Shown here in pieces: positions 1-64,000 of a stretch of 64,000 nt of DNA; positions within the stretch are counted from its first letter, which is position 1, and each line of letters begins with the position of its first letter. A program made the position numbers and the translations under genes. This DNA is from Rouxiella chamberiensis (GTDB taxonomy: Bacteria; Pseudomonadota; Gammaproteobacteria; Enterobacterales; Enterobacteriaceae), in NCBI RefSeq assembly GCF_026967475.1, contig NZ_CP114058.1:2790001-2854000 (forward strand). Reading direction: 5' to 3'. Under the pieces are notes generated by a model. That model was not told the DNA's origin. It made no database searches and saw only the letters and a list, made by a program, of their open reading frames with translations.

Positions 1-1132
1 AGGCAGAGGCCATCTCTTCGATCAGTGCCTTGACACGCTCTTCGTCAGCTTTCAGTTCGTGCTGGCTGATAACTTCGCCCAGCAGCAGACCGACAACAAC
101 ACGCTGCTTGGCCTGCTCTTCGAACAGTTCGCGAGGAAGTTCCAGAGCCTGCTTCTCGTTGCCACCGAAACGCTGTGCAGCCTGCTGACGCAGCACGTTG
201 ATTTCGCTGTCGATCAGGGCAGCCGGCACGTCGATGCTGTTGGCTTTGACCAGGCCGTCGATGGCCTGAGTCTTGATGCGGTTACGCACCGCGCCTTTCA
301 GCTCGCGATCCATGTTTTTACGCACTTCGGCACGCAGACCTTCAACGGAACCATCAGCCACGCCGAAACGCTTGATGAATTCTTCGGTCAGTTCCGGCAG
401 TTCGCGCTCTTCAACTTTCTTCAGAACGATGTCGAACTTGGCCGCTTTACCTTTCAGGTTTTCTGCGTGGTAATCTTCAGGGAAGTTTACGTCGATGGCG
501 AACTCTTCACCGGCTTTATGACCTACCAGACCTTCTTCGAAGCCCGGGATCATGCGGCCCTGGCCCATCGCCAGCACGAAATCGGAGGCTTTGCCGCCTT
601 CGAATTCTTCGCCGTCGATAGAACCGGAGAAATCAACGGTAACGCGATCTTCAGCGGTAACGGCTGCGTCGGTTTCTTTCCAGTCTGCCTGCTGCTTGCG
701 CAGGGTTTCCAGCATGGCGTCAACATCGGCTTCGTTAACGTCTACAACCGGTTTTTCGACTTCGATGTTTTCCAGATCTTTCAGTTCAACTTCCGGGTAA
801 ACTTCGAACTCGACGGTGAAGTTGAAATCTTCGCCGTCTTTGTACTCGCCTGGAACGTAGTTTGGTGCGCCAGCCGGGTTAATTTTTTCTTTGATGATGG
901 CATCAACGAAGCTGCGCTGCATCAAATCGCCCAGTACGTCCTGACGAACGCTTGCACCGTAGCGCTGTTCGATGATGTGGTGTGGTACCTTGCCCTTGCG
1001 GAAGCCGTCAATACGTACAGATTTAGACGCTTTAGCCAGTTCGCTTTTTACTGCTTTTTCAATGCTTTCAGCAGGAACAGTAATAGCGATACGGCGACCA
1101 AGGCCTTGAGTGGTTTCAACAGAAACTTGCAT
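1..1132 (-). CDS. tig: Trigger factor, peptidyl-prolyl isomerase chaperone (3' end beyond window)
   Basis: Ribosome-bound chaperone that meets nascent chains at the exit tunnel. The frame is open from an ATG at 1132 to the window edge, giving 377 residues of a family that is usually about 432. The product begins [20 protein letters not shown], and the ribosome-docking signature GFRKGKVP follows in the N-terminal domain. The central FKBP-type isomerase domain and most of the helical C-terminal arms are present; about 55 residues are missing. A GAGG ribosome site sits 7 bases upstream of the ATG, and a good promoter lies at 1249-1277. Unlike many genes in the window, its frame stays intact throughout. 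Next to bolA, as in E. coli. Confidence 0.97.
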
Positions 1133-1248
1133 CTTGTTACCTCAAAAAAATCAAAGTGCTCGGTCAACCCCGAACCGGGACGCTTCATGCAGACCTGGCT
1201 CAGTATTCGAGGAAGTCCCGAAACCATTCCGGAAAAATAAGACGCAGC

Positions 1249-1277
1249 ATTATAGCGGCGCAACGGCAGGGAGTCGA
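1249..1277 (-). promoter_or_regulatory. Sigma-70 promoter of tig
   Basis: Read on the minus strand, a -35 of TCGACT and a perfect -10 of TATAAT are separated by exactly 17 bases. The start codon of tig lies about 117 bases downstream. The match to consensus is seen directly; its use is inferred. Confidence 0.7.
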
Positions 1278-1309
1278 GGACGGCTGCCGTGAAATAAAAC
1301 CCGTAAAAC

Positions 1310-1333
1310 AAAAACGGCCCGCAGGCCGTTTTT
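1310..1333 (-). terminator. Rho-independent terminator of bolA
   Basis: A perfect 10-base inverted repeat (AAAAACGGCC / GGCCGTTTTT) with loop CGCA lies about 100 bases past the bolA stop. On the minus strand the stem is followed by a T-rich tract. It separates bolA from the tig promoter. Confidence 0.8.
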
Positions 1334-1430
1334 AAATTCGCATCTACTAATACAGCATCAGGGGGGAAAGTTCCACAAATACTGTCCATTAAAGGCGTTT
1401 TAGTCACGATTTTGCCGAAAATACGCGATT

Positions 1431-1751
1431 TCAGGCAAGTGTTCCGGCTCCGCGGCAAGGCGGAGAAGCGGGTACCGTGTCCTGAAGGCCTTCCCACTCC
1501 TTGAGCGTATAGGTATGCAGGGCGAGCGCATGTACGCTGCCTGCAAGCTCGGCCGACAAGACGGAATAGATTGAACGGTGGCGCGACAGGAAGCGTTCGC
1601 CCACGAATTTATCGCTAACCATCACCACCTTGAAGTGACTCTCGGAACCCGCAGGCACATTATGGCGATAACTCTCGTCTGTTACATCCAGGTGCGTTGG
1701 TTCAAACGCTGCGGCCAACTTTGCTTCTATTTGTTCGCGAATCATAGCCAT
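1431..1751 (-). CDS. bolA: BolA morphogene / iron-sulfur trafficking protein
   Basis: Small protein of 106 residues, the family's normal size. It affects cell shape and stress-phase transcription and, with monothiol glutaredoxin, handles Fe-S clusters. The family core [19 protein letters not shown] is present, as is the conserved [17 protein letters not shown] segment with the histidines associated with cluster binding. The start ATG at 1751 has an AAGGAGA ribosome site. The gene lies between yajG (divergent) and tig (same strand, with its own promoter), the same neighbours as in E. coli. The upstream 255 bases must hold its promoter, but I could not assign a convincing gearbox sequence. Confidence 0.96.
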
Positions 1752-2054
1752 CTCCTTAAAAACATGCCCACAAGAGAACTGCGCCCAACTATTTCGCCTA
1801 CTTACATTAAAGAATAGGCTGTTTTCCGTTTTATTCTTACTTTCAAAAAGAAAATATTACTTATGTGAACAAAAAGGGGGTTTGGGCTGCAAAACGGCGC
1901 GTCCTCTCACTATTTTTTCTCTTACTTACGATATTTTCACACATTTCGCGGTCCAATCTCATGGCACGCTAAACATTCGCAGTGCTATGATGCTGCCAAT
2001 TCTACAATGAAAACACGCCAACTTTTGACTTTGCAAAGACGGAAAATTGAAAAA

Positions 2055-2639
2055 ATGACGCTACTTAAAAAAGTTATTTTCCCTGTGCTGGCATTATTTA
2101 TGCTTGCAGGATGTGCGACCAGCAATAATACCCTGAATATTTCACCCAAGATTGCCCTGCCGACGCAGGACCCTACCCTTATGGGCGTGACCATCAGCAT
2201 CAACGGTGCCGATCTGCGTCAGGACAAGGCGCTCGCCAAAGTTAACCGCGACGGCCAGCTGGTGTCGCTGACGCCTTCCCGCGACCTGCGTTTCCTGCTT
2301 CAGGAATCCCTCGAGAAGCAGATGACGGCACGTGGCTACATGGTCGGCCCTGACGGCACCGTCGATCTGCAAATCGTGGTCAACAATCTGTACGCCGATG
2401 TGCAGGAAGGCAATCTGCGCTACAACATCACTACCAAAGCGGATATCTCCATCATTGCGACCGCCAAAAACGGCAACAAGCAGGTGAAGAACTACCGCTC
2501 GACCTATAACGTTCAGGGCGCATTTACCGCAACCGACGCGAAAATCACCGATGTCGTCAATACCGTGCTTGGCGATGTCATCGCCGACATGGCGCAAGAC
2601 ACCAGCGTAAGCGAGTTCATCAAGGCCAACTCGCACTAA
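2055..2639 (+). CDS. yajG: YajG family lipoprotein
   Basis: Predicted lipoprotein of 194 residues (E. coli YajG about 192). The chosen ATG at 2055 starts a short signal peptide ending in the lipobox LAGC, which would be cleaved and acylated at Cys20. An in-frame upstream ATG at 2007 would put 16 charged residues before the signal and is unlikely. Residues after Cys20 form one soluble domain with no further membrane segments. The lipid anchor implies a periplasmic face. Its role is unknown. It sits directly upstream of ampG as in E. coli, about 150 bases away. Confidence 0.9.
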   Translation: MTLLKKVIFPVLALFMLAGCATSNNTLNISPKIALPTQDPTLMGVTISINGADLRQDKALAKVNRDGQLVSLTPSRDLRFLLQESLEKQMTARGYMVGPDGTVDLQIVVNNLYADVQEGNLRYNITTKADISIIATAKNGNKQVKNYRSTYNVQGAFTATDAKITDVVNTVLGDVIADMAQDTSVSEFIKANSH

Positions 2640-2790
2640 GCTCTTCTTCTGCCCGGCTCCGGTCGGGCAGAAGCGTCTGATTCTTTTCCCGTTTTACCCC
2701 GACCCGCCGATTCCCTCCTTTATTATCCGCATTTATCCTTTATCATGCCTCTGCGCCCCCTATTCAACGGCCTGCAGGAACACGGATGCC

Positions 2791-4270
2791 ATGCTGAAAC
2801 AGTACTTCTCAATCTTTACCCAACGTAATACCGCGATCCTGCTGCTGTTGGGCTTTGCATCCGGCCTGCCGCTGGCTCTGACCTCCGGCACGCTGCAAGC
2901 CTGGATGACAGTCGAAAATCTGGATCTCAAAACCATCGGCATCTTCTCGCTGGTGGGTCAGGCCTATGTATTCAAGTTCCTGTGGTCGCCGATGATGGAC
3001 CGCTACACGCCGTCGTTTTTTGGTCGCCGTCGGGGCTGGCTTCTCATCACCCAGCTGTTGCTGGTCGCGGCTATTTTCGCGATGGGGTATATGGATCCAA
3101 CCCGTGACCTGTTCTGGCTGGCGTCGCTGGCGGTGCTTATCGCCTTTGCGTCGGCCTCGCAGGACATCGTATTCGATGCCTACAAAACGGATCTGCTTTC
3201 CGCGCAGGAGCGAGGAAACGGCGCGGCGGTTTCAGTGCTGGGATACCGGCTGGCGATGCTGGTGTCCGGTGGACTGGCGCTGTGGCTCGCCGACCGTTAT
3301 CTCGGCTGGCAGCAAACGTACTGGCTGATGGCGGCATTGATGCTGATTGGCGTTGCGGCAACCCTTTTCGCGCCGGAGCCGGAAGTGGATAGCCCTGCCC
3401 CGAAGACGCTGGAAATGGCCGTGGTTGCCCCGCTTAAAGATTTCTTTGGCCGCAATAATGCCTGGCTGATTCTGCTGCTTATCGTGATGTACAAGTTAGG
3501 TGATGCCTTTGCGGGCAGTTTGAGTACCACCTTTCTGATTCGCGGCGTAGGCTTCGATGCGGGCGAAGTCGGGCTGGTCAACAAGACGCTGGGCCTGCTG
3601 GCAACCATTGTGGGCGCGCTGCTGGGCGGCGTGCTGATGCAGCGCCTCAGTCTGTTTCGCGCCCTGCTCTTGTTTGGCATTCTCCAGGGCGTCTCGAACC
3701 GCCGGTTACTGGATATTAGCCGTCACCGACAAACATCTCTATTCGATGGGCACGGCCATCTTCTTCGAAAATCTGTGCGGCGGCATGGGCACGGCAGCCT
3801 TTGTTGCGCTGCTGATGGCGCTCTGCAACAAGTCGTTTTCAGCCACCCAGTTTGCACTGCTGTCGGCCTTGTCGGCGGTGGGGCGTGTCTATGTCGGCCC
3901 GATTGCCGGTTGGTTCGTCGAGGCCAACGGCTGGCCGCTGTTTTATCTGTTCTCCATCGTGGCGGCGGTGCCGGGCCTGATTCTGCTGTTACTGTGTCGG
4001 CAAACGCTCGAACACACCCAGCAGACGGAGACCTTCCTGCCGCGTCGGCATTTTGCTCCGGCCTATAAACTGGCGCTCAGACTGTTATCAGGCGGCAGTC
4101 TCCTGCTCGCGCTGTGGGTGATTATCTTGATTACCGACGGCCTCGACTGGACGCAATTATCGCAGCCTGCGTCAACACTCGTTCAGGCCGGCGCCCTGCT
4201 GGCGCTGTTTGGCATTGCACTCGGCAGCGTGCTGGACTTTCTTGCGCTTCGCCGTGAGCAACACGCCTGA
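2791..4270 (+). CDS. ampG: AmpG muropeptide permease (frameshifted by one extra base)
   Basis: Inner-membrane major facilitator that imports GlcNAc-anhydroMurNAc peptides for cell wall recycling and feeds the AmpR/AmpC induction pathway. The N-terminal part (from MLKQYFSIFTQRNTAILLLL) is in one frame to about residue 303. The rest, resuming at AGYWILAVTDKHLYSMG, is in the next frame. Removing one C at 3699-3700 (GAACCGCC read as GAACGCC) restores a continuous 492-residue protein, against 491 in E. coli. Both halves are conserved with no decay, which argues for a sequencing error. If real, the cell would lose recycling import and AmpC induction. RBS is weak. Confidence 0.9.
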
Positions 4271-4308
4271 CGGCCTTTCCCTATCTCAAATCCTGTTTTC
4301 TGCCCGCC

Positions 4309-4336
4309 AGAGCCCGAGTCAATTGACACGGGCTCT
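4309..4336. repeat. Imperfect palindrome downstream of ampG
   Basis: Arms AGAGCCCG and CGGGCTCT flank an inner palindrome GTCAATTGAC, with one A opposed to an A at each junction. It could fold as one long hairpin after the ampG stop. No T tract follows, so it is not a standard terminator. Confidence 0.5.
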
Positions 4337-4481
4337 GCATTCGACTGGCACATCCTGAAATCTCATCTACACTCTTCGTGTCTTCGGCGATTTTCAAGCC
4401 AATATCTTCCTACCTCAGTCGGCATTTTGTTATGCTCACTGGGGCGTCATTGTTGTATTTTGGTTAATATATTTATTTACC

Positions 4482-4495
4482 CTGATCTAGATCAA
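4482..4495. promoter_or_regulatory. FNR-type box upstream of cyo
   Basis: CTGATCTAGATCAA matches the FNR consensus TTGAT-N4-ATCAA at 9 of 10 positions. The cyo operon is repressed anaerobically by FNR and ArcA in E. coli, so the location fits. It lies about 320 bases upstream of the predicted promoter, so its role there is uncertain. Confidence 0.5.
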
Positions 4496-4803
4496 AAATT
4501 ACTTCAAAGGTAATAAAAAAATATTTCCGATTTACACTTTGTTGCACAGATAATTTTTATCCAACCATCTAGTCATTTTATTTTCACCTAATTTCAACAT
4601 TCCATTTACATAAATTATACCTCTCGCGATCATTAAAAAAAGGCACTAAATATCCATACTGTTGCTACGCCTTGTTTTTTCACTACATAGTGGACAAAAA
4701 CAGTGCAACTCATTGTCGCCACAAAGAAATTGTCACTTCCCGTAACAGGTGTGACCACGTTAACATAAAGTGTGGGACGTGCATTTACACTGCTTTAAGC
4801 GTG

Positions 4804-4832
4804 TTTACAGTACCGTAACCTTCCCGTAAAAT
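4804..4832 (+). promoter_or_regulatory. Sigma-70 promoter of cyoABCDE
   Basis: TTTACA and TAAAAT are separated by exactly 17 bases. Transcription would start near 4839, giving a leader of about 40 bases to cyoA. Confidence 0.75.
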
Positions 4833-4880
4833 GCCCGCACACATGAAGCGACAATAGAGCCCTGTTATTGAGGTCGTTAG

Positions 4881-5834
4881 ATGAGACTTAAGAAATACAA
4901 TAAAAGTATTGGGATGTTGTCTATATTTGCATCCACTTTAATGTTAAGTGGCTGCAATACGGCACTAATGGATCCCAAGGGAGCAATTGGACTAGAGCAA
5001 AGGACGCTGATATTGACAGCGATCGGTTTAATGCTGATCGTCGTTATACCCGTCATCATCATGGCTTTTGCTTTTGCATGGAAGTATCGCGCTTCCAATA
5101 CCAATGCTAAGTACAGTCCTAATTGGTCACACTCCAACAAAGTAGAAGCCGTGGTATGGACCATTCCAATTATCATCATCGCCATTCTGGCGACGATAAC
5201 CTGGAAAACCACCCATGCGCTTGACCCGTTCAAACCTATCGTAACCGAAGAAAAACCAATGACCGTCGAAGTCGTTTCTCTCGACTGGAAATGGTTGTTT
5301 ATTTATCCGGAGCAGGGCATCGCAACGGTAAATGAGCTGGTTATTCCTAAAGATGTGCCGGTTCAGTTCAAAGTGACTTCTGACACTGTGATGAACTCCT
5401 TCTTTATCCCGCAGTTAGGTGGACAGATTTACGCGATGGCCGGTATGCAGACTCAGTTGCACTTGATTGCAAATGAAGCGGGTACCTACAAAGGCATCTC
5501 GGCAAATTACAGTGGTCGTGGCTTCTCTGGTATGAAGTTCAACGCTATCGCTACCCCTACCCGTGCCGATTTCGATACGTGGGTTGCCAAAGTCAAGCAG
5601 GCCCCGAATCAGCTCGCTACGATGGACGAATTCAAATCACTGGCCGCGGACAGTATCGACAACCCAGTCGAATACTTCTCCACCGTTCAGCCGAATTTGT
5701 TCAAAAATATCATTGGTCAATATTCGCATGACATGAATATGCCAGCAGGCCAGACCATGCCTATGCCGGGTGGCACAGACATGAAAGGCATGGATATGGG
5801 TGACAAGTCTCACACTGCCGGAGCCGGGGAATAA
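4881..5834 (+). CDS. cyoA: Cytochrome bo3 ubiquinol oxidase subunit II
   Basis: Subunit II of the proton-pumping ubiquinol oxidase of the inner membrane. The 317-residue product has a signal peptide ending in the lipobox LSGC (lipidation at Cys25), then two membrane segments (about 42-70 and 88-110), and a periplasmic cupredoxin-fold domain. That domain lacks the CuA ligands, as expected for a quinol oxidase. The last 30 residues are rich in methionine and histidine. It is the first gene of cyoABCDE. A GAGG ribosome site lies 7 bases before the ATG, and cyoB begins 3 bases after the stop. Confidence 0.98.
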
Positions 5835-5837
5835 AAG

Positions 5838-7829
5838 ATGTTCGGAAAACTTTCGCTAAGTGACATTCCATTTGACGTTCCTATCGTTATGGTCACTGTT
5901 GCCGCAATCATTCTGGGCGGTATCGCTCTGCTTGCAGCAATAACCTATTTCGGTAAATGGAAATATCTATGGACCGAGTGGATCACTTCGGTTGACCACA
6001 AAAAACTGGGTATCATGTACATCATCCTTGCGATTGTCATGCTTATCCGTGGCTTTGCCGATGCCGTAATGATGCGTACCCAACAGGTTATGGCATCTGA
6101 AGGCAGCCCTGGCTTCCTGCCGCCTCATCACTACGACCAAATCTTTACCGCGCACGGCGTTATCATGATCTTCTTCATGGCGATGCCTTTCGTAATCGGT
6201 CTGATGAACGTGGTGGTTCCGCTACAGATCGGTGCGCGCGACGTTGCGTTCCCGTTCCTGAACAACGTCAGCTTCTGGTTCACCGCCGTCGCCGTGGTAC
6301 TTATCAACATCTCTCTGGGTATTGGTGAGTTCGCACAGACTGGCTGGCTGGCCTATCCGCCGTTGTCAGGCAAGGTGTACAGCCCTGGCGTGGGGGTCGA
6401 CTACTGGATATGGAGTCTACAGATATCCGGTATCGGGACCTTGCTGACGGGTGTCAACTTCTTCGCGACCATCCTGAAGATGCGTGCGCCTGGTATGCCG
6501 CTCATGAAAATGCCGGTATTTACCTGGGCTGCACTGTGCACCAACGTGCTTATCATTATCTCGTTCCCGATCCTGACCGTGACGATAGCACTGCTGACGC
6601 TTGACCGTTATATCGGTACCCATTTCTTTACTAACGATATGGGCGGCAACATGATGATGTACATCAACCTGATTTGGGCCTGGGGCCATCCGGAAGTGTA
6701 TATCCTTATCCTGCCAGTGTTCGGTGTGTTCTCTGAAGTCACTGCAACCTTCTCCAAAAAACGCCTGTTTGGTTACACCTCACTGGTATGGGCAACGATT
6801 GCCATCACCGTGCTTGCGTTTATTGTCTGGCTGCACCACTTCTTCACCATGGGTTCAGGCGCCAACGTCAATGCCTTCTTCGGCATCATGACGATGATCA
6901 TTTCTATCCCTACCGGGGTAAAAATCTTCAACTGGCTGTTCACCATGTATCAGGGTCGTATTACCCTGAACGCAGCAATGCTGTGGACCATCGGCTTTAT
7001 CATCACCTTCTCTGTGGGTGGTATGACCGGCGTTCTGCTGGCAGTTCCAGGTGCCGACTTCGTTCTGCACAACAGTCTGTTCCTGATTGCGCACTTCCAT
7101 AACGTTATTATCGGCGGTGTGGTATTTGGCTGCTTCGCAGGTCTGACTTACTGGTTCCCTAAATCTTTCGGCTTCACGCTGAACGAAACCTGGGGTGTGC
7201 GCGCGTTCTGGTTCTGGATTATCGGCTTCTTCGTTGCCTTTATGCCGCTTTACGCACTGGGCTTCATGGGTATGACGCGTCGTATCAGCCAGGACATCGA
7301 CCCGCAGTTCCACACCCTGCTGTGTGTTGCCGCGTTCGGTGCCTTCCTGATTGCCTGTGGTATCGCCTGTATCTTCATCATGTTCTTCGTCTCCGTACGT
7401 GACCGTGAGAAGAATCGCGACCTGACCGGTGACCCGTGGGGTGCACGTACTCTGGAGTGGGCAACCTCTTCTCCTCCTCCGTTCTACAACTTCGCCATCG
7501 TGCCACATATCCACGACCGCGATGAGTTTTGGGACATGAAAGAGAAAGGTACCGCTTATGTGAAACCAGAAAAATATGAAGAAATTCATATGCCAAAAAA
7601 CAGCGGCGCGGGCTTTGTCATTGCCGTGTGCAGCCTGGCCTTCGGTTTCGCAGCAATCTGGGACATGTGGTGGTTGGTTATCGTTGGCTTCCTGGGTGTA
7701 GTGATTACCTGGATCTGGAAAAGCTTCGATGAAGATGTCGACTACTACGTACCTGTTGCAGAAGTAGAACGTATCGAAAACGAACATTATGAAAATATCA
7801 GCAAAGCGGGCGTGAAATATGGCAACTGA
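5838..7829 (+). CDS. cyoB: Cytochrome bo3 ubiquinol oxidase subunit I
   Basis: Catalytic heme-copper subunit, 663 residues as in E. coli, with about 15 membrane helices. It carries the low-spin heme ligand in [13 protein letters not shown], the CuB and cross-linked tyrosine motif [12 protein letters not shown], the CuB histidine pair in WLHHFF, and the heme o3 and low-spin ligands in [12 protein letters not shown]. It reduces oxygen to water at the binuclear centre while pumping protons. The stop overlaps the start of cyoC by 11 bases, implying translational coupling. Confidence 0.99.
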
Positions 7830-8436
7830 TTCTCTGAATCCTCATAGCACGGTTGATCCGGAGCATGGGCACCACGACGCGGGTGAGACCAAAGTCTTTG
7901 GCTTCTGGATTTACCTGATGAGTGACTGCGTACTGTTTGCAAGCCTGTTTGCAACCTACGCCGTACTGGTACACGGGACCGCTGGTGGTCCCGCTGGTAA
8001 AGACATTTTCGAACTTCCGTTTGTGCTGGTCGAAACGTTCTGCCTGCTGTTCTCGAGTATTACTTACGGCATGGCCATGCTGGGCATGGAAAAAGGCAAC
8101 ACCGGCTCTGTGAAGGGCTGGTTGTTTGTGACCTTCCTGTTCGGTCTTGGCTTCATCGGGATGGAACTCTATGAGTTCCACCACCTGATTGCCGAAGGTT
8201 TCGGTCCTGACCGCAGCGGCTTCCTGTCTGCATTCTTTGCACTGGTCGCCACGCACGGTCTGCACGTAACCTGTGGTCTTATCTGGATTATCGTGATGAT
8301 TATCCAGGTTAGCCGTCGCGGTCTGAGCGAAACGAACAAGACCCGTCTGATGTGTCTGAGCCTGTTCTGGCACTTCCTTGACGTGGTCTGGATCTGTGTG
8401 TTTACCGTAGTTTATCTGATGGGAGTTCTAGCATGA
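7819..8436 (+). CDS. cyoC: Cytochrome bo3 ubiquinol oxidase subunit III
   Basis: 205-residue membrane subunit with five predicted helices, the length expected for quinol oxidase subunit III. It stabilises the CyoA-CyoB core. The soluble N-terminus contains [10 protein letters not shown], then [12 protein letters not shown] begins the first helix, typical of the family. The start codon lies inside the end of cyoB, and its stop overlaps cyoD by 4 bases (ATGA). No internal promoter is apparent, so expression depends on the operon promoter. Confidence 0.98.
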
Positions 8437-8765
8437 GTCATTCAGCCACCTCTCACGGCGGTTCAAGCCACGGTAGCCTGAAGTCTTATCTGACCGGCTT
8501 CATCCTGTCTATCATCCTGACGGTTATTCCGTTTGCGATGGTGATGAGTGATACAGCGTCGCATTCGCTGATCCTGGGTACGGTAATTGCTTCGGCAGTC
8601 ATCCAGATCGTCGTTCATCTGGTGTACTTCCTGCACATGAATACGTCGTCGGAAGCACGTTGGAACCTGATCGCGTTCCTGTTCACCGCTGTGATTATCT
8701 TTATCGTCGTTGTGGGCTCACTGTGGATTATGTATAACCTCAACCTCAATATGATGGTCAGTTAA
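8433..8765 (+). CDS. cyoD: Cytochrome bo3 ubiquinol oxidase subunit IV
   Basis: Small subunit of 110 residues (E. coli 109) with three membrane helices after a hydrophilic N-terminus rich in serine and histidine. It helps assemble the CuB centre. The motif [15 protein letters not shown], typical of subunit IV, is present. The start overlaps the stop of cyoC in an ATGA, and cyoE follows after 14 bases. Confidence 0.98.
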
Positions 8766-8779
8766 AAGCCGAGCTGCAT

Positions 8780-9670
8780 GTGATGATTAAGAAATACCTG
8801 CAAGTAACTAAGCCAGGAATTATTTTCGGTAATTTAATTTCTGTCGTCGGGGGATTCCTCCTTGCTTCCAAAGGAAGCATCGATTTCCCTCTCTTTCTCG
8901 CTGCATTTGTTGGCGTCTCGTTGGTTGTTGCTTCGGGCTGTGTGTTTAACAACTACATAGACCGCGATATCGACAAGGTAATGGAAAGAACGAAGAACCG
9001 AGTTCTGGTAAAAGGACTTATACCGCCGAAAACCACCCTGGTTTACGCTACTATCCTGGGTATTTTAGGCTTTGCGCTGCTGTACGTTGGCGCCAACCCG
9101 TTGTCTATGTGGTTGGCGGTAATGGGCTTTGTGGTTTATGTCGGGATTTATAGCCTGTACATGAAACGCAAATCCGTCTACGGCACGCTGATTGGTAGCT
9201 TATCCGGCGCTGCGCCGCCGGTTATCGGATACTGTGCCGTCAGCGGTCAGTTCGATACCGGCGCGTTGATCCTGTTACTGATCTTCAGCCTGTGGCAGAT
9301 GCCGCACTCGTACGCGATTGCCATCTTCCGCTTCAAAGATTATCAGGCAGCGAATATCCCGGTTCTGCCGGTTGTTAAAGGCGTAGCCGTTGCCAAGCAT
9401 CATATTACGGTCTGGATTCTGGCCTTTATGATTGCCACACTGATGCTGACTCTGAGCGGTTACGCAGGTTATAAATACCTGATTGTCGCCGCCGCCGTCA
9501 GCGTCTGGTGGCTTGGCATGGCACTGCGCGGATACAAAACTGAAAATGACATCGTATGGGCCAGAAAGCTGTTTGTTTTCTCCATCGTTGCCATCACTTC
9601 ACTGAGTGTCATGATGTCTATCGACTTTAACGCCGCAGCACCGAATAGCCTGCTTACCTACGTCTGGTAA
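8780..9670 (+). CDS. cyoE: Protoheme IX farnesyltransferase (heme O synthase)
   Basis: UbiA-type membrane prenyltransferase that adds farnesyl to heme B, making the heme O needed by CyoB. The 296-residue product has about nine helices. The aspartate-rich NNYIDRDID motif for the prenyl diphosphate is at about residues 54-62. The start is a GTG immediately followed by ATG (8783); either could be used, and the ATG gives the usual-looking N-terminus [17 protein letters not shown]. It is the last gene of the cyo operon, followed by a strong terminator at 9688-9717. Confidence 0.97.
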
Positions 9671-9687
9671 GCTTGCGGTGACCCGAC

Positions 9688-9717
9688 AAATGGCCGGTTA
9701 ACAAACCGGCCATTTTT
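9688..9717 (+). terminator. Rho-independent terminator of the cyo operon
   Basis: A perfect 12-base stem (AAATGGCCGGTT / AACCGGCCATTT) with loop AACA is followed by a T run. It lies 17 bases after the cyoE stop. Confidence 0.93.
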
Positions 9718-9824
9718 ATTTAAAACTCCAGTATTTCAGTGCCCTCTCCCTCATTGCATTCGCTGTATGACGATTTTTTCTGCCCGACTTGAGAAAACTG
9801 AAATATCTGCTAAACATCCAGCAA

Positions 9825-9854
9825 TTTACCTGCACACAAAAAAGACACTACAAT
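9825..9854 (+). promoter_or_regulatory. Possible promoter of yajR
   Basis: TTTACC and TACAAT are spaced by 18 bases, 28 bases before the chosen yajR start. A plausible sigma-70 promoter from sequence alone. Confidence 0.45.
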
Positions 9855-9881
9855 GTCGCTGTTTGTCATTTTGAGGTAGTA

Positions 9882-11246
9882 ATGAAAGATAACCAAATGA
9901 CCCGGCAGGAAAGTCGGGCGACGTGGGGACTAGGGACAGTATTTTCACTCCGCATGCTCGGCATGTTTATGGTTCTGCCCGTTCTCACCACTTACGGCAT
10001 GTCATTGGCCGGGGCGAGCGAAACACTCATCGGTATCGCCATCGGTATTTATGGGCTGGCACAGGCCATTTTCCAGATCCCCTTTGGTCTGCTTTCCGAC
10101 CGTGTCGGACGCAAACCGCTTATCGTCTTCGGACTGTTCATTTTCACTGTCGGTAGCATTGTCGCCGCCTGCACCGATTCCATCTGGGGCGTCATTATCG
10201 GCCGTGCACTTCAGGGGTCAGGCGCCATTGCCGCCGCCGTGATGGCACTGCTTTCGGACCTGACGCGCGAACAGAACCGCACCAAGGCGATGGCCTTTAT
10301 CGGCATCAGCTTTGGCATCACCTTTGCCATCGCGATGGTTCTCGGCCCTATCATTACCCATGCCTATGGCCTGCACGCGCTGTTCTGGGCGATTGCCGCA
10401 CTGACTCTCCTCGGCATCGTGATAACCGTTGCCGTTGTCCCCTCCCCTGCCACTCACATGATGAATCGCGAGTCGAGCATGGTGAAAGGCAGCTTCCACA
10501 AGGTGCTGACCAACGGCAAGCTGCTCAAACTCAATTTCGGCATTCTGTGCCTGCACATCATGCTGATGTCGAGCTTTGTCGTGTTGCCGCAGGTGATGGA
10601 ACGCGCAGGCTTCCCGCCGAGCGAACACTGGCGTGTGTATCTGGTAACGATGCTGACCTCGTTTGTCGCCGTAATCCCGGTCATTATCTACGCCGAGAAA
10701 AAGCGCCACATGAAGCAGGTCTTCATGGGTTGCGTGGCTGTGCTGCTGCTGGCCGAGCTGGTTCTCTGGTTCGCCGGTCTGCATCTGTGGGCGGTTATCG
10801 CGGGCATTCAGATTTTCTTCCTGGCGTTTAACGTGATGGAAGCGATTCTGCCGTCGCTTATCAGCAAAGAATCTCCGGCGGGCTATAAAGGCACCGCAAT
10901 GGGACTTTACTCCACCAGCCAGTTTATCGGGGTGGCGATTGGCGGCAGCCTTGGCGGTTACATCTTTGGTCATGCAGGCGCAGGTGCGGTCTTCCTGGTC
11001 TGTGCGGCGCTGGCCGTTGTGTGGTTCCTGGTCAGTGCGACCATGTCGGAGCCGCCTTATGTCAGCAGCCTGCGGATCACGCTTTCCGAAGAGGTGGCCC
11101 GCGATGCCACGCTTGAAACGCGCATCAAATCCCAGCCTGGCGTCGCCGATGCGGTTGTCGTGGTGGAAGAGTTGAGTGCCTACGTGAAGGTCGATACCAA
11201 ACTGACCAACCGTCAGGCGCTTGAGGCGTTTGTCGCCGAGGCGTAA
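9882..11246 (+). CDS. yajR: YajR major facilitator transporter
   Basis: Proton-driven antiporter-type major facilitator with 12 membrane helices. The motif-A loop between helices 2 and 3 reads GLLSDRVGRKPLI. After the last helix comes a cytosolic ferredoxin-like YAM domain (about the last 65 residues, from SSLRITLSEEV), the hallmark of YajR. The start at 9882 has GAGG 7 bases upstream and gives 454 residues, the E. coli length. An open frame extends 31 codons further upstream but lacks family similarity. The substrate is unknown. It stands alone between two terminators. Confidence 0.93.
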   Translation: MKDNQMTRQESRATWGLGTVFSLRMLGMFMVLPVLTTYGMSLAGASETLIGIAIGIYGLAQAIFQIPFGLLSDRVGRKPLIVFGLFIFTVGSIVAACTDSIWGVIIGRALQGSGAIAAAVMALLSDLTREQNRTKAMAFIGISFGITFAIAMVLGPIITHAYGLHALFWAIAALTLLGIVITVAVVPSPATHMMNRESSMVKGSFHKVLTNGKLLKLNFGILCLHIMLMSSFVVLPQVMERAGFPPSEHWRVYLVTMLTSFVAVIPVIIYAEKKRHMKQVFMGCVAVLLLAELVLWFAGLHLWAVIAGIQIFFLAFNVMEAILPSLISKESPAGYKGTAMGLYSTSQFIGVAIGGSLGGYIFGHAGAGAVFLVCAALAVVWFLVSATMSEPPYVSSLRITLSEEVARDATLETRIKSQPGVADAVVVVEELSAYVKVDTKLTNRQALEAFVAEA

Positions 11247-11262
11247 CAACCTCATAAAAAAA

Positions 11263-11292
11263 GGGGAGATCGATAATCGATCTCCCCTTTTT
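11263..11292. terminator. Bidirectional terminator between yajR and yajQ
   Basis: Stem GGGGAGATCG / CGATCTCCCC with loop ATAAT. An A run precedes it and a T run follows it, so it can end transcription of both convergent genes. Confidence 0.92.
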
Positions 11293-11323
11293 ATTTGCGC
11301 CGCAAAAGCGCCGTGAAACGCGC

Positions 11324-11815
11324 TTAGTCGCGGAAGTTCTTGAACTGGAACGGCTGGCCCAAATCGCCACCGCGCACCAGCGCCATTACCGCCTGCAAAT
11401 CGTCACGCGCTTTGCCGGTCACGCGAATTTCGTCGCCCTGAATCTGCGTCTGCACTTTCAGTTTGCTGTCTTTAATCAGTTTGACAATCTTCTTCGCAAC
11501 GGCGCTTTCGATACCCGAATGCAGTTTGGCATCAACGCTGAAGGTTTTACCGCTGTGAGTCATCTCTTTCGGGATATCCAGAGAACCGCCTTCAATGTTG
11601 CGCTTGAGCAGGCTGGCGCGCAGGATGTCCAGCAACTGCTCGACCTGGAAGTCGGAAACGCTGGCGACCTTGATGGACTCGTCTTTTTCGTTTAATTCAA
11701 AACTTGCTTCAACGTTGCGAAAATCCCAGCGGTTTGCCAGGTCACGCGTGGCGTTTTCCACGGCGTTGCGAACTTCCTGCATATCGATTTCGGAAACTAT
11801 ATCGAAAGATGGCAT
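11324..11815 (-). CDS. yajQ: YajQ family nucleotide-binding protein
   Basis: UPF0234/DUF520 protein of 163 residues, two ferredoxin-like halves. Family members bind nucleotides, and some homologs have been reported as cyclic-di-GMP effectors. The N-terminus [20 protein letters not shown] and the C-terminal [14 protein letters not shown] are the conserved ends of the family. The ATG at 11815 is preceded by a GGGAG ribosome site. It is monocistronic, convergent with yajR, and about 120 bases upstream of it lies azlD on the same strand. Confidence 0.95.
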
Positions 11816-11934
11816 CTAGGCTTCTCCCTTAAATGTAATTGTGCGTCTATCTGCGATGACCTCCATGATACCGCCTTCCATCCGCGTTGCCAAAAACTGG
11901 AGGGATAAACTGTCGCCGATGATGGTTTTTACGG

Positions 11935-12258
11935 CTATTTGACCCCAAGCAGACGCAAACCGGCGGTGACGGCAGCGGCCACGAGGATAACCACGATAAG
12001 CGGACGTCGGCGCCAGGCAAGATAGGCCGCAACGCCGACGCCTGTGACGCGGGCAAATCCGGCGAAAGCTTCCCCTTCATAAAAGGTCGAGATTGCCGCG
12101 ACGGCGAGCAGCAGCGTAGTCGCCGCATCGGCCAGCAGCGATTCGGCGGCCGGTGACAGGCTTAACCGACTGCCGAGTTTGTAGCCCGCAAAGCGCAGCA
12201 AATAGGTGCCAGCCGCCAGCAGCGCAATACCGGCGATAATAGTCCCATATCCTGTCAT
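11935..12258 (-). CDS. azlD: AzlD family branched-chain amino acid export subunit
   Basis: Small hydrophobic protein of 107 residues with about three membrane segments. It is the partner of AzlC in LIV-E type exporters of branched-chain amino acids or analogs. The family segment GTYLLRFAG lies near residue 20, and the helices have the usual lengths. Its ATG overlaps the stop of azlC in an ATGA, so the two are translationally coupled. No obvious terminator was seen before yajQ. Confidence 0.88.
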   Translation of the reverse strand: MTGYGTIIAGIALLAAGTYLLRFAGYKLGSRLSLSPAAESLLADAATTLLLAVAAISTFYEGEAFAGFARVTGVGVAAYLAWRRRPLIVVILVAAAVTAGLRLLGVK

Positions 12259-12933
12259 TTATGTTTTCTCCATATCGCCAAGCCAAGCAGCGAAAAAAGC
12301 ACCGGCATACCTGCGGGCACCCACGGAACGGCGGCCATCGACAGCAGCATGCCGGTCACTGCGCGCTTCAGCGTTTGCCGTTTGCGAAGCGCGGAAGCAA
12401 TCAGCGCGACGAGAATGGCGGGAAAGACTGCGTCTAAACCTATTACCTTGATATCAGGAATAATTTTTCCGAGCGTGCCGCCAAGTAATACGCCCAGCGG
12501 CCAGAACACCGCGATACCGATACCGCAGAGCCAATACGCCGCGCGCGACTGGGGCGGTTTTTTTGCGATACGCCGAACACCACGCTTTCGTCATTCATGA
12601 TGTGACAGCCCAGCAGGGCTTTGAGGCTGGCCGCGCCCTTTTCTCCGACCAGATCCTTAACCGCCATTCCAAACGGCAGATGACGCGCGTTTACCAATAA
12701 TCCTGCCGCTGCTGCGGCAAAGGGCTTCCGCCGCCCGCCACAACGGTAATAAACAGAAACTCCGAGGCACCGGCGAGCACGAAAATCGACAGCGCCATCG
12801 GCACCCAGAGCGGAAATCCGCCTGCGGTTGCCAGTGAGCCATAAGACACCGCCACAATCCCGTCGGCCAGACAGACCAAAAAGATGGCCCTGATAACATC
12901 ATTGCCTAGCGGCAAAATCCTTCCTGCACGCAT
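12255..12933 (-). CDS. azlC: AzlC family branched-chain amino acid exporter (two single-base losses)
   Basis: Large membrane subunit of the AzlCD exporter. The start ATG at 12933 has AAGGA 6 bases upstream, giving MRAGRILPLGNDVIRAIF. Three frames together encode one typical AzlC of about 226 residues. The first break is near 12719-12721: one base added to AAA gives ...SPFAAAAAGLLVNARHLPFG. The second is in the T7 run at 12558-12564, where T8 gives ...GVSQKKPPQSRAAYWLCG. The segments between breaks are well conserved, so losses in homopolymers are the likely cause. It is divergent from the XRE-cupin gene, with a shared palindromic operator. Confidence 0.85.
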
Positions 12934-12965
12934 ATATCCTTCCCAAAACGAACACATTGGCAGTT

Positions 12966-12994
12966 ATAATGAACAATCCATCGCGATCTTTCAA
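12966..12994 (-). promoter_or_regulatory. Probable promoter of azlCD
   Basis: On the minus strand TTGAAA and CATTAT are spaced by 17 bases, 33 bases before the azlC start. The -35 abuts the palindrome at 12997-13011. Confidence 0.5.
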
Positions 12995-12996
12995 GA

Positions 12997-13011
12997 CGAA
13001 CGAATCGTTCG
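12997..13011. promoter_or_regulatory. Palindromic operator between azlC and its regulator
   Basis: CGAACGA-A-TCGTTCG is a perfect 15-base palindrome. It lies next to the azlC -35 and just before a TATAAA -10 (13013-13018) for the regulator. A dimeric HTH protein binding here could control both directions. Confidence 0.6.
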
Positions 13012-13035
13012 ATATAAAAAACACTGGTAGCTTTT

Positions 13036-13584
13036 ATGACACAGCCCATCAGCATTATTGCCAAAGCCCTGGTTCGCGAACGTCAGCGGACAGGCTTGTC
13101 ATTGGCCGAAATCGCCCGCCGCGCAGGGATTGCCAAGTCCACCCTGTCGCAACTGGAGGCCGGAAACGGTAATCCTAGCCTGGAAACACTTTGGGCACTG
13201 TGCGTTGCGTTGGATATTCCTTTCGCACGTTTAATGGAACCTCAAGCCAACACGCCTCAGGTGATTCGATTTGGCGAAGGGTTGTCGGTCAGCGCAGAAA
13301 TGGCCGACTATAAAGCCATTTTACTGGCTACCTGCCCACCGGGCGCGAGACGCGACATCTATATGCTGATTGCGCAACCCGGGGAAGATCGCCACTCCAA
13401 ACCGCATACCCACGGCGCAGTCGAGCACATTATTGTCACACAGGGCCGTGCATTGATTGGTCCGACAGACGCGCCGGTTGCCTTGAATCCTGGCGACTAT
13501 ATTTGCTATCCCGGCGACCAGCCTCATGTTTTTCAAGCGCTTGAACCTGATACTCACGCAATACTGGTTTTGGAGCAAAGCTGA
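13036..13584 (+). CDS. XRE-family regulator with C-terminal cupin domain
   Basis: 182-residue transcription factor. Residues about 8-62 form an HTH of the Cro/C1 type (LSLAEIARRAGIAKSTLSQL). Residues about 100-180 form a single cupin with PHTHGAVEHIIV and PGDYICYPGDQPH, which probably senses a small ligand. The domain layout matches the SutR/PuuR class. It is divergent from azlCD, about 100 bases apart, a common arrangement for regulators of AzlC exporters, so autoregulation and control of azlCD through the 15-base palindrome is the natural reading. The ligand is not evident. Confidence 0.85.
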   Translation: MTQPISIIAKALVRERQRTGLSLAEIARRAGIAKSTLSQLEAGNGNPSLETLWALCVALDIPFARLMEPQANTPQVIRFGEGLSVSAEMADYKAILLATCPPGARRDIYMLIAQPGEDRHSKPHTHGAVEHIIVTQGRALIGPTDAPVALNPGDYICYPGDQPHVFQALEPDTHAILVLEQS

Positions 13585-13619
13585 TCCCTTCGTCATGAAG
13601 GGGTAAACATAAGGCGCAA

Positions 13620-13641
13620 TAATGTGATCTGTCGCACATAA
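13620..13641 (+). promoter_or_regulatory. CRP site upstream of panE-yajL
   Basis: TGTGA-TCTGTC-GCACA flanked by AA and TAA is close to the CRP consensus (left half perfect, right half 4 of 5). The centre at about 13630.5 lies some 40 bases upstream of the start expected for the -10-like TATAGA at 13658-13663, the spacing of a class II activated promoter. Confidence 0.6.
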
Positions 13642-13678
13642 ACAGCTATACTAACACTATAGATTTTACATTTTCGCA

Positions 13679-13694
13679 ACATGTCGCGACGTGT
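13679..13694. repeat. 16-base near-palindrome in the panE leader
   Basis: ACATGTCGCGACGTGT has one mismatched pair. It lies just downstream of the predicted CRP-dependent start and could be an operator or a leader hairpin. Confidence 0.35.
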
Positions 13695-13813
13695 CTCTCA
13701 ATCAGGCCGTTACTGACATTGTCCGCGCACCGGTCTTTTTGCGCGGCGGCAATCAAGGTTGCCGAAGCAGCCTACAGGCTGTCGGGCGAAAAGGACGGGA
13801 TAAAGGATTAACG

Positions 13814-14728
13814 ATGAAGATTACGGTATTGGGCTGTGGAGCATTGGGGCAACTCTGGCTTTCGAAGCTTTATCAGCAAGGTCACGACGTTCAGGGCTGG
13901 TTGCGCATTCCGCAGCCGTTTTGTGCCGTCAACGTCATTTCCGCCGACGGTCAGGCGTTTAATCGCAATCTGCCGACCAACGATCCCCAGCATCTGGCCG
14001 AAAGCGAACTGCTGCTGGTCACCTTGAAAGCCTGGCAGGTCTCCAGCGCGCTGGTGAGCCTGTTGCCGCTACTTGCCGAAAATTGCACCCTCCTTCTGCT
14101 GCACAACGGCATGGGCGCTCTCGACGAACTGCCTGCCAGTCAAATGCCAATCCTGCTTGGCGCGACGACCCATGCAGCGCGCCACGAAGGCAACGCGATT
14201 ATGCATGTTGCTTCGGGCATTACTCATATCGGTCCGGCCAATGCCCACGGCGCGGCGTCGAGTGCGATCGCCGATGTGCTGCACGATGCCTTGCCCGATG
14301 TGGCCTGGCATGACAATATCCTGCCATCCCTGTGGAACAAGCTGGCGGTAAACTGTGTTATCAATCCGCTGACGGCTGTTTACAATTGTACCAATGGCGA
14401 TCTCCTTGCCTATGGCGATCGGATTGAGAAAATCTGTGCCGAAGTCGCGGAAGTGATGGCCATTGAAGGCTACCAGACACACAAAGAGTCGCTGTTGAGC
14501 TACGTTTATCAGGTAATCGATACCACCTCGGCCAACCATTCGTCGATGCTGCAAGATATCCGTACCCAGCGCCACACCGAAATCGACTACATTACCGGCT
14601 ATGTTTTACGCCGCGGCCGCAAGCACGGTTTGCAGTTGCCGGTGAATACCCAATTATTCGAAATGATTAAAAGTAAGGAAAATAATTATGAGCGTTTCGG
14701 CACTGGTATGTCTGGCACCTGGCAGTGA
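13814..14728 (+). CDS. panE: 2-dehydropantoate 2-reductase
   Basis: NADPH-dependent ketopantoate reductase of pantothenate (coenzyme A) synthesis. The ATG at 13814 has AAAGGA upstream and gives 304 residues (E. coli 303). The open frame continues 41 codons upstream without family similarity. The Rossmann motif is [10 protein letters not shown] near the N-terminus. The catalytic lysine lies in [16 protein letters not shown], and the C-terminal helical domain has the family SSMLQDI segment. The 3' end overlaps yajL by 41 bases in another frame. The upstream CRP site suggests catabolite-linked expression. Confidence 0.95.
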
Positions 14729-15278
14729 GGAGCTGGAAGCCGTTACGGCGATAGATTTGCTGGTTCGCGCGGGCGTCAACGTGACGACGGCGAGCGTGGC
14801 AGGCGACGGTAACAGAACGGTTCGCTGCTCGCGCGGCGTGACATTGGTGGCGGACGTGGCGCTGGTCGATGTTGCGGACCACGAGTTCGACGCCATCGTG
14901 TTGCCGGGCGGAGTGAAAGGCGCTGAATGTTTTCGTGACAGCCCGCTGCTGGTGGAAAAAGTCAGGCACGTCAATGTCACCGGCAAACTGGTGGCGGCCC
15001 TCTGTGCGGCACCCGCGCTGGTACTGGAATTCCATGATCTGTTCCCTGTGGGCAACATGACCGGCTTTCCGGGACTGAAAGACAAGATTTCGCCGAACAA
15101 ATGGATGGAAAAACGCGTCATGTTCGACCCGCGCGTCAATCTCCTGACCAGTCAGGCGCCCGGCACGGCTATCGAATTCGCGCTGAAAATGATCGACTTG
15201 CTGATGGGCAAAGAGAAAGCCGCCGAGGTCGCCAGCCAGCTGGTGCTGTATCCGGGTATTCATAATTATCAGGACTAA
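14688..15278 (+). CDS. yajL: YajL, DJ-1/PfpI-family oxidative stress chaperone
   Basis: DJ-1 superfamily protein of 196 residues, the E. coli length, linked to protection against oxidative and electrophile stress and to a protein or nucleotide deglycase activity that is debated. The reactive nucleophile-elbow cysteine is Cys106 in [11 protein letters not shown], and the conserved glutamate lies near the N-terminus in [15 protein letters not shown] precedes the ATG. It overlaps the end of panE by 41 bases, so the two are probably coupled. A hairpin at 15292-15315 follows. Confidence 0.96.
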
Positions 15279-15291
15279 CCGGCTGACCGCA

Positions 15292-15315
15292 GGCCGAAAA
15301 TAGCAGTTTTCGGCC
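15292..15315 (+). terminator. Hairpin terminator of panE-yajL
   Basis: Perfect 9-base stem GGCCGAAAA / TTTTCGGCC, loop TAGCAG, 14 bases after the yajL stop. Only a short ATTTA follows, so termination may be weak. Confidence 0.6.
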
Positions 15316-15405
15316 ATTTACCTGCACGGTGGCGATAAAGAGCGAAACATATAAGCCGCTGTAAATTATATAAAATATCATGGCCTTTTTTGTAGAGGTC
15401 AGTCC

Positions 15406-15843
15406 ATGCAACCTGTCGTTCATTATACCCCGTCGCCCGCCAACTATCCGGTTCTCCCCCTTGACGAAGCACCGCCGAGTTACTTTCAATCCATTTCAAC
15501 AGATCAAAAAATCGCCCTGCTGGCCGACGCGATTATTGCGCAGTTAACGGAGCTGAAAAACGTCACGCTGCTTATTGAGAGCAATACGTCGGGCTTCAAT
15601 AAAAAACATCAGAAGGCATTGAAATCGCTCTATAAACTGCACAACAATGCCGACACGCTTTATTCCAAGACACCGGCGCTCGAGTTACTTGAAAGCATTC
15701 GCAGACTGGGCCAATCCTCCGCGACCTATAACCTGCGCGAGAATCCCGAGATGAATTTCACGGGTTTCTTTGAAAAGCTGAACAACCACGTCGAGGCGAT
15801 GGTGGTGTATTCCCATATCATCAAACTCAAGCCTTTGGCCTAA
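15406..15843 (+). CDS. Hypothetical protein, unrecognised
   Basis: I do not recognise this 145-residue protein. It has no signal peptide, no membrane segment and no cysteine. After a proline-rich first 30 residues (SPANYPVLPLDEAPPSY), it is predicted to be mostly helical, with many leucines and lysines (HQKALKSLYKLHNN). It resembles small soluble cytoplasmic helical-bundle proteins. A GAGGT ribosome site and normal codon use support expression. It stands alone between the yajL terminator and the acid phosphatase gene. I would not assign a function. Confidence 0.75.
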   Translation: MQPVVHYTPSPANYPVLPLDEAPPSYFQSISTDQKIALLADAIIAQLTELKNVTLLIESNTSGFNKKHQKALKSLYKLHNNADTLYSKTPALELLESIRRLGQSSATYNLRENPEMNFTGFFEKLNNHVEAMVVYSHIIKLKPLA

Positions 15844-15938
15844 GTTCCAGACTCGGCAAGGAATAAAAAGCGCCTTTACGCGACCCGACTCACAATCGCG
15901 GGCTGCCGCCGTTGCACACCTATCAGTGATTGATATGA

Positions 15939-15971
15939 TTTTATTTCTAAATATTTCTTAGAGAAATAAAA
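15939..15971 (+). repeat. AT-rich hairpin in the acid phosphatase leader
   Basis: Perfect 10-base arms TTTTATTTCT / AGAAATAAAA with a 13-base loop, ending about 30 bases before the GTG start. It could act in the mRNA leader or as a terminator for upstream transcription. Confidence 0.5.
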
Positions 15972-16001
15972 CGGCTTTCAATCACCTTAGGGAAATCATG
16001 C

Positions 16002-16724
16002 GTGAAGAAAATAACCTCTGCCCTGCTTATTAGTTTGGCATTAAGCGGCCATGCCCATGCCGAAGATAAACATTACCTGACACTGCAAGATACCGCCGAC
16101 AGCGTGCTGCTGCTCTCTCCGCCTCCTGCCTTTGACAGCGTGGCGTTTCTCGCCGACAAAGCCGCCTATGAACAGGGTAAATACCTGCGCTCGACGCCAC
16201 GCGGCGCGGTCGCTTTCAGCGATGCCGATTCCAGCGCCGACAACGTCACCAAAAATTTCTCCACGCCGTTCGGCTTCGAGATCAATGCGCAGAACACGCC
16301 CGCGACCTATGAGCTGATTTCAACCATGAAAGAAGACGCCGGTGACTACGCCACCAAGGCCGCCAAGGAGAAATACAACCGCATTCGGCCTTTCGCCTTC
16401 TTCCACGAACCGACCTGCCGCCCCGATGACGAAAGCAAATTGGCGAAAAACGGCTCCTATCCGTCGGGGCATACCGCAATTGGCTGGTCGATCGCATTGG
16501 TGCTCGCCGAAATCAATCCACAGCGTCAAAACGAAATCCTCAAGCGCGGGTTCGATCTCGGCCAAAGCCGCGTGATTTGTGGATACCATTGGCAGAGCGA
16601 TGTCGATGCCGCGCGCGTTGTCTCCTCGGCCGTGGTTGCCCGCCTTCATGCCAATCCGCAGTTCGCCAGTCAGTTGGCGAAAGCCAAAGACGAAATTGCG
16701 AAGCTGAACCAGAATGGCAAATAA
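16002..16724 (+). CDS. Class A nonspecific acid phosphatase (PhoN/PhoC type)
   Basis: Periplasmic phosphomonoesterase of the PAP2 superfamily. A signal peptide MKKITSALLISLALSGHAHA precedes a mature protein of about 220 residues, the class A size. All three signature blocks are present: KEKYNRIRP, SYPSGHT, and SRVICGYHWQSD, with the nucleophilic histidine in the last. The start is a GTG at 16002; the ATG 4 bases earlier is out of frame. It releases phosphate from organic esters. No Pho box was seen upstream. It ends at a terminator shared with thiI. Confidence 0.92.
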   Translation: MKKITSALLISLALSGHAHAEDKHYLTLQDTADSVLLLSPPPAFDSVAFLADKAAYEQGKYLRSTPRGAVAFSDADSSADNVTKNFSTPFGFEINAQNTPATYELISTMKEDAGDYATKAAKEKYNRIRPFAFFHEPTCRPDDESKLAKNGSYPSGHTAIGWSIALVLAEINPQRQNEILKRGFDLGQSRVICGYHWQSDVDAARVVSSAVVARLHANPQFASQLAKAKDEIAKLNQNGK

Positions 16725-16753
16725 ACGCTGAAAAGGCGGTTTCCAGAAAGCAG

Positions 16754-16781
16754 AAAGGGATGGCCGAAGCCATCCCTTTTT
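16754..16781. terminator. Bidirectional terminator between acid phosphatase and thiI
   Basis: Stem AAAGGGATGGC / GCCATCCCTTT with loop CGAA and a T run. It lies between two convergent genes. Confidence 0.92.
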
Positions 16782-16797
16782 CGTCACGACGTCTGGT

Positions 16798-18246
16798 TTA
16801 CGGACGGTAAACTTTAACGTTCTTGAAGCCCTGCTCGTGCAGATACAGCGCCTGAAGGCGACTCATCACGCCGCGATCGCAGTACAGCAGATAGGTTTTG
16901 CTCTGGTCCATCAGGCTGAATGCCCCGCCCAGCTTGTAAAACGGCAGCGAGGTCACTTCAACGCCGTCAAGCTGCAACGGGCTCTCTTCCTGCTCGTCGG
17001 GCGCACGAATGTCCAGCACGACGTCGGTCGCCGCGAATTCGGCCACGGTTTCGACTTCCGCCACTTCCTGCTCGCTCTCTTCGGCAATGGTGCGAATATC
17101 CTGATTTCTGGCTTCGGCAATCACCTTTTCCAGAATCGAGAAATCAAACTGCGCTTCTTCCGCTTCGATTTTGCCTTTGATGGCTTTTACCGTCGGACTT
17201 TTGGAAATCACGCCGCAGTATTCCGGCATGGTTTTGGCAAAGTCTTCGGTGCCGATTTCACGGGCGATATCGATGATGTGCTGCTTGTCGTGAGAAATCA
17301 GCGGACGCAGAATTAGCGTATCGGTCGCGTTGTCGATGAGTCTCAGGTTGGACAGCGTCTGGCTCGACACCTGCCCCAGCGCTTCGCCGGTGACCAGCGC
17401 CTGCACGCCGTAGCGTTCGGCAATGGACGACGCCGCACGTACCATCATGCGCTTGAGCACTACGCCCATCTGACCGTCTTCGATTTTCTCGAGGATTTCA
17501 CCGACCACCGGCTCGAAATCGATGGCAATAAAGCGCACGCGGTGCGAACTGCCAAAACGGTTCCACAGATAATACGCCACCTGCTTCACGCCGATTTCAT
17601 GCGCTGAACCGCCCAGATTAAAGAAGCAGTAATGCACGCGGCTGCCGCGACGCATCAGCATGTAGCTTGAGACGCCCGAGTCGAAACCGCCGGAAATCAG
17701 GGACATTACGTCTTCCTGCGTGCCGATGGGATAACCGCTCAGCCCCTGATAGCGCTGCTTGACCAGCACCAGCTTGTCTTCGTTAATCTCGAGCTTGACG
17801 GTCATTTCAGGGTTGGTGAGATTCACCGACGCCGTGGCGATATTCTGGTTCAGGCCGCCGCCGACATAACGCTCGACATCGCCGGAGCTAAAGCTGTGGG
17901 TGCCGCGACGTTTAACGCGCACGCAGAAGGTTTTGCCTTCCAGCTCGTCGCGATAGGCTTCCAGCGTCTGCTCGAAGATGTGGTGAACATCGTTGAACGG
18001 ACGGTCTTCAACCTCCAGCACGTGGTGGATGCCGGGAATACGGCAAAGCAATTCAACAATCTGGTCATGTTTGCTTTCGTCTTTGCTACGAACTTCGATA
18101 TGATCCCAGTGGCGAACTACCGCCAGGGTCTCATCGTGGCTCTTCACAACGTTACGAATGCTGCTTGCAAGTATCTTAATGAAGCGCAAACGCACAGATT
18201 GGCTCTTGATGGTGATTTCTGGGAACAATTTAATGATAAACTTCAT
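16798..18246 (-). CDS. thiI: tRNA 4-thiouridine / thiamine thiazole sulfurtransferase ThiI
   Basis: Makes 4-thiouridine at tRNA position 8 and supplies sulfur for the thiamine thiazole. The 482 residues comprise an N-terminal ferredoxin-like and THUMP region, a PP-loop ATPase (ISGGFDSGV, about 184-192) and a C-terminal rhodanese domain. Cys456, in [12 protein letters not shown], is the persulfide-carrying cysteine. Cys344 of the catalytic pair should be the cysteine in [10 protein letters not shown]. The start ATG is at 18246. The gene is divergent from xseB, and its leader contains a long inverted repeat at 18310-18357. Confidence 0.97.
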
Positions 18247-18309
18247 GGCAATCTTTTATTGGCTGGTGAAAATACTGGGTCGTAAGTATTTGAATAAGGA
18301 TCTAGAATC

Positions 18310-18357
18310 AACTATTGGTAAACGCATGATTCACGGGTTTTGCCCTTACCAATAGTT
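18310..18357 (-). repeat. 12-base perfect inverted repeat in the thiI leader
   Basis: AACTATTGGTAA and TTACCAATAGTT are separated by 24 bases, 64 bases upstream of the thiI start, in the divergent region with xseB. It could be a leader hairpin or paired operator half-sites. Confidence 0.6.
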
Positions 18358-18479
18358 TCTGCGGCGCGGAGTATAGCACTTTAATTGGGTACTTTGCGCA
18401 CAAAAGGATGCTCTCCACCGGCTAGTTATCCGCGTCGTACCTTGTACGGCTCCCCGATCTTCGATATTGAAAGAGAATT

Positions 18480-18721
18480 ATGCCAAAAAAGCTGCACCAC
18501 CTGCCAATTTCGAAACAGCATTGGCTGAACTGGAACAAATCGTCGCTCGCCTTGAATCAGGGGAACTTCCGCTGGAAGACGCGCTGAATGAGTTTGAACA
18601 GGGCGTACAGCTTGCCCGTCAGGGACAACAAAAATTACAGCAAGCTGAACAGCGCGTGCAGATCCTGCTCGACAGCGACAACGATGCCCCTTTGCAACCT
18701 TTTACACCGGAAGCCGAGTAA
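18480..18721 (+). CDS. xseB: Exonuclease VII small subunit (one base missing near the start)
   Basis: Small subunit of exonuclease VII, which degrades single-stranded DNA in repair. The frame covering the family core ([19 protein letters not shown]...) opens only with a TTG at 18467. The family start MPKK is encoded from the ATG at 18480, one frame away. Adding one A to the A6 run at 18485-18490 joins them as [15 protein letters not shown], about 81 residues, the usual length. So the TTG start is probably an artefact of a lost base. Six bases separate it from ispA, as in the xseB-ispA-dxs operon of E. coli. Confidence 0.93.
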
Positions 18722-18727
18722 TTCCCG

Positions 18728-19657
18728 ATGTCCCAAATTGAACAACACATTGAAGCCCCGAGCTTCGGTCATCAGCTTCGCGAGCTGCAACTGCGCGTCG
18801 ATGGCGTACTTGAAGCCTACATCGACGGCCTGCCCTTTGGCGAAACGCCCCTGGTAGCCGCGATGCGTCACGGCTCTCTGCTCGGCGGCAAACGCATGCG
18901 TCCGTATCTGGTTTACGCGAGCGGACAACTGTTCGGGCTGAATCTCGTCAATCTGGACGCGCCTGCGGCGGCCATCGAATGCATTCACGCCTATTCGCTT
19001 ATCCATGACGACCTGCCGGCAATGGACGACGACGACCTGCGTCGCGGTCAGCCGACCTGTCACGTCAAATTTGGTGAAGCCCATGCCATTCTGGCCGGTG
19101 ATGCCCTGCAAACGCTGGCGTTTTCAATTCTGGCCGATGTGGAGATGCCCGACGTCGCGGTTAACGATCGCCTGTCGATGATCTCCGAACTGGCGCGCGC
19201 CAGCGGTGTGGCCGGCATGTGTGTCGGCCAGGCGCTGGATCTCGAAGCCGAAGGCAAACAGGTTGATTTGGTCGCACTTGAACGTATTCATCGTCATAAA
19301 ACCGGCGCATTGATTCGCGCCGCCGTGCGTATTGGAGCCTTGGCTGCCGGTGCACGCGGACGCGCCGCGCTGCCGCTGCTTGACCGCTATGCGGAAGCTA
19401 TCGGCCTCGCATTCCAGGTTCAGGACGATATTTTGGATGTGATTGGAGATACCCAAACGCTGGGCAAGCGTCAGGGTGCGGATCAGCAGCTTGGCAAAAG
19501 CACCTATCCCGCCCTGCTGGGCCTGGAAGGCGCACAAGCCAAAGCCAAAGACCTTTATCAGGAAGCCGTTACGGCCCTGGAAGAGCTGGCCACACATTCT
19601 TACAACACGGCCCCTTTGCTGGCATTAGCCCGCTTTGTTATCGAGCGCGAAAGCTGA
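18728..19657 (+). CDS. ispA: Farnesyl diphosphate synthase
   Basis: Prenyltransferase that condenses dimethylallyl and isopentenyl diphosphates to geranyl, then farnesyl diphosphate. The 309 residues are about 10 more than E. coli IspA. The first aspartate-rich motif is DDLPAMD (residues 94-100), followed by LRRGQPTCH. The second is in FQVQDDILDVIGD. The GGKRMRP segment near residue 53 binds diphosphate. It is the second gene of xseB-ispA-dxs. Its product feeds undecaprenyl and quinone chains. Confidence 0.97.
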   Translation: MSQIEQHIEAPSFGHQLRELQLRVDGVLEAYIDGLPFGETPLVAAMRHGSLLGGKRMRPYLVYASGQLFGLNLVNLDAPAAAIECIHAYSLIHDDLPAMDDDDLRRGQPTCHVKFGEAHAILAGDALQTLAFSILADVEMPDVAVNDRLSMISELARASGVAGMCVGQALDLEAEGKQVDLVALERIHRHKTGALIRAAVRIGALAAGARGRAALPLLDRYAEAIGLAFQVQDDILDVIGDTQTLGKRQGADQQLGKSTYPALLGLEGAQAKAKDLYQEAVTALEELATHSYNTAPLLALARFVIERES

Positions 19658-19725
19658 TTTCACCCGAATGCTAACGTCGCGATATTTCCAAAAGTACCTG
19701 GAAGCGCCTCTTATATGAGTAACCA

Positions 19726-21588
19726 ATGAGTCTTGATATAGCCAAATACCCAACGCTGGCCCTGGCGGAGAACCCCGAAGAACTCCGCTCGCTTCCGAAA
19801 GAAAGCCTACCGAAGCTCTGTGACGAGCTGCGTCAATATCTGCTGGACAGCGTCAGTCAGTCGAGCGGCCACTTTGCCTCCGGTCTGGGTACCGTCGAGC
19901 TGACCGTGGCCATGCATTATGTCTACAACACGCCTTTCGATCATCTGGTGTGGGACGTCGGCCATCAGGCCTATCCGCACAAGATTCTGACCGGCCGTCG
20001 CGACAGAATCTCGACCATTCGCCAGAAAAACGGCGTGCACCCTTTCCCGTGGCGTGATGAAAGCGAATACGACGTGCTGTCGGTAGGCCACTCGTCGACC
20101 TCCATCAGCGCCGGTCTGGGCATGGCCGTTGCCGCCGAACGCGAAGGCAAAGGCCGTCGCACGATTTGCGTGATTGGCGACGGTGCCATCACGGCGGGCA
20201 TGGCGTTTGAAGCAATGAACCACGCGGGCGATATCAAATCCGACATGCTGGTCGTGCTGAACGACAACGAAATGTCGATTTCCGAAAACGTTGGCGCGCT
20301 GAACAATCACCTGGCGCAGCTGCTGTCGGGCAAACTTTATTCTCGCCTGCGCGAAGGCGGCAAGAAAGTGCTGTCCGGCGTGCCGCCTATCAAGGAGTTG
20401 ATTCGCCGTACCGAAGAACATCTGAAAGGCATGGTGGTTCCCGGCACGCTGTTTGAAGAACTCGGTTTCAATTATATCGGCCCGGTTGACGGACACGACG
20501 TAGTCGCGCTGACCCAGACGCTGAAAAACATGCGCGGTCTGGCCGGTCCGCAGCTGCTGCATGTCATGACCCGCAAGGGCAAAGGCTACGCGCCTGCCGA
20601 AAATGACCCTATCAGCTGGCACGCGGTGCCGAAATTCGACATCGCCAGCGGCACGCTGCCGAAAAGCAAGGAAGGCTTGCCGAGCTACTCGAAGATCTTC
20701 GGCGACTGGCTGTGCGAAACTGCGGCCGGTGACAGCAAGCTCATGGCGGTCACGCCTGCGATGCGCGAAGGCTCCGGAATGGTCAAGTTTTCCAAAAGCT
20801 ATCCGCAGCAGTATTTCGATGTCGCCATTGCCGAACAGCATGCGGTGACCTTTGCGGCGGGTCTGGCTATCGGCGGTTACAAACCCGTTGTGGCCATCTA
20901 TTCGACCTTCCTGCAACGCGCCTATGATCAGGTTATCCACGACGTGGCTATCCAGAATCTGCCGGTGCTGTTTGCCATTGACCGCGGCGGTATCGTCGGG
21001 GCGGACGGGCAAACCCACCAGGGCGCGTTCGACCTCTCCTTCCTGCGCTGCATTCCGAACATGATTATCATGACGCCGAGTGATGAAAACGAGTGCCGCC
21101 AGATGCTGCACACGGGATATCACCACCAGCAAGGTCCGGTGGCGGTGCGTTATCCGCGCGGCAACGGCACGGGCGCAACCTGCGAGCCGCTGGCTTCGCT
21201 GCCGATTGGCAAGGGCGTCGTGCGTCGTGAAGGCGAAAAGATTGCCATTCTGAACTTCGGGACATTGTTGCCGGAAGCCAGAGCGGCGGCTGAAAAACTC
21301 AATGCCACGCTGGTCGACATGCGCTTTGTCAAACCGCTGGACAATGACCTGATCCTCTCCCTTGCCGCCAGCCACGATGTGCTGGTGACCGTTGAGGAAA
21401 ACGCCATTATGGGCGGCGCAGGCAGCGGCGTGAACGAACTGCTGATGGCGAAACGTCAACCTGTACCGGTACTGAATATCGGGTTGCCGGACCTGTTTAT
21501 TCCGCAGGGTACGCAGGAAGAAGTCCGCAGCGATTTCGGTCTGGATGCCGCAGGTATCGAAAAACAGATTACCGACTGGCTTGCCTGA
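19726..21588 (+). CDS. dxs: 1-deoxy-D-xylulose-5-phosphate synthase
   Basis: Thiamine diphosphate enzyme that joins pyruvate and glyceraldehyde 3-phosphate in the first step of the methylerythritol phosphate pathway. Its 620 residues match E. coli. The cofactor motif [15 protein letters not shown] lies near residue 150, the pyrimidine domain has the catalytic glutamate in [14 protein letters not shown], and the C-terminal domain ends [10 protein letters not shown]. It lies 68 bases after ispA, so substrate supply and farnesyl synthesis are transcribed together. Confidence 0.98.
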
Positions 21589-21771
21589 TTTACCTGATGT
21601 CCTCCCCTTTTCGAGTGAACAAAAAGGGGGATTTCTCCTCTCATACCGCCCAGCTTCTCCCCTTCCTGCCGCAGACTGAGCTACAGTTACTCCATACCTG
21701 TCTTATTTTTAACGACACTGTTTACCGTCACTGTCTGTCGCACACTGCGACGCACCGAGGTTGGAGAAATC

Positions 21772-22746
21772 ATGCAATACACGCACTTTGGAAGCACCGG
21801 TTTAAAGATTTCACGCCTGTGTCTCGGCTGTATGACCTACGGCGAACCTTCTCGCGGCAAACACGCCTGGACGCTGCCCGAAGAGAGTAGCCGTCCGCTC
21901 ATCCAGCAGGCTATCGACGCCGGTATCAACTTCTTTGACACCGCCAACAGCTACTCCGATGGCAGCAGCGAAGAGATAGTCGGTAAAATCCTGCGTGAAT
22001 CGCTGGCTCGCGATCAATACGTTCTGGCGACCAAGGTCTATTTCCCGCTGCCTGACCTGAAAGGCGGTCTTTCTCGCGCCTCGATTCTGCAATCAATCGA
22101 CGACAGCCTGCGCCGATTGGGAACCGACTATGTCGACCTGCTGCAAATCCACCGCTGGGACTATGACACGCCTGTCGAAGAAACCCTCGAAGCGCTTAAC
22201 GACGTCGTTAAGGCGGGCAAGGCACGATTCATAGGCGCGTCGTCGATGCATGCCTCCCAGTTCAGGCAGGCGCTGGATATTCAGCAGCAGCAGGGTTGGG
22301 CGCGATTCGTCTCGATGCAGGACCAGTACAACCTGATTCAGCGCGAAGAAGAGAAAGAGATGCATCCGCTGTGTCTGGAGCGCGATATCGCGGTGCTGCC
22401 GTGGAGTCCACTGGCGCGCGGACGGCTGACGCGTCCGTGGGGCGAAACCACGGCGCGATCGGTGTCCGATGAAGTGATTCCTGCGCTTTATGGCGATACG
22501 GAAGAAGCGGATGCCAAAATTGCCGAACGTGTGGCGAAAATCGCCGAAGATCACGACGTGCCGCGCGCGCAGATTGCCCTGGCGTGGGTGCTGAACAAAC
22601 CCGTTGTGACGGCACCGATTATTGGCGCCTCGCGTGCCGGTCATCTGGAAGACGCGATTGCCGCGCTGGATATCACCTTGAGCATCGACGAGATTGCCGA
22701 ACTGGAGATGGCCTACCAGCCACATCAGGCCACAGGCTACAAATAA
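21772..22746 (+). CDS. yajO: Aldo-keto reductase YajO
   Basis: NADPH-dependent aldo-keto reductase, a TIM barrel of 324 residues, as in E. coli. The start MQYTHFGSTGLKISRLCLG is typical. FFDTANSYSDG holds the catalytic Asp and Tyr, and the histidine sits in LLQIHRWDYDTP. The NADPH-binding end is APIIGASRAGHLEDA. In E. coli the enzyme has been linked to making deoxyxylulose or thiamine precursors. Its place after dxs fits but does not prove this. A GGAGA ribosome site precedes the ATG. Confidence 0.95.
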   Translation: MQYTHFGSTGLKISRLCLGCMTYGEPSRGKHAWTLPEESSRPLIQQAIDAGINFFDTANSYSDGSSEEIVGKILRESLARDQYVLATKVYFPLPDLKGGLSRASILQSIDDSLRRLGTDYVDLLQIHRWDYDTPVEETLEALNDVVKAGKARFIGASSMHASQFRQALDIQQQQGWARFVSMQDQYNLIQREEEKEMHPLCLERDIAVLPWSPLARGRLTRPWGETTARSVSDEVIPALYGDTEEADAKIAERVAKIAEDHDVPRAQIALAWVLNKPVVTAPIIGASRAGHLEDAIAALDITLSIDEIAELEMAYQPHQATGYK

Positions 22747-22788
22747 CGCGAAGCGTCGCCCAGGCATTGACCTAAAGGCTTCGCCATA

Positions 22789-22825
22789 AAAAAGGGCGTC
22801 GTGGATTTTCTCCACGACGCCCTTT
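22789..22825 (-). terminator. Terminator between yajO and pgpA
   Basis: A 15-base perfect stem (GGGCGTCGTGGA core) with loop TTTTC. The minus strand has a six-T run after it, so it mainly ends the riboflavin-thiL-pgpA transcript, and probably yajO too. Confidence 0.88.
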
Positions 22826-22839
22826 CACATTCTGATGGG

Positions 22840-23424
22840 TTAGAACAGGTTGACCGGCCAGTGATGACCAATCAGATAGATAATGGCGGCCGCAAACACC
22901 CCGGCCACCACGTCATCAATCATGATACCCATACCGCCCTGCACATTGCGGTCGAACCAGCGAATCGGCCACGGTTTCCAGATATCCAGAATGCGGAACA
23001 CCACAAAGCCTATCAGTACCCACTGCCAGTCGTTGGTCGGAATGGCCATCAGGGTTATCCACATGCCGACGAATTCGTCCCACACGATGCTGCCGTGATC
23101 GTGCACGCGCATGTCCTTCGCAGTCTGGCGGCACAGATAAACGCCGATACAGATGCTGAACATCACCACCATTGAATAGACCTGCCATGGCAGATAGGTC
23201 ATCAGGATCCAGAACGGGATCGCCGCGACGGAACCGGCGGTGCCCGGCCCGACCGGGAACAGGCCGCTGCCGAAACCGGTAGCCAGCAAATGCCACGGAT
23301 TGCGCAGGTTCAGGCGCTTCTTGGCGGCGGCCATGTCTACGGCATCATTACCGGTTCTGCCTTTATGGCGCATCGGGCGCTTTTTATCGCCCGCGTTACC
23401 GCTTACTTGCTTGTCTATTGTCAC
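22840..23424 (-). CDS. pgpA: Phosphatidylglycerophosphatase A
   Basis: Inner-membrane phosphatase that makes phosphatidylglycerol from its phosphate. The core [14 protein letters not shown]...[16 protein letters not shown] and C-terminal [14 protein letters not shown] carry the conserved acidic residues. The chosen GTG at 23424 overlaps the thiL stop (GTGA) and has AGGAG 8 bases upstream, giving 194 residues. E. coli has 172, so the N-terminus here has about 20 extra polar residues. Translation is probably coupled to thiL. Confidence 0.93.
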
Positions 23425-24408
23425 GAGGCAATCTCCTGTGCGAAATGGTCGAATCCCTGCCATTCAAGCTCCACGGTTTCCCCGGAGCGTTGATACTTGA
23501 TGCCTTCGGACAGCGGCATAATTTGCCCCACGCAGGTAAAACGCACGCCCAGATGCGCGAGCGCCACTTCCAGCGCGCCACGGTTGATTTCCGGCACCGT
23601 GAAGCAAAGTTCGTAATCTTCTCCGCCCGTAAGCGCCCACTTCAGCGCCTGTTCGGGTTCGACGTGCTGCTGCATTTCGGCCGAGAACCGGTATGGCGTC
23701 GAGATCCAGACGGGCGCCGCAGTCGCTGGCTTTCAGGATATGGCGCAGATCGGAAATAAGGCCGTCGGAAATATCGATAGCCGAATTCGCCAGCTGGCGC
23801 AGCGCCTGTCCCTGCAAGACGCGAGGCGTCGGGCGCAGATGGCGTTTGACCAGCGCCGCGCGGGCCTTGTCATCGTCGATGTCGAGACGGTCCTGCAAAA
23901 TCGCAAGACCCGCTGCGCTGTCACCGAGCGTGCCGGTCACAAATATCCAGTCGCCGACACGCGCGCCGCTTCGCAGCAACGCGCGACCGGTCGGGATCAA
24001 ACCCTGAATGGTCAGCGTCATGCTTAACGGGCCGCGCGTGGTATCGCCGCCAATCAGCTGCATACCATAGTAATCCAGCTGATCAAACAGGCTGTCGCTG
24101 AAGGCTTCCAGCCAGTCGGTGTTCACTTCGGGCAGCGTTAATGCCAGCGACACCCAGGCCGGATCGGCACCCATCGCCGCTAAATCGCTGAGATTGACCG
24201 CCAGTGCCTTGTAGCCGAGATCGGCGGGTGAAATCGTTTTAAGAAAGTGGATCCCTTCGACGAGGGTATCGGTACTGACGGCTATTTGCTGTTTGTCAGT
24301 TACAGTCAGCAGGGCGCAATCGTCGCCAATGCCTAACTGAACGTCCTGACGTGCCGTTCTGTAACGGTTGAAATAGCGCGCAATTAAATCAAATTCGCCG
24401 CATGCCAT
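23421..24408 (-). CDS. thiL: Thiamine-monophosphate kinase (one extra base)
   Basis: Last step of thiamine diphosphate synthesis. The start at 24408 gives [36 protein letters not shown] and [12 protein letters not shown] are the nucleotide- and metal-binding motifs. The frame breaks after LDLDAIP. Deleting one base of the CC at 23688-23689 (GAACCGG on the plus strand) continues it as [20 protein letters not shown] to the stop at 23421, about 328 residues. ThiL is essential in E. coli, so a true null is improbable and a sequencing error likely. Downstream of nusB. Confidence 0.93.
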
Positions 24409-24448
24409 AGTAGTAGTCCAAATAATGACGATCTGCGTTTTTAGAATG

Positions 24449-24476
24449 CATTAAGGCCGGATATCCGGCCTTAATG
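24449..24476. repeat. 28-base perfect palindrome between nusB and thiL
   Basis: Each arm is CATTAAGGCCGGAT and its exact complement, with no spacer. In RNA it would fold with a tight loop. No clear T tract follows on either strand, so it may be an attenuator, a processing site or a protein-binding site. Confidence 0.65.
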
Positions 24477-24500
24477 AAACGCGTTCTGTAATGAGGAACC

Positions 24501-24914
24501 TTACTTCTTGCGAATGTGCGGGCCTGCTTTATCCAGCACACCGTTTACAAACTTGTGGCTATCTTCCGCACCGAAGGTTTTCGCCAGTTCGATGGCTTCG
24601 TTGATAGCAACCTTGTAAGGCACGTCCTGACGCTTGCTCAGTTCGAACAAGGCCAGACGCAGAATTGCACGTTCAACCTGACCCAATTCTTCGAGCTGAC
24701 GAGAAAGGTACGGAGCCATCAGCGCATCGAGCTTCTCGGCAGAGGTGGCAACGCCGGACAGCAGCTCACGGAAATAGGTAATGTCGACATCTTTGACATC
24801 CTGCTCGGTCAGGAACTGTAATTCAACATCGGCGATGTCGTTTTTAGACAACTGCCAAGAGTAAAGCGCCTGTACGGCACATTCACGGGCGCGGCGACGA
24901 GCAGCAGGTTTCAC
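24501..24914 (-). CDS. nusB: Transcription antitermination factor NusB
   Basis: All-helical RNA-binding protein of 137 residues (E. coli 139). With NusE (S10) it binds boxA RNA in rRNA operons and prevents early termination. The N-terminus [20 protein letters not shown] carries the conserved arginine-rich boxA-binding face. The C-terminal [18 protein letters not shown] is the other family block. Twenty bases separate it from ribH, as in the classic ribH-nusB arrangement. Confidence 0.97.
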
Positions 24915-24934
24915 GGAATTCCCCTTAACTAGAT

Positions 24935-25405
24935 TCAGGCCTTGATGGCCTTGATAACATTGATCATTTCAAGCGCGGTCAGAGCGGCTTCCGCTCCTTT
25001 GTTACCGGCTTTGGTTCCCGCACGTTCGATGGCTTGTTCAATGCTTTCTGTAGTCAGCACACCAAAGGCAACAGGGATTTCACTGTTCATCGCAACGCTG
25101 GACAAGCCAGAGCTGCATTCGCCAGCAACGAATTCAAAATGGGCGGTACCCCCACGGATAACGGTGCCCAGCGCGATAACAGCGTCGTATTTCTTGCTGT
25201 TGGCCAGTACGCGAGTCGCGAGTGGCAGTTCGTAGGCACCAGGAACCCATACAACGGTGATATTGTCATCGGCCACCTGGCCAATACGCTTTAACGCATC
25301 AAGGGCGCCGGAAAGCAGGCTGTCGTTGATGAAATTGTTAAAACGGGCGATCGCGATGGCAACCTTCGCGTCTGGCGTAGCGACAACACCTTCAATAACG
25401 TTCAT
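24935..25405 (-). CDS. ribH: 6,7-dimethyl-8-ribityllumazine synthase
   Basis: Penultimate enzyme of riboflavin synthesis (called ribE in E. coli), which forms an icosahedral 60-mer in many bacteria. The 156 residues include [15 protein letters not shown] for substrate binding, [10 protein letters not shown], and [14 protein letters not shown], whose histidine is the catalytic base. AAGGAA precedes the ATG. It lies between ribD and nusB. The 180-base gap upstream may hold its own promoter. No FMN riboswitch was recognised there. Confidence 0.97.
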
Positions 25406-25585
25406 AGATATTCCTTGGAATGGGTTAAATCGTTTTGTTTTCTATTAAAAGCTTCGTACTATTCGAACCGACTCAGCCCATGCTTAGCCGCAGGGGGCGG
25501 ATTCTATCATATTATTCCCCCGCCTGGACATACGGTTTTGTAAACCTGCGCAGACGGGCAATATTCAGGGCGATGACTGTCGAAA

Positions 25586-26728
25586 TCAGTAGACCGGCTT
25601 GAGGCGCAAGCGCAGGTCCGGGCCAATCTGGCGGACATCCGTAAACTCGAAATTCGGCGCATCGGCCAGATTTTCGAGTCCGGGCAGAACGCAGAGACCG
25701 CGCGCAGTCTCTCCCAGCAGTTTCGGGGCCATATAGACTATCAGTTCATCGACCAGACCGGCCTGCAACAATGCGCCTGCCAGCTCGGCTCCCGCTTCGA
25801 CCCACACGGAATTCACCTGACGTTTCGCCAGCTGCATCATCAGAATCACCAGATCTACACGGCCTTGCGCATTGGCAGGCACCTGTAGCTGTTCGGTTGA
25901 AGACGGCCAGGTTTTGTCGTCGGCCTGCACGCGGGCAAGCAGGGTCCGACCCGGCTGATTGACGAGTCGATGCTGCGGCGTCACGCGATTTTTACTGTCG
26001 ACAATAACCCGCAAAGGCTGGCGCACCCCCTCGCTCGAGGCGGTATCGGAGGAGACAAAGTCGGCGGGATAGACGCTTTGCGTGTCTTCGTCCAGCTCGG
26101 TCCAGCGCACGGTCAGCGAAGGATCATCGGCCAGCACGGTGGCGCTGGTGGAAAGAATGGCTGAACTCTCGGCGCGAAAACGCTGAACATCCTGACGCGC
26201 GGCGGCGGAGGTTATCCACTGGCTTTCACCCGAGGCCATTGCGGTTTTGCCGTCGAGCGAAGCGGCGATTTTCAGCTGGATATACGGAAAACCGGTGCGC
26301 ATCCTTTTCAGAAAGCCCAGATTGATCGCTTCGGCCTGCGCCGGCATCAGCCCGTTGCACACCTCGACGCCCGCCTGCGCGAGGCGATAGAGGCCCCGTC
26401 CGGCGACATCGGGATTGGGGTCCTGCATCGCGGCCACCACGCGCGTGATACCGGCATTGAGCAGCGCGTCGGCGCAGGGCGGCGTTCGACCATGATGACT
26501 ACAGGGTTCGAGAGTCACGTAGGCGGTCGCGCCTTTGGCACGTTCACCGGCCATCCGCAGCGCATGCACTTCGGCGTGCGGGCCACCGGCCTGAATATGA
26601 TAGCCTTCGCCCACTATCTCGCCATCGCGTACGATAACGCACCCGACGTTGGGATTGGGTGTGGTGGTGAAGCGGCCTTTGCGTGCCAGTTCGAAAGCAC
26701 GCGCCATGTAAAAGTCGTCGCTGGACAT
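25586..26728 (-). CDS. ribD: Bifunctional riboflavin deaminase/reductase RibD
   Basis: Two-domain enzyme. The N-terminal deaminase (about 1-145) has the zinc motif PHAEVHALRMA and LEPCSHHGRTPPC. The C-terminal reductase follows, with SQWITSAAARQDVQ and VWVEAGAELAGALLQAGLVDE. It converts the first pyrimidine of riboflavin synthesis in two steps. The ATG at 26728 was chosen for its AGGGAAGG ribosome site and the family start SDDFYMARAFELARKGRF, giving 380 residues (E. coli 367). An upstream ATG at 26746 is also possible. It follows nrdR closely. Confidence 0.95.
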   Translation of the reverse strand: MSSDDFYMARAFELARKGRFTTTPNPNVGCVIVRDGEIVGEGYHIQAGGPHAEVHALRMAGERAKGATAYVTLEPCSHHGRTPPCADALLNAGITRVVAAMQDPNPDVAGRGLYRLAQAGVEVCNGLMPAQAEAINLGFLKRMRTGFPYIQLKIAASLDGKTAMASGESQWITSAAARQDVQRFRAESSAILSTSATVLADDPSLTVRWTELDEDTQSVYPADFVSSDTASSEGVRQPLRVIVDSKNRVTPQHRLVNQPGRTLLARVQADDKTWPSSTEQLQVPANAQGRVDLVILMMQLAKRQVNSVWVEAGAELAGALLQAGLVDELIVYMAPKLLGETARGLCVLPGLENLADAPNFEFTDVRQIGPDLRLRLKPVY

Positions 26729-26755
26729 AGCCTTCCCTGTCGTCATGTAAATCGG

Positions 26756-27205
26756 TTAATCCTGAAGTCGGGCAATCTCTTCGCCAAACTCGCGGATATC
26801 TTCAAAGCTGCGGTATACAGAGGCAAAACGGATATAGGCGACTTTATCCAGCCCTTTCAGGGCATCCATCACCAGATTGCCAATCATCTTGGCCGGAACC
26901 TCGCGCTCACCGGTGGCGCGGAGCTGGGATTTAATGTGGCTTATCGCCGTTTCGACGTCGTCGGAGCTGACCGGGCGCTTCTCGAGCGCGCGTAAAAAAC
27001 CGTTGCGCAGTTTGTCTTCGTTGAACGGTTCACGGACTTCGTTGCTCTTGATCACGCGCGGCATGACCAGCTCGGCCACTTCAAAGGTGGTGAAACGTTC
27101 GCTGCACACCAGACACTGACGGCGGCGGCGTACCTGGGATCCGTCGCCTACCAGACGGGAATCGATGACTTTCGTGTCAACGGCGGCACAAAATGGACAA
27201 TGCAT
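26756..27205 (-). CDS. nrdR: Transcriptional repressor NrdR
   Basis: Represses ribonucleotide reductase genes in response to ATP/dATP. The 149 residues match E. coli. The N-terminal zinc ribbon uses Cys3, Cys6, Cys31 and Cys34 (MHCPFC ... RRRRQCLVC). An ATP-cone covers about residues 49-139, starting [18 protein letters not shown]. The open frame extends 24 codons upstream, but MHCPFC is the universal start. It begins the nrdR-ribD pair, divergent from yajI. Confidence 0.96.
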
Positions 27206-27379
27206 AGAACTTCCTGCTCGGATAATATCTGGACAACAGTTTACCGCGAAGTGACGCGACAACAAAGGCTGTCGCAACCTTGACGCACTATCGTGATAAA
27301 CTTTGGCACGTAGTATTCAATTTGGCACATAACCCTCTCTTTAACATTGACATAAATTGCAGAAAAGGACCTCAGGCCA

Positions 27380-27931
27380 ATGACTCCCCTCTTTCGTGCC
27401 GTTTGCGCGGTGACGGCCCTGTTTACTCTGGCTGGATGCGCTCGGCAGAATCCGCAGGTACCCGCGCTGAACAAAGAAGTGACGCAGCTGAATCAGAAAC
27501 TTGATCGCCTGACCGACCTCGCCGGGGCGCTCGAGCGCCAGACGTTGCTGAACCGCCAGTCGACGCACGGCGTCTACCTGCTGCCACAGGCGAAAACCGC
27601 CGCCTTGCTCAATACCGACTTTGGTCAGCTCAGTGTGGCCATCGCGTCCCTGACGCCCGACAGCACCGGCGTAAGCGTGGTGCTGACTACCCGCGCGACC
27701 TCCGGCAAGCCGCTGCCGGAATTCAAGGCCGTGGTCGACTGGGGACAGATAGACCAGGTGACGGGCAAGCCGCTGACAGTGGATATGCAGTCACAGGTGA
27801 TTACCGTCACGCCTCGCCTGCTGCCCTCCAGCGAGCAATCCACGGAGGTTCGCCTCGGCAATGTTACCGTCGAAAATCTCGGTTTTGTGCATCTGCATCA
27901 GGTCACCGTACTGACGCCGCCCAAACCCTAA
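27380..27931 (+). CDS. yajI: YajI-like DUF3251 lipoprotein
   Basis: Predicted lipoprotein of 183 residues (E. coli YajI about 179). The signal peptide ends at lipobox LAGC, acylated at Cys20. A short coiled segment (LNKEVTQLNQKLDRLTDLAG, about 30-50) precedes a beta-rich domain. The role is unknown. AAAAGGA lies upstream of the ATG. It sits between nrdR (divergent) and secF (convergent), the same place as in E. coli. Confidence 0.85.
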   Translation: MTPLFRAVCAVTALFTLAGCARQNPQVPALNKEVTQLNQKLDRLTDLAGALERQTLLNRQSTHGVYLLPQAKTAALLNTDFGQLSVAIASLTPDSTGVSVVLTTRATSGKPLPEFKAVVDWGQIDQVTGKPLTVDMQSQVITVTPRLLPSSEQSTEVRLGNVTVENLGFVHLHQVTVLTPPKP

Positions 27932-27960
27932 CGCTTGTATCGACTGCCGAATCGGCAAAG

Positions 27961-27995
27961 AAAAAGGCCCCGCAGCGAACTGCAGGGCCTTTTTT
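27961..27995. terminator. Bidirectional terminator between yajI and secF
   Basis: Stem with arms GGCCC-C-GCAG and CTGC-A-GGGCC (one mismatch), loop CGAA, flanked by an A run and a T run. It serves both convergent transcripts. Confidence 0.9.
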
Positions 27996-28015
27996 ATTAT
28001 GGTAAGTCTGTCGGT

Positions 28016-28987
28016 TTAAGGCAGAATTGACGGTTGATCCGCCCCTTCCTTCTCGACCTTCTGCTGCAACATATGTTCGCGTTTCATGCCAAGCTTCAGC
28101 GCCAGCGCCGAGGCCACATAGATTGAAGAGATAGTACCGATGGAAACACCGATAAGCATCGTCAGCGAGAAGCCTGCAAGCAGAGGACCGCCGAAGATAT
28201 AGAGCATCAGCACCACCATCAGCGTTGTCGCCGAGGTCATGATGGTACGGCTCAACGTTTGGGTCAGGGACACGTTCATGATTTCGTAGGAGTTGCCGCG
28301 ACGGATCTTGCGGAAGTTCTCACGAATACGGTCCGAAACCACGATACTGTCGTTCAGCGAGTAACCGATGACCGACATCAGCGATGCCACGATGGTCAGG
28401 TCAATCTCGATTTTGAACAGTGACAGCACGCCCATCGTGATGATGACGTCGTGCGCCAGTGCAAGCACGGCACCCAGCGCCAGACGCCACTCAAAGCGAA
28501 AACCGACGTAAATCAGGATACAGATCAGGGCAATCAGCAGCGCCATGCCGCCGGCCTGCGCCAGATCGCTCCCGACGCTCGGGCCGACAAACTCGATACG
28601 TTTCACGCTCGCGGTTTTATCGACATCGGCGTTGATAAGGCTGATAACCTTGTTGCCCAGTTCCTGACCGGCGGTATCGGACGCAGGCGGTAAACGCACC
28701 ACCACGTCACGGCTGCTGCCGAAGTTCTGAACGATAGGGTCCTGGAAACCGGCCTTCTCCAACGTATCACGCATATTGTCGAGGTTGGCAGGCTGAGACA
28801 GGGTAATCTCGATAACCGTACCGCCGGTGAAGTCCAGACCCCAGTTAAACCCGCGAACGCCCATAATCGCGATAGACGCGATTAACAACAGGCCCGACAG
28901 ACAGAAGGCCACGTTGTCCCAGCGCATGAAGTCATAGACTCGACGGCCGTAGTTCAGTTGTTCAACAGTATAATCTTGCTGTGCCAC
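28016..28987 (-). CDS. secF: Protein translocase subunit SecF
   Basis: Six-helix partner of SecD that uses the proton gradient to aid late steps of Sec export. The frame is open for 52 extra codons upstream, but the GTG at 28987 gives [20 protein letters not shown] and exactly 323 residues, as in E. coli. The periplasmic domain follows [15 protein letters not shown]. The C-terminal membrane part has [25 protein letters not shown] precedes the GTG. It lies 10 bases after secD. The C-terminus [20 protein letters not shown] is strongly conserved. Confidence 0.97.
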
Positions 28988-28997
28988 AACGCACTCC

Positions 28998-30845
28998 TCA
29001 GATAGACAGCTTTTTGATGCGTTTGCCGCCGTAAAGCATGTTGACGATGGCACGCGTACCGACGATCGATGTAAACATGGAAGTCGCCACACCGATTGCG
29101 GTAGTGATAGCGAAGCCCTTGATCGATCCCGTACCGACCGCATACAGAATAATTGCCGTGATCAACGTCGTGACGTTTGCATCGACGATACTGGAGAACG
29201 CACCGCTGTAGCCTTCATGGATGGCCTGCTGAACGGAACGTCCGTTACGCAGCTCTTCCTTGATACGCTCGTTAATCAATACGTTGGCGTCAACCGCCAC
29301 CGCCAGCGTCAGTACGATACCCGCGATACCCGGCATGGTCAGCGTTGCGCCCGGAAGCAGGGACATGATGCCGACAATCAGCACAAGGTTTACCACCAGC
29401 GCGCTGGTCGCAATCACGCCGAACTTGCGGTAGAACACCACCATGAACAGGATGGACGCCAGAAGGCCCCACAGACAGGCTTCCAGACCCTGAGTGATGT
29501 TTTGCGCACCCATGGTTGGACCAATGGTACGTTCTTCAACAATCTGGATTGGCGCAATTAACGCACCGGCACGCAGCAGCAGGGAAAGCTGACGGGCCTG
29601 GTTGGGATCATTCACACCGGTGATGCGGAAGCTGTTACCCAGACGAGACTGAATGGTCGCGACGTTGATGACTTCTTCCTGCTTCGCCAGAATCGAACGC
29701 CCGTTGGCGTCTTTCTTGCCGCTGTCCTTGTACTCCACGAACAGGGTCGCCATCGGCTTGCCGATATTGTCCTTGGTGAAGTTGGACATGATGTTGCCAC
29801 CCGCGCTGTCGAGAGAAATATTAACCTGCGGCTGGTTATATTCGTCCTGACTGGAGGTGGAATCGGTGATGTGGTCACCGGTCAGAATCACGCGCTTGTA
29901 CAGTACAACCGGCTGGCCGTCCTGCATCGTTTTGACTTCGCTGTCACCCGGAACACGTCCACTGGCCGCGGCGGTGGTATCCACGTTGGTATTTACCAGA
30001 CGGAATTCCAGCGTTGCGGTCGCACCGAGAATCTCTTTGGCGCGCGCCGTGTCCTGAATACCCGGCAGTTCAACCACAATACGGTCGGAACCCTGACGCT
30101 GCACCAGAGGCTCGGCCACACCCAGCTGATTCACACGGTTACGCAGAATGTTGATGTTCTGCTGAACCGCATACTCTTTGGCTTCGCTCAGACGATCGTC
30201 GGTCATGACGATACGCAGGGCATTGTCACCGCTGTTGGTGAACACGAGGTCGCGATGGCGAGGAGAGAGGTAGCCCGAGGCTTTGTCGCGGGTAGCCGCG
30301 TCGCGGAAGGTCAGTTCAACACCGTAGTTGTCGTCTTTGCGAACCGTTGCATAGGGAATGCTCTGGTCGCGCAGATCGCTACGCATGTTGTCCATCGTCT
30401 GCTCTTGCAGTTTGCCCAGTGCGGTATCCATGTCGACTTCCATCAGGAAGTGCACGCCGCCACGCAGGTCGAGACCCAGTTTCATAGGCTCGCCGCCCAG
30501 CATGGTCAGCCAGGTTGGCGTCGCAGGAGCCAGGTTCAGTGCAATGACAAATTTGTCGCCCAGGGCCGCAGACAGCGCATCGCGCGCGCGCAGCTGGACA
30601 TCGGTATCACGAAATCTTGCAAGGATTGAGCCATTTTCAAGCGCAATGGACTTGCTGTCGATTTTGTCTTTATTCAGTAAATCTCTGACTTGGTCCAGCG
30701 TTGCAACACTGGCGTCGGAACCCCGAGCGCCAGTAATTTGAACAGCCGGATCCTCACCATACAGGTTGGGAAGCGCATAAAGCAGACCGACGATGATAAC
30801 CACGATCAGCATCAGATACTTCCACAAAGGATAACGGTTTAACAC
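28998..30845 (-). CDS. secD: Protein translocase subunit SecD
   Basis: RND-like subunit of the SecDF-YajC complex. The GTG at 30845, with AAGGGA upstream, gives [20 protein letters not shown] and 615 residues, the E. coli length; an ATG 8 codons earlier is less likely. One N-terminal helix, a large periplasmic head region (about 30-450) and five C-terminal helices follow. [19 protein letters not shown] contains the conserved Asp of the proton path. It starts 27 bases after the restored yajC stop. Confidence 0.97.
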
Positions 30846-30872
30846 GGCAGTTCCCTTCGGGAAAATCAAAAA

Positions 30873-31206
30873 TTAAAGCGCCTTCATCGTACCTTTCGGC
30901 AGAAACGGCAGCCACGAAGTCACGCTTGATCATCACTTCCGTGGTGTCGTTCAGCGCGATCACAACATAACCGGTATCGGCTACCTTGCTCACACGGCCG
31001 ATCAGACCGCCGGTCGTCATGACTTCATCACCTTTACCGATGGAGTCCATCAGTTTCTTGTGTTCTTTGGAACGTTTTTGCTGCGGACGCAGGATCATGA
31101 AATAGAAAATCAGACCAAATACCACCAGCATGATAACCAGAGAGTAAGGACTTCCCTGTGACGGTGCGCCAGTGGCTGCGACGGCATCAGAAATGAAAAG
31201 ACTCAT
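30873..31206 (-). CDS. yajC: Sec translocon accessory subunit YajC (one extra base near the end)
   Basis: Single-pass inner-membrane protein that associates with SecDF. It begins MSLFISDAVAATGAPSQGSP with a helix at about 20-40, followed by LRPQQKRSKEHKKLMDSIGKG. As given, the frame runs 40 codons too far. Removing one A of the AAA at 30903-30905 (GAAAC read as GAAC) gives KRDFVAAVLPKGTMKAL and a stop at 30873. That makes 110 residues, exactly the E. coli size and end. The extended reading would overlap secD. Confidence 0.93.
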
Positions 31207-31317
31207 TTAAATTCCCTCATTGTTGTTATAAAACAAGTTGTTATTAAAACACGTTAAAAGCGCCGAAGCCGAAGGGGCCGACCGTTGTCGCGGTTGAAAA
31301 CGCTCGGCCCTTCGACA

Positions 31318-33608
<2,291 letters not shown>

Positions 33609-33751
33609 AGCTAACATTTCCACTTAAATTTAACGTAGTGATAAAACACGCATATCCTTTATAGACGCCCCACAAGTAAGTAACTGGGGTGAGCGGGCGT
33701 AGCCAACGCACTTGCAGCGCGAAGTATGAAGGATAAAAAAACAGGCGGCTT

Positions 33752-33780
33752 AGTCTAGAGCGAGAGGGGGTCACCTGCAA
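33752..33780 (-). promoter_or_regulatory. Probable promoter of the queA operon
   Basis: On the minus strand TTGCAG and TAGACT are spaced by 17 bases, about 145 bases before queA. Each hexamer matches consensus at 4 of 6 positions. Confidence 0.45.
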
Positions 33781-33845
33781 GCTTTCACCGGAATAAATCA
33801 GGTAACAGCGGGTGTTCTTGCTGATAAAACAGGTATACTGCGCGG

Positions 33846-34427
33846 ATGAATTTTCTTGCTCACCTTCATTTGGCCAAGCTGGCCGACAGTTCGCTATTGG
33901 GAAACCTGATGGCGGACTTCGTACGCGGTAACCCCGACGGCCTGTATTCTGCCGAGGTTGTCAGCGGAATTCGCATGCATCGCCGTGTCGATGTCATGAC
34001 CGACACCCTGCCCGAAGTCAAAGTGGCACGCGGGTTTTTCAGCGCCGATTATCATCGCGTTGCGCCTATCACGCTCGACGTGGTATGGGATCACTTCCTG
34101 TCACGTCACTGGAATGTCATCTGCCCGAGCACGCCGCTTGCGACTTTTATTCAGCAGTGTCAGTCGTCCATCGAGCCTCATCTTGCCGATACGCCCGAGC
34201 GTTTTCGCAATCTCAACGGTTATCTGTGGTCGCAACGCTGGATGGAACGCTACGCCGAACTGCCCTTTATTCAGGATGTATTACAGGGCATGGCCAATCG
34301 TCGTCCCAAACTGGCGGCGCTGGCCGGGTCATTTTCCGACGTTGAACGCCATTATCAACTGCTGGAACGCCAGTTCTGGGCGTTTTACCCGTCAATGATG
34401 CTGCATGCCAGCAATAATCAGATCTAG
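33846..34427 (+). CDS. acpH: Acyl carrier protein phosphodiesterase
   Basis: Removes the phosphopantetheine arm from holo-ACP. Its 193 residues equal E. coli AcpH. The N-terminus [20 protein letters not shown] holds the conserved HLH, and LMADFVRG with the metal-binding Asp follows. The HD-type residues recur in RVDVMTD and [14 protein letters not shown]. It is divergent from queA. A TATACT -10 ends about 8 bases before the ATG, so the leader is very short or the start lies further downstream. A CRP-like site overlaps the stop. Confidence 0.94.
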
Positions 34428-34436
34428 ATCACATTT
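34415..34436 (+). promoter_or_regulatory. CRP-like site overlapping the acpH stop, upstream of the peroxiredoxin
   Basis: The right half and centre (CTAG-ATCACATTT) match the ideal CRP sequence exactly; the left half (TCAGAT) matches 4 of 6. It lies about 60 bases before a TATACT -10 at 34497-34502. Confidence 0.45.
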
Positions 34437-34555
34437 GATAGCCGAGTGCTATCTGATCGATTGGTGTGGTGGGGTTTTATCACCCCCCATTGCCCTTATA
34501 CTGGCCCCGAAATTATTATCCCCTTCATTTAATTAAATACTAGAAAGGAGTTGTT

Positions 34556-35158
34556 ATGGTTCTGGTAACCCGTCCGGCCCCAGATTTTACTGCTGCAGCT
34601 GTACTTGGCAGCGGCGAAGTTGTTGATAACTTCAACTTTAAAAAACACACCGCAGGCAAGGCAACGGTTGTCTTCTTCTGGCCGATGGACTTCACCTTCG
34701 TGTGCCCATCCGAACTTATCGCTTTCGACAACCGTTACGAAGACTTCCAGTCCAAGGGTGTTGAAGTTGTAGGTATTTCCTTCGACTCCGAGTTCGTTCA
34801 CAACGCATGGCGTAACACCCCTGTCGAGAACGGCGGCATCGGCAAAGTGAAATACGCGATGGTTGCCGACATCAAGCGCGAAATCCAGAAAGCCTACGGC
34901 ATCGAACACCCTGAAGCGGGCGTTGCGCTGCGTGGTTCTTTCCTGATCGACGATAAAGGCATTGTGCGTCACCAGGTTGTCAACGACCTGCCGCTGGGCC
35001 GTAACATCGACGAAATGCTGCGCATGGTTGACGCGCTGCAATTCCACGAAGCACACGGCGAAGTTTGCCCTGCGCAGTGGGAAAAAGGCAAAAAAGGTAT
35101 GGACGCATCACCAAACGGTGTCGCTTCCTACCTGTCTGAAAACGCCAAAGGTCTGTAA
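34556..35158 (+). CDS. Typical 2-Cys peroxiredoxin (AhpC/TSA family)
   Basis: Thiol peroxidase of 200 residues that reduces hydrogen peroxide and organic hydroperoxides. The peroxidatic cysteine is Cys50 in DFTFVCPSEL, and the resolving cysteine is Cys171 in HGEVCPAQW. It is closer to the TsaA/PrxC type than to E. coli AhpC, and no ahpF follows, so its reductant is probably thioredoxin or another system. AAGGAG lies 7 bases before the ATG. E. coli K-12 lacks a gene here. It ends at a terminator before ggt. Confidence 0.95.
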   Translation: MVLVTRPAPDFTAAAVLGSGEVVDNFNFKKHTAGKATVVFFWPMDFTFVCPSELIAFDNRYEDFQSKGVEVVGISFDSEFVHNAWRNTPVENGGIGKVKYAMVADIKREIQKAYGIEHPEAGVALRGSFLIDDKGIVRHQVVNDLPLGRNIDEMLRMVDALQFHEAHGEVCPAQWEKGKKGMDASPNGVASYLSENAKGL

Positions 35159-35195
35159 TCGACCCTCAGGTGAAAACCTGAATGCGTTTATCTTT

Positions 35196-35222
35196 ACGGT
35201 CAGCTTATGCTGGCCGTTTTTA
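35196..35222 (+). terminator. Rho-independent terminator of the peroxiredoxin gene
   Basis: Stem ACGGTCAGC / GCTGGCCGT (one G-U pair), loop TTAT, then five Ts, 37 bases after the stop. Confidence 0.88.
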
Positions 35223-35374
35223 TTGGCTGCTATTCCGCACTTTCTCCCATCCTCACACTCTCCTGCTTGCCTTTAGCCAAAAAATGTTAAATAACATAGA
35301 GGCTTATTGATGTGATTTTATTGATGCAGATTTTTCCTGCATGTTTTTTTAGACAGGGTACGACAGGAGATTTT

Positions 35375-37149
35375 ATGTTTTTACACGCATGGAAAAAGCC
35401 GTTGACGGTGCCGCTGACACTCGCGGCATTGCTGGTCAGCGGTTCGGTACTTGCCGCTTCGGCCCCCGCGGTCGAAGCCCGCAACGGCATGGTAGTGACG
35501 TCGCAATACCTGGCCTCGCAGGTGGGCGTGGATATTCTCAAGAAAGGCGGCAACGCCATCGACGCCGCCGTTGCGGTGGGCTACGCCGAAGCGGTGGTCA
35601 ACCCGTGCTGCGGTAACATTGGCGGCGGCGGCTTCATGACCGTGCATCTGGCCGACGGCAAAGACACCTTCATCAACTTCCGTGAAATGGCGCCTGCGGC
35701 GGCCAGCGCCAACATGTATCTCGATGCGCAGGGCAATGTCAAAAAGGGGCCAGCCTGTACGGCTATCTCGCCGTTGGCGTGCCGGGCACGGTCATGGGAC
35801 TGGATCACGCCCAGCGCGAATACGGCAAGCTGAGCCGCGCGCAGGTCATGGCCCCGGCGATTAAACTGGCTCGTCAGGGGTTTGTGCTGACCCGCGCCGA
35901 TACCGACATTCTGGATACCAAAACCGCCAAGTTCAAAGACGAACCGGAAGTGGCGAAAATCTTCCTGCGCAAAGACGGCACGCCGTTGCAGCCGGGCGAC
36001 AGACTGGTGCAGAAAGACCTCGCCAACACGCTGGAGGCCATTTCAAGACGCGGTCCCGATGCCTTCTATAAAGGCAAAATCCCGGCCGCCGTCGAGGCAG
36101 CCTCGAAAAAAGGCGGGGGCATCATTACGGCGGCCGACTTCGCCAACTATAAAGTGACCGAAACCGCACCGGTAACCTGTAGCTATCGCGGCTACAAATT
36201 TGTCTCTGCGCCTCCGCCAAGCTCGGGCGGCGTGACGCTGTGCGAAACGCTCAACATTCTTGAAGGCTACGACCTCAAGAGCATGGGCTTTAACTCGGCG
36301 GCCGCCATTCATACGCTGACCGAAGCCATGCGCCATGCCTATATGGACCGCAACACCTTCCTCGGCGACCCGGCCTTTGTGAACAACCCGATTGACCGCC
36401 TGCTGAGCAAAAGCTACGCCGCCGACATTCGCAAGAAGATTGAAGCGGACAAGGCCACGCCGTCAACACAGGTCGAGCCGGGCATGGAACCGCACGAGAA
36501 GCCGGAAACCACGCATTATTCCATCGTCGACAAAATGGGCAACGCGGTTTCTACCACCTACACCATCAACGGTCTGTTTGGCTCGATTGAAATTGCGCCG
36601 GGCACCGGCTTCTTCCTCAACGACGAAATGGACGATTTCACCAGTAAGGTCGGTGAGAAAAACCTGTATGGACTGGTGCAGGGCAGCCGTAACGCCATCG
36701 CTCCAGGTAAGCGCCCACTATCATCGATGAGCCCGAGTTTAGTCACTAAAGACGGCAAAACCTTTATGGTTCTGGGGTCGCCAGGCGGGTCGCGCATCAT
36801 TACTATCACGTTGGAAACCGCGCTCAACGTCATTGACTTCGGCATGCCTCCGCAAGAGGCGGTCAATGCGCCCCGCATCCACCATCAGTGGCTGCCGGAC
36901 GAAGTCTATTACGAGCAGCGCGGCGTTTCCACAGACAGCCTGAACCTGTTGCAGAAAATGGGCTACAAGATGGTCGAGCAGACCCCGTGGGGCGCGGCCG
37001 AGCTGATTATGGTCGGTTTGCCGGGGGCGGCGGGCGTAACGCCACAAAGCTCGGGCAACGATGCTGCGGTATCCGGGAAAGTGCGTGAAGGTTATCTGTA
37101 CGGTGCCAACGACGTGCGTCGTCCGGCAGGGGCTGCCATCGGCTATTAA
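35375..37149 (+). CDS. ggt: Gamma-glutamyltranspeptidase (one base missing)
   Basis: Periplasmic Ntn-hydrolase that cleaves glutathione and other gamma-glutamyl compounds. The ATG at 35375 has GGAGA upstream. A signal peptide runs to about residue 27 (LVSGSVLAASAP). The frame breaks in the A5G4 run at 35741-35749. One added base gives NVKKGASLYGYLAVGVPGTV and a continuous 591-residue protein (E. coli 580). The catalytic Thr that becomes the small-subunit N-terminus is in PETTHYSIVD, and PGGSRI forms the oxyanion part. Adjacent to the peroxiredoxin. Confidence 0.93.
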
Positions 37150-37202
37150 GCCTTTTGCAAAAAGAAGGTAATGGGCGTCGGCGAGTCAAGACGCGCAAAG
37201 GT

Positions 37203-37235
37203 AAAGGAGGTAAGCGAGTGCTTACCTCCTTTTTT
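37203..37235. terminator. Bidirectional terminator between ggt and proY
   Basis: Stem AAAGGAGGTAAGC / GCTTACCTCCTTT with loop GAGT and a T run, between convergent genes. Confidence 0.93.
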
Positions 37236-37239
37236 ATTG

Positions 37240-38634
37240 TCAGGCGATACGCGGGGCGCGACGAGATTTAATCCAGTAACCCAGCAGCAGTGCCACCACC
37301 CAGACGCCACCCGCATACAGCGACACGCGGGTATCCGGGAAGTAGCCAATCAACCCGATGATAAAGAACAGGAAGATAATCGCAATAACGGAGGTCACGA
37401 TGCCGCCACGCAGCGGAAACGCCAGCTCGGCAACCTGCTCACGGCTCAGTTGACGACGGAACGCAATCTGCGAGAACAGGATCATTATCCACACCCACAC
37501 GGTCGCGAAGGTCGCGAGGGAAGCAATCACCAGGAAGACACTTTCCGGCATGATGTAGTTGAGATACACCGCCACCAGCAGTGCTGCCATCATCACCAGC
37601 ACGGTAACGACCGGCGTACCACGACGGGAAACCTTGGCGAACATCTTCGGAGCCTGTCCCTGCTGCGCCATGCCGTGCAGCATGCGGCCTACGCCGAACA
37701 CATCGCTGTTAATCGCCGACAGCGAGGCGGTAATCACCACGAAGTTCAGAATGCCGGCCGCCACGGTAATGCCCATATGCTGGAAGGTCAGCACGAACGG
37801 ACTGCCCTGCGTTCCGACCTGATCCCACGGGAAAATCGACATGATGACAAACAGCGTCGCCACGTAGAACACCAGAATACGCCATGGCACGGAGTTGATG
37901 GCTTTTGGAATCGAGGTTTTCGGGTCATCCGCTTCACCGGCCGTGATGCCGATGATTTCGATGCCGCCATAGGCAAACATCACCAGTTGCAGGGACAGCA
38001 CGGTACCCATGATGCCCTGACTGAAGAAGCCGCCGTGGCTCCACAGATTGCTGATACCGGTCGGATGGCCGCCGTTGCCGATACCCCAGATGATGATGCC
38101 AAAACCGGCGACAATCATCACGATAATGGTCAGCACTTTAAAGAAAGAGAACCAGAACTCCAGTTCGCCGAACACCTTGACGCTCATCATATTGATGCCG
38201 CCAATGATAAGCACCACACTCAGTACCCACATCCAGTGCGGCACATCAGGGAACCAGACACCCATATAGATGCCGAACGCCGTGACATCGGCAATCGCCA
38301 CAATCAGGATTTCAAAGCAGTAGGTCCAGCCGGTGATATACCCCGCCAGCGGGCCGAGATAGTCTTGCGCGTAGCGGGAAAACGAGCCGGTCTGCGGATT
38401 GTTGACCGACATCTCGCCCAGCGCACGCATGATAATGAACGCGATAATCCCGCCAACCAGATACGCCAGCAAAACGCTGGGACCGGCCATCTTGATTGCG
38501 TCTGCCGAGCCGTAAAACAGGCCGGTTCCGATGGCCGAGCCTAGCGCCATAAAGCGGATGTGTCGGGTGCTTAATCCGCGTTTAAGCGAGTTCGGGGGCG
38601 TTTCTGCCGACTTTGTTTCTAGAGATTGTTGCAT
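37240..38634 (-). CDS. proY: ProY-type proline-specific amino acid permease
   Basis: APC-superfamily permease of 464 residues (E. coli ProY 457) with 12 helices. The N-terminal [20 protein letters not shown] and the helix-1 break [12 protein letters not shown] are typical. [20 protein letters not shown] and [15 protein letters not shown] are near-identical to the ProY family. It is probably a proton-coupled importer of proline or a related amino acid; in E. coli the gene is cryptic. It lies downstream of brnQ but behind a terminator, so it is probably expressed separately. Confidence 0.9.
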
Positions 38635-38708
38635 TTAAAAATTCCAAATCATAAAGCGCAGTCTAAAAAACGGGATAACGGCGCACAGACCCCTATCCTC
38701 TGCCAACG

Positions 38709-38735
38709 AAAAAGCCACGGAAACAGTTCCGTGGC
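38709..38735 (-). terminator. Rho-independent terminator of brnQ
   Basis: Perfect stem GCCACGGAA / TTCCGTGGC with loop ACAG. Read on the minus strand, five Ts follow. It lies 63 bases past the brnQ stop. Confidence 0.9.
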
Positions 38736-38798
38736 CTTAATTGGCGAAAGCTTAATCAATCCCGACGCCGCGTCTTGCGGGCGTCCAGCAAGCGTACA

Positions 38799-40118
38799 TT
38801 ACTGATGGGCAGTGACGTTACGCGCGCCGCTCACCTTGTCATACACCACGGCCAGCAGCAGGATAATGGCAGAAGGCGGCAACCAGGCCAGACCTTGTTC
38901 CGCCAGCGGCAGTTGCAGGGTCCAGGCTGGCAGAAGGCTGCCAAAATCGGCGGTCTTGATGCCGTCGATAATACCGAAAATCAGGCTGACCAGCATCACC
39001 GGCGCAATGATACGCGTTGAACTGTTCCACCAGCGCAGAGTAAAGCTCAGCAGAATCAGGACGATACATGGCGGATAGATGGCAGTCAGTACCGGCACTG
39101 AAATCTGAATCAGATGGCTCAGGCCCAGATTGGACACCAGCATCGAGAACAGACCCAGAATAAATACCAGCGTCTTGTACGACAGCGGCACATATTGCGC
39201 GAAGAACTCCGCACAGGCACAGGTCAGGCCAACCGCCGTAACCATACAGGCGATGAAGATCAATGCCGCCAGGAAGAAGCTTCCGACACCGCCGAACGTC
39301 TGCTGGACATAAGTGTGCAGGATAACCGCGCCGTTTTGCGCCTGCGGTGCCAGCGAAGCGGTGTTCACACCCAGCTTGAACAGGCTGAGGTACACAAGCA
39401 ACAGGCCCAGACCGGCAATCAGGCCCGCCCAGATGGTGTAACGGGTCAGCAGTTTGGCTTCTTTCACGCCGCGCGAACGTGCCGCGTTGACGATAACGAT
39501 GCCGAACACCAGCGCACCCAGGGTATCCATGGTTAGATAACCATTGATAAAGCCGTTGGAGAACGGAACCGCTTCATAGGCAGGCGTTGGCGGCAGCGGT
39601 TGACCCGCAGGCCACAGCACGGCGGCAATACCCAGCACGGCCAGCGCAAAAATTTTCAGCGGCGCCAGAATATGGCCCACGGTATCGAGCAGACGGCCCG
39701 GATACAGCGAAATACCGATAACCAGCACAAAGTAGATAAGGCTGTAAACCAGCAGCGGCATCGCGCCATCACCGGTCAGCGGCGCAATGCCGACTTCAAA
39801 GGAAACCGTTGCGGTACGCGGCGTGGCAAACAGAGGGCCGACGGCCAGATAGCAGACTGTTGCCAGCAGCAGACCCGCCTTGCGGCCAATCGGCGTACTA
39901 AGAGCATCAATGCCGCCGCCGACGCGCGCCAGCGCAACCACGGTAATGACCGGTAGGCCCACGGCCGTTATCATGAAGCCGAGTGCAGCCCACCAGACGT
40001 GGTGACCCGCCTGCAATCCGACCATCGGCGGGAAGATGATGTTCCCCGCGCCGACGAATAAGGCAAAGGTCATGAAACCCAATGCCAGAATATCTTTGCT
40101 AGTTAAACGATGACTCAT
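38799..40118 (-). CDS. brnQ: Branched-chain amino acid transporter BrnQ (LIV-II)
   Basis: Sodium- or proton-coupled importer of leucine, isoleucine and valine. 439 residues with 12 helices, identical in length to E. coli BrnQ. The first helix reads [20 protein letters not shown], and [13 protein letters not shown] is the conserved loop after helix 3. It stands in the same phoR-side position as in E. coli. The long upstream region (40119-40723) may carry its regulation. With azlCD exporting at the other end of the window, uptake and efflux of the same substrates are both encoded here. Confidence 0.96.
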
Positions 40119-40723
40119 GATAGATGTCGTGATGCCTGTGCAAATGAATAAAAATGTCCGCTGCTGATGCTGACACCCGGCTCAAACTCTGAGGAAGTCT
40201 CTCGATTTCGGGAAGACGATACGCGCCCGTTCCACACATCCAGAGAGAGCTGAAACGCCTGGCTAGAGTAAAAAAAGACGTAGTTATGCAGGGGTGGTGC
40301 CAATCACAGCGGCGCTAAGGTACGCTTTTATAGTGTATGAAGGCAAGTCTCGATCCCAAAAGCAGAGTGTTCAGCTGGATTTAAAACCCTGAACAGTAAT
40401 ATACACTGGATATAGACAATAAATCATCACATGATACGTATGATTTTTGAGCGATAAAAGCCCACTTTGAGCTTTAATGAAATGAAAAGTGCGCGAAACA
40501 ACCACATTAGGGCCATTTCACGCACAATTATTCGGGAGATTATGATTGCTCCGGTGACTTTTTGTCTTCTATTTGATTCTTTTCAAAAGACATCACCCAT
40601 TTTGCCTCTTAACGAACTTGCGGGCGTAGAGGCTTGAATCTTGACGCTGCCCTCTATGATACGTGCTGAGATGTCGAGTGACAGGAAGGCGGCGAACGCA
40701 CCTGTTACTCGACAGGTCAGGCA
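40119..40723 (-). other. 605-base intergenic region upstream of brnQ
   Basis: No convincing gene. It holds inverted repeats TGTTCAG / CTGAACA (40368-40374, 40389-40395) and GTGCGCGAAA / TTTCACGCAC (40489-40525, one mismatch). On the minus strand the second is followed by a T-rich tract, so it may terminate the MetE-like gene. A TATAAA lies near 40330-40335 on the minus strand, without a good -35. Confidence 0.55.
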
Positions 40724-41824
40724 CTACCAAATCTTCGCAGCGATATCCACAACCAGCTTCAGCTTGTCCCATTGCTGCTTCTCGGTCAGGCTGTTGCCTT
40801 CTTCCGTCGAGGCGAATCCACACTGCGGGCTTAGGCAAATCTGCTGGATATCCAGATATTCGGTCGCTTCTTTAATACGTGTTTCCACGTCCTTCGCCAA
40901 TTCCAGCTCGCCGGTTTTGGTGGTGATCAGGCCCAACACCGCCTGCTGTCGACCCGGCTTGATGAAACGCAGTGGCTCGAAACCGCCCGAACGCTCGTTA
41001 TCGTATTCCAGGAAGAAGCGATCGATGTTCACGGTGCCAAACAGAATCTCTGCCACCGGCTCATAGCCGCCTTCGGAAATCCAGGTTGAGCGGAAGTTGC
41101 CGCGACACACATGCAGACCGATTATCAGGTCATCCGGCTTGCCTTCAATCGCCTTGTTCAGCACGCGAGCATAGGTTTTCGCCAGCGCTTCCGGCGTATC
41201 GCCACGGGCAATGATCTGTTTCTTCTGATCTTCCGAACAGAGGTAGGCCCAAACGGTGTCATCCAGTTGTAGATAACGGCAGCCTGCGGCATAGAAGGCG
41301 TTGATTGCATCACGGTAGACCTGCGCCAAATCGTCAAAGTAGTCTTCGATATTCGGATACACATGTTTTACGGCATCGCGGTTAAAGCGGAAGTGCATCA
41401 CGCTCGGGCTTGGAATGGTCATTTTTGGCACCGCGTCGCCGCTGATGCTTTTCAGGAAACGGAAATGCTCGAGCATCTCGTGCTCGCCGAAGGCAATCTT
41501 GTCGACGACCTTGATGCTGCGGGATTTCGTCTGCACGCCGTTGAACTGAATGCCCTGCTCTGCGTCGTAACCTTCAACGCCCTGCAACCCTTCGAAGAAA
41601 TCAAAGTGCCACCATGCACGGCGGAACTCACCGTCAGTAACCACTTGCAAACCGGCTTCGCGTTGCAGCTCAACCACACGGCGGATTTCGGTGTCTTCGA
41701 CAGCGCGAAGCTGTGCGGCATCGATTTCACCGGCCTTGAACTGCTGACGTGCCACTTTCAGGGCTTCGGGACGCAGGAAACTGCCGACAACTTCGGCGCG
41801 ATAAACAGGGTTGGCTACAGACAT
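40724..41824 (-). CDS. MetE-like cobalamin-independent methyltransferase (YxjG/YxjH type)
   Basis: 366-residue protein equal to the C-terminal catalytic half of MetE. It begins VYRAEVVGSFLRPEALK, the family signature for stand-alone MetE-C proteins. The zinc ligands are in IIGLHVCRGN and ICLSPQCGFAS. It lacks the N-terminal MetE half and the core folate-binding extension, so the methyl donor may not be methyltetrahydrofolate; methionine salvage from another donor is possible. Three tandem Met boxes upstream place it in the MetJ regulon. E. coli lacks a gene here. Confidence 0.85.
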   Translation of the reverse strand: MSVANPVYRAEVVGSFLRPEALKVARQQFKAGEIDAAQLRAVEDTEIRRVVELQREAGLQVVTDGEFRRAWWHFDFFEGLQGVEGYDAEQGIQFNGVQTKSRSIKVVDKIAFGEHEMLEHFRFLKSISGDAVPKMTIPSPSVMHFRFNRDAVKHVYPNIEDYFDDLAQVYRDAINAFYAAGCRYLQLDDTVWAYLCSEDQKKQIIARGDTPEALAKTYARVLNKAIEGKPDDLIIGLHVCRGNFRSTWISEGGYEPVAEILFGTVNIDRFFLEYDNERSGGFEPLRFIKPGRQQAVLGLITTKTGELELAKDVETRIKEATEYLDIQQICLSPQCGFASTEEGNSLTEKQQWDKLKLVVDIAAKIW

Positions 41825-41948
41825 AATAAACTCCCGGATGGGTCACGATGCCGGCAACATTCTGGCAAGACATCATGGCAACAAATGAATAAGGATGCCT
41901 TTCCCGATAATTAGTTAACAATGTAAATAATTACCGGGGGTTATATTT

Positions 41949-41972
41949 AGACTTCTGGATGTCTAAACGGCT
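41949..41972 (-). promoter_or_regulatory. Three tandem Met boxes (MetJ operator)
   Basis: Consecutive 8-mers AGACTTCT, GGATGTCT and AAACGGCT match the Met box AGACGTCT at 7, 6 and 6 of 8 positions, in exact 8-base register. They overlap the -35 and spacer of a TTTAGA-16-TATAAC promoter on the minus strand, consistent with repression by MetJ. Confidence 0.7.
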
Positions 41973-42060
41973 TTAAGGCTATCCTGCCATGAAAGAGGCA
42001 CATCGCAAAACGAGGAATTTTCACGTCACTTGAAAAAATTCATGATCGGGTGTCAAAACT

Positions 42061-43371
42061 TCATGCCGTGGAACTTTTTATTTCCTGACCGACAATCAAA
42101 CGCGGCGGCAACGTGAACATAAAACGTGTACTGACGCCGATTTCGCTGCTGATTTCCAGCCGCGAATGATGGTGCGTCAGCGCATGTTTCACAATCGCAA
42201 GCCCCAGTCCGCTGCCGCCGGTCTGCCGTGAACGCGCCTTGTCGACGCGATAGAATCGCTCCGTCAGTCGTGGAATGTGCTGCGGCGCGATGCCCGGTCC
42301 GTTGTCCGTGATTTCAAAGTGCGCGCCCTGCGTCGACTTCTGCCAGCTGACTTCTATCCGCGTGCCTTCCGGCGTGTGGTTTACCGAGTTGTAGACCAGA
42401 TTCGAGACGGCGCTGCGCAGTTGATCGTCATTGCCAAACACCTTGAGCTGGTCGTCAACCTTGAAGGTAATGTCATGACGGCCGTTGCTCAAAGTCTGTA
42501 CCTCGCGCTCGAGCATGCCCAGCATCGCCGGAATATCGACCTTTTCGTGCAGGTCGATGTTAGTGGCTGCTTCGATGCGAGAAAGCGTCAGAAGCTGCTT
42601 GACCAAGCCGTCCATGCGGCGCGTCTGCGCCTGCATGGTGTCCAGCGCCTTGCTGCGAAACGGCTCTTCCAGCGCGTCGTCGTCCATCATTTCGAGATAC
42701 CCCTGCAACACGGTCAGCGGCGTACGCAATTCATGGCTGACGTTGGCAAAGAAGTTGCGGCGTGCGCCTTCAAGCTGGCGCATCTGGGTGACGTCACGGG
42801 CCACAATCAGCAACTGGCCTTCGGAATACGGCATCACGCGGAATTCCACGTAATGACCATTGTTGAGCTGCAAGGTCAGCGGACGAGTAAAATCACGACT
42901 CTGGATCCAGATGCGCAGTTCGGGATAGCGCAGCAGGTTGAAAAGATGCTGGCCGTTATCTTCGGGCCAGCGAAAGCCGAGCAGTTCCTGCGCCAGACCG
43001 TTGCACCAGAAAATATTGCCCTCTTCGGTGGTCAGCACCACGGCATCGGGCAGGGATTCTGCGCCGCTGCGAAAACGTTTAATCAGCAGCGCCAGCTCGC
43101 GCCTTCTGCGCCGGTTGCGCATCTGCATCTGGTTCAGGCCGTAAAAAAGCGGTTCCCAGCTCCACAGACCGCTCGGCGGGGTGATGCTGCGGTCAAGCCA
43201 CAGCCAGTGCGAGAGTTTAAGCTGGTTATAGTAGTTCCAGCCTAGTGCCGCCGCGAGAGAGAGCAGCAGCAGCCACGGCAGATGGCCGATAAAGATGGCA
43301 AGAATAAGCGCCGGACAGCAGAACATGAACAGTTCTCCCGCCAGCCGTTTCCACGACAATCGTTCTAACAC
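42061..43371 (-). CDS. phoR: Phosphate regulon sensor kinase PhoR
   Basis: Membrane histidine kinase that phosphorylates PhoB under phosphate limitation. The frame is open further upstream, but the GTG at 43371 (CGGAGA upstream) gives [15 protein letters not shown] and 436 residues (E. coli 431). Two N-terminal helices and an arginine-rich linker precede a PAS domain ([20 protein letters not shown]). The phosphoacceptor is in [20 protein letters not shown], and the ATP-binding DNGPGIAP and [10 protein letters not shown] follow. It lies 90 bases after phoB. Confidence 0.97.
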
Positions 43372-43461
43372 ACAGTATCTCCGCTGTGAGTGAAAGATAT
43401 AAAACCGTAAGCGGCCTCTTTCAGGATGCCTGTTCGAAAGCATCCTGAAAGAGAGAAAATA

Positions 43462-44152
43462 TCAGTAGCGTACGGAGAAGCGGTAGCCTGTTCCACGCAC
43501 CGTTTGAATCATACGGTCATGTCCGCTGGTTTCCAGCGCCTTGCGCAGGCGGCGAATATGCACGTCCACCGTGCGGTCTTCCACGTAAACGTTAGTGCCC
43601 CAGACGTTATTGAGCAACTGGTTCGCGGCTGTAAACGCGTTCGGAGTGAGTCATAAAGAAGTGCAGCAGTTTGAATTCTGTCGGGCCCATGTCGAGCGCC
43701 AGTTCGTTGGCCATGACGCGATGTGAGGAGGGATCCAGACTCAAGCCCTTCATATCGATGACTTCTTCGACCGCCATTGGCGAGATTCGGCGCATGACGG
43801 CCTTGATGCGCGCCACCAGCTCTTTTGGAGAGAAGGGTTTGGTGATGTAGTCGTCGGCACCGACTTCCAGCCCGCGCACGCGATCTTCTTCTTCACCGCG
43901 GGCGGTGAGCATCATCACCGGAATTTCCCGGGTCAGCGCTTCGCGCTTGAGGTGTTTGATAAACTGGATCCCGGAACCGCCCGGTAGCATCCAGTCGAGG
44001 AGAATCAACTCGGGATACGGCTCAATCAGACGATTGATTGCCGAATCGAAATCTTCAGCTTCAATGGGGTGATATCCATTCTGCTCAAGCACAAAACAAA
44101 CCATTTCACGGATCGGTGCTTCATCTTCCACAACTAATATGCGTCTAGCCAT
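43462..44152 (-). CDS. phoB: Phosphate regulon response regulator PhoB (one extra base)
   Basis: OmpR-type response regulator. The receiver domain (1-120) has the phosphoacceptor Asp in [13 protein letters not shown] and the conserved Lys in [13 protein letters not shown]. In the sequence given the frame ends early in the DNA-binding domain, at VYSREPVAQ. Removing one G of the GG at 43620-43621 (GAACCAG read as GAACAG on the minus strand) gives [13 protein letters not shown] and runs to [10 protein letters not shown]. That is 229 residues, exactly the E. coli protein. A Pho box lies upstream. Confidence 0.95.
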
Positions 44153-44203
44153 TTTGATAGCCTGCCAAATAAGTTAGCGAACTTAATTTTGATTTCGGCG
44201 GTC

Positions 44204-44226
44204 ATTATGCGTCAGTTTTGTGACAG
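44204..44226 (-). promoter_or_regulatory. Pho box and -10 of phoBR
   Basis: On the minus strand CTGTCAC-AAAA-CTGACGC resembles the Pho box (CTGTCAT repeats spaced by 4) and the E. coli phoB site. It is followed at once by the -10 CATAAT, the usual arrangement at PhoB-activated promoters. It implies autoregulation. Confidence 0.8.
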
Positions 44227-44373
44227 ATTTATGAATAAAAATTCGGCGCGCCGCGAACTGTCGTCAAGCCGTCATCTTCACCCCAGAGGATTGTCCCTGC
44301 AACGATTTTCCAACGACAGCGGCCGTGCCGGACGTTTATACTTGCCGTCTGTTACCGCAACCGCGAGACCCTC

Positions 44374-45612
44374 ATGCGACTGATTCACACCTCTGACTGG
44401 CACCTCGGTCAGTACTTTTTTACCAAAAGCCGCGCGCCGGAGCATCAGGCCTTTCTCGACTGGCTCATCACGCAGGTTGAACAGCATCGGGTCGATGCGG
44501 TCATCGTCGCGGGCGACATCTTCGATACCGGCTCGCCGCCAAGCTACGCGCGCGAGTTGTATAACCGTTTTATCGTCAATTTGCAGCGCACAGGCTGTCA
44601 GCTGGTGGTGCTGGCCGGTAATCACGACTCCGTCGCAACCCTGAACGAATCGCGCGAGCTGCTCTCCTGCCTGAATACCCAAGTTATCGCGACCGTCGGC
44701 GACACTCTCGCGCGTCAGGTCATCACCCTGCAAGACAGGCAAGGCAATCCGGGCGCGATTCTCTGTGCCATTCCGTTTCTGCGCCCCCGTGATCTGCTGG
44801 CGAGCCGCGCCGGGCAGTCCGGTAATGAAAAGCAGATGGCCCTTCAGGAGGCGATTACCCAGCATTATTCGTCGCTGTATCAGGCGGCCTGCGAACGGCG
44901 CGATGCGCTCGGCCTCGCGTTGCCCATCATCGCCACCGGCCATCTCACCACCGTCGGTGTCACCACTTCGGATTCGGTGCGCGATATCTACATCGGCACG
45001 CTCGACGCCTTTCCCGCGCAGGCTTTCCCGCCCGTCGACTATGTCGCGCTCGGCCATATTCACCGCGCGCAGAAGATTGCCAAAACAGAGCATATTCGCT
45101 ACAGCGGCTCCCCTATTCCCCTGAGTTTCGACGAGGCGAGCAACGAGAAAAGCGTGTACCTGCTGGATTTCACAGGCGCAACGCTCAACGCCGTAGAAAC
45201 GCTGCCCGTGCCGCGCACGCAACCTATGGAAATCGTACGCGGCACGCTCGCCGAAATAGAGCAGCAATTGCTGGCCTATGAATCGCACGCGGAACAGGGC
45301 ACCGTCTGGCTGGATATCGAGGTCGCGACCCAGGATTATCTCAGCGATATTCAACGCCGCATCCAGCAACTCACCGACCCGTTACCGGTCGAAGTCGTGT
45401 TACTGCGCCGCAGCAAGGAACAAAGGATGCAGGGACTGTTGCAACAGGAAAAAGAGACGCTCAAAGAGCTGAGTGTGAATGACGTGTTCGAACGTCGGCT
45501 GGCGCAGGATACTGGCGCTGAAGCGGGCCGACAGCAGCGGATCCGCACACTGTTTACCCAGTTGGTTGAAGAGGTCGAGCACGGCCATTCGGCAGAGGAC
45601 GCCGCCCAGTGA
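44374..45612 (+). CDS. sbcD: Nuclease SbcCD subunit D
   Basis: Mre11-type manganese nuclease that with SbcC cuts DNA hairpins and palindromes. The phosphoesterase motifs appear in order: DWHLGQ, GDIFDTG, GNHDS, TGHLT and GHIHRAQ. The 412 residues slightly exceed E. coli SbcD (400). It is divergent from phoB, and its last bases overlap the GTG start of sbcC (GTGA), so the subunits are translationally coupled. Confidence 0.97.
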
Positions 45613-48600
45613 AAATTCTCTCCTTACGTTTAAAAAATATCAATTCGCTGGAAGGTGAATGGAAGATTGATTTCACCGCCGAGCCTTTCGCCAGCAACGG
45701 GCTGTTTGCCATTACGGGCGCGACCGGTGCGGGAAAAACCACCCTGCTCGACGCCATCTGTCTGGCGTTGTATCACAAGACGCCGCGTCTCGAGGTCTCG
45801 CCGACCCAGAATGAATTGATGACTCGTCATACGGCCGAATCTCTGGCCGAGGTCGAGTTCGAGGTCAAGGGCATCGGCTATCGCGCCTTCTGGAGCCAGC
45901 GCCGCGCCGGTAATTCCCCGACCGGCAATTTGCAGGCACCCAAGGTTGAGTTGGCGCAAATGGCCGACGGCAAGATACTGGCCGACAAGGTGCGCGACAA
46001 ACTGCCCGCGATAGCCGAGCTGACAGGTCTGGATTTTGGCCGTTTCACCAAGTCGATGATGCTGTCGCAGGGGCAGTTTGCCGCCTTCCTCAACGCCAAA
46101 CCCAATGAACGCGCCGATCTGCTCGAAGAACTGACCGGCACCGAAATCTATGGCCGCCTGTCTGCGCAAGTGTTCGAGCGCCACAAACAGGCGAAAATCG
46201 ACCTCGATCAACTGCATCAGCGCGCGGCGGGCATCGAACTGCTGAGCGAAGAACAGCGCCAGTTGCTTGAGCAGGAACGGCTGCAACTGGCCGAGCAGGA
46301 AAATGCTCTGGTTCAGTCCTCCGCGCAACAGCAGCGAGGGCTGGACTGGCTACGGCAGTGGCACAGCGAGCAGCAAAAACACCAGCATTATCAGCAGCAA
46401 CTCAACGATACCGAACAGCAGGCGCAACAGGCTTTACCGCAGTTGCAACGTCTTGCGCGCAGCGAACCGGCGGAAAAACTGCGGCCTTTATTGAAAGAGC
46501 GGCAGCAGCATCAGCACGCGCTGGATGAGTCCCTGCGCACTCTCGCCCGCCTCGATGCCGAGCAGCAGCAGCTCGACACCACCCTGACGCCACTGGCGCA
46601 GGCGCTGGAAAACGCCGTCGCGGCGCAGAAAAAGCAGGAAGAGGAAAAACGGCAGCAGGATCAACTGATTGACGACCAGATCCTGCCGCTGGACAACAAG
46701 ATAATGTCTCTGGCGGATCACCTTGACAACGATCGTCAGGATCATGGCAAACATCAGCGGCAGGTTCAGGAACAGGCGCAACATCTCCGCCAACTCATGG
46801 TCGAGCAAACGGCTCTCGAGCAAAAAAGCCGTCAGTTCAAGGTCAAAGAGCACGAGCTGCTCACCGCGCTGGAAACCCGGACCCGCCAGCAGAGCGAACT
46901 GGAACAACAGTCGCCCGCAGCCACCTTGCGTCAGCAACAGGCAGAACTGATTGCGCTTCGCCCGCGTCGCCTTCAACTCTCCCGGCTGTTGCCGCTCTCT
47001 CGGCAATTGAGTCAGCGAATAGCGCAACAGCAGCAGGAATTTGCCGCGCGCCAGACTGAACTGACTGGGCTTCAAACGCGTCTCAACGCCACGCGTGAAC
47101 AGTTTAAACAGAAGAAACAGCACCTTACCGACGTCGAAACCCTGCTGAAGCAGGAGCAGTTGATTGTCAGCCTTGAAGCCGAGCGCGCCCGTTTGCAGAC
47201 GGACGCCCCCTGTCCGCTGTGCGGCTCCACGTCGCATCCGGCCATCGCGCAGTATCAGGCGGTCAGTGTGTCTGAAACGCAGCGGCGGGCGGAGGTTTTG
47301 CGCCGTGAAACGGACACATTGCAAACCACCGGAACCGAACTGCGCACCCGAACGGAAAGCCTGAAAGAACAGCAGCAGCGGCTGCAACAGGCTCTCGACC
47401 AAGACGAAAGACAGCAGGCGGACTACCTCGAACAGTGGCAGGCGAACAGCCCCGCGCAGTCACCCAGTGCTTCGTTGCACGACCATGAACAGCTGGAAAA
47501 CTGGCTGCGCGAATGCGAAGAGCAGGAAACGCAGTATCAGCAGTGGCTGGCTCGACACGACGCGGCGGCACTGGCCATGCAACAGGCCCGAGATGCGCTG
47601 CAAACTGCGCTAAACGAACAGCATCAGGCGCAACAGCAGGAAGCGACGCTCACGGCTCGCCGCCAGCTGCTGGAAAAACCCTCGCCGATAGCCAGCTCGC
47701 ACTCGCTACCCGCACGCAGCAACTCGCCGAAAAAGAACAGGGATTAACTCAGCTTCGCGCGCAGCGCAGCGACCTGTTTGGCGACAGGCAGGTTGCTCAG
47801 GTGCGTGAGCACTTACGTCAGCAGCAGCAGGCCGCCGAACAGACACGCGAGCGGGCGTTTGATGCCTTACAGCAAGTCCGAAAACAGCTGGATAACCTCG
47901 CCGGTCAGCTGGTGACCTTCCATCAGACCCGGAAGCAGAATGAAGCCCGGCATGAACAGGCCAAAAAGAGTGGCTACAGGCGCTCGAGGCCAGCGAGTTC
48001 GACAGTGAACAGGCCGTCATCGAGGCGCTTCTCGATGAGGCGCAGCGCCTCGAACTGCAACAGCTTAAAGAAAATCTCCAGCAGCAGCAGACCCGCAGCA
48101 AGGCGTTGCTGCTACAGGCCGCCGAACAGTTGGTGCAGCATCTCGAAAGCCGTCCGGCGGGTCTCGACGAGCAGCACACCGCCCTGGAGACGCTGGAGGA
48201 AAGCCTTGCCACACTGGACAATCAGCTGCGCGCCCTGCAATTACGTCAGGGCGAGCTGCGCAGTCAGCTGGAAAGCGATAAACAGCGGCAGAGCGGGCAA
48301 CAGGCGCTGTTTATGCAGATAGCGCAATCGCAGGAGCAGCACGACGACTGGAGCTATCTCAATCATATCGTCGGCTCGAGCGACGGCGCGAAGTTCCGCC
48401 GTTTTGCGCAGGGATTGACGCTGGAGCATCTGGTTTATCTCGCCAACAAGCAGATGGACAAGCTGCATGGCCGCTACTTCCTGCAACGCAAGACCAGCGA
48501 CGCGCTTGAGCTTGAGGTGGTCGATACCTGGCAGGCCGATGCGGTGCGCGACACCCGCACGCTCTCCGGTGGCGAAAGTTTTCTGGTCAGTCTTGCGCTG

Positions 48601-48861
48601 GCGCTGGCCTTGTCGGATCTGGTCAGCGACAAGACGCGTATCGATTCGCTGTTCCTCGACGAAGGCTTTGGTACGCTCGACGCCGACACGCTGGACACGG
48701 CGCTGGATGCGCTCGACAGTCTCAATGCCAGCGGCAAGACCATTGGCGTAATCAGCCACGTCGAGGCGATGAAAGACCGGATTCCGGTGCAGATCAAGGT
48801 GAGAAAAGTTAACGGATTGGGAATAAGTCGGCTGGATAATATCTTTAAGGTGAATACCTGA
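45609..48861 (+). CDS. sbcC: Nuclease SbcCD subunit C (two single-base losses)
   Basis: Rad50-type SMC ATPase. It starts with GTG at 45609. Walker A is GATGAGKTT (37-45). Long glutamine-rich coiled coils follow, with a zinc hook CPLC at residues 535-538 in the middle. The ABC signature [10 protein letters not shown] and Walker [13 protein letters not shown] come at the end. Two frame breaks, both in A5 runs (47674-47678 and 47963-47967), are healed by adding one A each ([13 protein letters not shown] and [14 protein letters not shown]). The result is about 1084 residues (E. coli 1048). Confidence 0.95.
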
Positions 48862-48870
48862 CGGATGACT

Positions 48871-48907
48871 CGGCCACCCCTTTTGCAGGGTGTGGCCGTT
48901 ATTTTTT
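48871..48907 (+). terminator. Terminator of sbcDC
   Basis: Stem CGGCCAC / GTGGCCG with an inner CCC / GGG and one bulged T, then TTATTTTTT. The T run contains the stop codon of the convergent waaL-like gene. Confidence 0.85.
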
Positions 48908-50146
48908 AGACGCGCGGTTTATTCATCACAGGGAATGACAGCGCCAGCGCCATAATGACCATCAGCACGGTATTACTCTGTATTAATACCGTGTCAGCCA
49001 AACCGAGAATAAATATCGGCAGCAGAATAAAGAAGGTCCCATAATTCTGCAGCGCATTTCTGCGCAAAGAAAAATAGAAGCCCGCAATAAAGAACAACGC
49101 CAGCGAAATAAAGCCGAAAATACCCTGCAAGGAGAACGTATCGAGCAAATCATTGTGCAGATGATAGGCAACGTTGCTCTTGGCCGCCGGGTTCGCACGT
49201 TCCGAATTATCGATATAATCCAGTGCCTTGGCATAACGGCTATCCACGGTTTGACCCAGCATGTCAGGCGAGATGCTGTGTATTCCGGCCCCCACATCGA
49301 GAAGCGGGCACCAATCGACGTGGCGTTGTTGGTATTGTATTCGGCAATATCGCTGCCAATCTGCGAAATACGGTTCCACGAGAAATAGACCACGGATGAT
49401 GCCGCCAGCACGATGACAAGCGCCAGGGCCAGCTGAATTTTCAGGCTCACGCTGCGGTAATAATAGATAAAGAACGCGGCGAAGATAAGCGGCGTCAGCA
49501 AGATGGCCGAGCGGGTTTCCGTCATCAATATCATGCCCATCGTGAGTAGAAACACCAGAGAAAACAGTAGAATGGAAAAACCGCTGTCTTTATAGCAGGC
49601 GCGCACGGCGACAATGGTTGCCATCGCATAGATAACCACCAGATAGGCACCGGTTGTCGCGGCATCCGAAGTCCATTGCGCGCGATGAGTTAGCGGCTCG
49701 GGGGTAACATGTCCGTACCATAGAGAGATAGCCATGCCGATAAACATTACGCCGATGCCGAGTTTCAATACGCTGCGCAACAGCAGTGCGCGATACTGAT
49801 AAAAATAGAACAGCAAAAAGGCGGCAATAACAAAACGTTTGCCTCCCAGCGCGTAGTTATCGCGAATATCCTCGTAATGCGTCTGCTTGAAATGCCAGCT
49901 CCATACCAATCGACTTAACCCGACCAGCAATAGCGTAATGAAGAAATACAGTGCAGGTTTATCGAGATTCAGCGCCCGGCGATTCTGGTAGAAATAGACG
50001 AAGGTGTAAAAGATGGCGACATAACTCACCAGATAAAACAGCTTACCCGGATAGCCGTAAGTAAACAGGTCGATGGAAAAGGCGCAAAGCAGCGCCAGAA
50101 AACTCAGGTTATAGGCGAAAACATTCTTCCCGGATTCACGAATCAA
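48906..50146 (-). CDS. O-antigen ligase family protein, WaaL-like (one base missing)
   Basis: Polytopic membrane protein of about 413 residues with some 10-12 helices. WaaL joins O-antigen to lipid A core at the periplasmic face. It starts with TTG at 50146 (AAGGA upstream). TETRSAILLTP in the middle and HLHNDLLDTFSLQG near the C-terminus match conserved ligase positions, the latter with the essential histidine. The frame breaks in the C5 run at 49289-49293. One more base gives ARFSMWGAGIHSISPDMLG. It follows the GT8 gene by 3 bases, forming a small LPS operon. Confidence 0.82.
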
Positions 50147-50149
50147 TTT

Positions 50150-51178
50150 CTAGCTTCCTTTTCTACAGTAACGCAACACATAGTAGCTTAGGTACCATTT
50201 GATACCTTTAAAAAAAGCATGCTGCCGAAAGCATAATTTATACATTTTCTTGGCTTGCTGATCGGTTTTGGGTAATTCGTAAGGCTGTGATGACCAGGCA
50301 GACTGTGCGTACAACTCCCGATAAAAGCGGGTCGCCGCCTGCGTATTCCACTGCTGCCACGGTTTATCCGCTCCTGCATAATGCAGAAAAACGGTCTCTT
50401 TTTCGGGCAATATCAGGTGGTCGGCCGGTTTATGCGCCAGCATCAGCTGTCGATTGAAGCGGGTTTGTGCGAACGCCACCCTGCCCTCGAGCACGATGTT
50501 AAGCGCGTCTTGATCCATATAGCGAAATTCCTGACCGCGCGCCAGCAACAACGCAATGACCTGTTCGCTTATCTGGTTCTCCCGCCACTGGCGCGTCTCC
50601 ATCAGCAGCACTCCGGAATTGAAATACTGGCTGTTTTTGAGACCAATCTCCGCCGCAAGCGAGGCCGCGAGCGCCGGACTGTCACCCACCACGCAGGCAA
50701 TGCGATTCTCGTGACGTGCGAAGTTAAAAAGCTCGGTAAAGGGATTGAGACAGATGATATCGGCATCGAGATAAAGAATATGGGCATGTTTGCTCAGCAG
50801 ATAAGGAGCCAGCAAACGGTAATAGATAGCGTGGGAAAATACGTCGGTGACAGGCAATGCGCCAAATAGCGAGTCGTTCAGGGTCAGCGTATGAATCACG
50901 TGGCACGTCCCGGCCAGCAACGTGCGCATGTCATCGCTATAGGGGTGCATTTTCTCGGCGGTAATAATATGAAAATGCAGGCAGCAATCCTGACTGTGAT
51001 TAATGACAGACTGAATCGTCAGGAAAGCATGGCGAATAAAACGCCCATCCACGCCAAAAACCAGATGATATTCGGGTTTTGCTTCACTGTTGTCGCACTG
51101 CTGATAAATACTTTCTACGAAACCGGGCGCTTCATGGGTTGATAAGCTTAAAAGCTGGTCAATAGTTTTGTTAATCAT
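50150..51178 (-). CDS. Family 8 glycosyltransferase, LPS core type
   Basis: Sugar transferase of the WaaO/WaaI/WaaJ group, acting at the cytoplasmic face on LPS outer core. The donor and metal motif LYLDADIICLN is at about residue 140, and YFNSGVLLMETRQW follows. A C-terminal domain with positive charge (KMYKLCFRQHAFFKGIKWYL) suits membrane association. The ATG at 51178 gives MINKTIDQLLSLS and 342 residues; the frame extends 31 codons upstream and no strong ribosome site marks the start. The acceptor and sugar are unknown. Confidence 0.82.
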   Translation of the reverse strand: MINKTIDQLLSLSTHEAPGFVESIYQQCDNSEAKPEYHLVFGVDGRFIRHAFLTIQSVINHSQDCCLHFHIITAEKMHPYSDDMRTLLAGTCHVIHTLTLNDSLFGALPVTDVFSHAIYYRLLAPYLLSKHAHILYLDADIICLNPFTELFNFARHENRIACVVGDSPALAASLAAEIGLKNSQYFNSGVLLMETRQWRENQISEQVIALLLARGQEFRYMDQDALNIVLEGRVAFAQTRFNRQLMLAHKPADHLILPEKETVFLHYAGADKPWQQWNTQAATRFYRELYAQSAWSSQPYELPKTDQQAKKMYKLCFRQHAFFKGIKWYLSYYVLRYCRKGS

Positions 51179-51323
51179 GGTGTTCGGAGCGCGCTTACAT
51201 TGCCGTTTTTTGCACAGTATCACGAGCGCGATAACAATACGAGCGGGCTTGTCGCCCCGTATAGGCTTCATTAAAAAGTCAGTAAATTCCGATCCCTGAT
51301 GCTACAAAACCCCCTCTTTTTGA

Positions 51324-52391
51324 CTAGTGCTGACGCGCCTGACGCCATTGACGCGGGCTCACGCCAAACCAGCGGCGAAACGCCCGCGAGAAGGCGCTGA
51401 CTTCGGAGTAGCCGAGCAGCAGCGCCATTTCGGAAATCGGCAGTTGCTGCTGCTGCAGATAATGGGTCGCCAGTTCGCAGCGCACTTTGTCGACCAGCAC
51501 GGTAAAGGTCAGGTTCTGTTCGCGCAGGCGGCGTTGCAGGGAACTGGTCGACATGCTCATTTTGTCGGCGACCTCTTCCAGCACCGGCTCACCGAGCGTC
51601 AGGCTCTGTCTAACCTGCGATCGCGCGCGATCGACCACGGACTGCGGCGAAAGGTTGTCGGCATTCAACCGGCGGATCGCATCCTGCATCACCAGCAGCA
51701 ATGTCTGATCCTGATCGGGCATCGATCGTTGCAGATCTCGCTTGGCGATGATCAACGAGTTGAACGGTTGATCGAAATACACCGGCGCATCGAAGATCTT
51801 GCAGTGCTCGTGCCACTGTTCGGGACGCGGATGTTCGAAATGCACCTCGCGCGGCGCCCAGTTTTTGCCGAGGCCGTGGCGCAGCAAATTTAAAACCATG
51901 CCCAGCGTCAGCTCGGCATCCTGACGTTTGCAGAGAATATTCCCGTGACGTACCTGATAGTCGAATCGATAATGATCGCCCTTGTCTACCAGCCGAGTTA
52001 GCGTGTTATGTTGATGATAAGGAAAGGCATTCACGACATTTTGCAGTGCCGTTTCCGCCGTCTGCGAACACAGACCAATGTATCCAATCAGGCCTAATGA
52101 CTGTGGTTTGAACTGCCTGCCGTAATGCAAACCGAAGTTATCACAACCCGATTGTCTGGCCGCTTCTTCCAGTACCTGACAATAGTTGGTGAGGCCAAGG
52201 CTCAGCGTTGGCCGTTGCAACTGCTCGGGATCGATATGGCAGATCCCCAATACGCGATCGACATCCGCGCCCTTGGTGATGATAAAATCGCTCAATCCAC
52301 TCGCCGCTGCTGCCAATACGCCCCGGTTACTGCTGATTTCAGCTTCGCCCGGCGTGCTCATCATGGTCTGGCGCAAGATTTCTGTCTGCAT
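51324..52391 (-). CDS. AraC-family regulator (OruR-like two-domain type)
   Basis: 355-residue regulator. The N-terminal half is an arabinose-binding-like domain (about 20-210). The C-terminal AraC HTH includes LEEVADKMSMSTSSLQRRL and YSEVSAFSRAFRRWFGVSP. The ATG at 52391 has GGAGGA 7 bases upstream; the open frame reaches 52448. This architecture is common in regulators of amino acid and amine catabolism. The kinase, phospho-lyase and permease genes next to it are the likely targets. A 14-base palindrome lies about 105 bases upstream. Confidence 0.88.
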   Translation of the reverse strand: MQTEILRQTMMSTPGEAEISSNRGVLAAAASGLSDFIITKGADVDRVLGICHIDPEQLQRPTLSLGLTNYCQVLEEAARQSGCDNFGLHYGRQFKPQSLGLIGYIGLCSQTAETALQNVVNAFPYHQHNTLTRLVDKGDHYRFDYQVRHGNILCKRQDAELTLGMVLNLLRHGLGKNWAPREVHFEHPRPEQWHEHCKIFDAPVYFDQPFNSLIIAKRDLQRSMPDQDQTLLLVMQDAIRRLNADNLSPQSVVDRARSQVRQSLTLGEPVLEEVADKMSMSTSSLQRRLREQNLTFTVLVDKVRCELATHYLQQQQLPISEMALLLGYSEVSAFSRAFRRWFGVSPRQWRQARQH

Positions 52392-52493
52392 GGTGTTATC
52401 CTCCACGTTATGCGTTGTGAAGCATTGCAAATTCCATACCAGCAACAAGATTATCAGGAAAATATCAGGGTTTTATCAGACACAATCGGGAAT

Positions 52494-52507
52494 CTGGTCT
52501 AGACCAG
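52494..52507. promoter_or_regulatory. 14-base perfect palindrome upstream of the araC-type gene
   Basis: CTGGTCTAGACCAG is perfectly symmetrical, between the kinase stop and the regulator start. It may be an operator for the regulator gene. Confidence 0.45.
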
Positions 52508-52602
52508 TCAAGGGTTTAGCGCGCTTTATAAGGTGTAGAACAGGAATGGCGGGTGAAGCCTGGCTGCACGCAAACCGTGCAGCCAAAGTGGAAAAATGGG
52601 AT

Positions 52603-53632
52603 TCAGCTCACCGCCAGCGCACATTCCTGCGTAGCCAGATACGCTTTGCAAAGCGCAAGACTGTCAGCTACCCAGCGTTCGCCCAGGCTTATCGCCATTT
52701 CGGTCGTCGCATGGGATCCTACCCAGGCCAGCAACTGGATGCGCCGCTGAATGATCATGGTCGGGATCACCGCCAACTCTTCTTCGCCCAATGGACAGAC
52801 ACGCTGATAACCCGCCAGCCAGTGCTCGACCCATTCGTGAGCACGCGGATGATGCTCGACAAAGCTGATTGCCGCCGCCGCGTCGTGCATATACCAGCCC
52901 ATGCCGCAGTCGTCGAAATCGATAACGCGGGTTTCGCCCTTGTGCAGCAGCAGATTGGTCAGACGCAGATCCGCGTGAATCAGCCCGTAGCGGCTGGCTG
53001 GCTTGCCGTAATGTTCCAGCACGCGGCTGACCCGCGCCAATGTCTGTTCAATGAGAGGATGATCTTCCGTCGCCAGTCCGGGCGCGTCCTGCCAGCGCCC
53101 CCAATGCCCTTGCGCGCTGACCATGGTGTGATGATCCCACACAATGCGCTTGAATCCGGCCGGTTTCTGCCAGCGCTGGCTATGAAGATGCAGACGCGCC
53201 GTCACCTCGCCCAGTTGAGCGAAGGCGCGCGGGTCAACGTCGGTGGTGGGCATCTCCCCTTCTATCCATTTGAACAGCACCACATGGCGGTTGATAGGTT
53301 CACCCTTGGGCTGCATGGGCTTTAGGGAAACGGTTTGCACCCGCTCGCCGTGGCGGGTATGCAGCGCTTCCGGCACCTGAATGCCGCTGTCTCGCAGGCT
53401 GTCGAGCCACGCCAGTTCGCTTTCAATCTCGTTGCGCTGATGATAGTCGTCGCGGTGGATGCGCAGCGCCAAAAGGTTGCCGTCGGCAAGGCGCACCTTG
53501 AAGGTCGCATTTTCGGAACGGCAGATCAGGGTAATTTCTCCGTGCAGAGATTCGGGATAGGCGAGCAGCGCCTGGTTCGGCGAGCTGTTGCAGGCTGGCG
53601 TTGTCCAGCGTATCAGACTGTTTTGCATTCAT
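52603..53632 (-). CDS. APH-fold small-molecule kinase, amino-alcohol or hydroxylysine kinase-like (one extra base)
   Basis: Phosphotransferase of the aminoglycoside/choline kinase fold. The catalytic loop is LIHADLRLTNLLLHKG and the metal-binding Asp is in RVIDFDDCGMGW. GITL...SENATFKVRLADG is the nucleotide lobe. The ATG at 53632 (GGAG upstream) starts MNAKQSDTLDNASLQQLAE. One extra base at 53574-53575 (GAACCAGG read as GAACAGG on the minus strand) must be removed to join this to QALLAYPESLHGEI, giving about 342 residues. Beside a phospho-lyase-like PLP enzyme it probably phosphorylates an amino alcohol such as ethanolamine or hydroxylysine. Confidence 0.82.
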
Positions 53633-53650
53633 CAGGATTTACTCCGGGCA

Positions 53651-53766
53651 AGTCAATGTGAGGTCGTGCTACCAGAATGAAAGCGACGGCGCTTCTGCGC
53701 TTGACTCGGGAAGACCAATTGTTGACTTCAACGGTCTGAAACCGGCGCGGCGGCGTGAAGTTGACT
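53651..53766. promoter_or_regulatory. Four TTGACT elements in the divergent kinase / phospho-lyase promoter region
   Basis: TTGACT occurs at 53701, 53722 and 53761 on the plus strand and at 53651-53656 on the minus strand. The first two are 21 bases apart, two helical turns, the spacing of AraC half-sites. The middle copy is part of a near-palindrome GTTGACTTCAAC. Chance would give about 0.1 copies in 271 bases. Confidence 0.45.
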
Positions 53767-53899
53767 CTGGCGTGCGGGAGTGAGGGCTCTGCGGTCAAGT
53801 TTTGTGGGCAGGCGCGGTGCATTATCGAGACAACTTCACTTGCCGGTCGATTAAGTCTGCCGGAAAAATTTAGCCGCATCCCGTCAGGAGATAATTAAC

Positions 53900-55213
53900 A
53901 TGCTGAAAACCAATGCTTTCGATGCTGCCGCCAGCGCAGACGTTTCACCTGCCGCACTTGAGATGATTGAACGCCGCCGCCGCTTGCTCGGCCCGGCCTA
54001 CCAGCTGTTTTACAAGAATCCGGTGCATCTGGTCCGCGGCGAAGGCGTGTGGGTCTTCGACGCCGACGGCAAACGCTATCTCGATGTCTACAACAATGTG
54101 CCCTCCGTGGGACACTGCCACCCACACGTGCTCGAGGCGTTGATCCGCCAGGCATCGACGCTGAACACCCATACTCGCTATCTGCACGACAACGTGCTTG
54201 ATTTCGCCGAAAAACTGGTTTCCACCATGCCGCCGGAGCTGAGTCAGGTGATGTTTACCTGCACCGGCAGTGAAGCCAACGATCTGGCGCTACGCATCGC
54301 CGAAGACTTTACCGGCGGTACCGGCGTTATCGTGACCGAATTCAGCTATCACGGCATGACCAAGGCGATTGCCGGTTTGTCGGCCTCGATGGGGCCGTAT
54401 GTGAAAGTGAACGGCGACGCCCGCGTGATCCCTGCCCCGATTCATAATCCGGCCAACCCTGCCGAGGTCGGCAAGAAATTTGCCGCCGACGTGCGCGCCG
54501 CGCTGGCTGACATGCGCCGCCACGGCATCAAGCCTGCGGCACTGATGATTGATACCTTCTTTACCAGCGACGGCGGTTTCTTTGATCCGGCAGGTTTCCT
54601 GAAAGAGGCTATCGATGAAATTCACAAGGCAGGCGCGCTGTATATTGCCGATGAAGTCCAGCCGGGTTATGGCCGTTCGGGCGAACACATGTGGGGCTTC
54701 CAGCGTCACGGCGTGCTGCCGGATATCGTCAGCCTCGGCAAGCCGATGGGCAACGGTCACCCGATGGCCGCCATTACCATCAAGCCGCACATTCTTGAGC
54801 GCTTCGGCAGCGAATCCAGCTATTTCAATACGTTCGGCGGCAACACCGTGTCTTCTGCCGTCGGTCTGGCGGTGCTGGAGGTGATTGAACAGGAAAACCT
54901 GATCCCGAGCGTGGGCCGTGCCGGCAAGGCGATTCTCGACGGCATCACCGAACTCGCCACCCGCTTCCCGGCTATCGGCAGCGTGCGCGGCGCGGGTCTG
55001 TTTGTCAGCGTCGATTTCACCACGCCGGAAGGCGAACCGGATTCGGCCACCGCGCTGGCGGTCGTCAATGCGCTGCGTGAAGAAGGCGTGCTGATTGGCG
55101 CATCCGGCCCGCACGCCAATATCCTGAAGATCCGCCCACCGCTGGTCTTTACCGCCGAGCACAGCCTGATTCTGGTCGAAAGTCTGGAAAAAGTGCTGGC
55201 CAAAATGTACTGA
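53900..55213 (+). CDS. Class III PLP enzyme, amino-alcohol phosphate phospho-lyase-like
   Basis: 437-residue fold-type I PLP enzyme. PLP binds Lys281 in VSLGKPMGNGHP, with Asp251 in IADEVQPGYGRSG. YLDVYNNVPSVGHCHP and NTHTRYLHDN are characteristic of the AGXT2L phospho-lyases for O-phosphoethanolamine and 5-phosphohydroxylysine rather than of transaminases. The reaction would release phosphate and ammonia, leaving an aldehyde. AGGAGA precedes the ATG. It is divergent from the kinase and 54 bases upstream of an ethanolamine-type permease. A plain omega-transaminase remains an alternative. Confidence 0.88.
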   Translation: MLKTNAFDAAASADVSPAALEMIERRRRLLGPAYQLFYKNPVHLVRGEGVWVFDADGKRYLDVYNNVPSVGHCHPHVLEALIRQASTLNTHTRYLHDNVLDFAEKLVSTMPPELSQVMFTCTGSEANDLALRIAEDFTGGTGVIVTEFSYHGMTKAIAGLSASMGPYVKVNGDARVIPAPIHNPANPAEVGKKFAADVRAALADMRRHGIKPAALMIDTFFTSDGGFFDPAGFLKEAIDEIHKAGALYIADEVQPGYGRSGEHMWGFQRHGVLPDIVSLGKPMGNGHPMAAITIKPHILERFGSESSYFNTFGGNTVSSAVGLAVLEVIEQENLIPSVGRAGKAILDGITELATRFPAIGSVRGAGLFVSVDFTTPEGEPDSATALAVVNALREEGVLIGASGPHANILKIRPPLVFTAEHSLILVESLEKVLAKMY

Positions 55214-55267
55214 TTTTCTCCGCCGGTACTGGCGGGCGTGCGGTTCATTCATCTTCAGGAGAGCAAC

Positions 55268-56631
55268 ATGACAACACAGCTTAAACCGACGCTGGGCACG
55301 CTACATCTGTGGGCCATCGCCGTCGGCCTGGTTATTTCCGGCGAATATTTTGGCTGGAGTTATGGCTGGGGCGTGGCCGGCACGCTCGGTTTTCTGGCGA
55401 CCACCCTGCTGGTCGCCACCATGTACACCTGTTTTATCTTCAGTTTTACCGAGTTGACCACCGCCATTCCGCATGCGGGCGGTCCGTTTGCCTACAGCCG
55501 ACGAGCCTTTGGAGAAACAGGTGGTCTGATTGCGGGCATGGCGACGCTGATTGAGTTCGTTTTCGCGCCGCCCGCCATTGCGCTGGCGATAGGTGCCTAC
55601 CTCAATGTGCAGTTTCCTCATCTCAATCCCAAAGTCGCCGCGCTCGGCGCGTATCTGCTGTTTATGGGACTGAATATTCTGGGGTGAAACTTGCCGCGCT
55701 GTTTGAACTGGTCGTCACGGTGCTGGCGGTTCTGGAATTGCTGGTGTTTATGGGCGTAGTCGCGCCCGGCTTCAGCGTCAGTAATTTCGTGCTCAACGGC
55801 TGGTCCGGCGGCAATCATTTCGGCATGACGGCGGTCTCGGGTATCTTCGCGGCCATCCCGTTTGCTATCTGGTTCTTCCTCGCGATTGAAGGCGCGGCGA
55901 TGGCGGCCGAAGAAGCCAAGGATCCGAAACGCACCATTCCCAAAGCCTATGTCAGCGGGATCCTGACACTCGTGGTGCTGGCAATCGGCGTAATGATCAT
56001 GGCCGGTGGCGCGGGTGACTGGAGCAAGCTCGCGAATATCAACGATCCGCTGCCGCAGGCGATGAAAATGGTGGTCGGCGAGCATTCGAGCTGGATGCAC
56101 ATGCTGGTGTGGATTGGCCTGTTCGGACTGGTCGCCAGCTTCCATGGCATTATTCTGGGCTATTCGAGACAGTTCTTTGCGCTGGCGCGGGCCGGATATC
56201 TTCCTGCCGGGCTGGCCAGGCTGTCGCGGTTCCAGACTCCGCATCGCGCCATTCTTCTCGGCGGAGTGATAGGCATTGCCGCGATATTCAGCGACGGCGT
56301 CATCAACCTGCAAGGCATGTCTCTGACCGCTGCGATGATTACGATGGCGGTTTTCGGCGCGATTGTCATGTATATCATGAGCATGCTCAGCCTGTTCAAG
56401 CTGCGCAAAACCGCGCCGGATCTAGTACGCAGTTTCCGTGCGCCGGGGTATCCGGTTGTGCCGGGTATCGCGCTCTTTCTCGCCGTGGTCTGTCTGATTG
56501 CGATGATAGGATTCAACCTCGAAATCGCCGGTATTTTTGTGGTGTTTATGCTGGTCGCCTACCTCTATTTCGGCGCGACCAAGGCGCAGCGCAATGCGGC
56601 AGCACCCGATGCGATGCTGTCGGGTGAATAA
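55268..56631 (+). CDS. Ethanolamine-type amino acid/amine permease (one base missing)
   Basis: APC-superfamily transporter of about 454 residues with 12 helices. It begins TLGTLHLWAIAVGLVISGEY, followed by FGWSYGWGVAG, the signature of the ethanolamine permease (Eat) branch. The ATG at 55268 has AGGAGA upstream. The frame breaks after LFMGLNILG in the G4 run near 55681-55684. One more G gives GLNILGVKLAALFELVVTV. Lying 54 bases after the phospho-lyase gene, it should import that pathway's substrate. A terminator follows. Confidence 0.88.
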
Positions 56632-56655
56632 CGCAATTCAGAAAGGAGAATGATG

Positions 56656-56685
56656 ATGGCCTGCCGATGCGCAGGCCATTTTTTT
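56656..56685 (+). terminator. Rho-independent terminator of the phospho-lyase / permease operon
   Basis: Stem ATGGCCTGC / GCAGGCCAT with a 6-base loop and seven Ts, 24 bases after the permease stop. Confidence 0.92.
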
Positions 56686-56715
56686 ATCGCCACTGTCAGT
56701 CGGACGACAATGCCC

Positions 56716-57636
56716 TTACAGCGCGTTTCGTTCGGCGGGCCACAGCCATGCCGCGCCGCGCACACCGCTGGAATCGCCGTGTTTGGCTTTCAGGATAGGC
56801 GTTTCGCATTCGCCGCCAAATACCCACTGACGGATGAGCAGCGGGAGGGTTTTATAAAGGCGATCGACATTGCTCATGCCGCCGCCCAGCACGATGGTGT
56901 CGGGGTCGAGCACGTTGATGATGCCAGCCAGCGCCTTCGCCAGTCGGCGTTCGTAGCGACCCAGCGCCAGTTCGGCCACGGGGTCGTCCTGCTCTACCAG
57001 CGCCATGATCTCAGAGCCTTTAAGCCGCGTGCCCGACAGTCGGAAGTAGTCTTCGGCGAAACCGGTTCCCGAAACGAAAGACTCGATGCAGCCTGCTTTA
57101 CCGCAGTAGCACGGCACTTCCTGCTGGAAGCGGATTTCGTCTTCATCCTGCCACGGCAGAGGATTATGGCCCCACTCGCCCGCGATGCCGTTACCGCCGG
57201 CATGGGCTTCGCCGTGCAGCGCAATCCCCGAGCCGCAGCCCGTGCCGATAATCACCGCAAAGACGGTTTTCTTGCCTTCGCCCGCGCCGTCGGTGGCTTC
57301 CGAGACCGCCAGACAGTTGGCGTCATTGGCGATGCGCACCTCGCGCCCGAGCAGCAACGCCAAATCTTCATCCAGTTTCTGCCCATTCAGCCACACCGAG
57401 TTGGCATTTTTCACTTTGCCGGTGAACGGCGAAAGGGTGCCGGGAATGCCAAGACCGATGCTGCCGCGATGGCCGGTATGCTGTTCGGCATCGTGAATCA
57501 GCCCTTCAATGGCTTTCAGGGTCCGCTGATAGTCATTGCGCGGGGTGTCTACACGTTTGCGAAACAGTTCATGGCCTTCTTCTGACAGGGCGATGACTTC
57601 AATTTTGGTGCCACCGAGATCGATTCCAATACGCAC
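56716..57636 (-). CDS. mak: Fructokinase (ROK family)
   Basis: Sugar kinase of 306 residues (E. coli Mak 302) that phosphorylates fructose, and mannose weakly. It starts [14 protein letters not shown] with the ATP-binding DLGGTK. The ROK zinc site is [12 protein letters not shown], and the catalytic Asp is in [29 protein letters not shown] is the conserved end. It is divergent from rdgC, as in E. coli, and marks the return to conserved gene order after the accessory block. Confidence 0.96.
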
Positions 57637-57833
57637 AAGCTTTCTCCATTGCCGGTTTTTTTATTTCTTAAGTCTATAACAATAATGGTCGCTTGCGGGG
57701 TTCAGCGCTCCGAAAAGGCTCTCTCTGCACAAGCGCATTTTTCTTAGGGACTGGAGCCGCTCAATTGGTTATCATGCCGCCCTGCTTACCATTTACACGC
57801 ACGCCGCGAGCGTGACGAGACAGGGATAACATC

Positions 57834-58747
57834 ATGTTATGGTTTAAAAATTTGCTGGTTTATCGCTTAAGCCGTGAAATCTCACTGTCTACCGACGAGA
57901 TGGAAAAACAGCTGAGTGCCTTCACCTTTACCCCTTGCGGCAGCCAGGATATGTCGAAAACCGGTTGGGTTTCCCCGATGGGTTCGCAGGGCGGCGATGC
58001 GCTGACTCACGTCAGTAACGGCCAGATCCTGATTTGCGCGCGCAAAGAGGAAAAATCCTGCCTTCGCCTGTCATCAAGCAAGAGTTGCAGGCAAAAATCG
58101 ACAAAATTGAAGGCGAGCAGCATCGCAAACTCAAGAAGACCGAAAAAGATTCGCTGAAAGACGAAGTGCTGCACACGCTGATGCCGCGCGCCTTTAGCCG
58201 TTTCAGTCAGACCTTCATGTGGATAGATACCGTCAACGGCCTGATTATGGTCGACGCAGGCAGCGCGAAAAAAGCCGAAGACATGCTGGCCCTGCTGCGC
58301 AAGAGCCTGGGCTCGCTGCCGGTGGTGCCGCTGACGATGGAAAGCCCTATCGAACTGACATTGACCGAATGGGTGCGCTCCGGCGAAACGCCTGCCGGTT
58401 TTGCCCTGCAGGATGAAGCCGAGCTGAAAGCCATTCTGGAAGAAGGCGGCGTGATCCGCTGCAAGAAGCAGGCGCTGGTCAGCGACGAGATTGCCAACCA
58501 CATTGAAAATGGCAAGCTGGTGACCAAACTGGCGGTTGACTGGCAGGAGCGCATTCAGGTGGTGCTGGCCGATGACGGCAGCATCAAACGTCTGAAGTTC
58601 GCCGATGTGATTCGTGAACAAAACGATGATATCGACCGCGAAGATTTCGGCGCACGTTTCGATGCCGATTTCATTCTGATGACGGGCGAACTGGCGGCGT
58701 TAATCAAGAATCTGGTTGAAGCACTGGGCGGCGAAGCCCAGCGCTAG
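57834..58747 (+). CDS. rdgC: Recombination-associated protein RdgC (one base missing)
   Basis: Ring-shaped double-stranded DNA-binding protein that limits RecA action. It starts [20 protein letters not shown]. The frame breaks after ICARKEEK in the A5 run at 58051-58055. One more A gives [20 protein letters not shown] and a continuous 304 residues (E. coli 303). The rest, including [20 protein letters not shown], is well conserved. It stands alone, divergent from mak. Confidence 0.94.
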
Positions 58748-58809
58748 GTCAGACTGGCGTCTGACAATACCACGGCGTTGCACGCGCACCTGGGGCGGCG
58801 TGCAACGCC
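58748..58809. repeat. Two tandem hairpins between rdgC and ppnP
   Basis: GTCAGAC / GTCTGAC with loop TGGC (58748-58765), then GGCGTTGCACGC / GCGTGCAACGCC with a 12-base loop (58774-58809). Both are perfect. No T tract follows, so they may be terminators of an unusual kind or barriers to 3' decay for the convergent genes. Confidence 0.6.
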
Positions 58810-58826
58810 TTGACCGTCATCCGCTA

Positions 58827-59116
58827 TTACTTGGACAGGTACTTGCAAAGGTATGAGCTGGTTTCAGGAACCTGAAGATTGAACTCGCTGTTTCCGGGCA
58901 CATAGAAAGTCTCACCCGCCGTGAAGGTTTGCCAGCCTTCGAACCCGGCAGCAGTACGGTCAGTGAACCGCTTACCACAGTCATCTCTTCAGGTTTGGCG
59001 GTACCAAAAGTGTACTCGCCCTTCACCATCACACCAACACTCAGTGCGCCGAGACTGTCGCTGTCAAAAGCGATCGACTTAACCTTGCCTTCAAAATACT
59101 CATTATTTTTCAACAT
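58827..59116 (-). CDS. ppnP: Pyrimidine/purine nucleoside phosphorylase PpnP (YaiE; one base missing)
   Basis: Small cupin enzyme that phosphorolyses nucleosides. The ATG at 59116 has AAGGA upstream and gives [19 protein letters not shown]. The frame breaks after TVLLPG at the C3 run 58944-58946. One more base gives [20 protein letters not shown] and the end SYLCKYLSK, 96 residues in all (E. coli 94). The stop then falls at 58827. In E. coli yaiE lies between rdgC and aroM, as here. Confidence 0.93.
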
Positions 59117-59205
59117 AAAATGGGTCCTTCGCGATAAATATTCAGTGTTCAGAAACTCCATCTTAGGGTCAGAAGACAGCCGCTGTCACTGATTATTATT
59201 GCCCT

Positions 59206-59235
59206 GTTTCTCACTGTTGCCAGAGGCTGAGAAAC
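59206..59235 (-). repeat. Hairpin downstream of the aroM-like gene
   Basis: Arms GTTTCTCA / TGAGAAAC around a 14-base loop, 3 bases past the stop. No T tract follows on the minus strand, so it is at best a weak terminator. Confidence 0.4.
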
Positions 59236-59238
59236 GCA

Positions 59239-59916
59239 TCACAGAAGCAGGTCGGCCGCGAGCTTGACCACCAGCGAATTTGAGAGCAGCACCGGCACAT
59301 CGAGATGCCGACGGATGAGGTCGACGTGACTGCGCCGATAGCCGATGCAATCGAGCAACACAATCTGTGCGCCCTGCGCCTTCAGCGACTGCGCCGCCAT
59401 CATCAGGGTGTGTTCATCGGCCTCGTACGGACTCGCCGTGGCATAGCAGGGAGGCGTAGCCAGCGCGCCCCACTTGCTGCTCTGATGGGTAATCTGCTCG
59501 ACCACCGGCACGACTATCCCGAGTTGATGCCCGCCGACAAGCCCGCTCATCAGCGGCGCAATGATGCGGTCCGGCTCAAGCAGCAGCGCCTGTCTGGTTT
59601 TCAGATGATGAAACACGCCGGTGCACAGCAGCAAAATCGTGCTGCACCCCTGGTGTTCCAGCTCGTCAATCTTTTGCTGCAACGCCGCTTCTACACGCGC
59701 CGATGCCAGGCGAACCTGCGTGCCGTCCAGAAGACGGGAAACCAGAATGTCCTCACCCGCGGCAGGCTCGAAGCGCGCGCGAATCTGCTCGCGAGTCAGC
59801 CCGTCGAGCAAGCCCGTATGGGTCACGCGGTCGCGGGGCAGATATTCATCCAGCAGCGGCATAATGTCGCTGCGAGGCGCCTGTCCGATGGTCAGCGTAG
59901 CAAAAGAGGTCATCAT
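59239..59916 (-). CDS. aroM: AroM family protein
   Basis: 225 residues, the E. coli AroM length. ATLTIGQAPRSDIMPLL opens the family fold, and LDVPVLLSNSLVVKLAADLL closes it. The function of AroM is unknown; the fold resembles the Asp/Glu racemase superfamily. Here Cys98 (LLLCTG) and Cys190 (LLDCIG) sit where that superfamily has its paired catalytic cysteines. In E. coli aroM is cotranscribed with aroL-yaiA. Here it ends an operon with an OPT transporter and a DUF1177 gene, 2 bases from the latter. ATG at 59916 or 59913. Confidence 0.88.
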   Translation of the reverse strand: MMTSFATLTIGQAPRSDIMPLLDEYLPRDRVTHTGLLDGLTREQIRARFEPAAGEDILVSRLLDGTQVRLASARVEAALQQKIDELEHQGCSTILLLCTGVFHHLKTRQALLLEPDRIIAPLMSGLVGGHQLGIVVPVVEQITHQSSKWGALATPPCYATASPYEADEHTLMMAAQSLKAQGAQIVLLDCIGYRRSHVDLIRRHLDVPVLLSNSLVVKLAADLLL

Positions 59917-59918
59917 GC

Positions 59919-60849
59919 TTAGTCTCGGCTTTGCAGGTGGCGCAGACTGCCGTAGAGCGACAGCAGCAGCTGGTATTCGTCGGCGTCATAGAACTGGCAG
60001 GTACCGCGACCAAATTCCTTGGCGACTTCCACGGCAAATTTCACCGCCAGCGCAATATCGGTTTCATGGCTCGCGCCTGTACCGCAGCCCGGCACCACGG
60101 ATTCCGCCGTGATTGCCACGCCGACAACCGGCACGGTTGTGGCGGTTGAAGGTTGCAGGATGCTGTTGAGGTGATGCACGCCGTTGCCGTAAGGCGTGAT
60201 GTCCTGCGTGGTAATCGGGAAGGTCACCGCCGGACGACCGCTGGTCATCTCCATAATCCGCAGCAAGTCTTCGGAGACGCGCAGGATATACCCCTCTTTC
60301 ACCGTCGGCGACAGCGCATAACCTTTATGGTTGATGATGCGGTTGCCTTTGGTGGTATCGATGGAGAGGATGGCGTCAACGCCGTCGACCACTTCGTTTT
60401 CATTCATGGTGACGTCATCGATAGGTGAATCCATGAAATCCACCGGATCATGCGGACGAGTCGGCGCGGTTCGGACAGATATGCGTCGTGATTATCACGT
60501 CTCCCGCCAGCACGTCGCCCTTGCGCTGCATTTCGGCCAGCTTGAGCGCGCTGCTGATGGCGGCAATCGCGCCGTCGGCATCGGAAACCACGCCAATGCG
60601 GGTCGGACGCGCGCCAATGCCACCCAGACGGCCGATAATGCCGAGCGTCGGGGCCTCGCCGCCACGCGTTTTACCGGTGCTGCCCGGAATAATGATATGC
60701 ACGAAATCGGTCGCGCCTTTTGCGCCGCTTACACGGTGCGTTGAGGCGGTTACGGACGGGTAGTCGTCAAAGAGATCGACGATGTCCTGTCCGCTGACGT
60801 GCGCATTGTCGATCAATTCAAATACGGTAAGGGTCTGAAGCAAACTCAT
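59919..60849 (-). CDS. DUF1177 family protein (one extra base)
   Basis: Protein of unknown function, about 309 residues after correction. The ATG at 60849 (GAGGAAG upstream) starts MSLLQTLTVFELIDNAHVSG. The frame breaks after THICPN. Removing one G of the GG at 60468-60469 (GAACCG read as GAACG on the minus strand) gives CPNAPTRPHDPVDFMDSP. It is rich in conserved-looking Asp, His and Cys (VSDADGA, TTHICP), suggesting a metal-dependent hydrolase, but this is a guess. It lies between an OPT transporter and AroM. Confidence 0.82.
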
Positions 60850-60914
60850 GTCATCTTCCTCTGAACGACGCGGCTGACGCCCAAGGCGCACAATCAAAGC
60901 AACCGCGTGAGTCC

Positions 60915-60929
60915 CCCCTCTTTGAGGGG
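60915..60929. repeat. GC-rich hairpin between the OPT and DUF1177 genes
   Basis: CCCCTC / GAGGGG with loop TTT, in the 178-base spacer of the operon, next to an AT palindrome AGCTA-TTAAT-TAGCT at 60948-60962. It could be an mRNA processing or attenuation element. Confidence 0.35.
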
Positions 60930-61027
60930 TGGGGTGTTTATTAATGTAGCTATTAATTAGCTATCAAAATCGCTCTTGCGAGCCCTGGTGTTGACGCAAT
61001 ACTGCCGTTGTCTGGTCCCGTGTGGGC

Positions 61028-62623
61028 CTACTTGCCTTTACTGCTGAAAATGGAGTTGAAGAAACTGTACAGCGCGTCACCGGCAATAAATCCGGCGGCC
61101 AGAATCTCCATCGGCGTGCGGCCCTTCTCACCCCAAATGCGAATGATGAGAATACGCAGCACAATGCCGAGCACGACCGCATAACCGGCCATCACGCTGT
61201 TTATCAGCAAGCCGGTGGCGAGCAGGACGCCGAGCTGGCGTTTCGGTCCACCGATTAACTGGATAATGGCCCCCGGAATGGCCCACAGCAGCAAGCTATG
61301 GGCGATACCCGGCTGCGCACCGGCCTGAATCGTCTTGGCATAGACGCGGGCGACGGGCGGCACCAAATCCTGGGCGAAGTAGCCGATATGGGCGAACCAG
61401 ACTACGGGAATGGCAATCAGGAAGGCGATGAGCGCGGCAAACAATTGAATGCGGCGTCCGGCCAGTTCCACCTCGAGATTCTTGCCGTAGCCGCGCAGGA
61501 TAAAGCCCGCTTTCAGGTCAAAGCCCATGTCGGCGAAGGCCGGACCGGTCGCAGCAGTGAAACCGGTGAGAATACACAGCGCGACCGGCGGGAAACCAAT
61601 CAGAATGCCGATGATAAGAGTGATAAGCGCCACCGCGAAGGCCGGGAACCAGCCGGAGTGCATCGCGGCGATGCCGACAATCAGTTCATGGAAGAAGGCG
61701 GCAAACGCGGCATAGAAAATAAAGGCTATCAGCATCGTCACCGGCATATCCGTGTAGAGGCCGCCCGCCAGCGCCAGCACGGCGGCAATGGCGATATAGC
61801 CGAACGCGCCCAGCCCCAGCGCCTTGCGAACTTCGGTACCGGATTGCGTAAACGCGGCATGGGTGTCGTTACGCTTGCTGCGGATCACCTGAATCACCTG
61901 GAACAGCGATACCAGCCCTGCGCCGACCATCATGCCGTGCGGAATATACATCGCATTGATATCTATACCGGCAATCGGTTGCGCATACGCGCGGATCAAC
62001 AGGCCGATGCCGAACATGCCGAGCGCCCAGATGTTGCCGATAAAGGCGGTGCCGAAGGCAGCCATCGGGATCTTGAGCATCGCGCCGCCCAGCCCGACCA
62101 CCACGCCAACCACCAGCAGCCAGGCCTGACGCCCGCCCCGGTCGCCGGCCTTGATAGCCTCGGCCGCCGCTACGCCCGGAGGCCACGCATTGCTGGCAGG
62201 AAAGACTTTGGTGTCAAACATGCGATACAGCAGATAGGCATCGAGCAGCATGGCGACCGACACGCCGAAAAACATCGGCAGAATAAGCTGGGGCTGGCCC
62301 ATGACATACGGAATGGCGATAGGCATCAGCAAACTGTTGGCCGCGCCAAAGGTAGCGGAAGAGATAACGGTTTGCGCGAGATTCTGGGTATGAATGGAAC
62401 GATAACGCTGAAAGGCTTTCATCGGCACACGCGCCAGCAGCATGGCAAACAGTGCGCCGATGATAGAGGTGTTGGGCGTAACGCCGAGTGTGGTAATCAA
62501 CTGGACGCCAATAATGGCGCCTAAAATGGAAAGCAGAATCATGACGGTCAGCGTGCCGATTTCTTTTAACGGATTATAACTTCCGTCGGCGAGCTTGCCG
62601 TCATTGCCGGTGTTGCCTGTCAT
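61028..62623 (-). CDS. OPT family oligopeptide transporter
   Basis: Polytopic membrane protein of 531 residues with about 14 helices. The OPT family imports small peptides or metal chelates with protons. NPLKEIGTLTVMILLSILGA begins the first helix. PMKAFQRYRSIHTQNLAQTV and FPASNAWPPGVAAAEAIKAG are typical of the bacterial OPT branch. The ATG at 62623 has AGGGGA upstream; the frame opens 17 codons earlier. It is the first structural gene of an operon with DUF1177 and AroM genes, behind an IclR gene. The substrate is unknown. Confidence 0.9.
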   Translation of the reverse strand: MTGNTGNDGKLADGSYNPLKEIGTLTVMILLSILGAIIGVQLITTLGVTPNTSIIGALFAMLLARVPMKAFQRYRSIHTQNLAQTVISSATFGAANSLLMPIAIPYVMGQPQLILPMFFGVSVAMLLDAYLLYRMFDTKVFPASNAWPPGVAAAEAIKAGDRGGRQAWLLVVGVVVGLGGAMLKIPMAAFGTAFIGNIWALGMFGIGLLIRAYAQPIAGIDINAMYIPHGMMVGAGLVSLFQVIQVIRSKRNDTHAAFTQSGTEVRKALGLGAFGYIAIAAVLALAGGLYTDMPVTMLIAFIFYAAFAAFFHELIVGIAAMHSGWFPAFAVALITLIIGILIGFPPVALCILTGFTAATGPAFADMGFDLKAGFILRGYGKNLEVELAGRRIQLFAALIAFLIAIPVVWFAHIGYFAQDLVPPVARVYAKTIQAGAQPGIAHSLLLWAIPGAIIQLIGGPKRQLGVLLATGLLINSVMAGYAVVLGIVLRILIIRIWGEKGRTPMEILAAGFIAGDALYSFFNSIFSSKGK

Positions 62624-62756
62624 AAAATCCCCTGATGTTGGCGAAAAATGCAATGTTTCCCGGTGTTGGCGCACAGAGGTGCCGAGTGAAATGCACCTGA
62701 TGTATCTGCGCTCTTATTTTTTTAATATTGTTATTGTTATTGGGTGCGTTACCGGT

Positions 62757-63521
62757 CTATTGCCAGTAATCATCACCGAGTTTCTCGGCAAGCTGTCTGG
62801 TGACAGCCACCAACCCCTCGCGAATGCCCGCAGGTAATGCATCACCCTCGTGCGGCGAAGGGAAAGACAAGCACAACCCGACGGTTTCGTTGCGGTGCTT
62901 GTTGGCGATGCAGGTCGCCAGCGTGCTGATGCCCTGCAAGGTTTCGTTGTTGGCGAACGACCAGCCCACCCGGCGAATGTCGGCCAGAATGTGCAACAGG
63001 GCATCCAGTGTCTGCGGAGAGTTCGGCGAGTTGACCCGATACCCTTCGCGATACCTTTCTACTACCTGCTGGTCGGTATGTCTTGCTAAAATCGCCCTTC
63101 CTATGGCCGTTTCGGCTGCCGGCAACAGACTGCCGGCTGGCGTCACAACCTGAAGATAAGTACGGCCGGGGAACATGCGCATGACCATGATGTTCCGCCC
63201 CTCCAGCATCGAAATATAGCCGGTGCACTGCGTCTGCTGACTGAGCTGCGTCATATACGGCGAGCAGGCATCGACCAGCGGGCTGGACAGATAGTGGCTG
63301 GAAACGGCCAGAAGCAGATGCCCTATCTTGTACAGCCGCGTATCCGGATCCCGCTCCAGCAACCCCTGCGTCTCCATCGTGGTCATCAGACGGGACACAG
63401 TGCTTTTCGGCAGACTCAGTTGCTCGACCACCTCGCTGAAAGAGAGACCGGGATGCCCCTGTCTTATTCCCTTTTGCGCGAAAAGCCTGAGTACGGCAGA
63501 AGCGTTTTCCAGTGTCGTCAC
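62757..63521 (-). CDS. IclR family transcriptional regulator
   Basis: 254-residue regulator. The N-terminal winged helix has LSFSEVVEQLSLPKSTVSRL (about 27-46), and the C-terminal ligand domain ends the protein. IclR regulators usually control an adjacent catabolic operon. This one lies 133 bases upstream of the OPT gene on the same strand, so it may control that operon, by its own promoter or a shared one. The effector is not evident. Confidence 0.93.
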   Translation of the reverse strand: MTTLENASAVLRLFAQKGIRQGHPGLSFSEVVEQLSLPKSTVSRLMTTMETQGLLERDPDTRLYKIGHLLLAVSSHYLSSPLVDACSPYMTQLSQQTQCTGYISMLEGRNIMVMRMFPGRTYLQVVTPAGSLLPAAETAIGRAILARHTDQQVVERYREGYRVNSPNSPQTLDALLHILADIRRVGWSFANNETLQGISTLATCIANKHRNETVGLCLSFPSPHEGDALPAGIREGLVAVTRQLAEKLGDDYWQ

Positions 63522-63852
63522 GGCAGTAGTTCCACTATTCGGAACCGAGTTCCTAGTTAAGATGAATCAAAAACTAATGCCGATGAGGATCAGCGTCAAG
63601 TTGTTTATTTTTTGAGTGGCCGAAATAGCCTCGTGAACATCACCCGGACGTCACGATTAAAGGAAATTTTGTTTAAGTACGGCGGGGAAAGCAGTGATTA
63701 ATACGCTGTAGCCGCTCATTTTCAGGGCGATACTCTGTATTGCGGAGAAACGTTTCGCTGTAAAAAAATTCCGCGTTGCCCCGTGGCAAACCGGCGCAGA
63801 CATAAAAAAAGCACCGCCTCCTGCAAGGCAGTGCTTATTGAGCAAAGAACGA
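63522..63852. other. Intergenic region upstream of the IclR gene
   Basis: 331 bases between the IclR start and the yaiA stop. It holds the yaiA terminator and presumably the IclR promoter. I saw no other gene or convincing operator. Confidence 0.6.
63804..63836 (-). terminator. Rho-independent terminator of yaiA
   Basis: Read on the minus strand, an 11-base stem (AAGCACTGCCT / AGGCGGTGCTT, one G-U pair) with a 6-base loop and a T run, 16 bases after the stop. Confidence 0.9.
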
Positions 63853-64000
63853 TTAATCGCCCTCTTCGTCCTCGTAGCGACGTTTCGAATCCTCGGCTTC
63901 CTCTTTGGTTTTGTGTTCACTGATCAGAGTATCGGGCTTTGGATGGTCGGCACGCAGTTCATACCAGGTTTCGGTGTGACCCGGCTGTCCTTTCTCGACG
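63853..64000 (-). CDS. yaiA: YaiA family protein (5' end beyond window)
   Basis: The C-terminal 49 residues of a small protein, about 63 long in E. coli. [20 protein letters not shown] and [20 protein letters not shown] match YaiA closely. The end is very acidic (YEDEEGD). Its function is unknown. In E. coli yaiA lies between aroL and aroM. Here it carries its own terminator, and the IclR-OPT-DUF1177-AroM block comes between it and ppnP. Confidence 0.9.

Follow-up and report, generated by a model that had tools for sequence, protein, structure and literature searches.

The cluster very probably encodes a module by which small amino alcohols are broken down, with putative control by an AraC-family regulator and an operator-like array. 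All four genes named in the initial annotation (araC, kinase, PLP enzyme, and permease) are present in the window, that is, the whole 64-kb stretch of DNA that was analysed, and the APH-fold kinase is indeed divergent from the class III PLP enzyme (Table 1). Gene content, family membership, and conserved linkage were computed directly; the reactions and the substrate are inferred. The permease would bring in ethanolamine, and possibly 1-amino-2-propanol. The kinase would add a phosphate to the hydroxyl group, using ATP. The PLP enzyme would then hold the phosphorylated amine on its cofactor at Lys281 and eliminate phosphate, followed by ammonia, to give acetaldehyde (or propionaldehyde). The aldehyde might be consumed by general enzymes such as AdhE. 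The QhpR-like regulator seems to govern the divergent promoter region via the four-box array. As a prediction, this order of steps (import, phosphorylation, then release of phosphate and ammonia) has good in silico support.

Table 1. Features of the locus (positions in the window).
Feature	Position	Strand	Remarks
AraC-family regulator, QhpR-like	51324-52448	-	Pfam Arabinose_bd + HTH_18; NCBIfam QhpR
APH-fold amino-alcohol kinase (putative)	52603-53628	-	Frame broken near N-terminus, around 53570
Four-box operator-like array	53701-53798	-	Between divergent kinase and phospho-lyase genes
Class III PLP amino-alcohol-phosphate phospho-lyase (predicted)	53900-55213	+	PLP-binding Lys281 at 54740-54742
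Ethanolamine-type APC permease, piece 1	55238-55687	+	TIGR00908; frame broken at junction
Ethanolamine-type APC permease, piece 2	55684-56631	+	TIGR00908
Terminator-like hairpin	56655-56680	+	After permease; 10-pair stem, then T run

This stretch is syntenic with Rouxiella silvae, and the araC-kinase-permease module recurs in other genomes. This means that the cluster is more than a chance arrangement: araC-kinase-permease is a conserved enterobacterial module. The terminator call is weak, because the hairpin scan of the window gave 6 terminator-like sites against 5.0 expected in shuffles. The promoter scan of the window gave 3 promoter-like sites (2.8 expected), which were set aside, and searching it for Rfam families and tRNA genes gave no matches.

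The regulator scores 317.7 bits with NCBIfam QhpR (NF049968; cut-off 250) and shares 88% with its Rouxiella silvae counterpart. Its true start is probably inside the listed ORF, since homology begins near 52400. QhpR controls an amine-dehydrogenase operon. No genes of the amine-dehydrogenase type were noticed by eye in the ORF list between 46 and 62 kb, and all seven other regulators tested also exceeded the QhpR cut-off. The QhpR name should not be read as the role of the regulator at this locus. The four boxes are at 53794-53798, 53761-53765, 53722-53726, and 53701-53705, with spacings of 33, 39, and 21. The array was exact in 18 of 20 regions from related genomes, which were fetched after it had been found. 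It goes with modules carrying this AraC, and no boxes were seen upstream of the unlinked lyase genes in genomes G251 and G222. Both the array and this tie were computed directly, and the boxes are putative binding sites of the regulator. The array provides a sharp regulatory signature for finding further members of the module.

If the pathway is read correctly, ethanolamine is somewhat favoured as the main substrate, 1-amino-2-propanol is a possible one, and any other compound is distinctly improbable. Nothing beyond the shared fold was found to point to hydroxylysine. The two permease pieces match TIGR00908 with 209.8 bits (positions 2-139 of 442) and 398.1 bits (positions 141-441), the latter alone above the cut-off of 381.75, and the intact permease of Rouxiella silvae scores 633. 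The ethanolamine-type family proposed earlier is retained, the family name being an annotation, with the correction that the permease lies in two frames in the window.

The kinase points in another direction. Among solved proteins, the aminopropanol kinase of the microcompartment, 6ef6 (37% identity), is the closest by both sequence and fold and falls in the same clade of the tree; the kinase of the RHA1 microcompartment locus is 40% identical, and the branch joining it to 6ef6 has a support of 80 only. The kinase was modelled with moderate confidence (mean pLDDT 72; below 50 for residues 215-259, which include the catalytic motifs). It should be mentioned that 6ef6, according to its title, acts on aminopropanol and not on ethanolamine, which counts against the main reading. 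In addition, several close relatives have EutB and EutC, which give ethanolamine its own route. Nevertheless, it is rather unlikely that the main substrate is 1-amino-2-propanol, derived from aminoacetone or taken up from outside, with propionaldehyde as the product. The permease belongs to the ethanolamine-permease equivalog. No adjacent short-chain dehydrogenase for converting aminoacetone to 1-amino-2-propanol was seen by eye; in contrast, a fabG-annotated gene is present at the loci of Moraxella and Agrobacterium. The lyase of the window has GNGHP, as do the two solved phosphoethanolamine lyases, against GNGMP in the RHA1 enzyme and GNGIP in the Erwinia-type lyases (8 alignment rows), the weight of this residue being tentative. 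The residue following the Lys-GNG motif is variable among relatives; therefore, substrates may differ between subclades.

As stated in the initial annotation, there is no aldehyde dehydrogenase nearby: two query enzymes found none in the 64-kb window. One of these queries has relatives in 12 of 80 loci of lyase relatives, in addition to its own locus. The aldehyde could be passed to an AdhE-sized enzyme; of 13 related genomes searched, 8 contain one, and the other five (G003, G004, G056, G252, and G253) gave no AdhE-like match. The lyase relatives pair with a different kinase subfamily in 70 of the 80 loci. This common pairing, the lack of an adjacent aldehyde dehydrogenase, and the five genomes with no AdhE-like match all count against the main reading.

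The module had also been framed as a route that works without the B12-dependent eut enzyme. A role as a stand-in for missing EutBC did not hold, since both EutB and EutC are present in the close relative Rouxiella silvae, and the kinase shows no avoidance of EutB. Among 342 genomes of the family, EutB was present in 12 of 47 kinase carriers and 88 of 295 non-carriers (p 0.61), that is, at the background rate; these counts are rough, as the genomes share ancestry and some of those sampled are the reduced genomes of symbionts. Carriers of the window-type module mostly have EutB (5/7, with EutC in the same five, and 4/6 further carriers), and the reading as avoidance of B12 is unsupported by this co-occurrence. 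The genomes with the Erwinia-type lyase behave as a replacement would require: EutB was absent from all six, namely the Pectobacterium-like genome G114 and five others with the module, and from three more. On balance, it is improbable that the module is a cobalamin-independent replacement of EutBC, kept where B12 is lacking or not supplied.

The frames of two genes are broken. The permease is split into 149 and 315 aa in the window, and the kinase ORF opens with ~18 residues that do not match its homologues. Two such breaks within one module might reflect real mutations and decay, in which case the module would be dead in this strain. The permease of genome G056 is likewise in two frames, but at another place, and genome G542 has no permease match. 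However, genes that by eye resemble sbcC, rdgC, and O-antigen ligase are also broken, as is a gene near 60467, the sbcC- and rdgC-like genes and others lying within 20 kb, while the PLP enzyme and AraC frames are intact. A metagenomic protein with 99% identity to the rest of the kinase has the usual N-terminus, so that a near-identical intact kinase exists. The Rouxiella silvae permease is one frame of 464 aa, and both parts are in a single frame in five of six further relatives with the lyase type of the window, G542 being the sixth. Since other genes are broken as well, the assembly of the window seems error-prone, and error is a likelier cause of the breaks than decay, which is improbable.

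The PLP enzyme carries the hallmarks described earlier, LDVYNNV and GKPMGNGHP, and the motif lysine is residue 281. This PLP-binding lysine and the group motifs NNV, TRYL, GKPMGNGHP, and YFNTFGGN, which were derived from the alignment made here rather than from a published list, are all present. The enzyme scores 370 and 339 bits with solved phospho-lyases and 160 with the next class III enzyme. Sequence score, tree, motifs, and fold agree in placing it with the phospho-lyases, not the transaminases, so that the part of the proposed refutation that needs no bench work came out in favour of a phospho-lyase. An ordinary omega-transaminase or decarboxylase with an incidental kinase neighbour is very improbable and was rejected on score, tree, and fold. 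The linkage of the lyase to kinase genes, including fusions, also speaks against it. In its favour, class III folds are all close to one another and relatives bear database names such as "aspartate aminotransferase family protein" or "2,2-dialkylglycine decarboxylase". The former is the commonest name among the 120 listed of 7,999 matches, and relatives filed under it are probably phospho-lyases.

Of the known systems, EutBC shares the presumed input and product with the module, but its enzymes are unrelated. EutBC uses radical chemistry, whereas the kinase/lyase route would be an ATP-driven elimination of phosphate. In the mycobacterial microcompartment, a kinase is already known to pair with a phospho-lyase. 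The Rhodococcus-Mycobacterium microcompartment for aminoacetone utilisation has a kinase that shares the clade of the one in the window (6ef6; RHA1, 40%), and the RHA1 locus also contains a PLP enzyme of the phospho-lyase clade, 46% identical to that of the window. The RHA1 locus differs in having a GntR regulator in place of AraC, and the permease of the window is of the ethanolamine type. Four RHA1 shell proteins and the RHA1 aldehyde dehydrogenase recovered their own locus but had no match in the window (tblastn, E<=1e-3), and a microcompartment at this locus was rejected for want of shell-protein matches. An aminopropanol kinase is already published, as a title in the reference list of PMC8007038 indicates; with phospho-lyase structures published as well, the kinase/phospho-lyase idea is not new. 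The ethanolamine-phosphate phospho-lyases (EC 4.2.3.2) human ETNPPL (6tor) and Arthrobacter A1RDF1 (5g4i) belong to the same class III subgroup as the predicted lyase of the window. They have the NNV, R-Y/F-L, GKPMGNGHP, and FNT motifs in common with it, and the folds superpose at 1.6-1.7 Å. They differ in being 39 and 42% identical over the aligned part.

Amino-alcohol kinase and phospho-lyase activities were first assayed in Erwinia, in the biochemistry of the 1970s. The proposed link to this system stands in part. Erwinia species carry relatives of the kinase and lyase, and the Pectobacterium-like genome, among others, has the same araC-kinase-permease module with a phospho-lyase, but the lyase of the window lies in a separate clade of the tree. 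Two phospho-lyase lineages thus serve the module, that of the window and another in Pectobacterium and Erwinia (43-46% identical to it). Since the Erwinia-type genomes carry the different lineage, the enzymes encoded in the window are not those of Erwinia themselves. In the open-licence literature, no paper was found that links these enterobacterial genes or sequences to the assayed Erwinia-type activity. Reviews (PMC5821096) attribute ethanolamine use, including that in Erwinia, to the eut genes; as EutB is missing from G114 and five other Erwinia-type module genomes, this attribution may need revision. We tentatively suggest that the Erwinia kinase/phospho-lyase route has its missing genetic basis in this module, that an amino-alcohol-responsive AraC acts via a fixed four-box operator, and that the lyase has been exchanged among enterobacteria within the module. 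One lyase would belong to an Erwinia lineage akin to the microcompartment enzyme, and the other, in Rouxiella and its kin, to a Salinicola-like lineage; the exchange may have moved the preference from propanolamine phosphate to ethanolamine phosphate. The locus supplies named genes, in bacteria that are easy to grow, for testing an old orphan biochemistry. Compared with the known systems, the control DNA and the exchange of the last enzyme between bacteria look new.

All of the genes that the initial annotation had claimed were found: a QhpR-like AraC regulator, an APH-fold kinase, a divergent class III PLP enzyme (the lyase), and an ethanolamine-type permease. On one side, the module is flanked by an sbcC-like gene and surface-polysaccharide-like genes, and on the opposite side by mak-like and rdgC-like genes (named by eye). 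Synteny with Rouxiella silvae extends over 43.9–64 kb of the window, with DNA identities by segment of 67–80%; the R. silvae counterpart of the PLP enzyme shows 95% identity. The window permease is split over two frames, and the N-terminus of the kinase is out of frame. Compared with R. silvae, the frames of the sbcC-, O-antigen-ligase-, and rdgC-like genes and of a gene near 60467 are also disrupted. Relatives carry intact copies of the kinase and the permease. We read the frame breaks as assembly errors, and they suggest an error-prone assembly. The permease of G056, a genome carrying the window-type lyase, is likewise in two frames, with the break at a different place.

Positions of the array, the disrupted frames, and features in other loci
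Feature	Sequence	Positions	Basis
Operator-like array	window	53701-53798	
Disrupted-frame stretch	window	45609-48861	comparison with R. silvae
Disrupted-frame stretch	window	48906-50146	comparison with R. silvae
Disrupted-frame stretch	window	57834-58747	comparison with R. silvae
Disrupted-frame stretch	window	59919-60897	comparison with R. silvae
Permease of G056 in two frames	L103	7612-8975	
RHA1 microcompartment PLP enzyme	L114	4096-5703	
Mesorhizobium plasmid kinase and phospho-lyase	L116	5167-8969	

The regulator (62–78% identity), the kinase (53–63%, a range including the separately compared kinase of locus L095), and the second piece of the permease (74–81%) are common to the window and six genomes (G114, G089, G148, G170, G222, and G251). 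The lyases of these six are just 43–46% identical to that of the window, and in the tree they form a separate clade (100), the Erwinia type, closer to the Rhodococcus microcompartment enzyme (87). G114 resembles Pectobacterium, with a kinase and a lyase showing 95% and 98% identity to P. aroidearum proteins. In G222 and G251, the module is at the chromosomal site of the window without a lyase; the lyase is elsewhere, adjoining fdo-like genes (by eye). The protein P0138, whose name gives Rouxiella sp. Mn2063 as its source, shows 85% identity to the Erwinia-type lyase; therefore, both lineages occur, by name, within the genus Rouxiella. G148 and G170 (L101 and L102) have a pyridoxal kinase-like sequence close to the lyase (by eye).

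Twenty of the 47 kinase regions were then picked by us to span the identities, including six of the seven closest kinases; the seventh, that of R. silvae, was already in use. The window-type lyase adjoins the array in six of them, followed by the permease in five (no permease match was found in the region of G542). The Erwinia-type lyase is 3' of the permease in three, no lyase was found within about 6 kb in ten, and one (G256) has the kinase alone. Plasmid copies of the module or its relatives were seen in Acinetobacter ursingii (L110, among IS elements), Chimaeribacter arupi (L111), and Moraxella osloensis (L112).

Among the best 80 of at least 595 lyase-relative loci, the window-type kinase was present in six (45–79% identity), a kinase of another APH subfamily was matched in 70, and no kinase was detected in four (L015, L018, L059, and L065, the last three on contigs of 5–7 kb). 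An order-wide set of 248 genomes includes 10 with the kinase and 18 with a lyase relative; each of the 10 kinase genomes also has a lyase relative. Seven of the remaining eight lyase genomes have open frames of 781–810 aa; all three that were read (L125, L126, and L127) are natural APH-Aminotran_3 fusions, in which the kinase is joined to an enzyme of the phospho-lyase clade, and frames of similar size are in G121, G145, G039, and G057. In the other subfamily (L019 and the other cluster 13 loci), the lyase is paired with a different APH kinase, a pairing accompanied by a HAD-like hydrolase in 7 of the 80 loci. A Herbaspirillum operon of similar content ends with an Lrp regulator, according to a passage of PMC13275390. 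On a Mesorhizobium plasmid, a distant kinase and phospho-lyase adjoin a phenylacetate-degradation cluster; this pair is perhaps for beta-hydroxy-phenethylamines.

The divergent intergenic region holds four operator-like boxes, TTGAC-N28-GTCAA-N34/35-GTCAA-N16-GTCAA on the kinase strand. The box count was attained in at most 2 of 200 shuffles for 13 of 19 kinase upstream regions, in 10 of 200 for A. ursingii, and in 91–200 of 200 for five (Acidithiobacillus, Salinicola aestuarinus, Moraxella, Agrobacterium C58, and RHA1). A single exact array was found in each of five of the 248 genomes, always beside the kinase (5 of the 10 kinase genomes), and the backward control pattern gave no match. In G089 the four boxes are all present, one spacing being 1 base longer; G148 has the array with one mismatch, and G170 has boxes at different spacings; G107 and G236, whose kinases are just 33–41% identical, gave no array match. 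A second scan, allowing up to two mismatches and small spacing changes, covered 1.96 Mb of loci including the window (without L081–L094 and L117 onward); 12 sources matched, and every match listed was beside the kinase. The 20 later regions, none of which was used in defining the pattern, gave 18 exact arrays, which are not independent because several genomes are close to earlier ones (two lyases are 97–99% identical to that of G114), one array with one mismatch, and one absence, in G256, the sole region without an AraC gene match. A box spacing of 21 bases suits an AraC protein, and we infer that the AraC regulator binds this candidate array. Because S. aestuarinus, Moraxella, G170, and A. 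ursingii carry the regulator but not the full array, the two are not strictly tied.

The permease belongs to TIGR00908. In R. silvae, a single gene, that of the module, scores above the TIGR00908 cut-off, and the best TIGR00908 gene of P. hunanensis adjoins eutB and eutC. Ethanolamine import is thus the most probable interpretation. 1-Amino-2-propanol, favored by the kinase clade and by the locus in RHA1, is kept beside ethanolamine as a candidate substrate. The residue after the Lys-GNG motif is His in the window lyase, in the solved phosphoethanolamine phospho-lyases 5g4i and 6tor, and in the three fusions; it is Met in the enzyme from RHA1 and Ile in the eight rows of the Erwinia type. Of 13 module genomes, 8 have an AdhE-sized protein related to the aldehyde dehydrogenase of RHA1; none was found in G003, G004, G056, G252, and G253 (E ≤ 1e-40).

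The module had been proposed as a B12-free replacement for EutBC. In its simple form, this idea fails for the lineage of the window but may hold on the Erwinia side. Because the genomes are related, the following p-values overstate significance: EutB is in 5/7 window-type genomes versus 0/6 Erwinia-type (p 0.021), and in 5/7 genomes whose kinases show an identity of 70% or more versus 7/40 of the remainder (p 0.008); overall, it is in 12/47 kinase genomes versus 88/295 others (p 0.61), and across the order the figures are 2/10 versus 40/238 (p 0.68). In the 20 later regions, EutB accompanies 4/6 window-type, 0/3 Erwinia-type, and 4/10 without a lyase nearby; it was not found in G256.

The mycobacterial aminopropanol kinase is reportedly often associated with a candidate phospho-lyase. 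The kind of pathway is already known, because this microcompartment kinase has been published (its title is cited in PMC8007038). Searches of an open-licence library found no publication on the enterobacterial form with a linked permease and AraC control, on its array, or on the exchange of lyases. A passage of one review (PMC5821096) describes 'eutR' as plant-induced in Erwinia chrysanthemi. Because Dickeya (E. chrysanthemi) carries relatives of the module kinase and of the Erwinia-type lyase, this 'eutR' could be the AraC regulator of the module. In the tree, the RHA1 microcompartment PLP enzyme groups among the phospho-lyases, contrary to the scheme in a passage of PMC6620236, where its counterpart is drawn as an aminotransferase.
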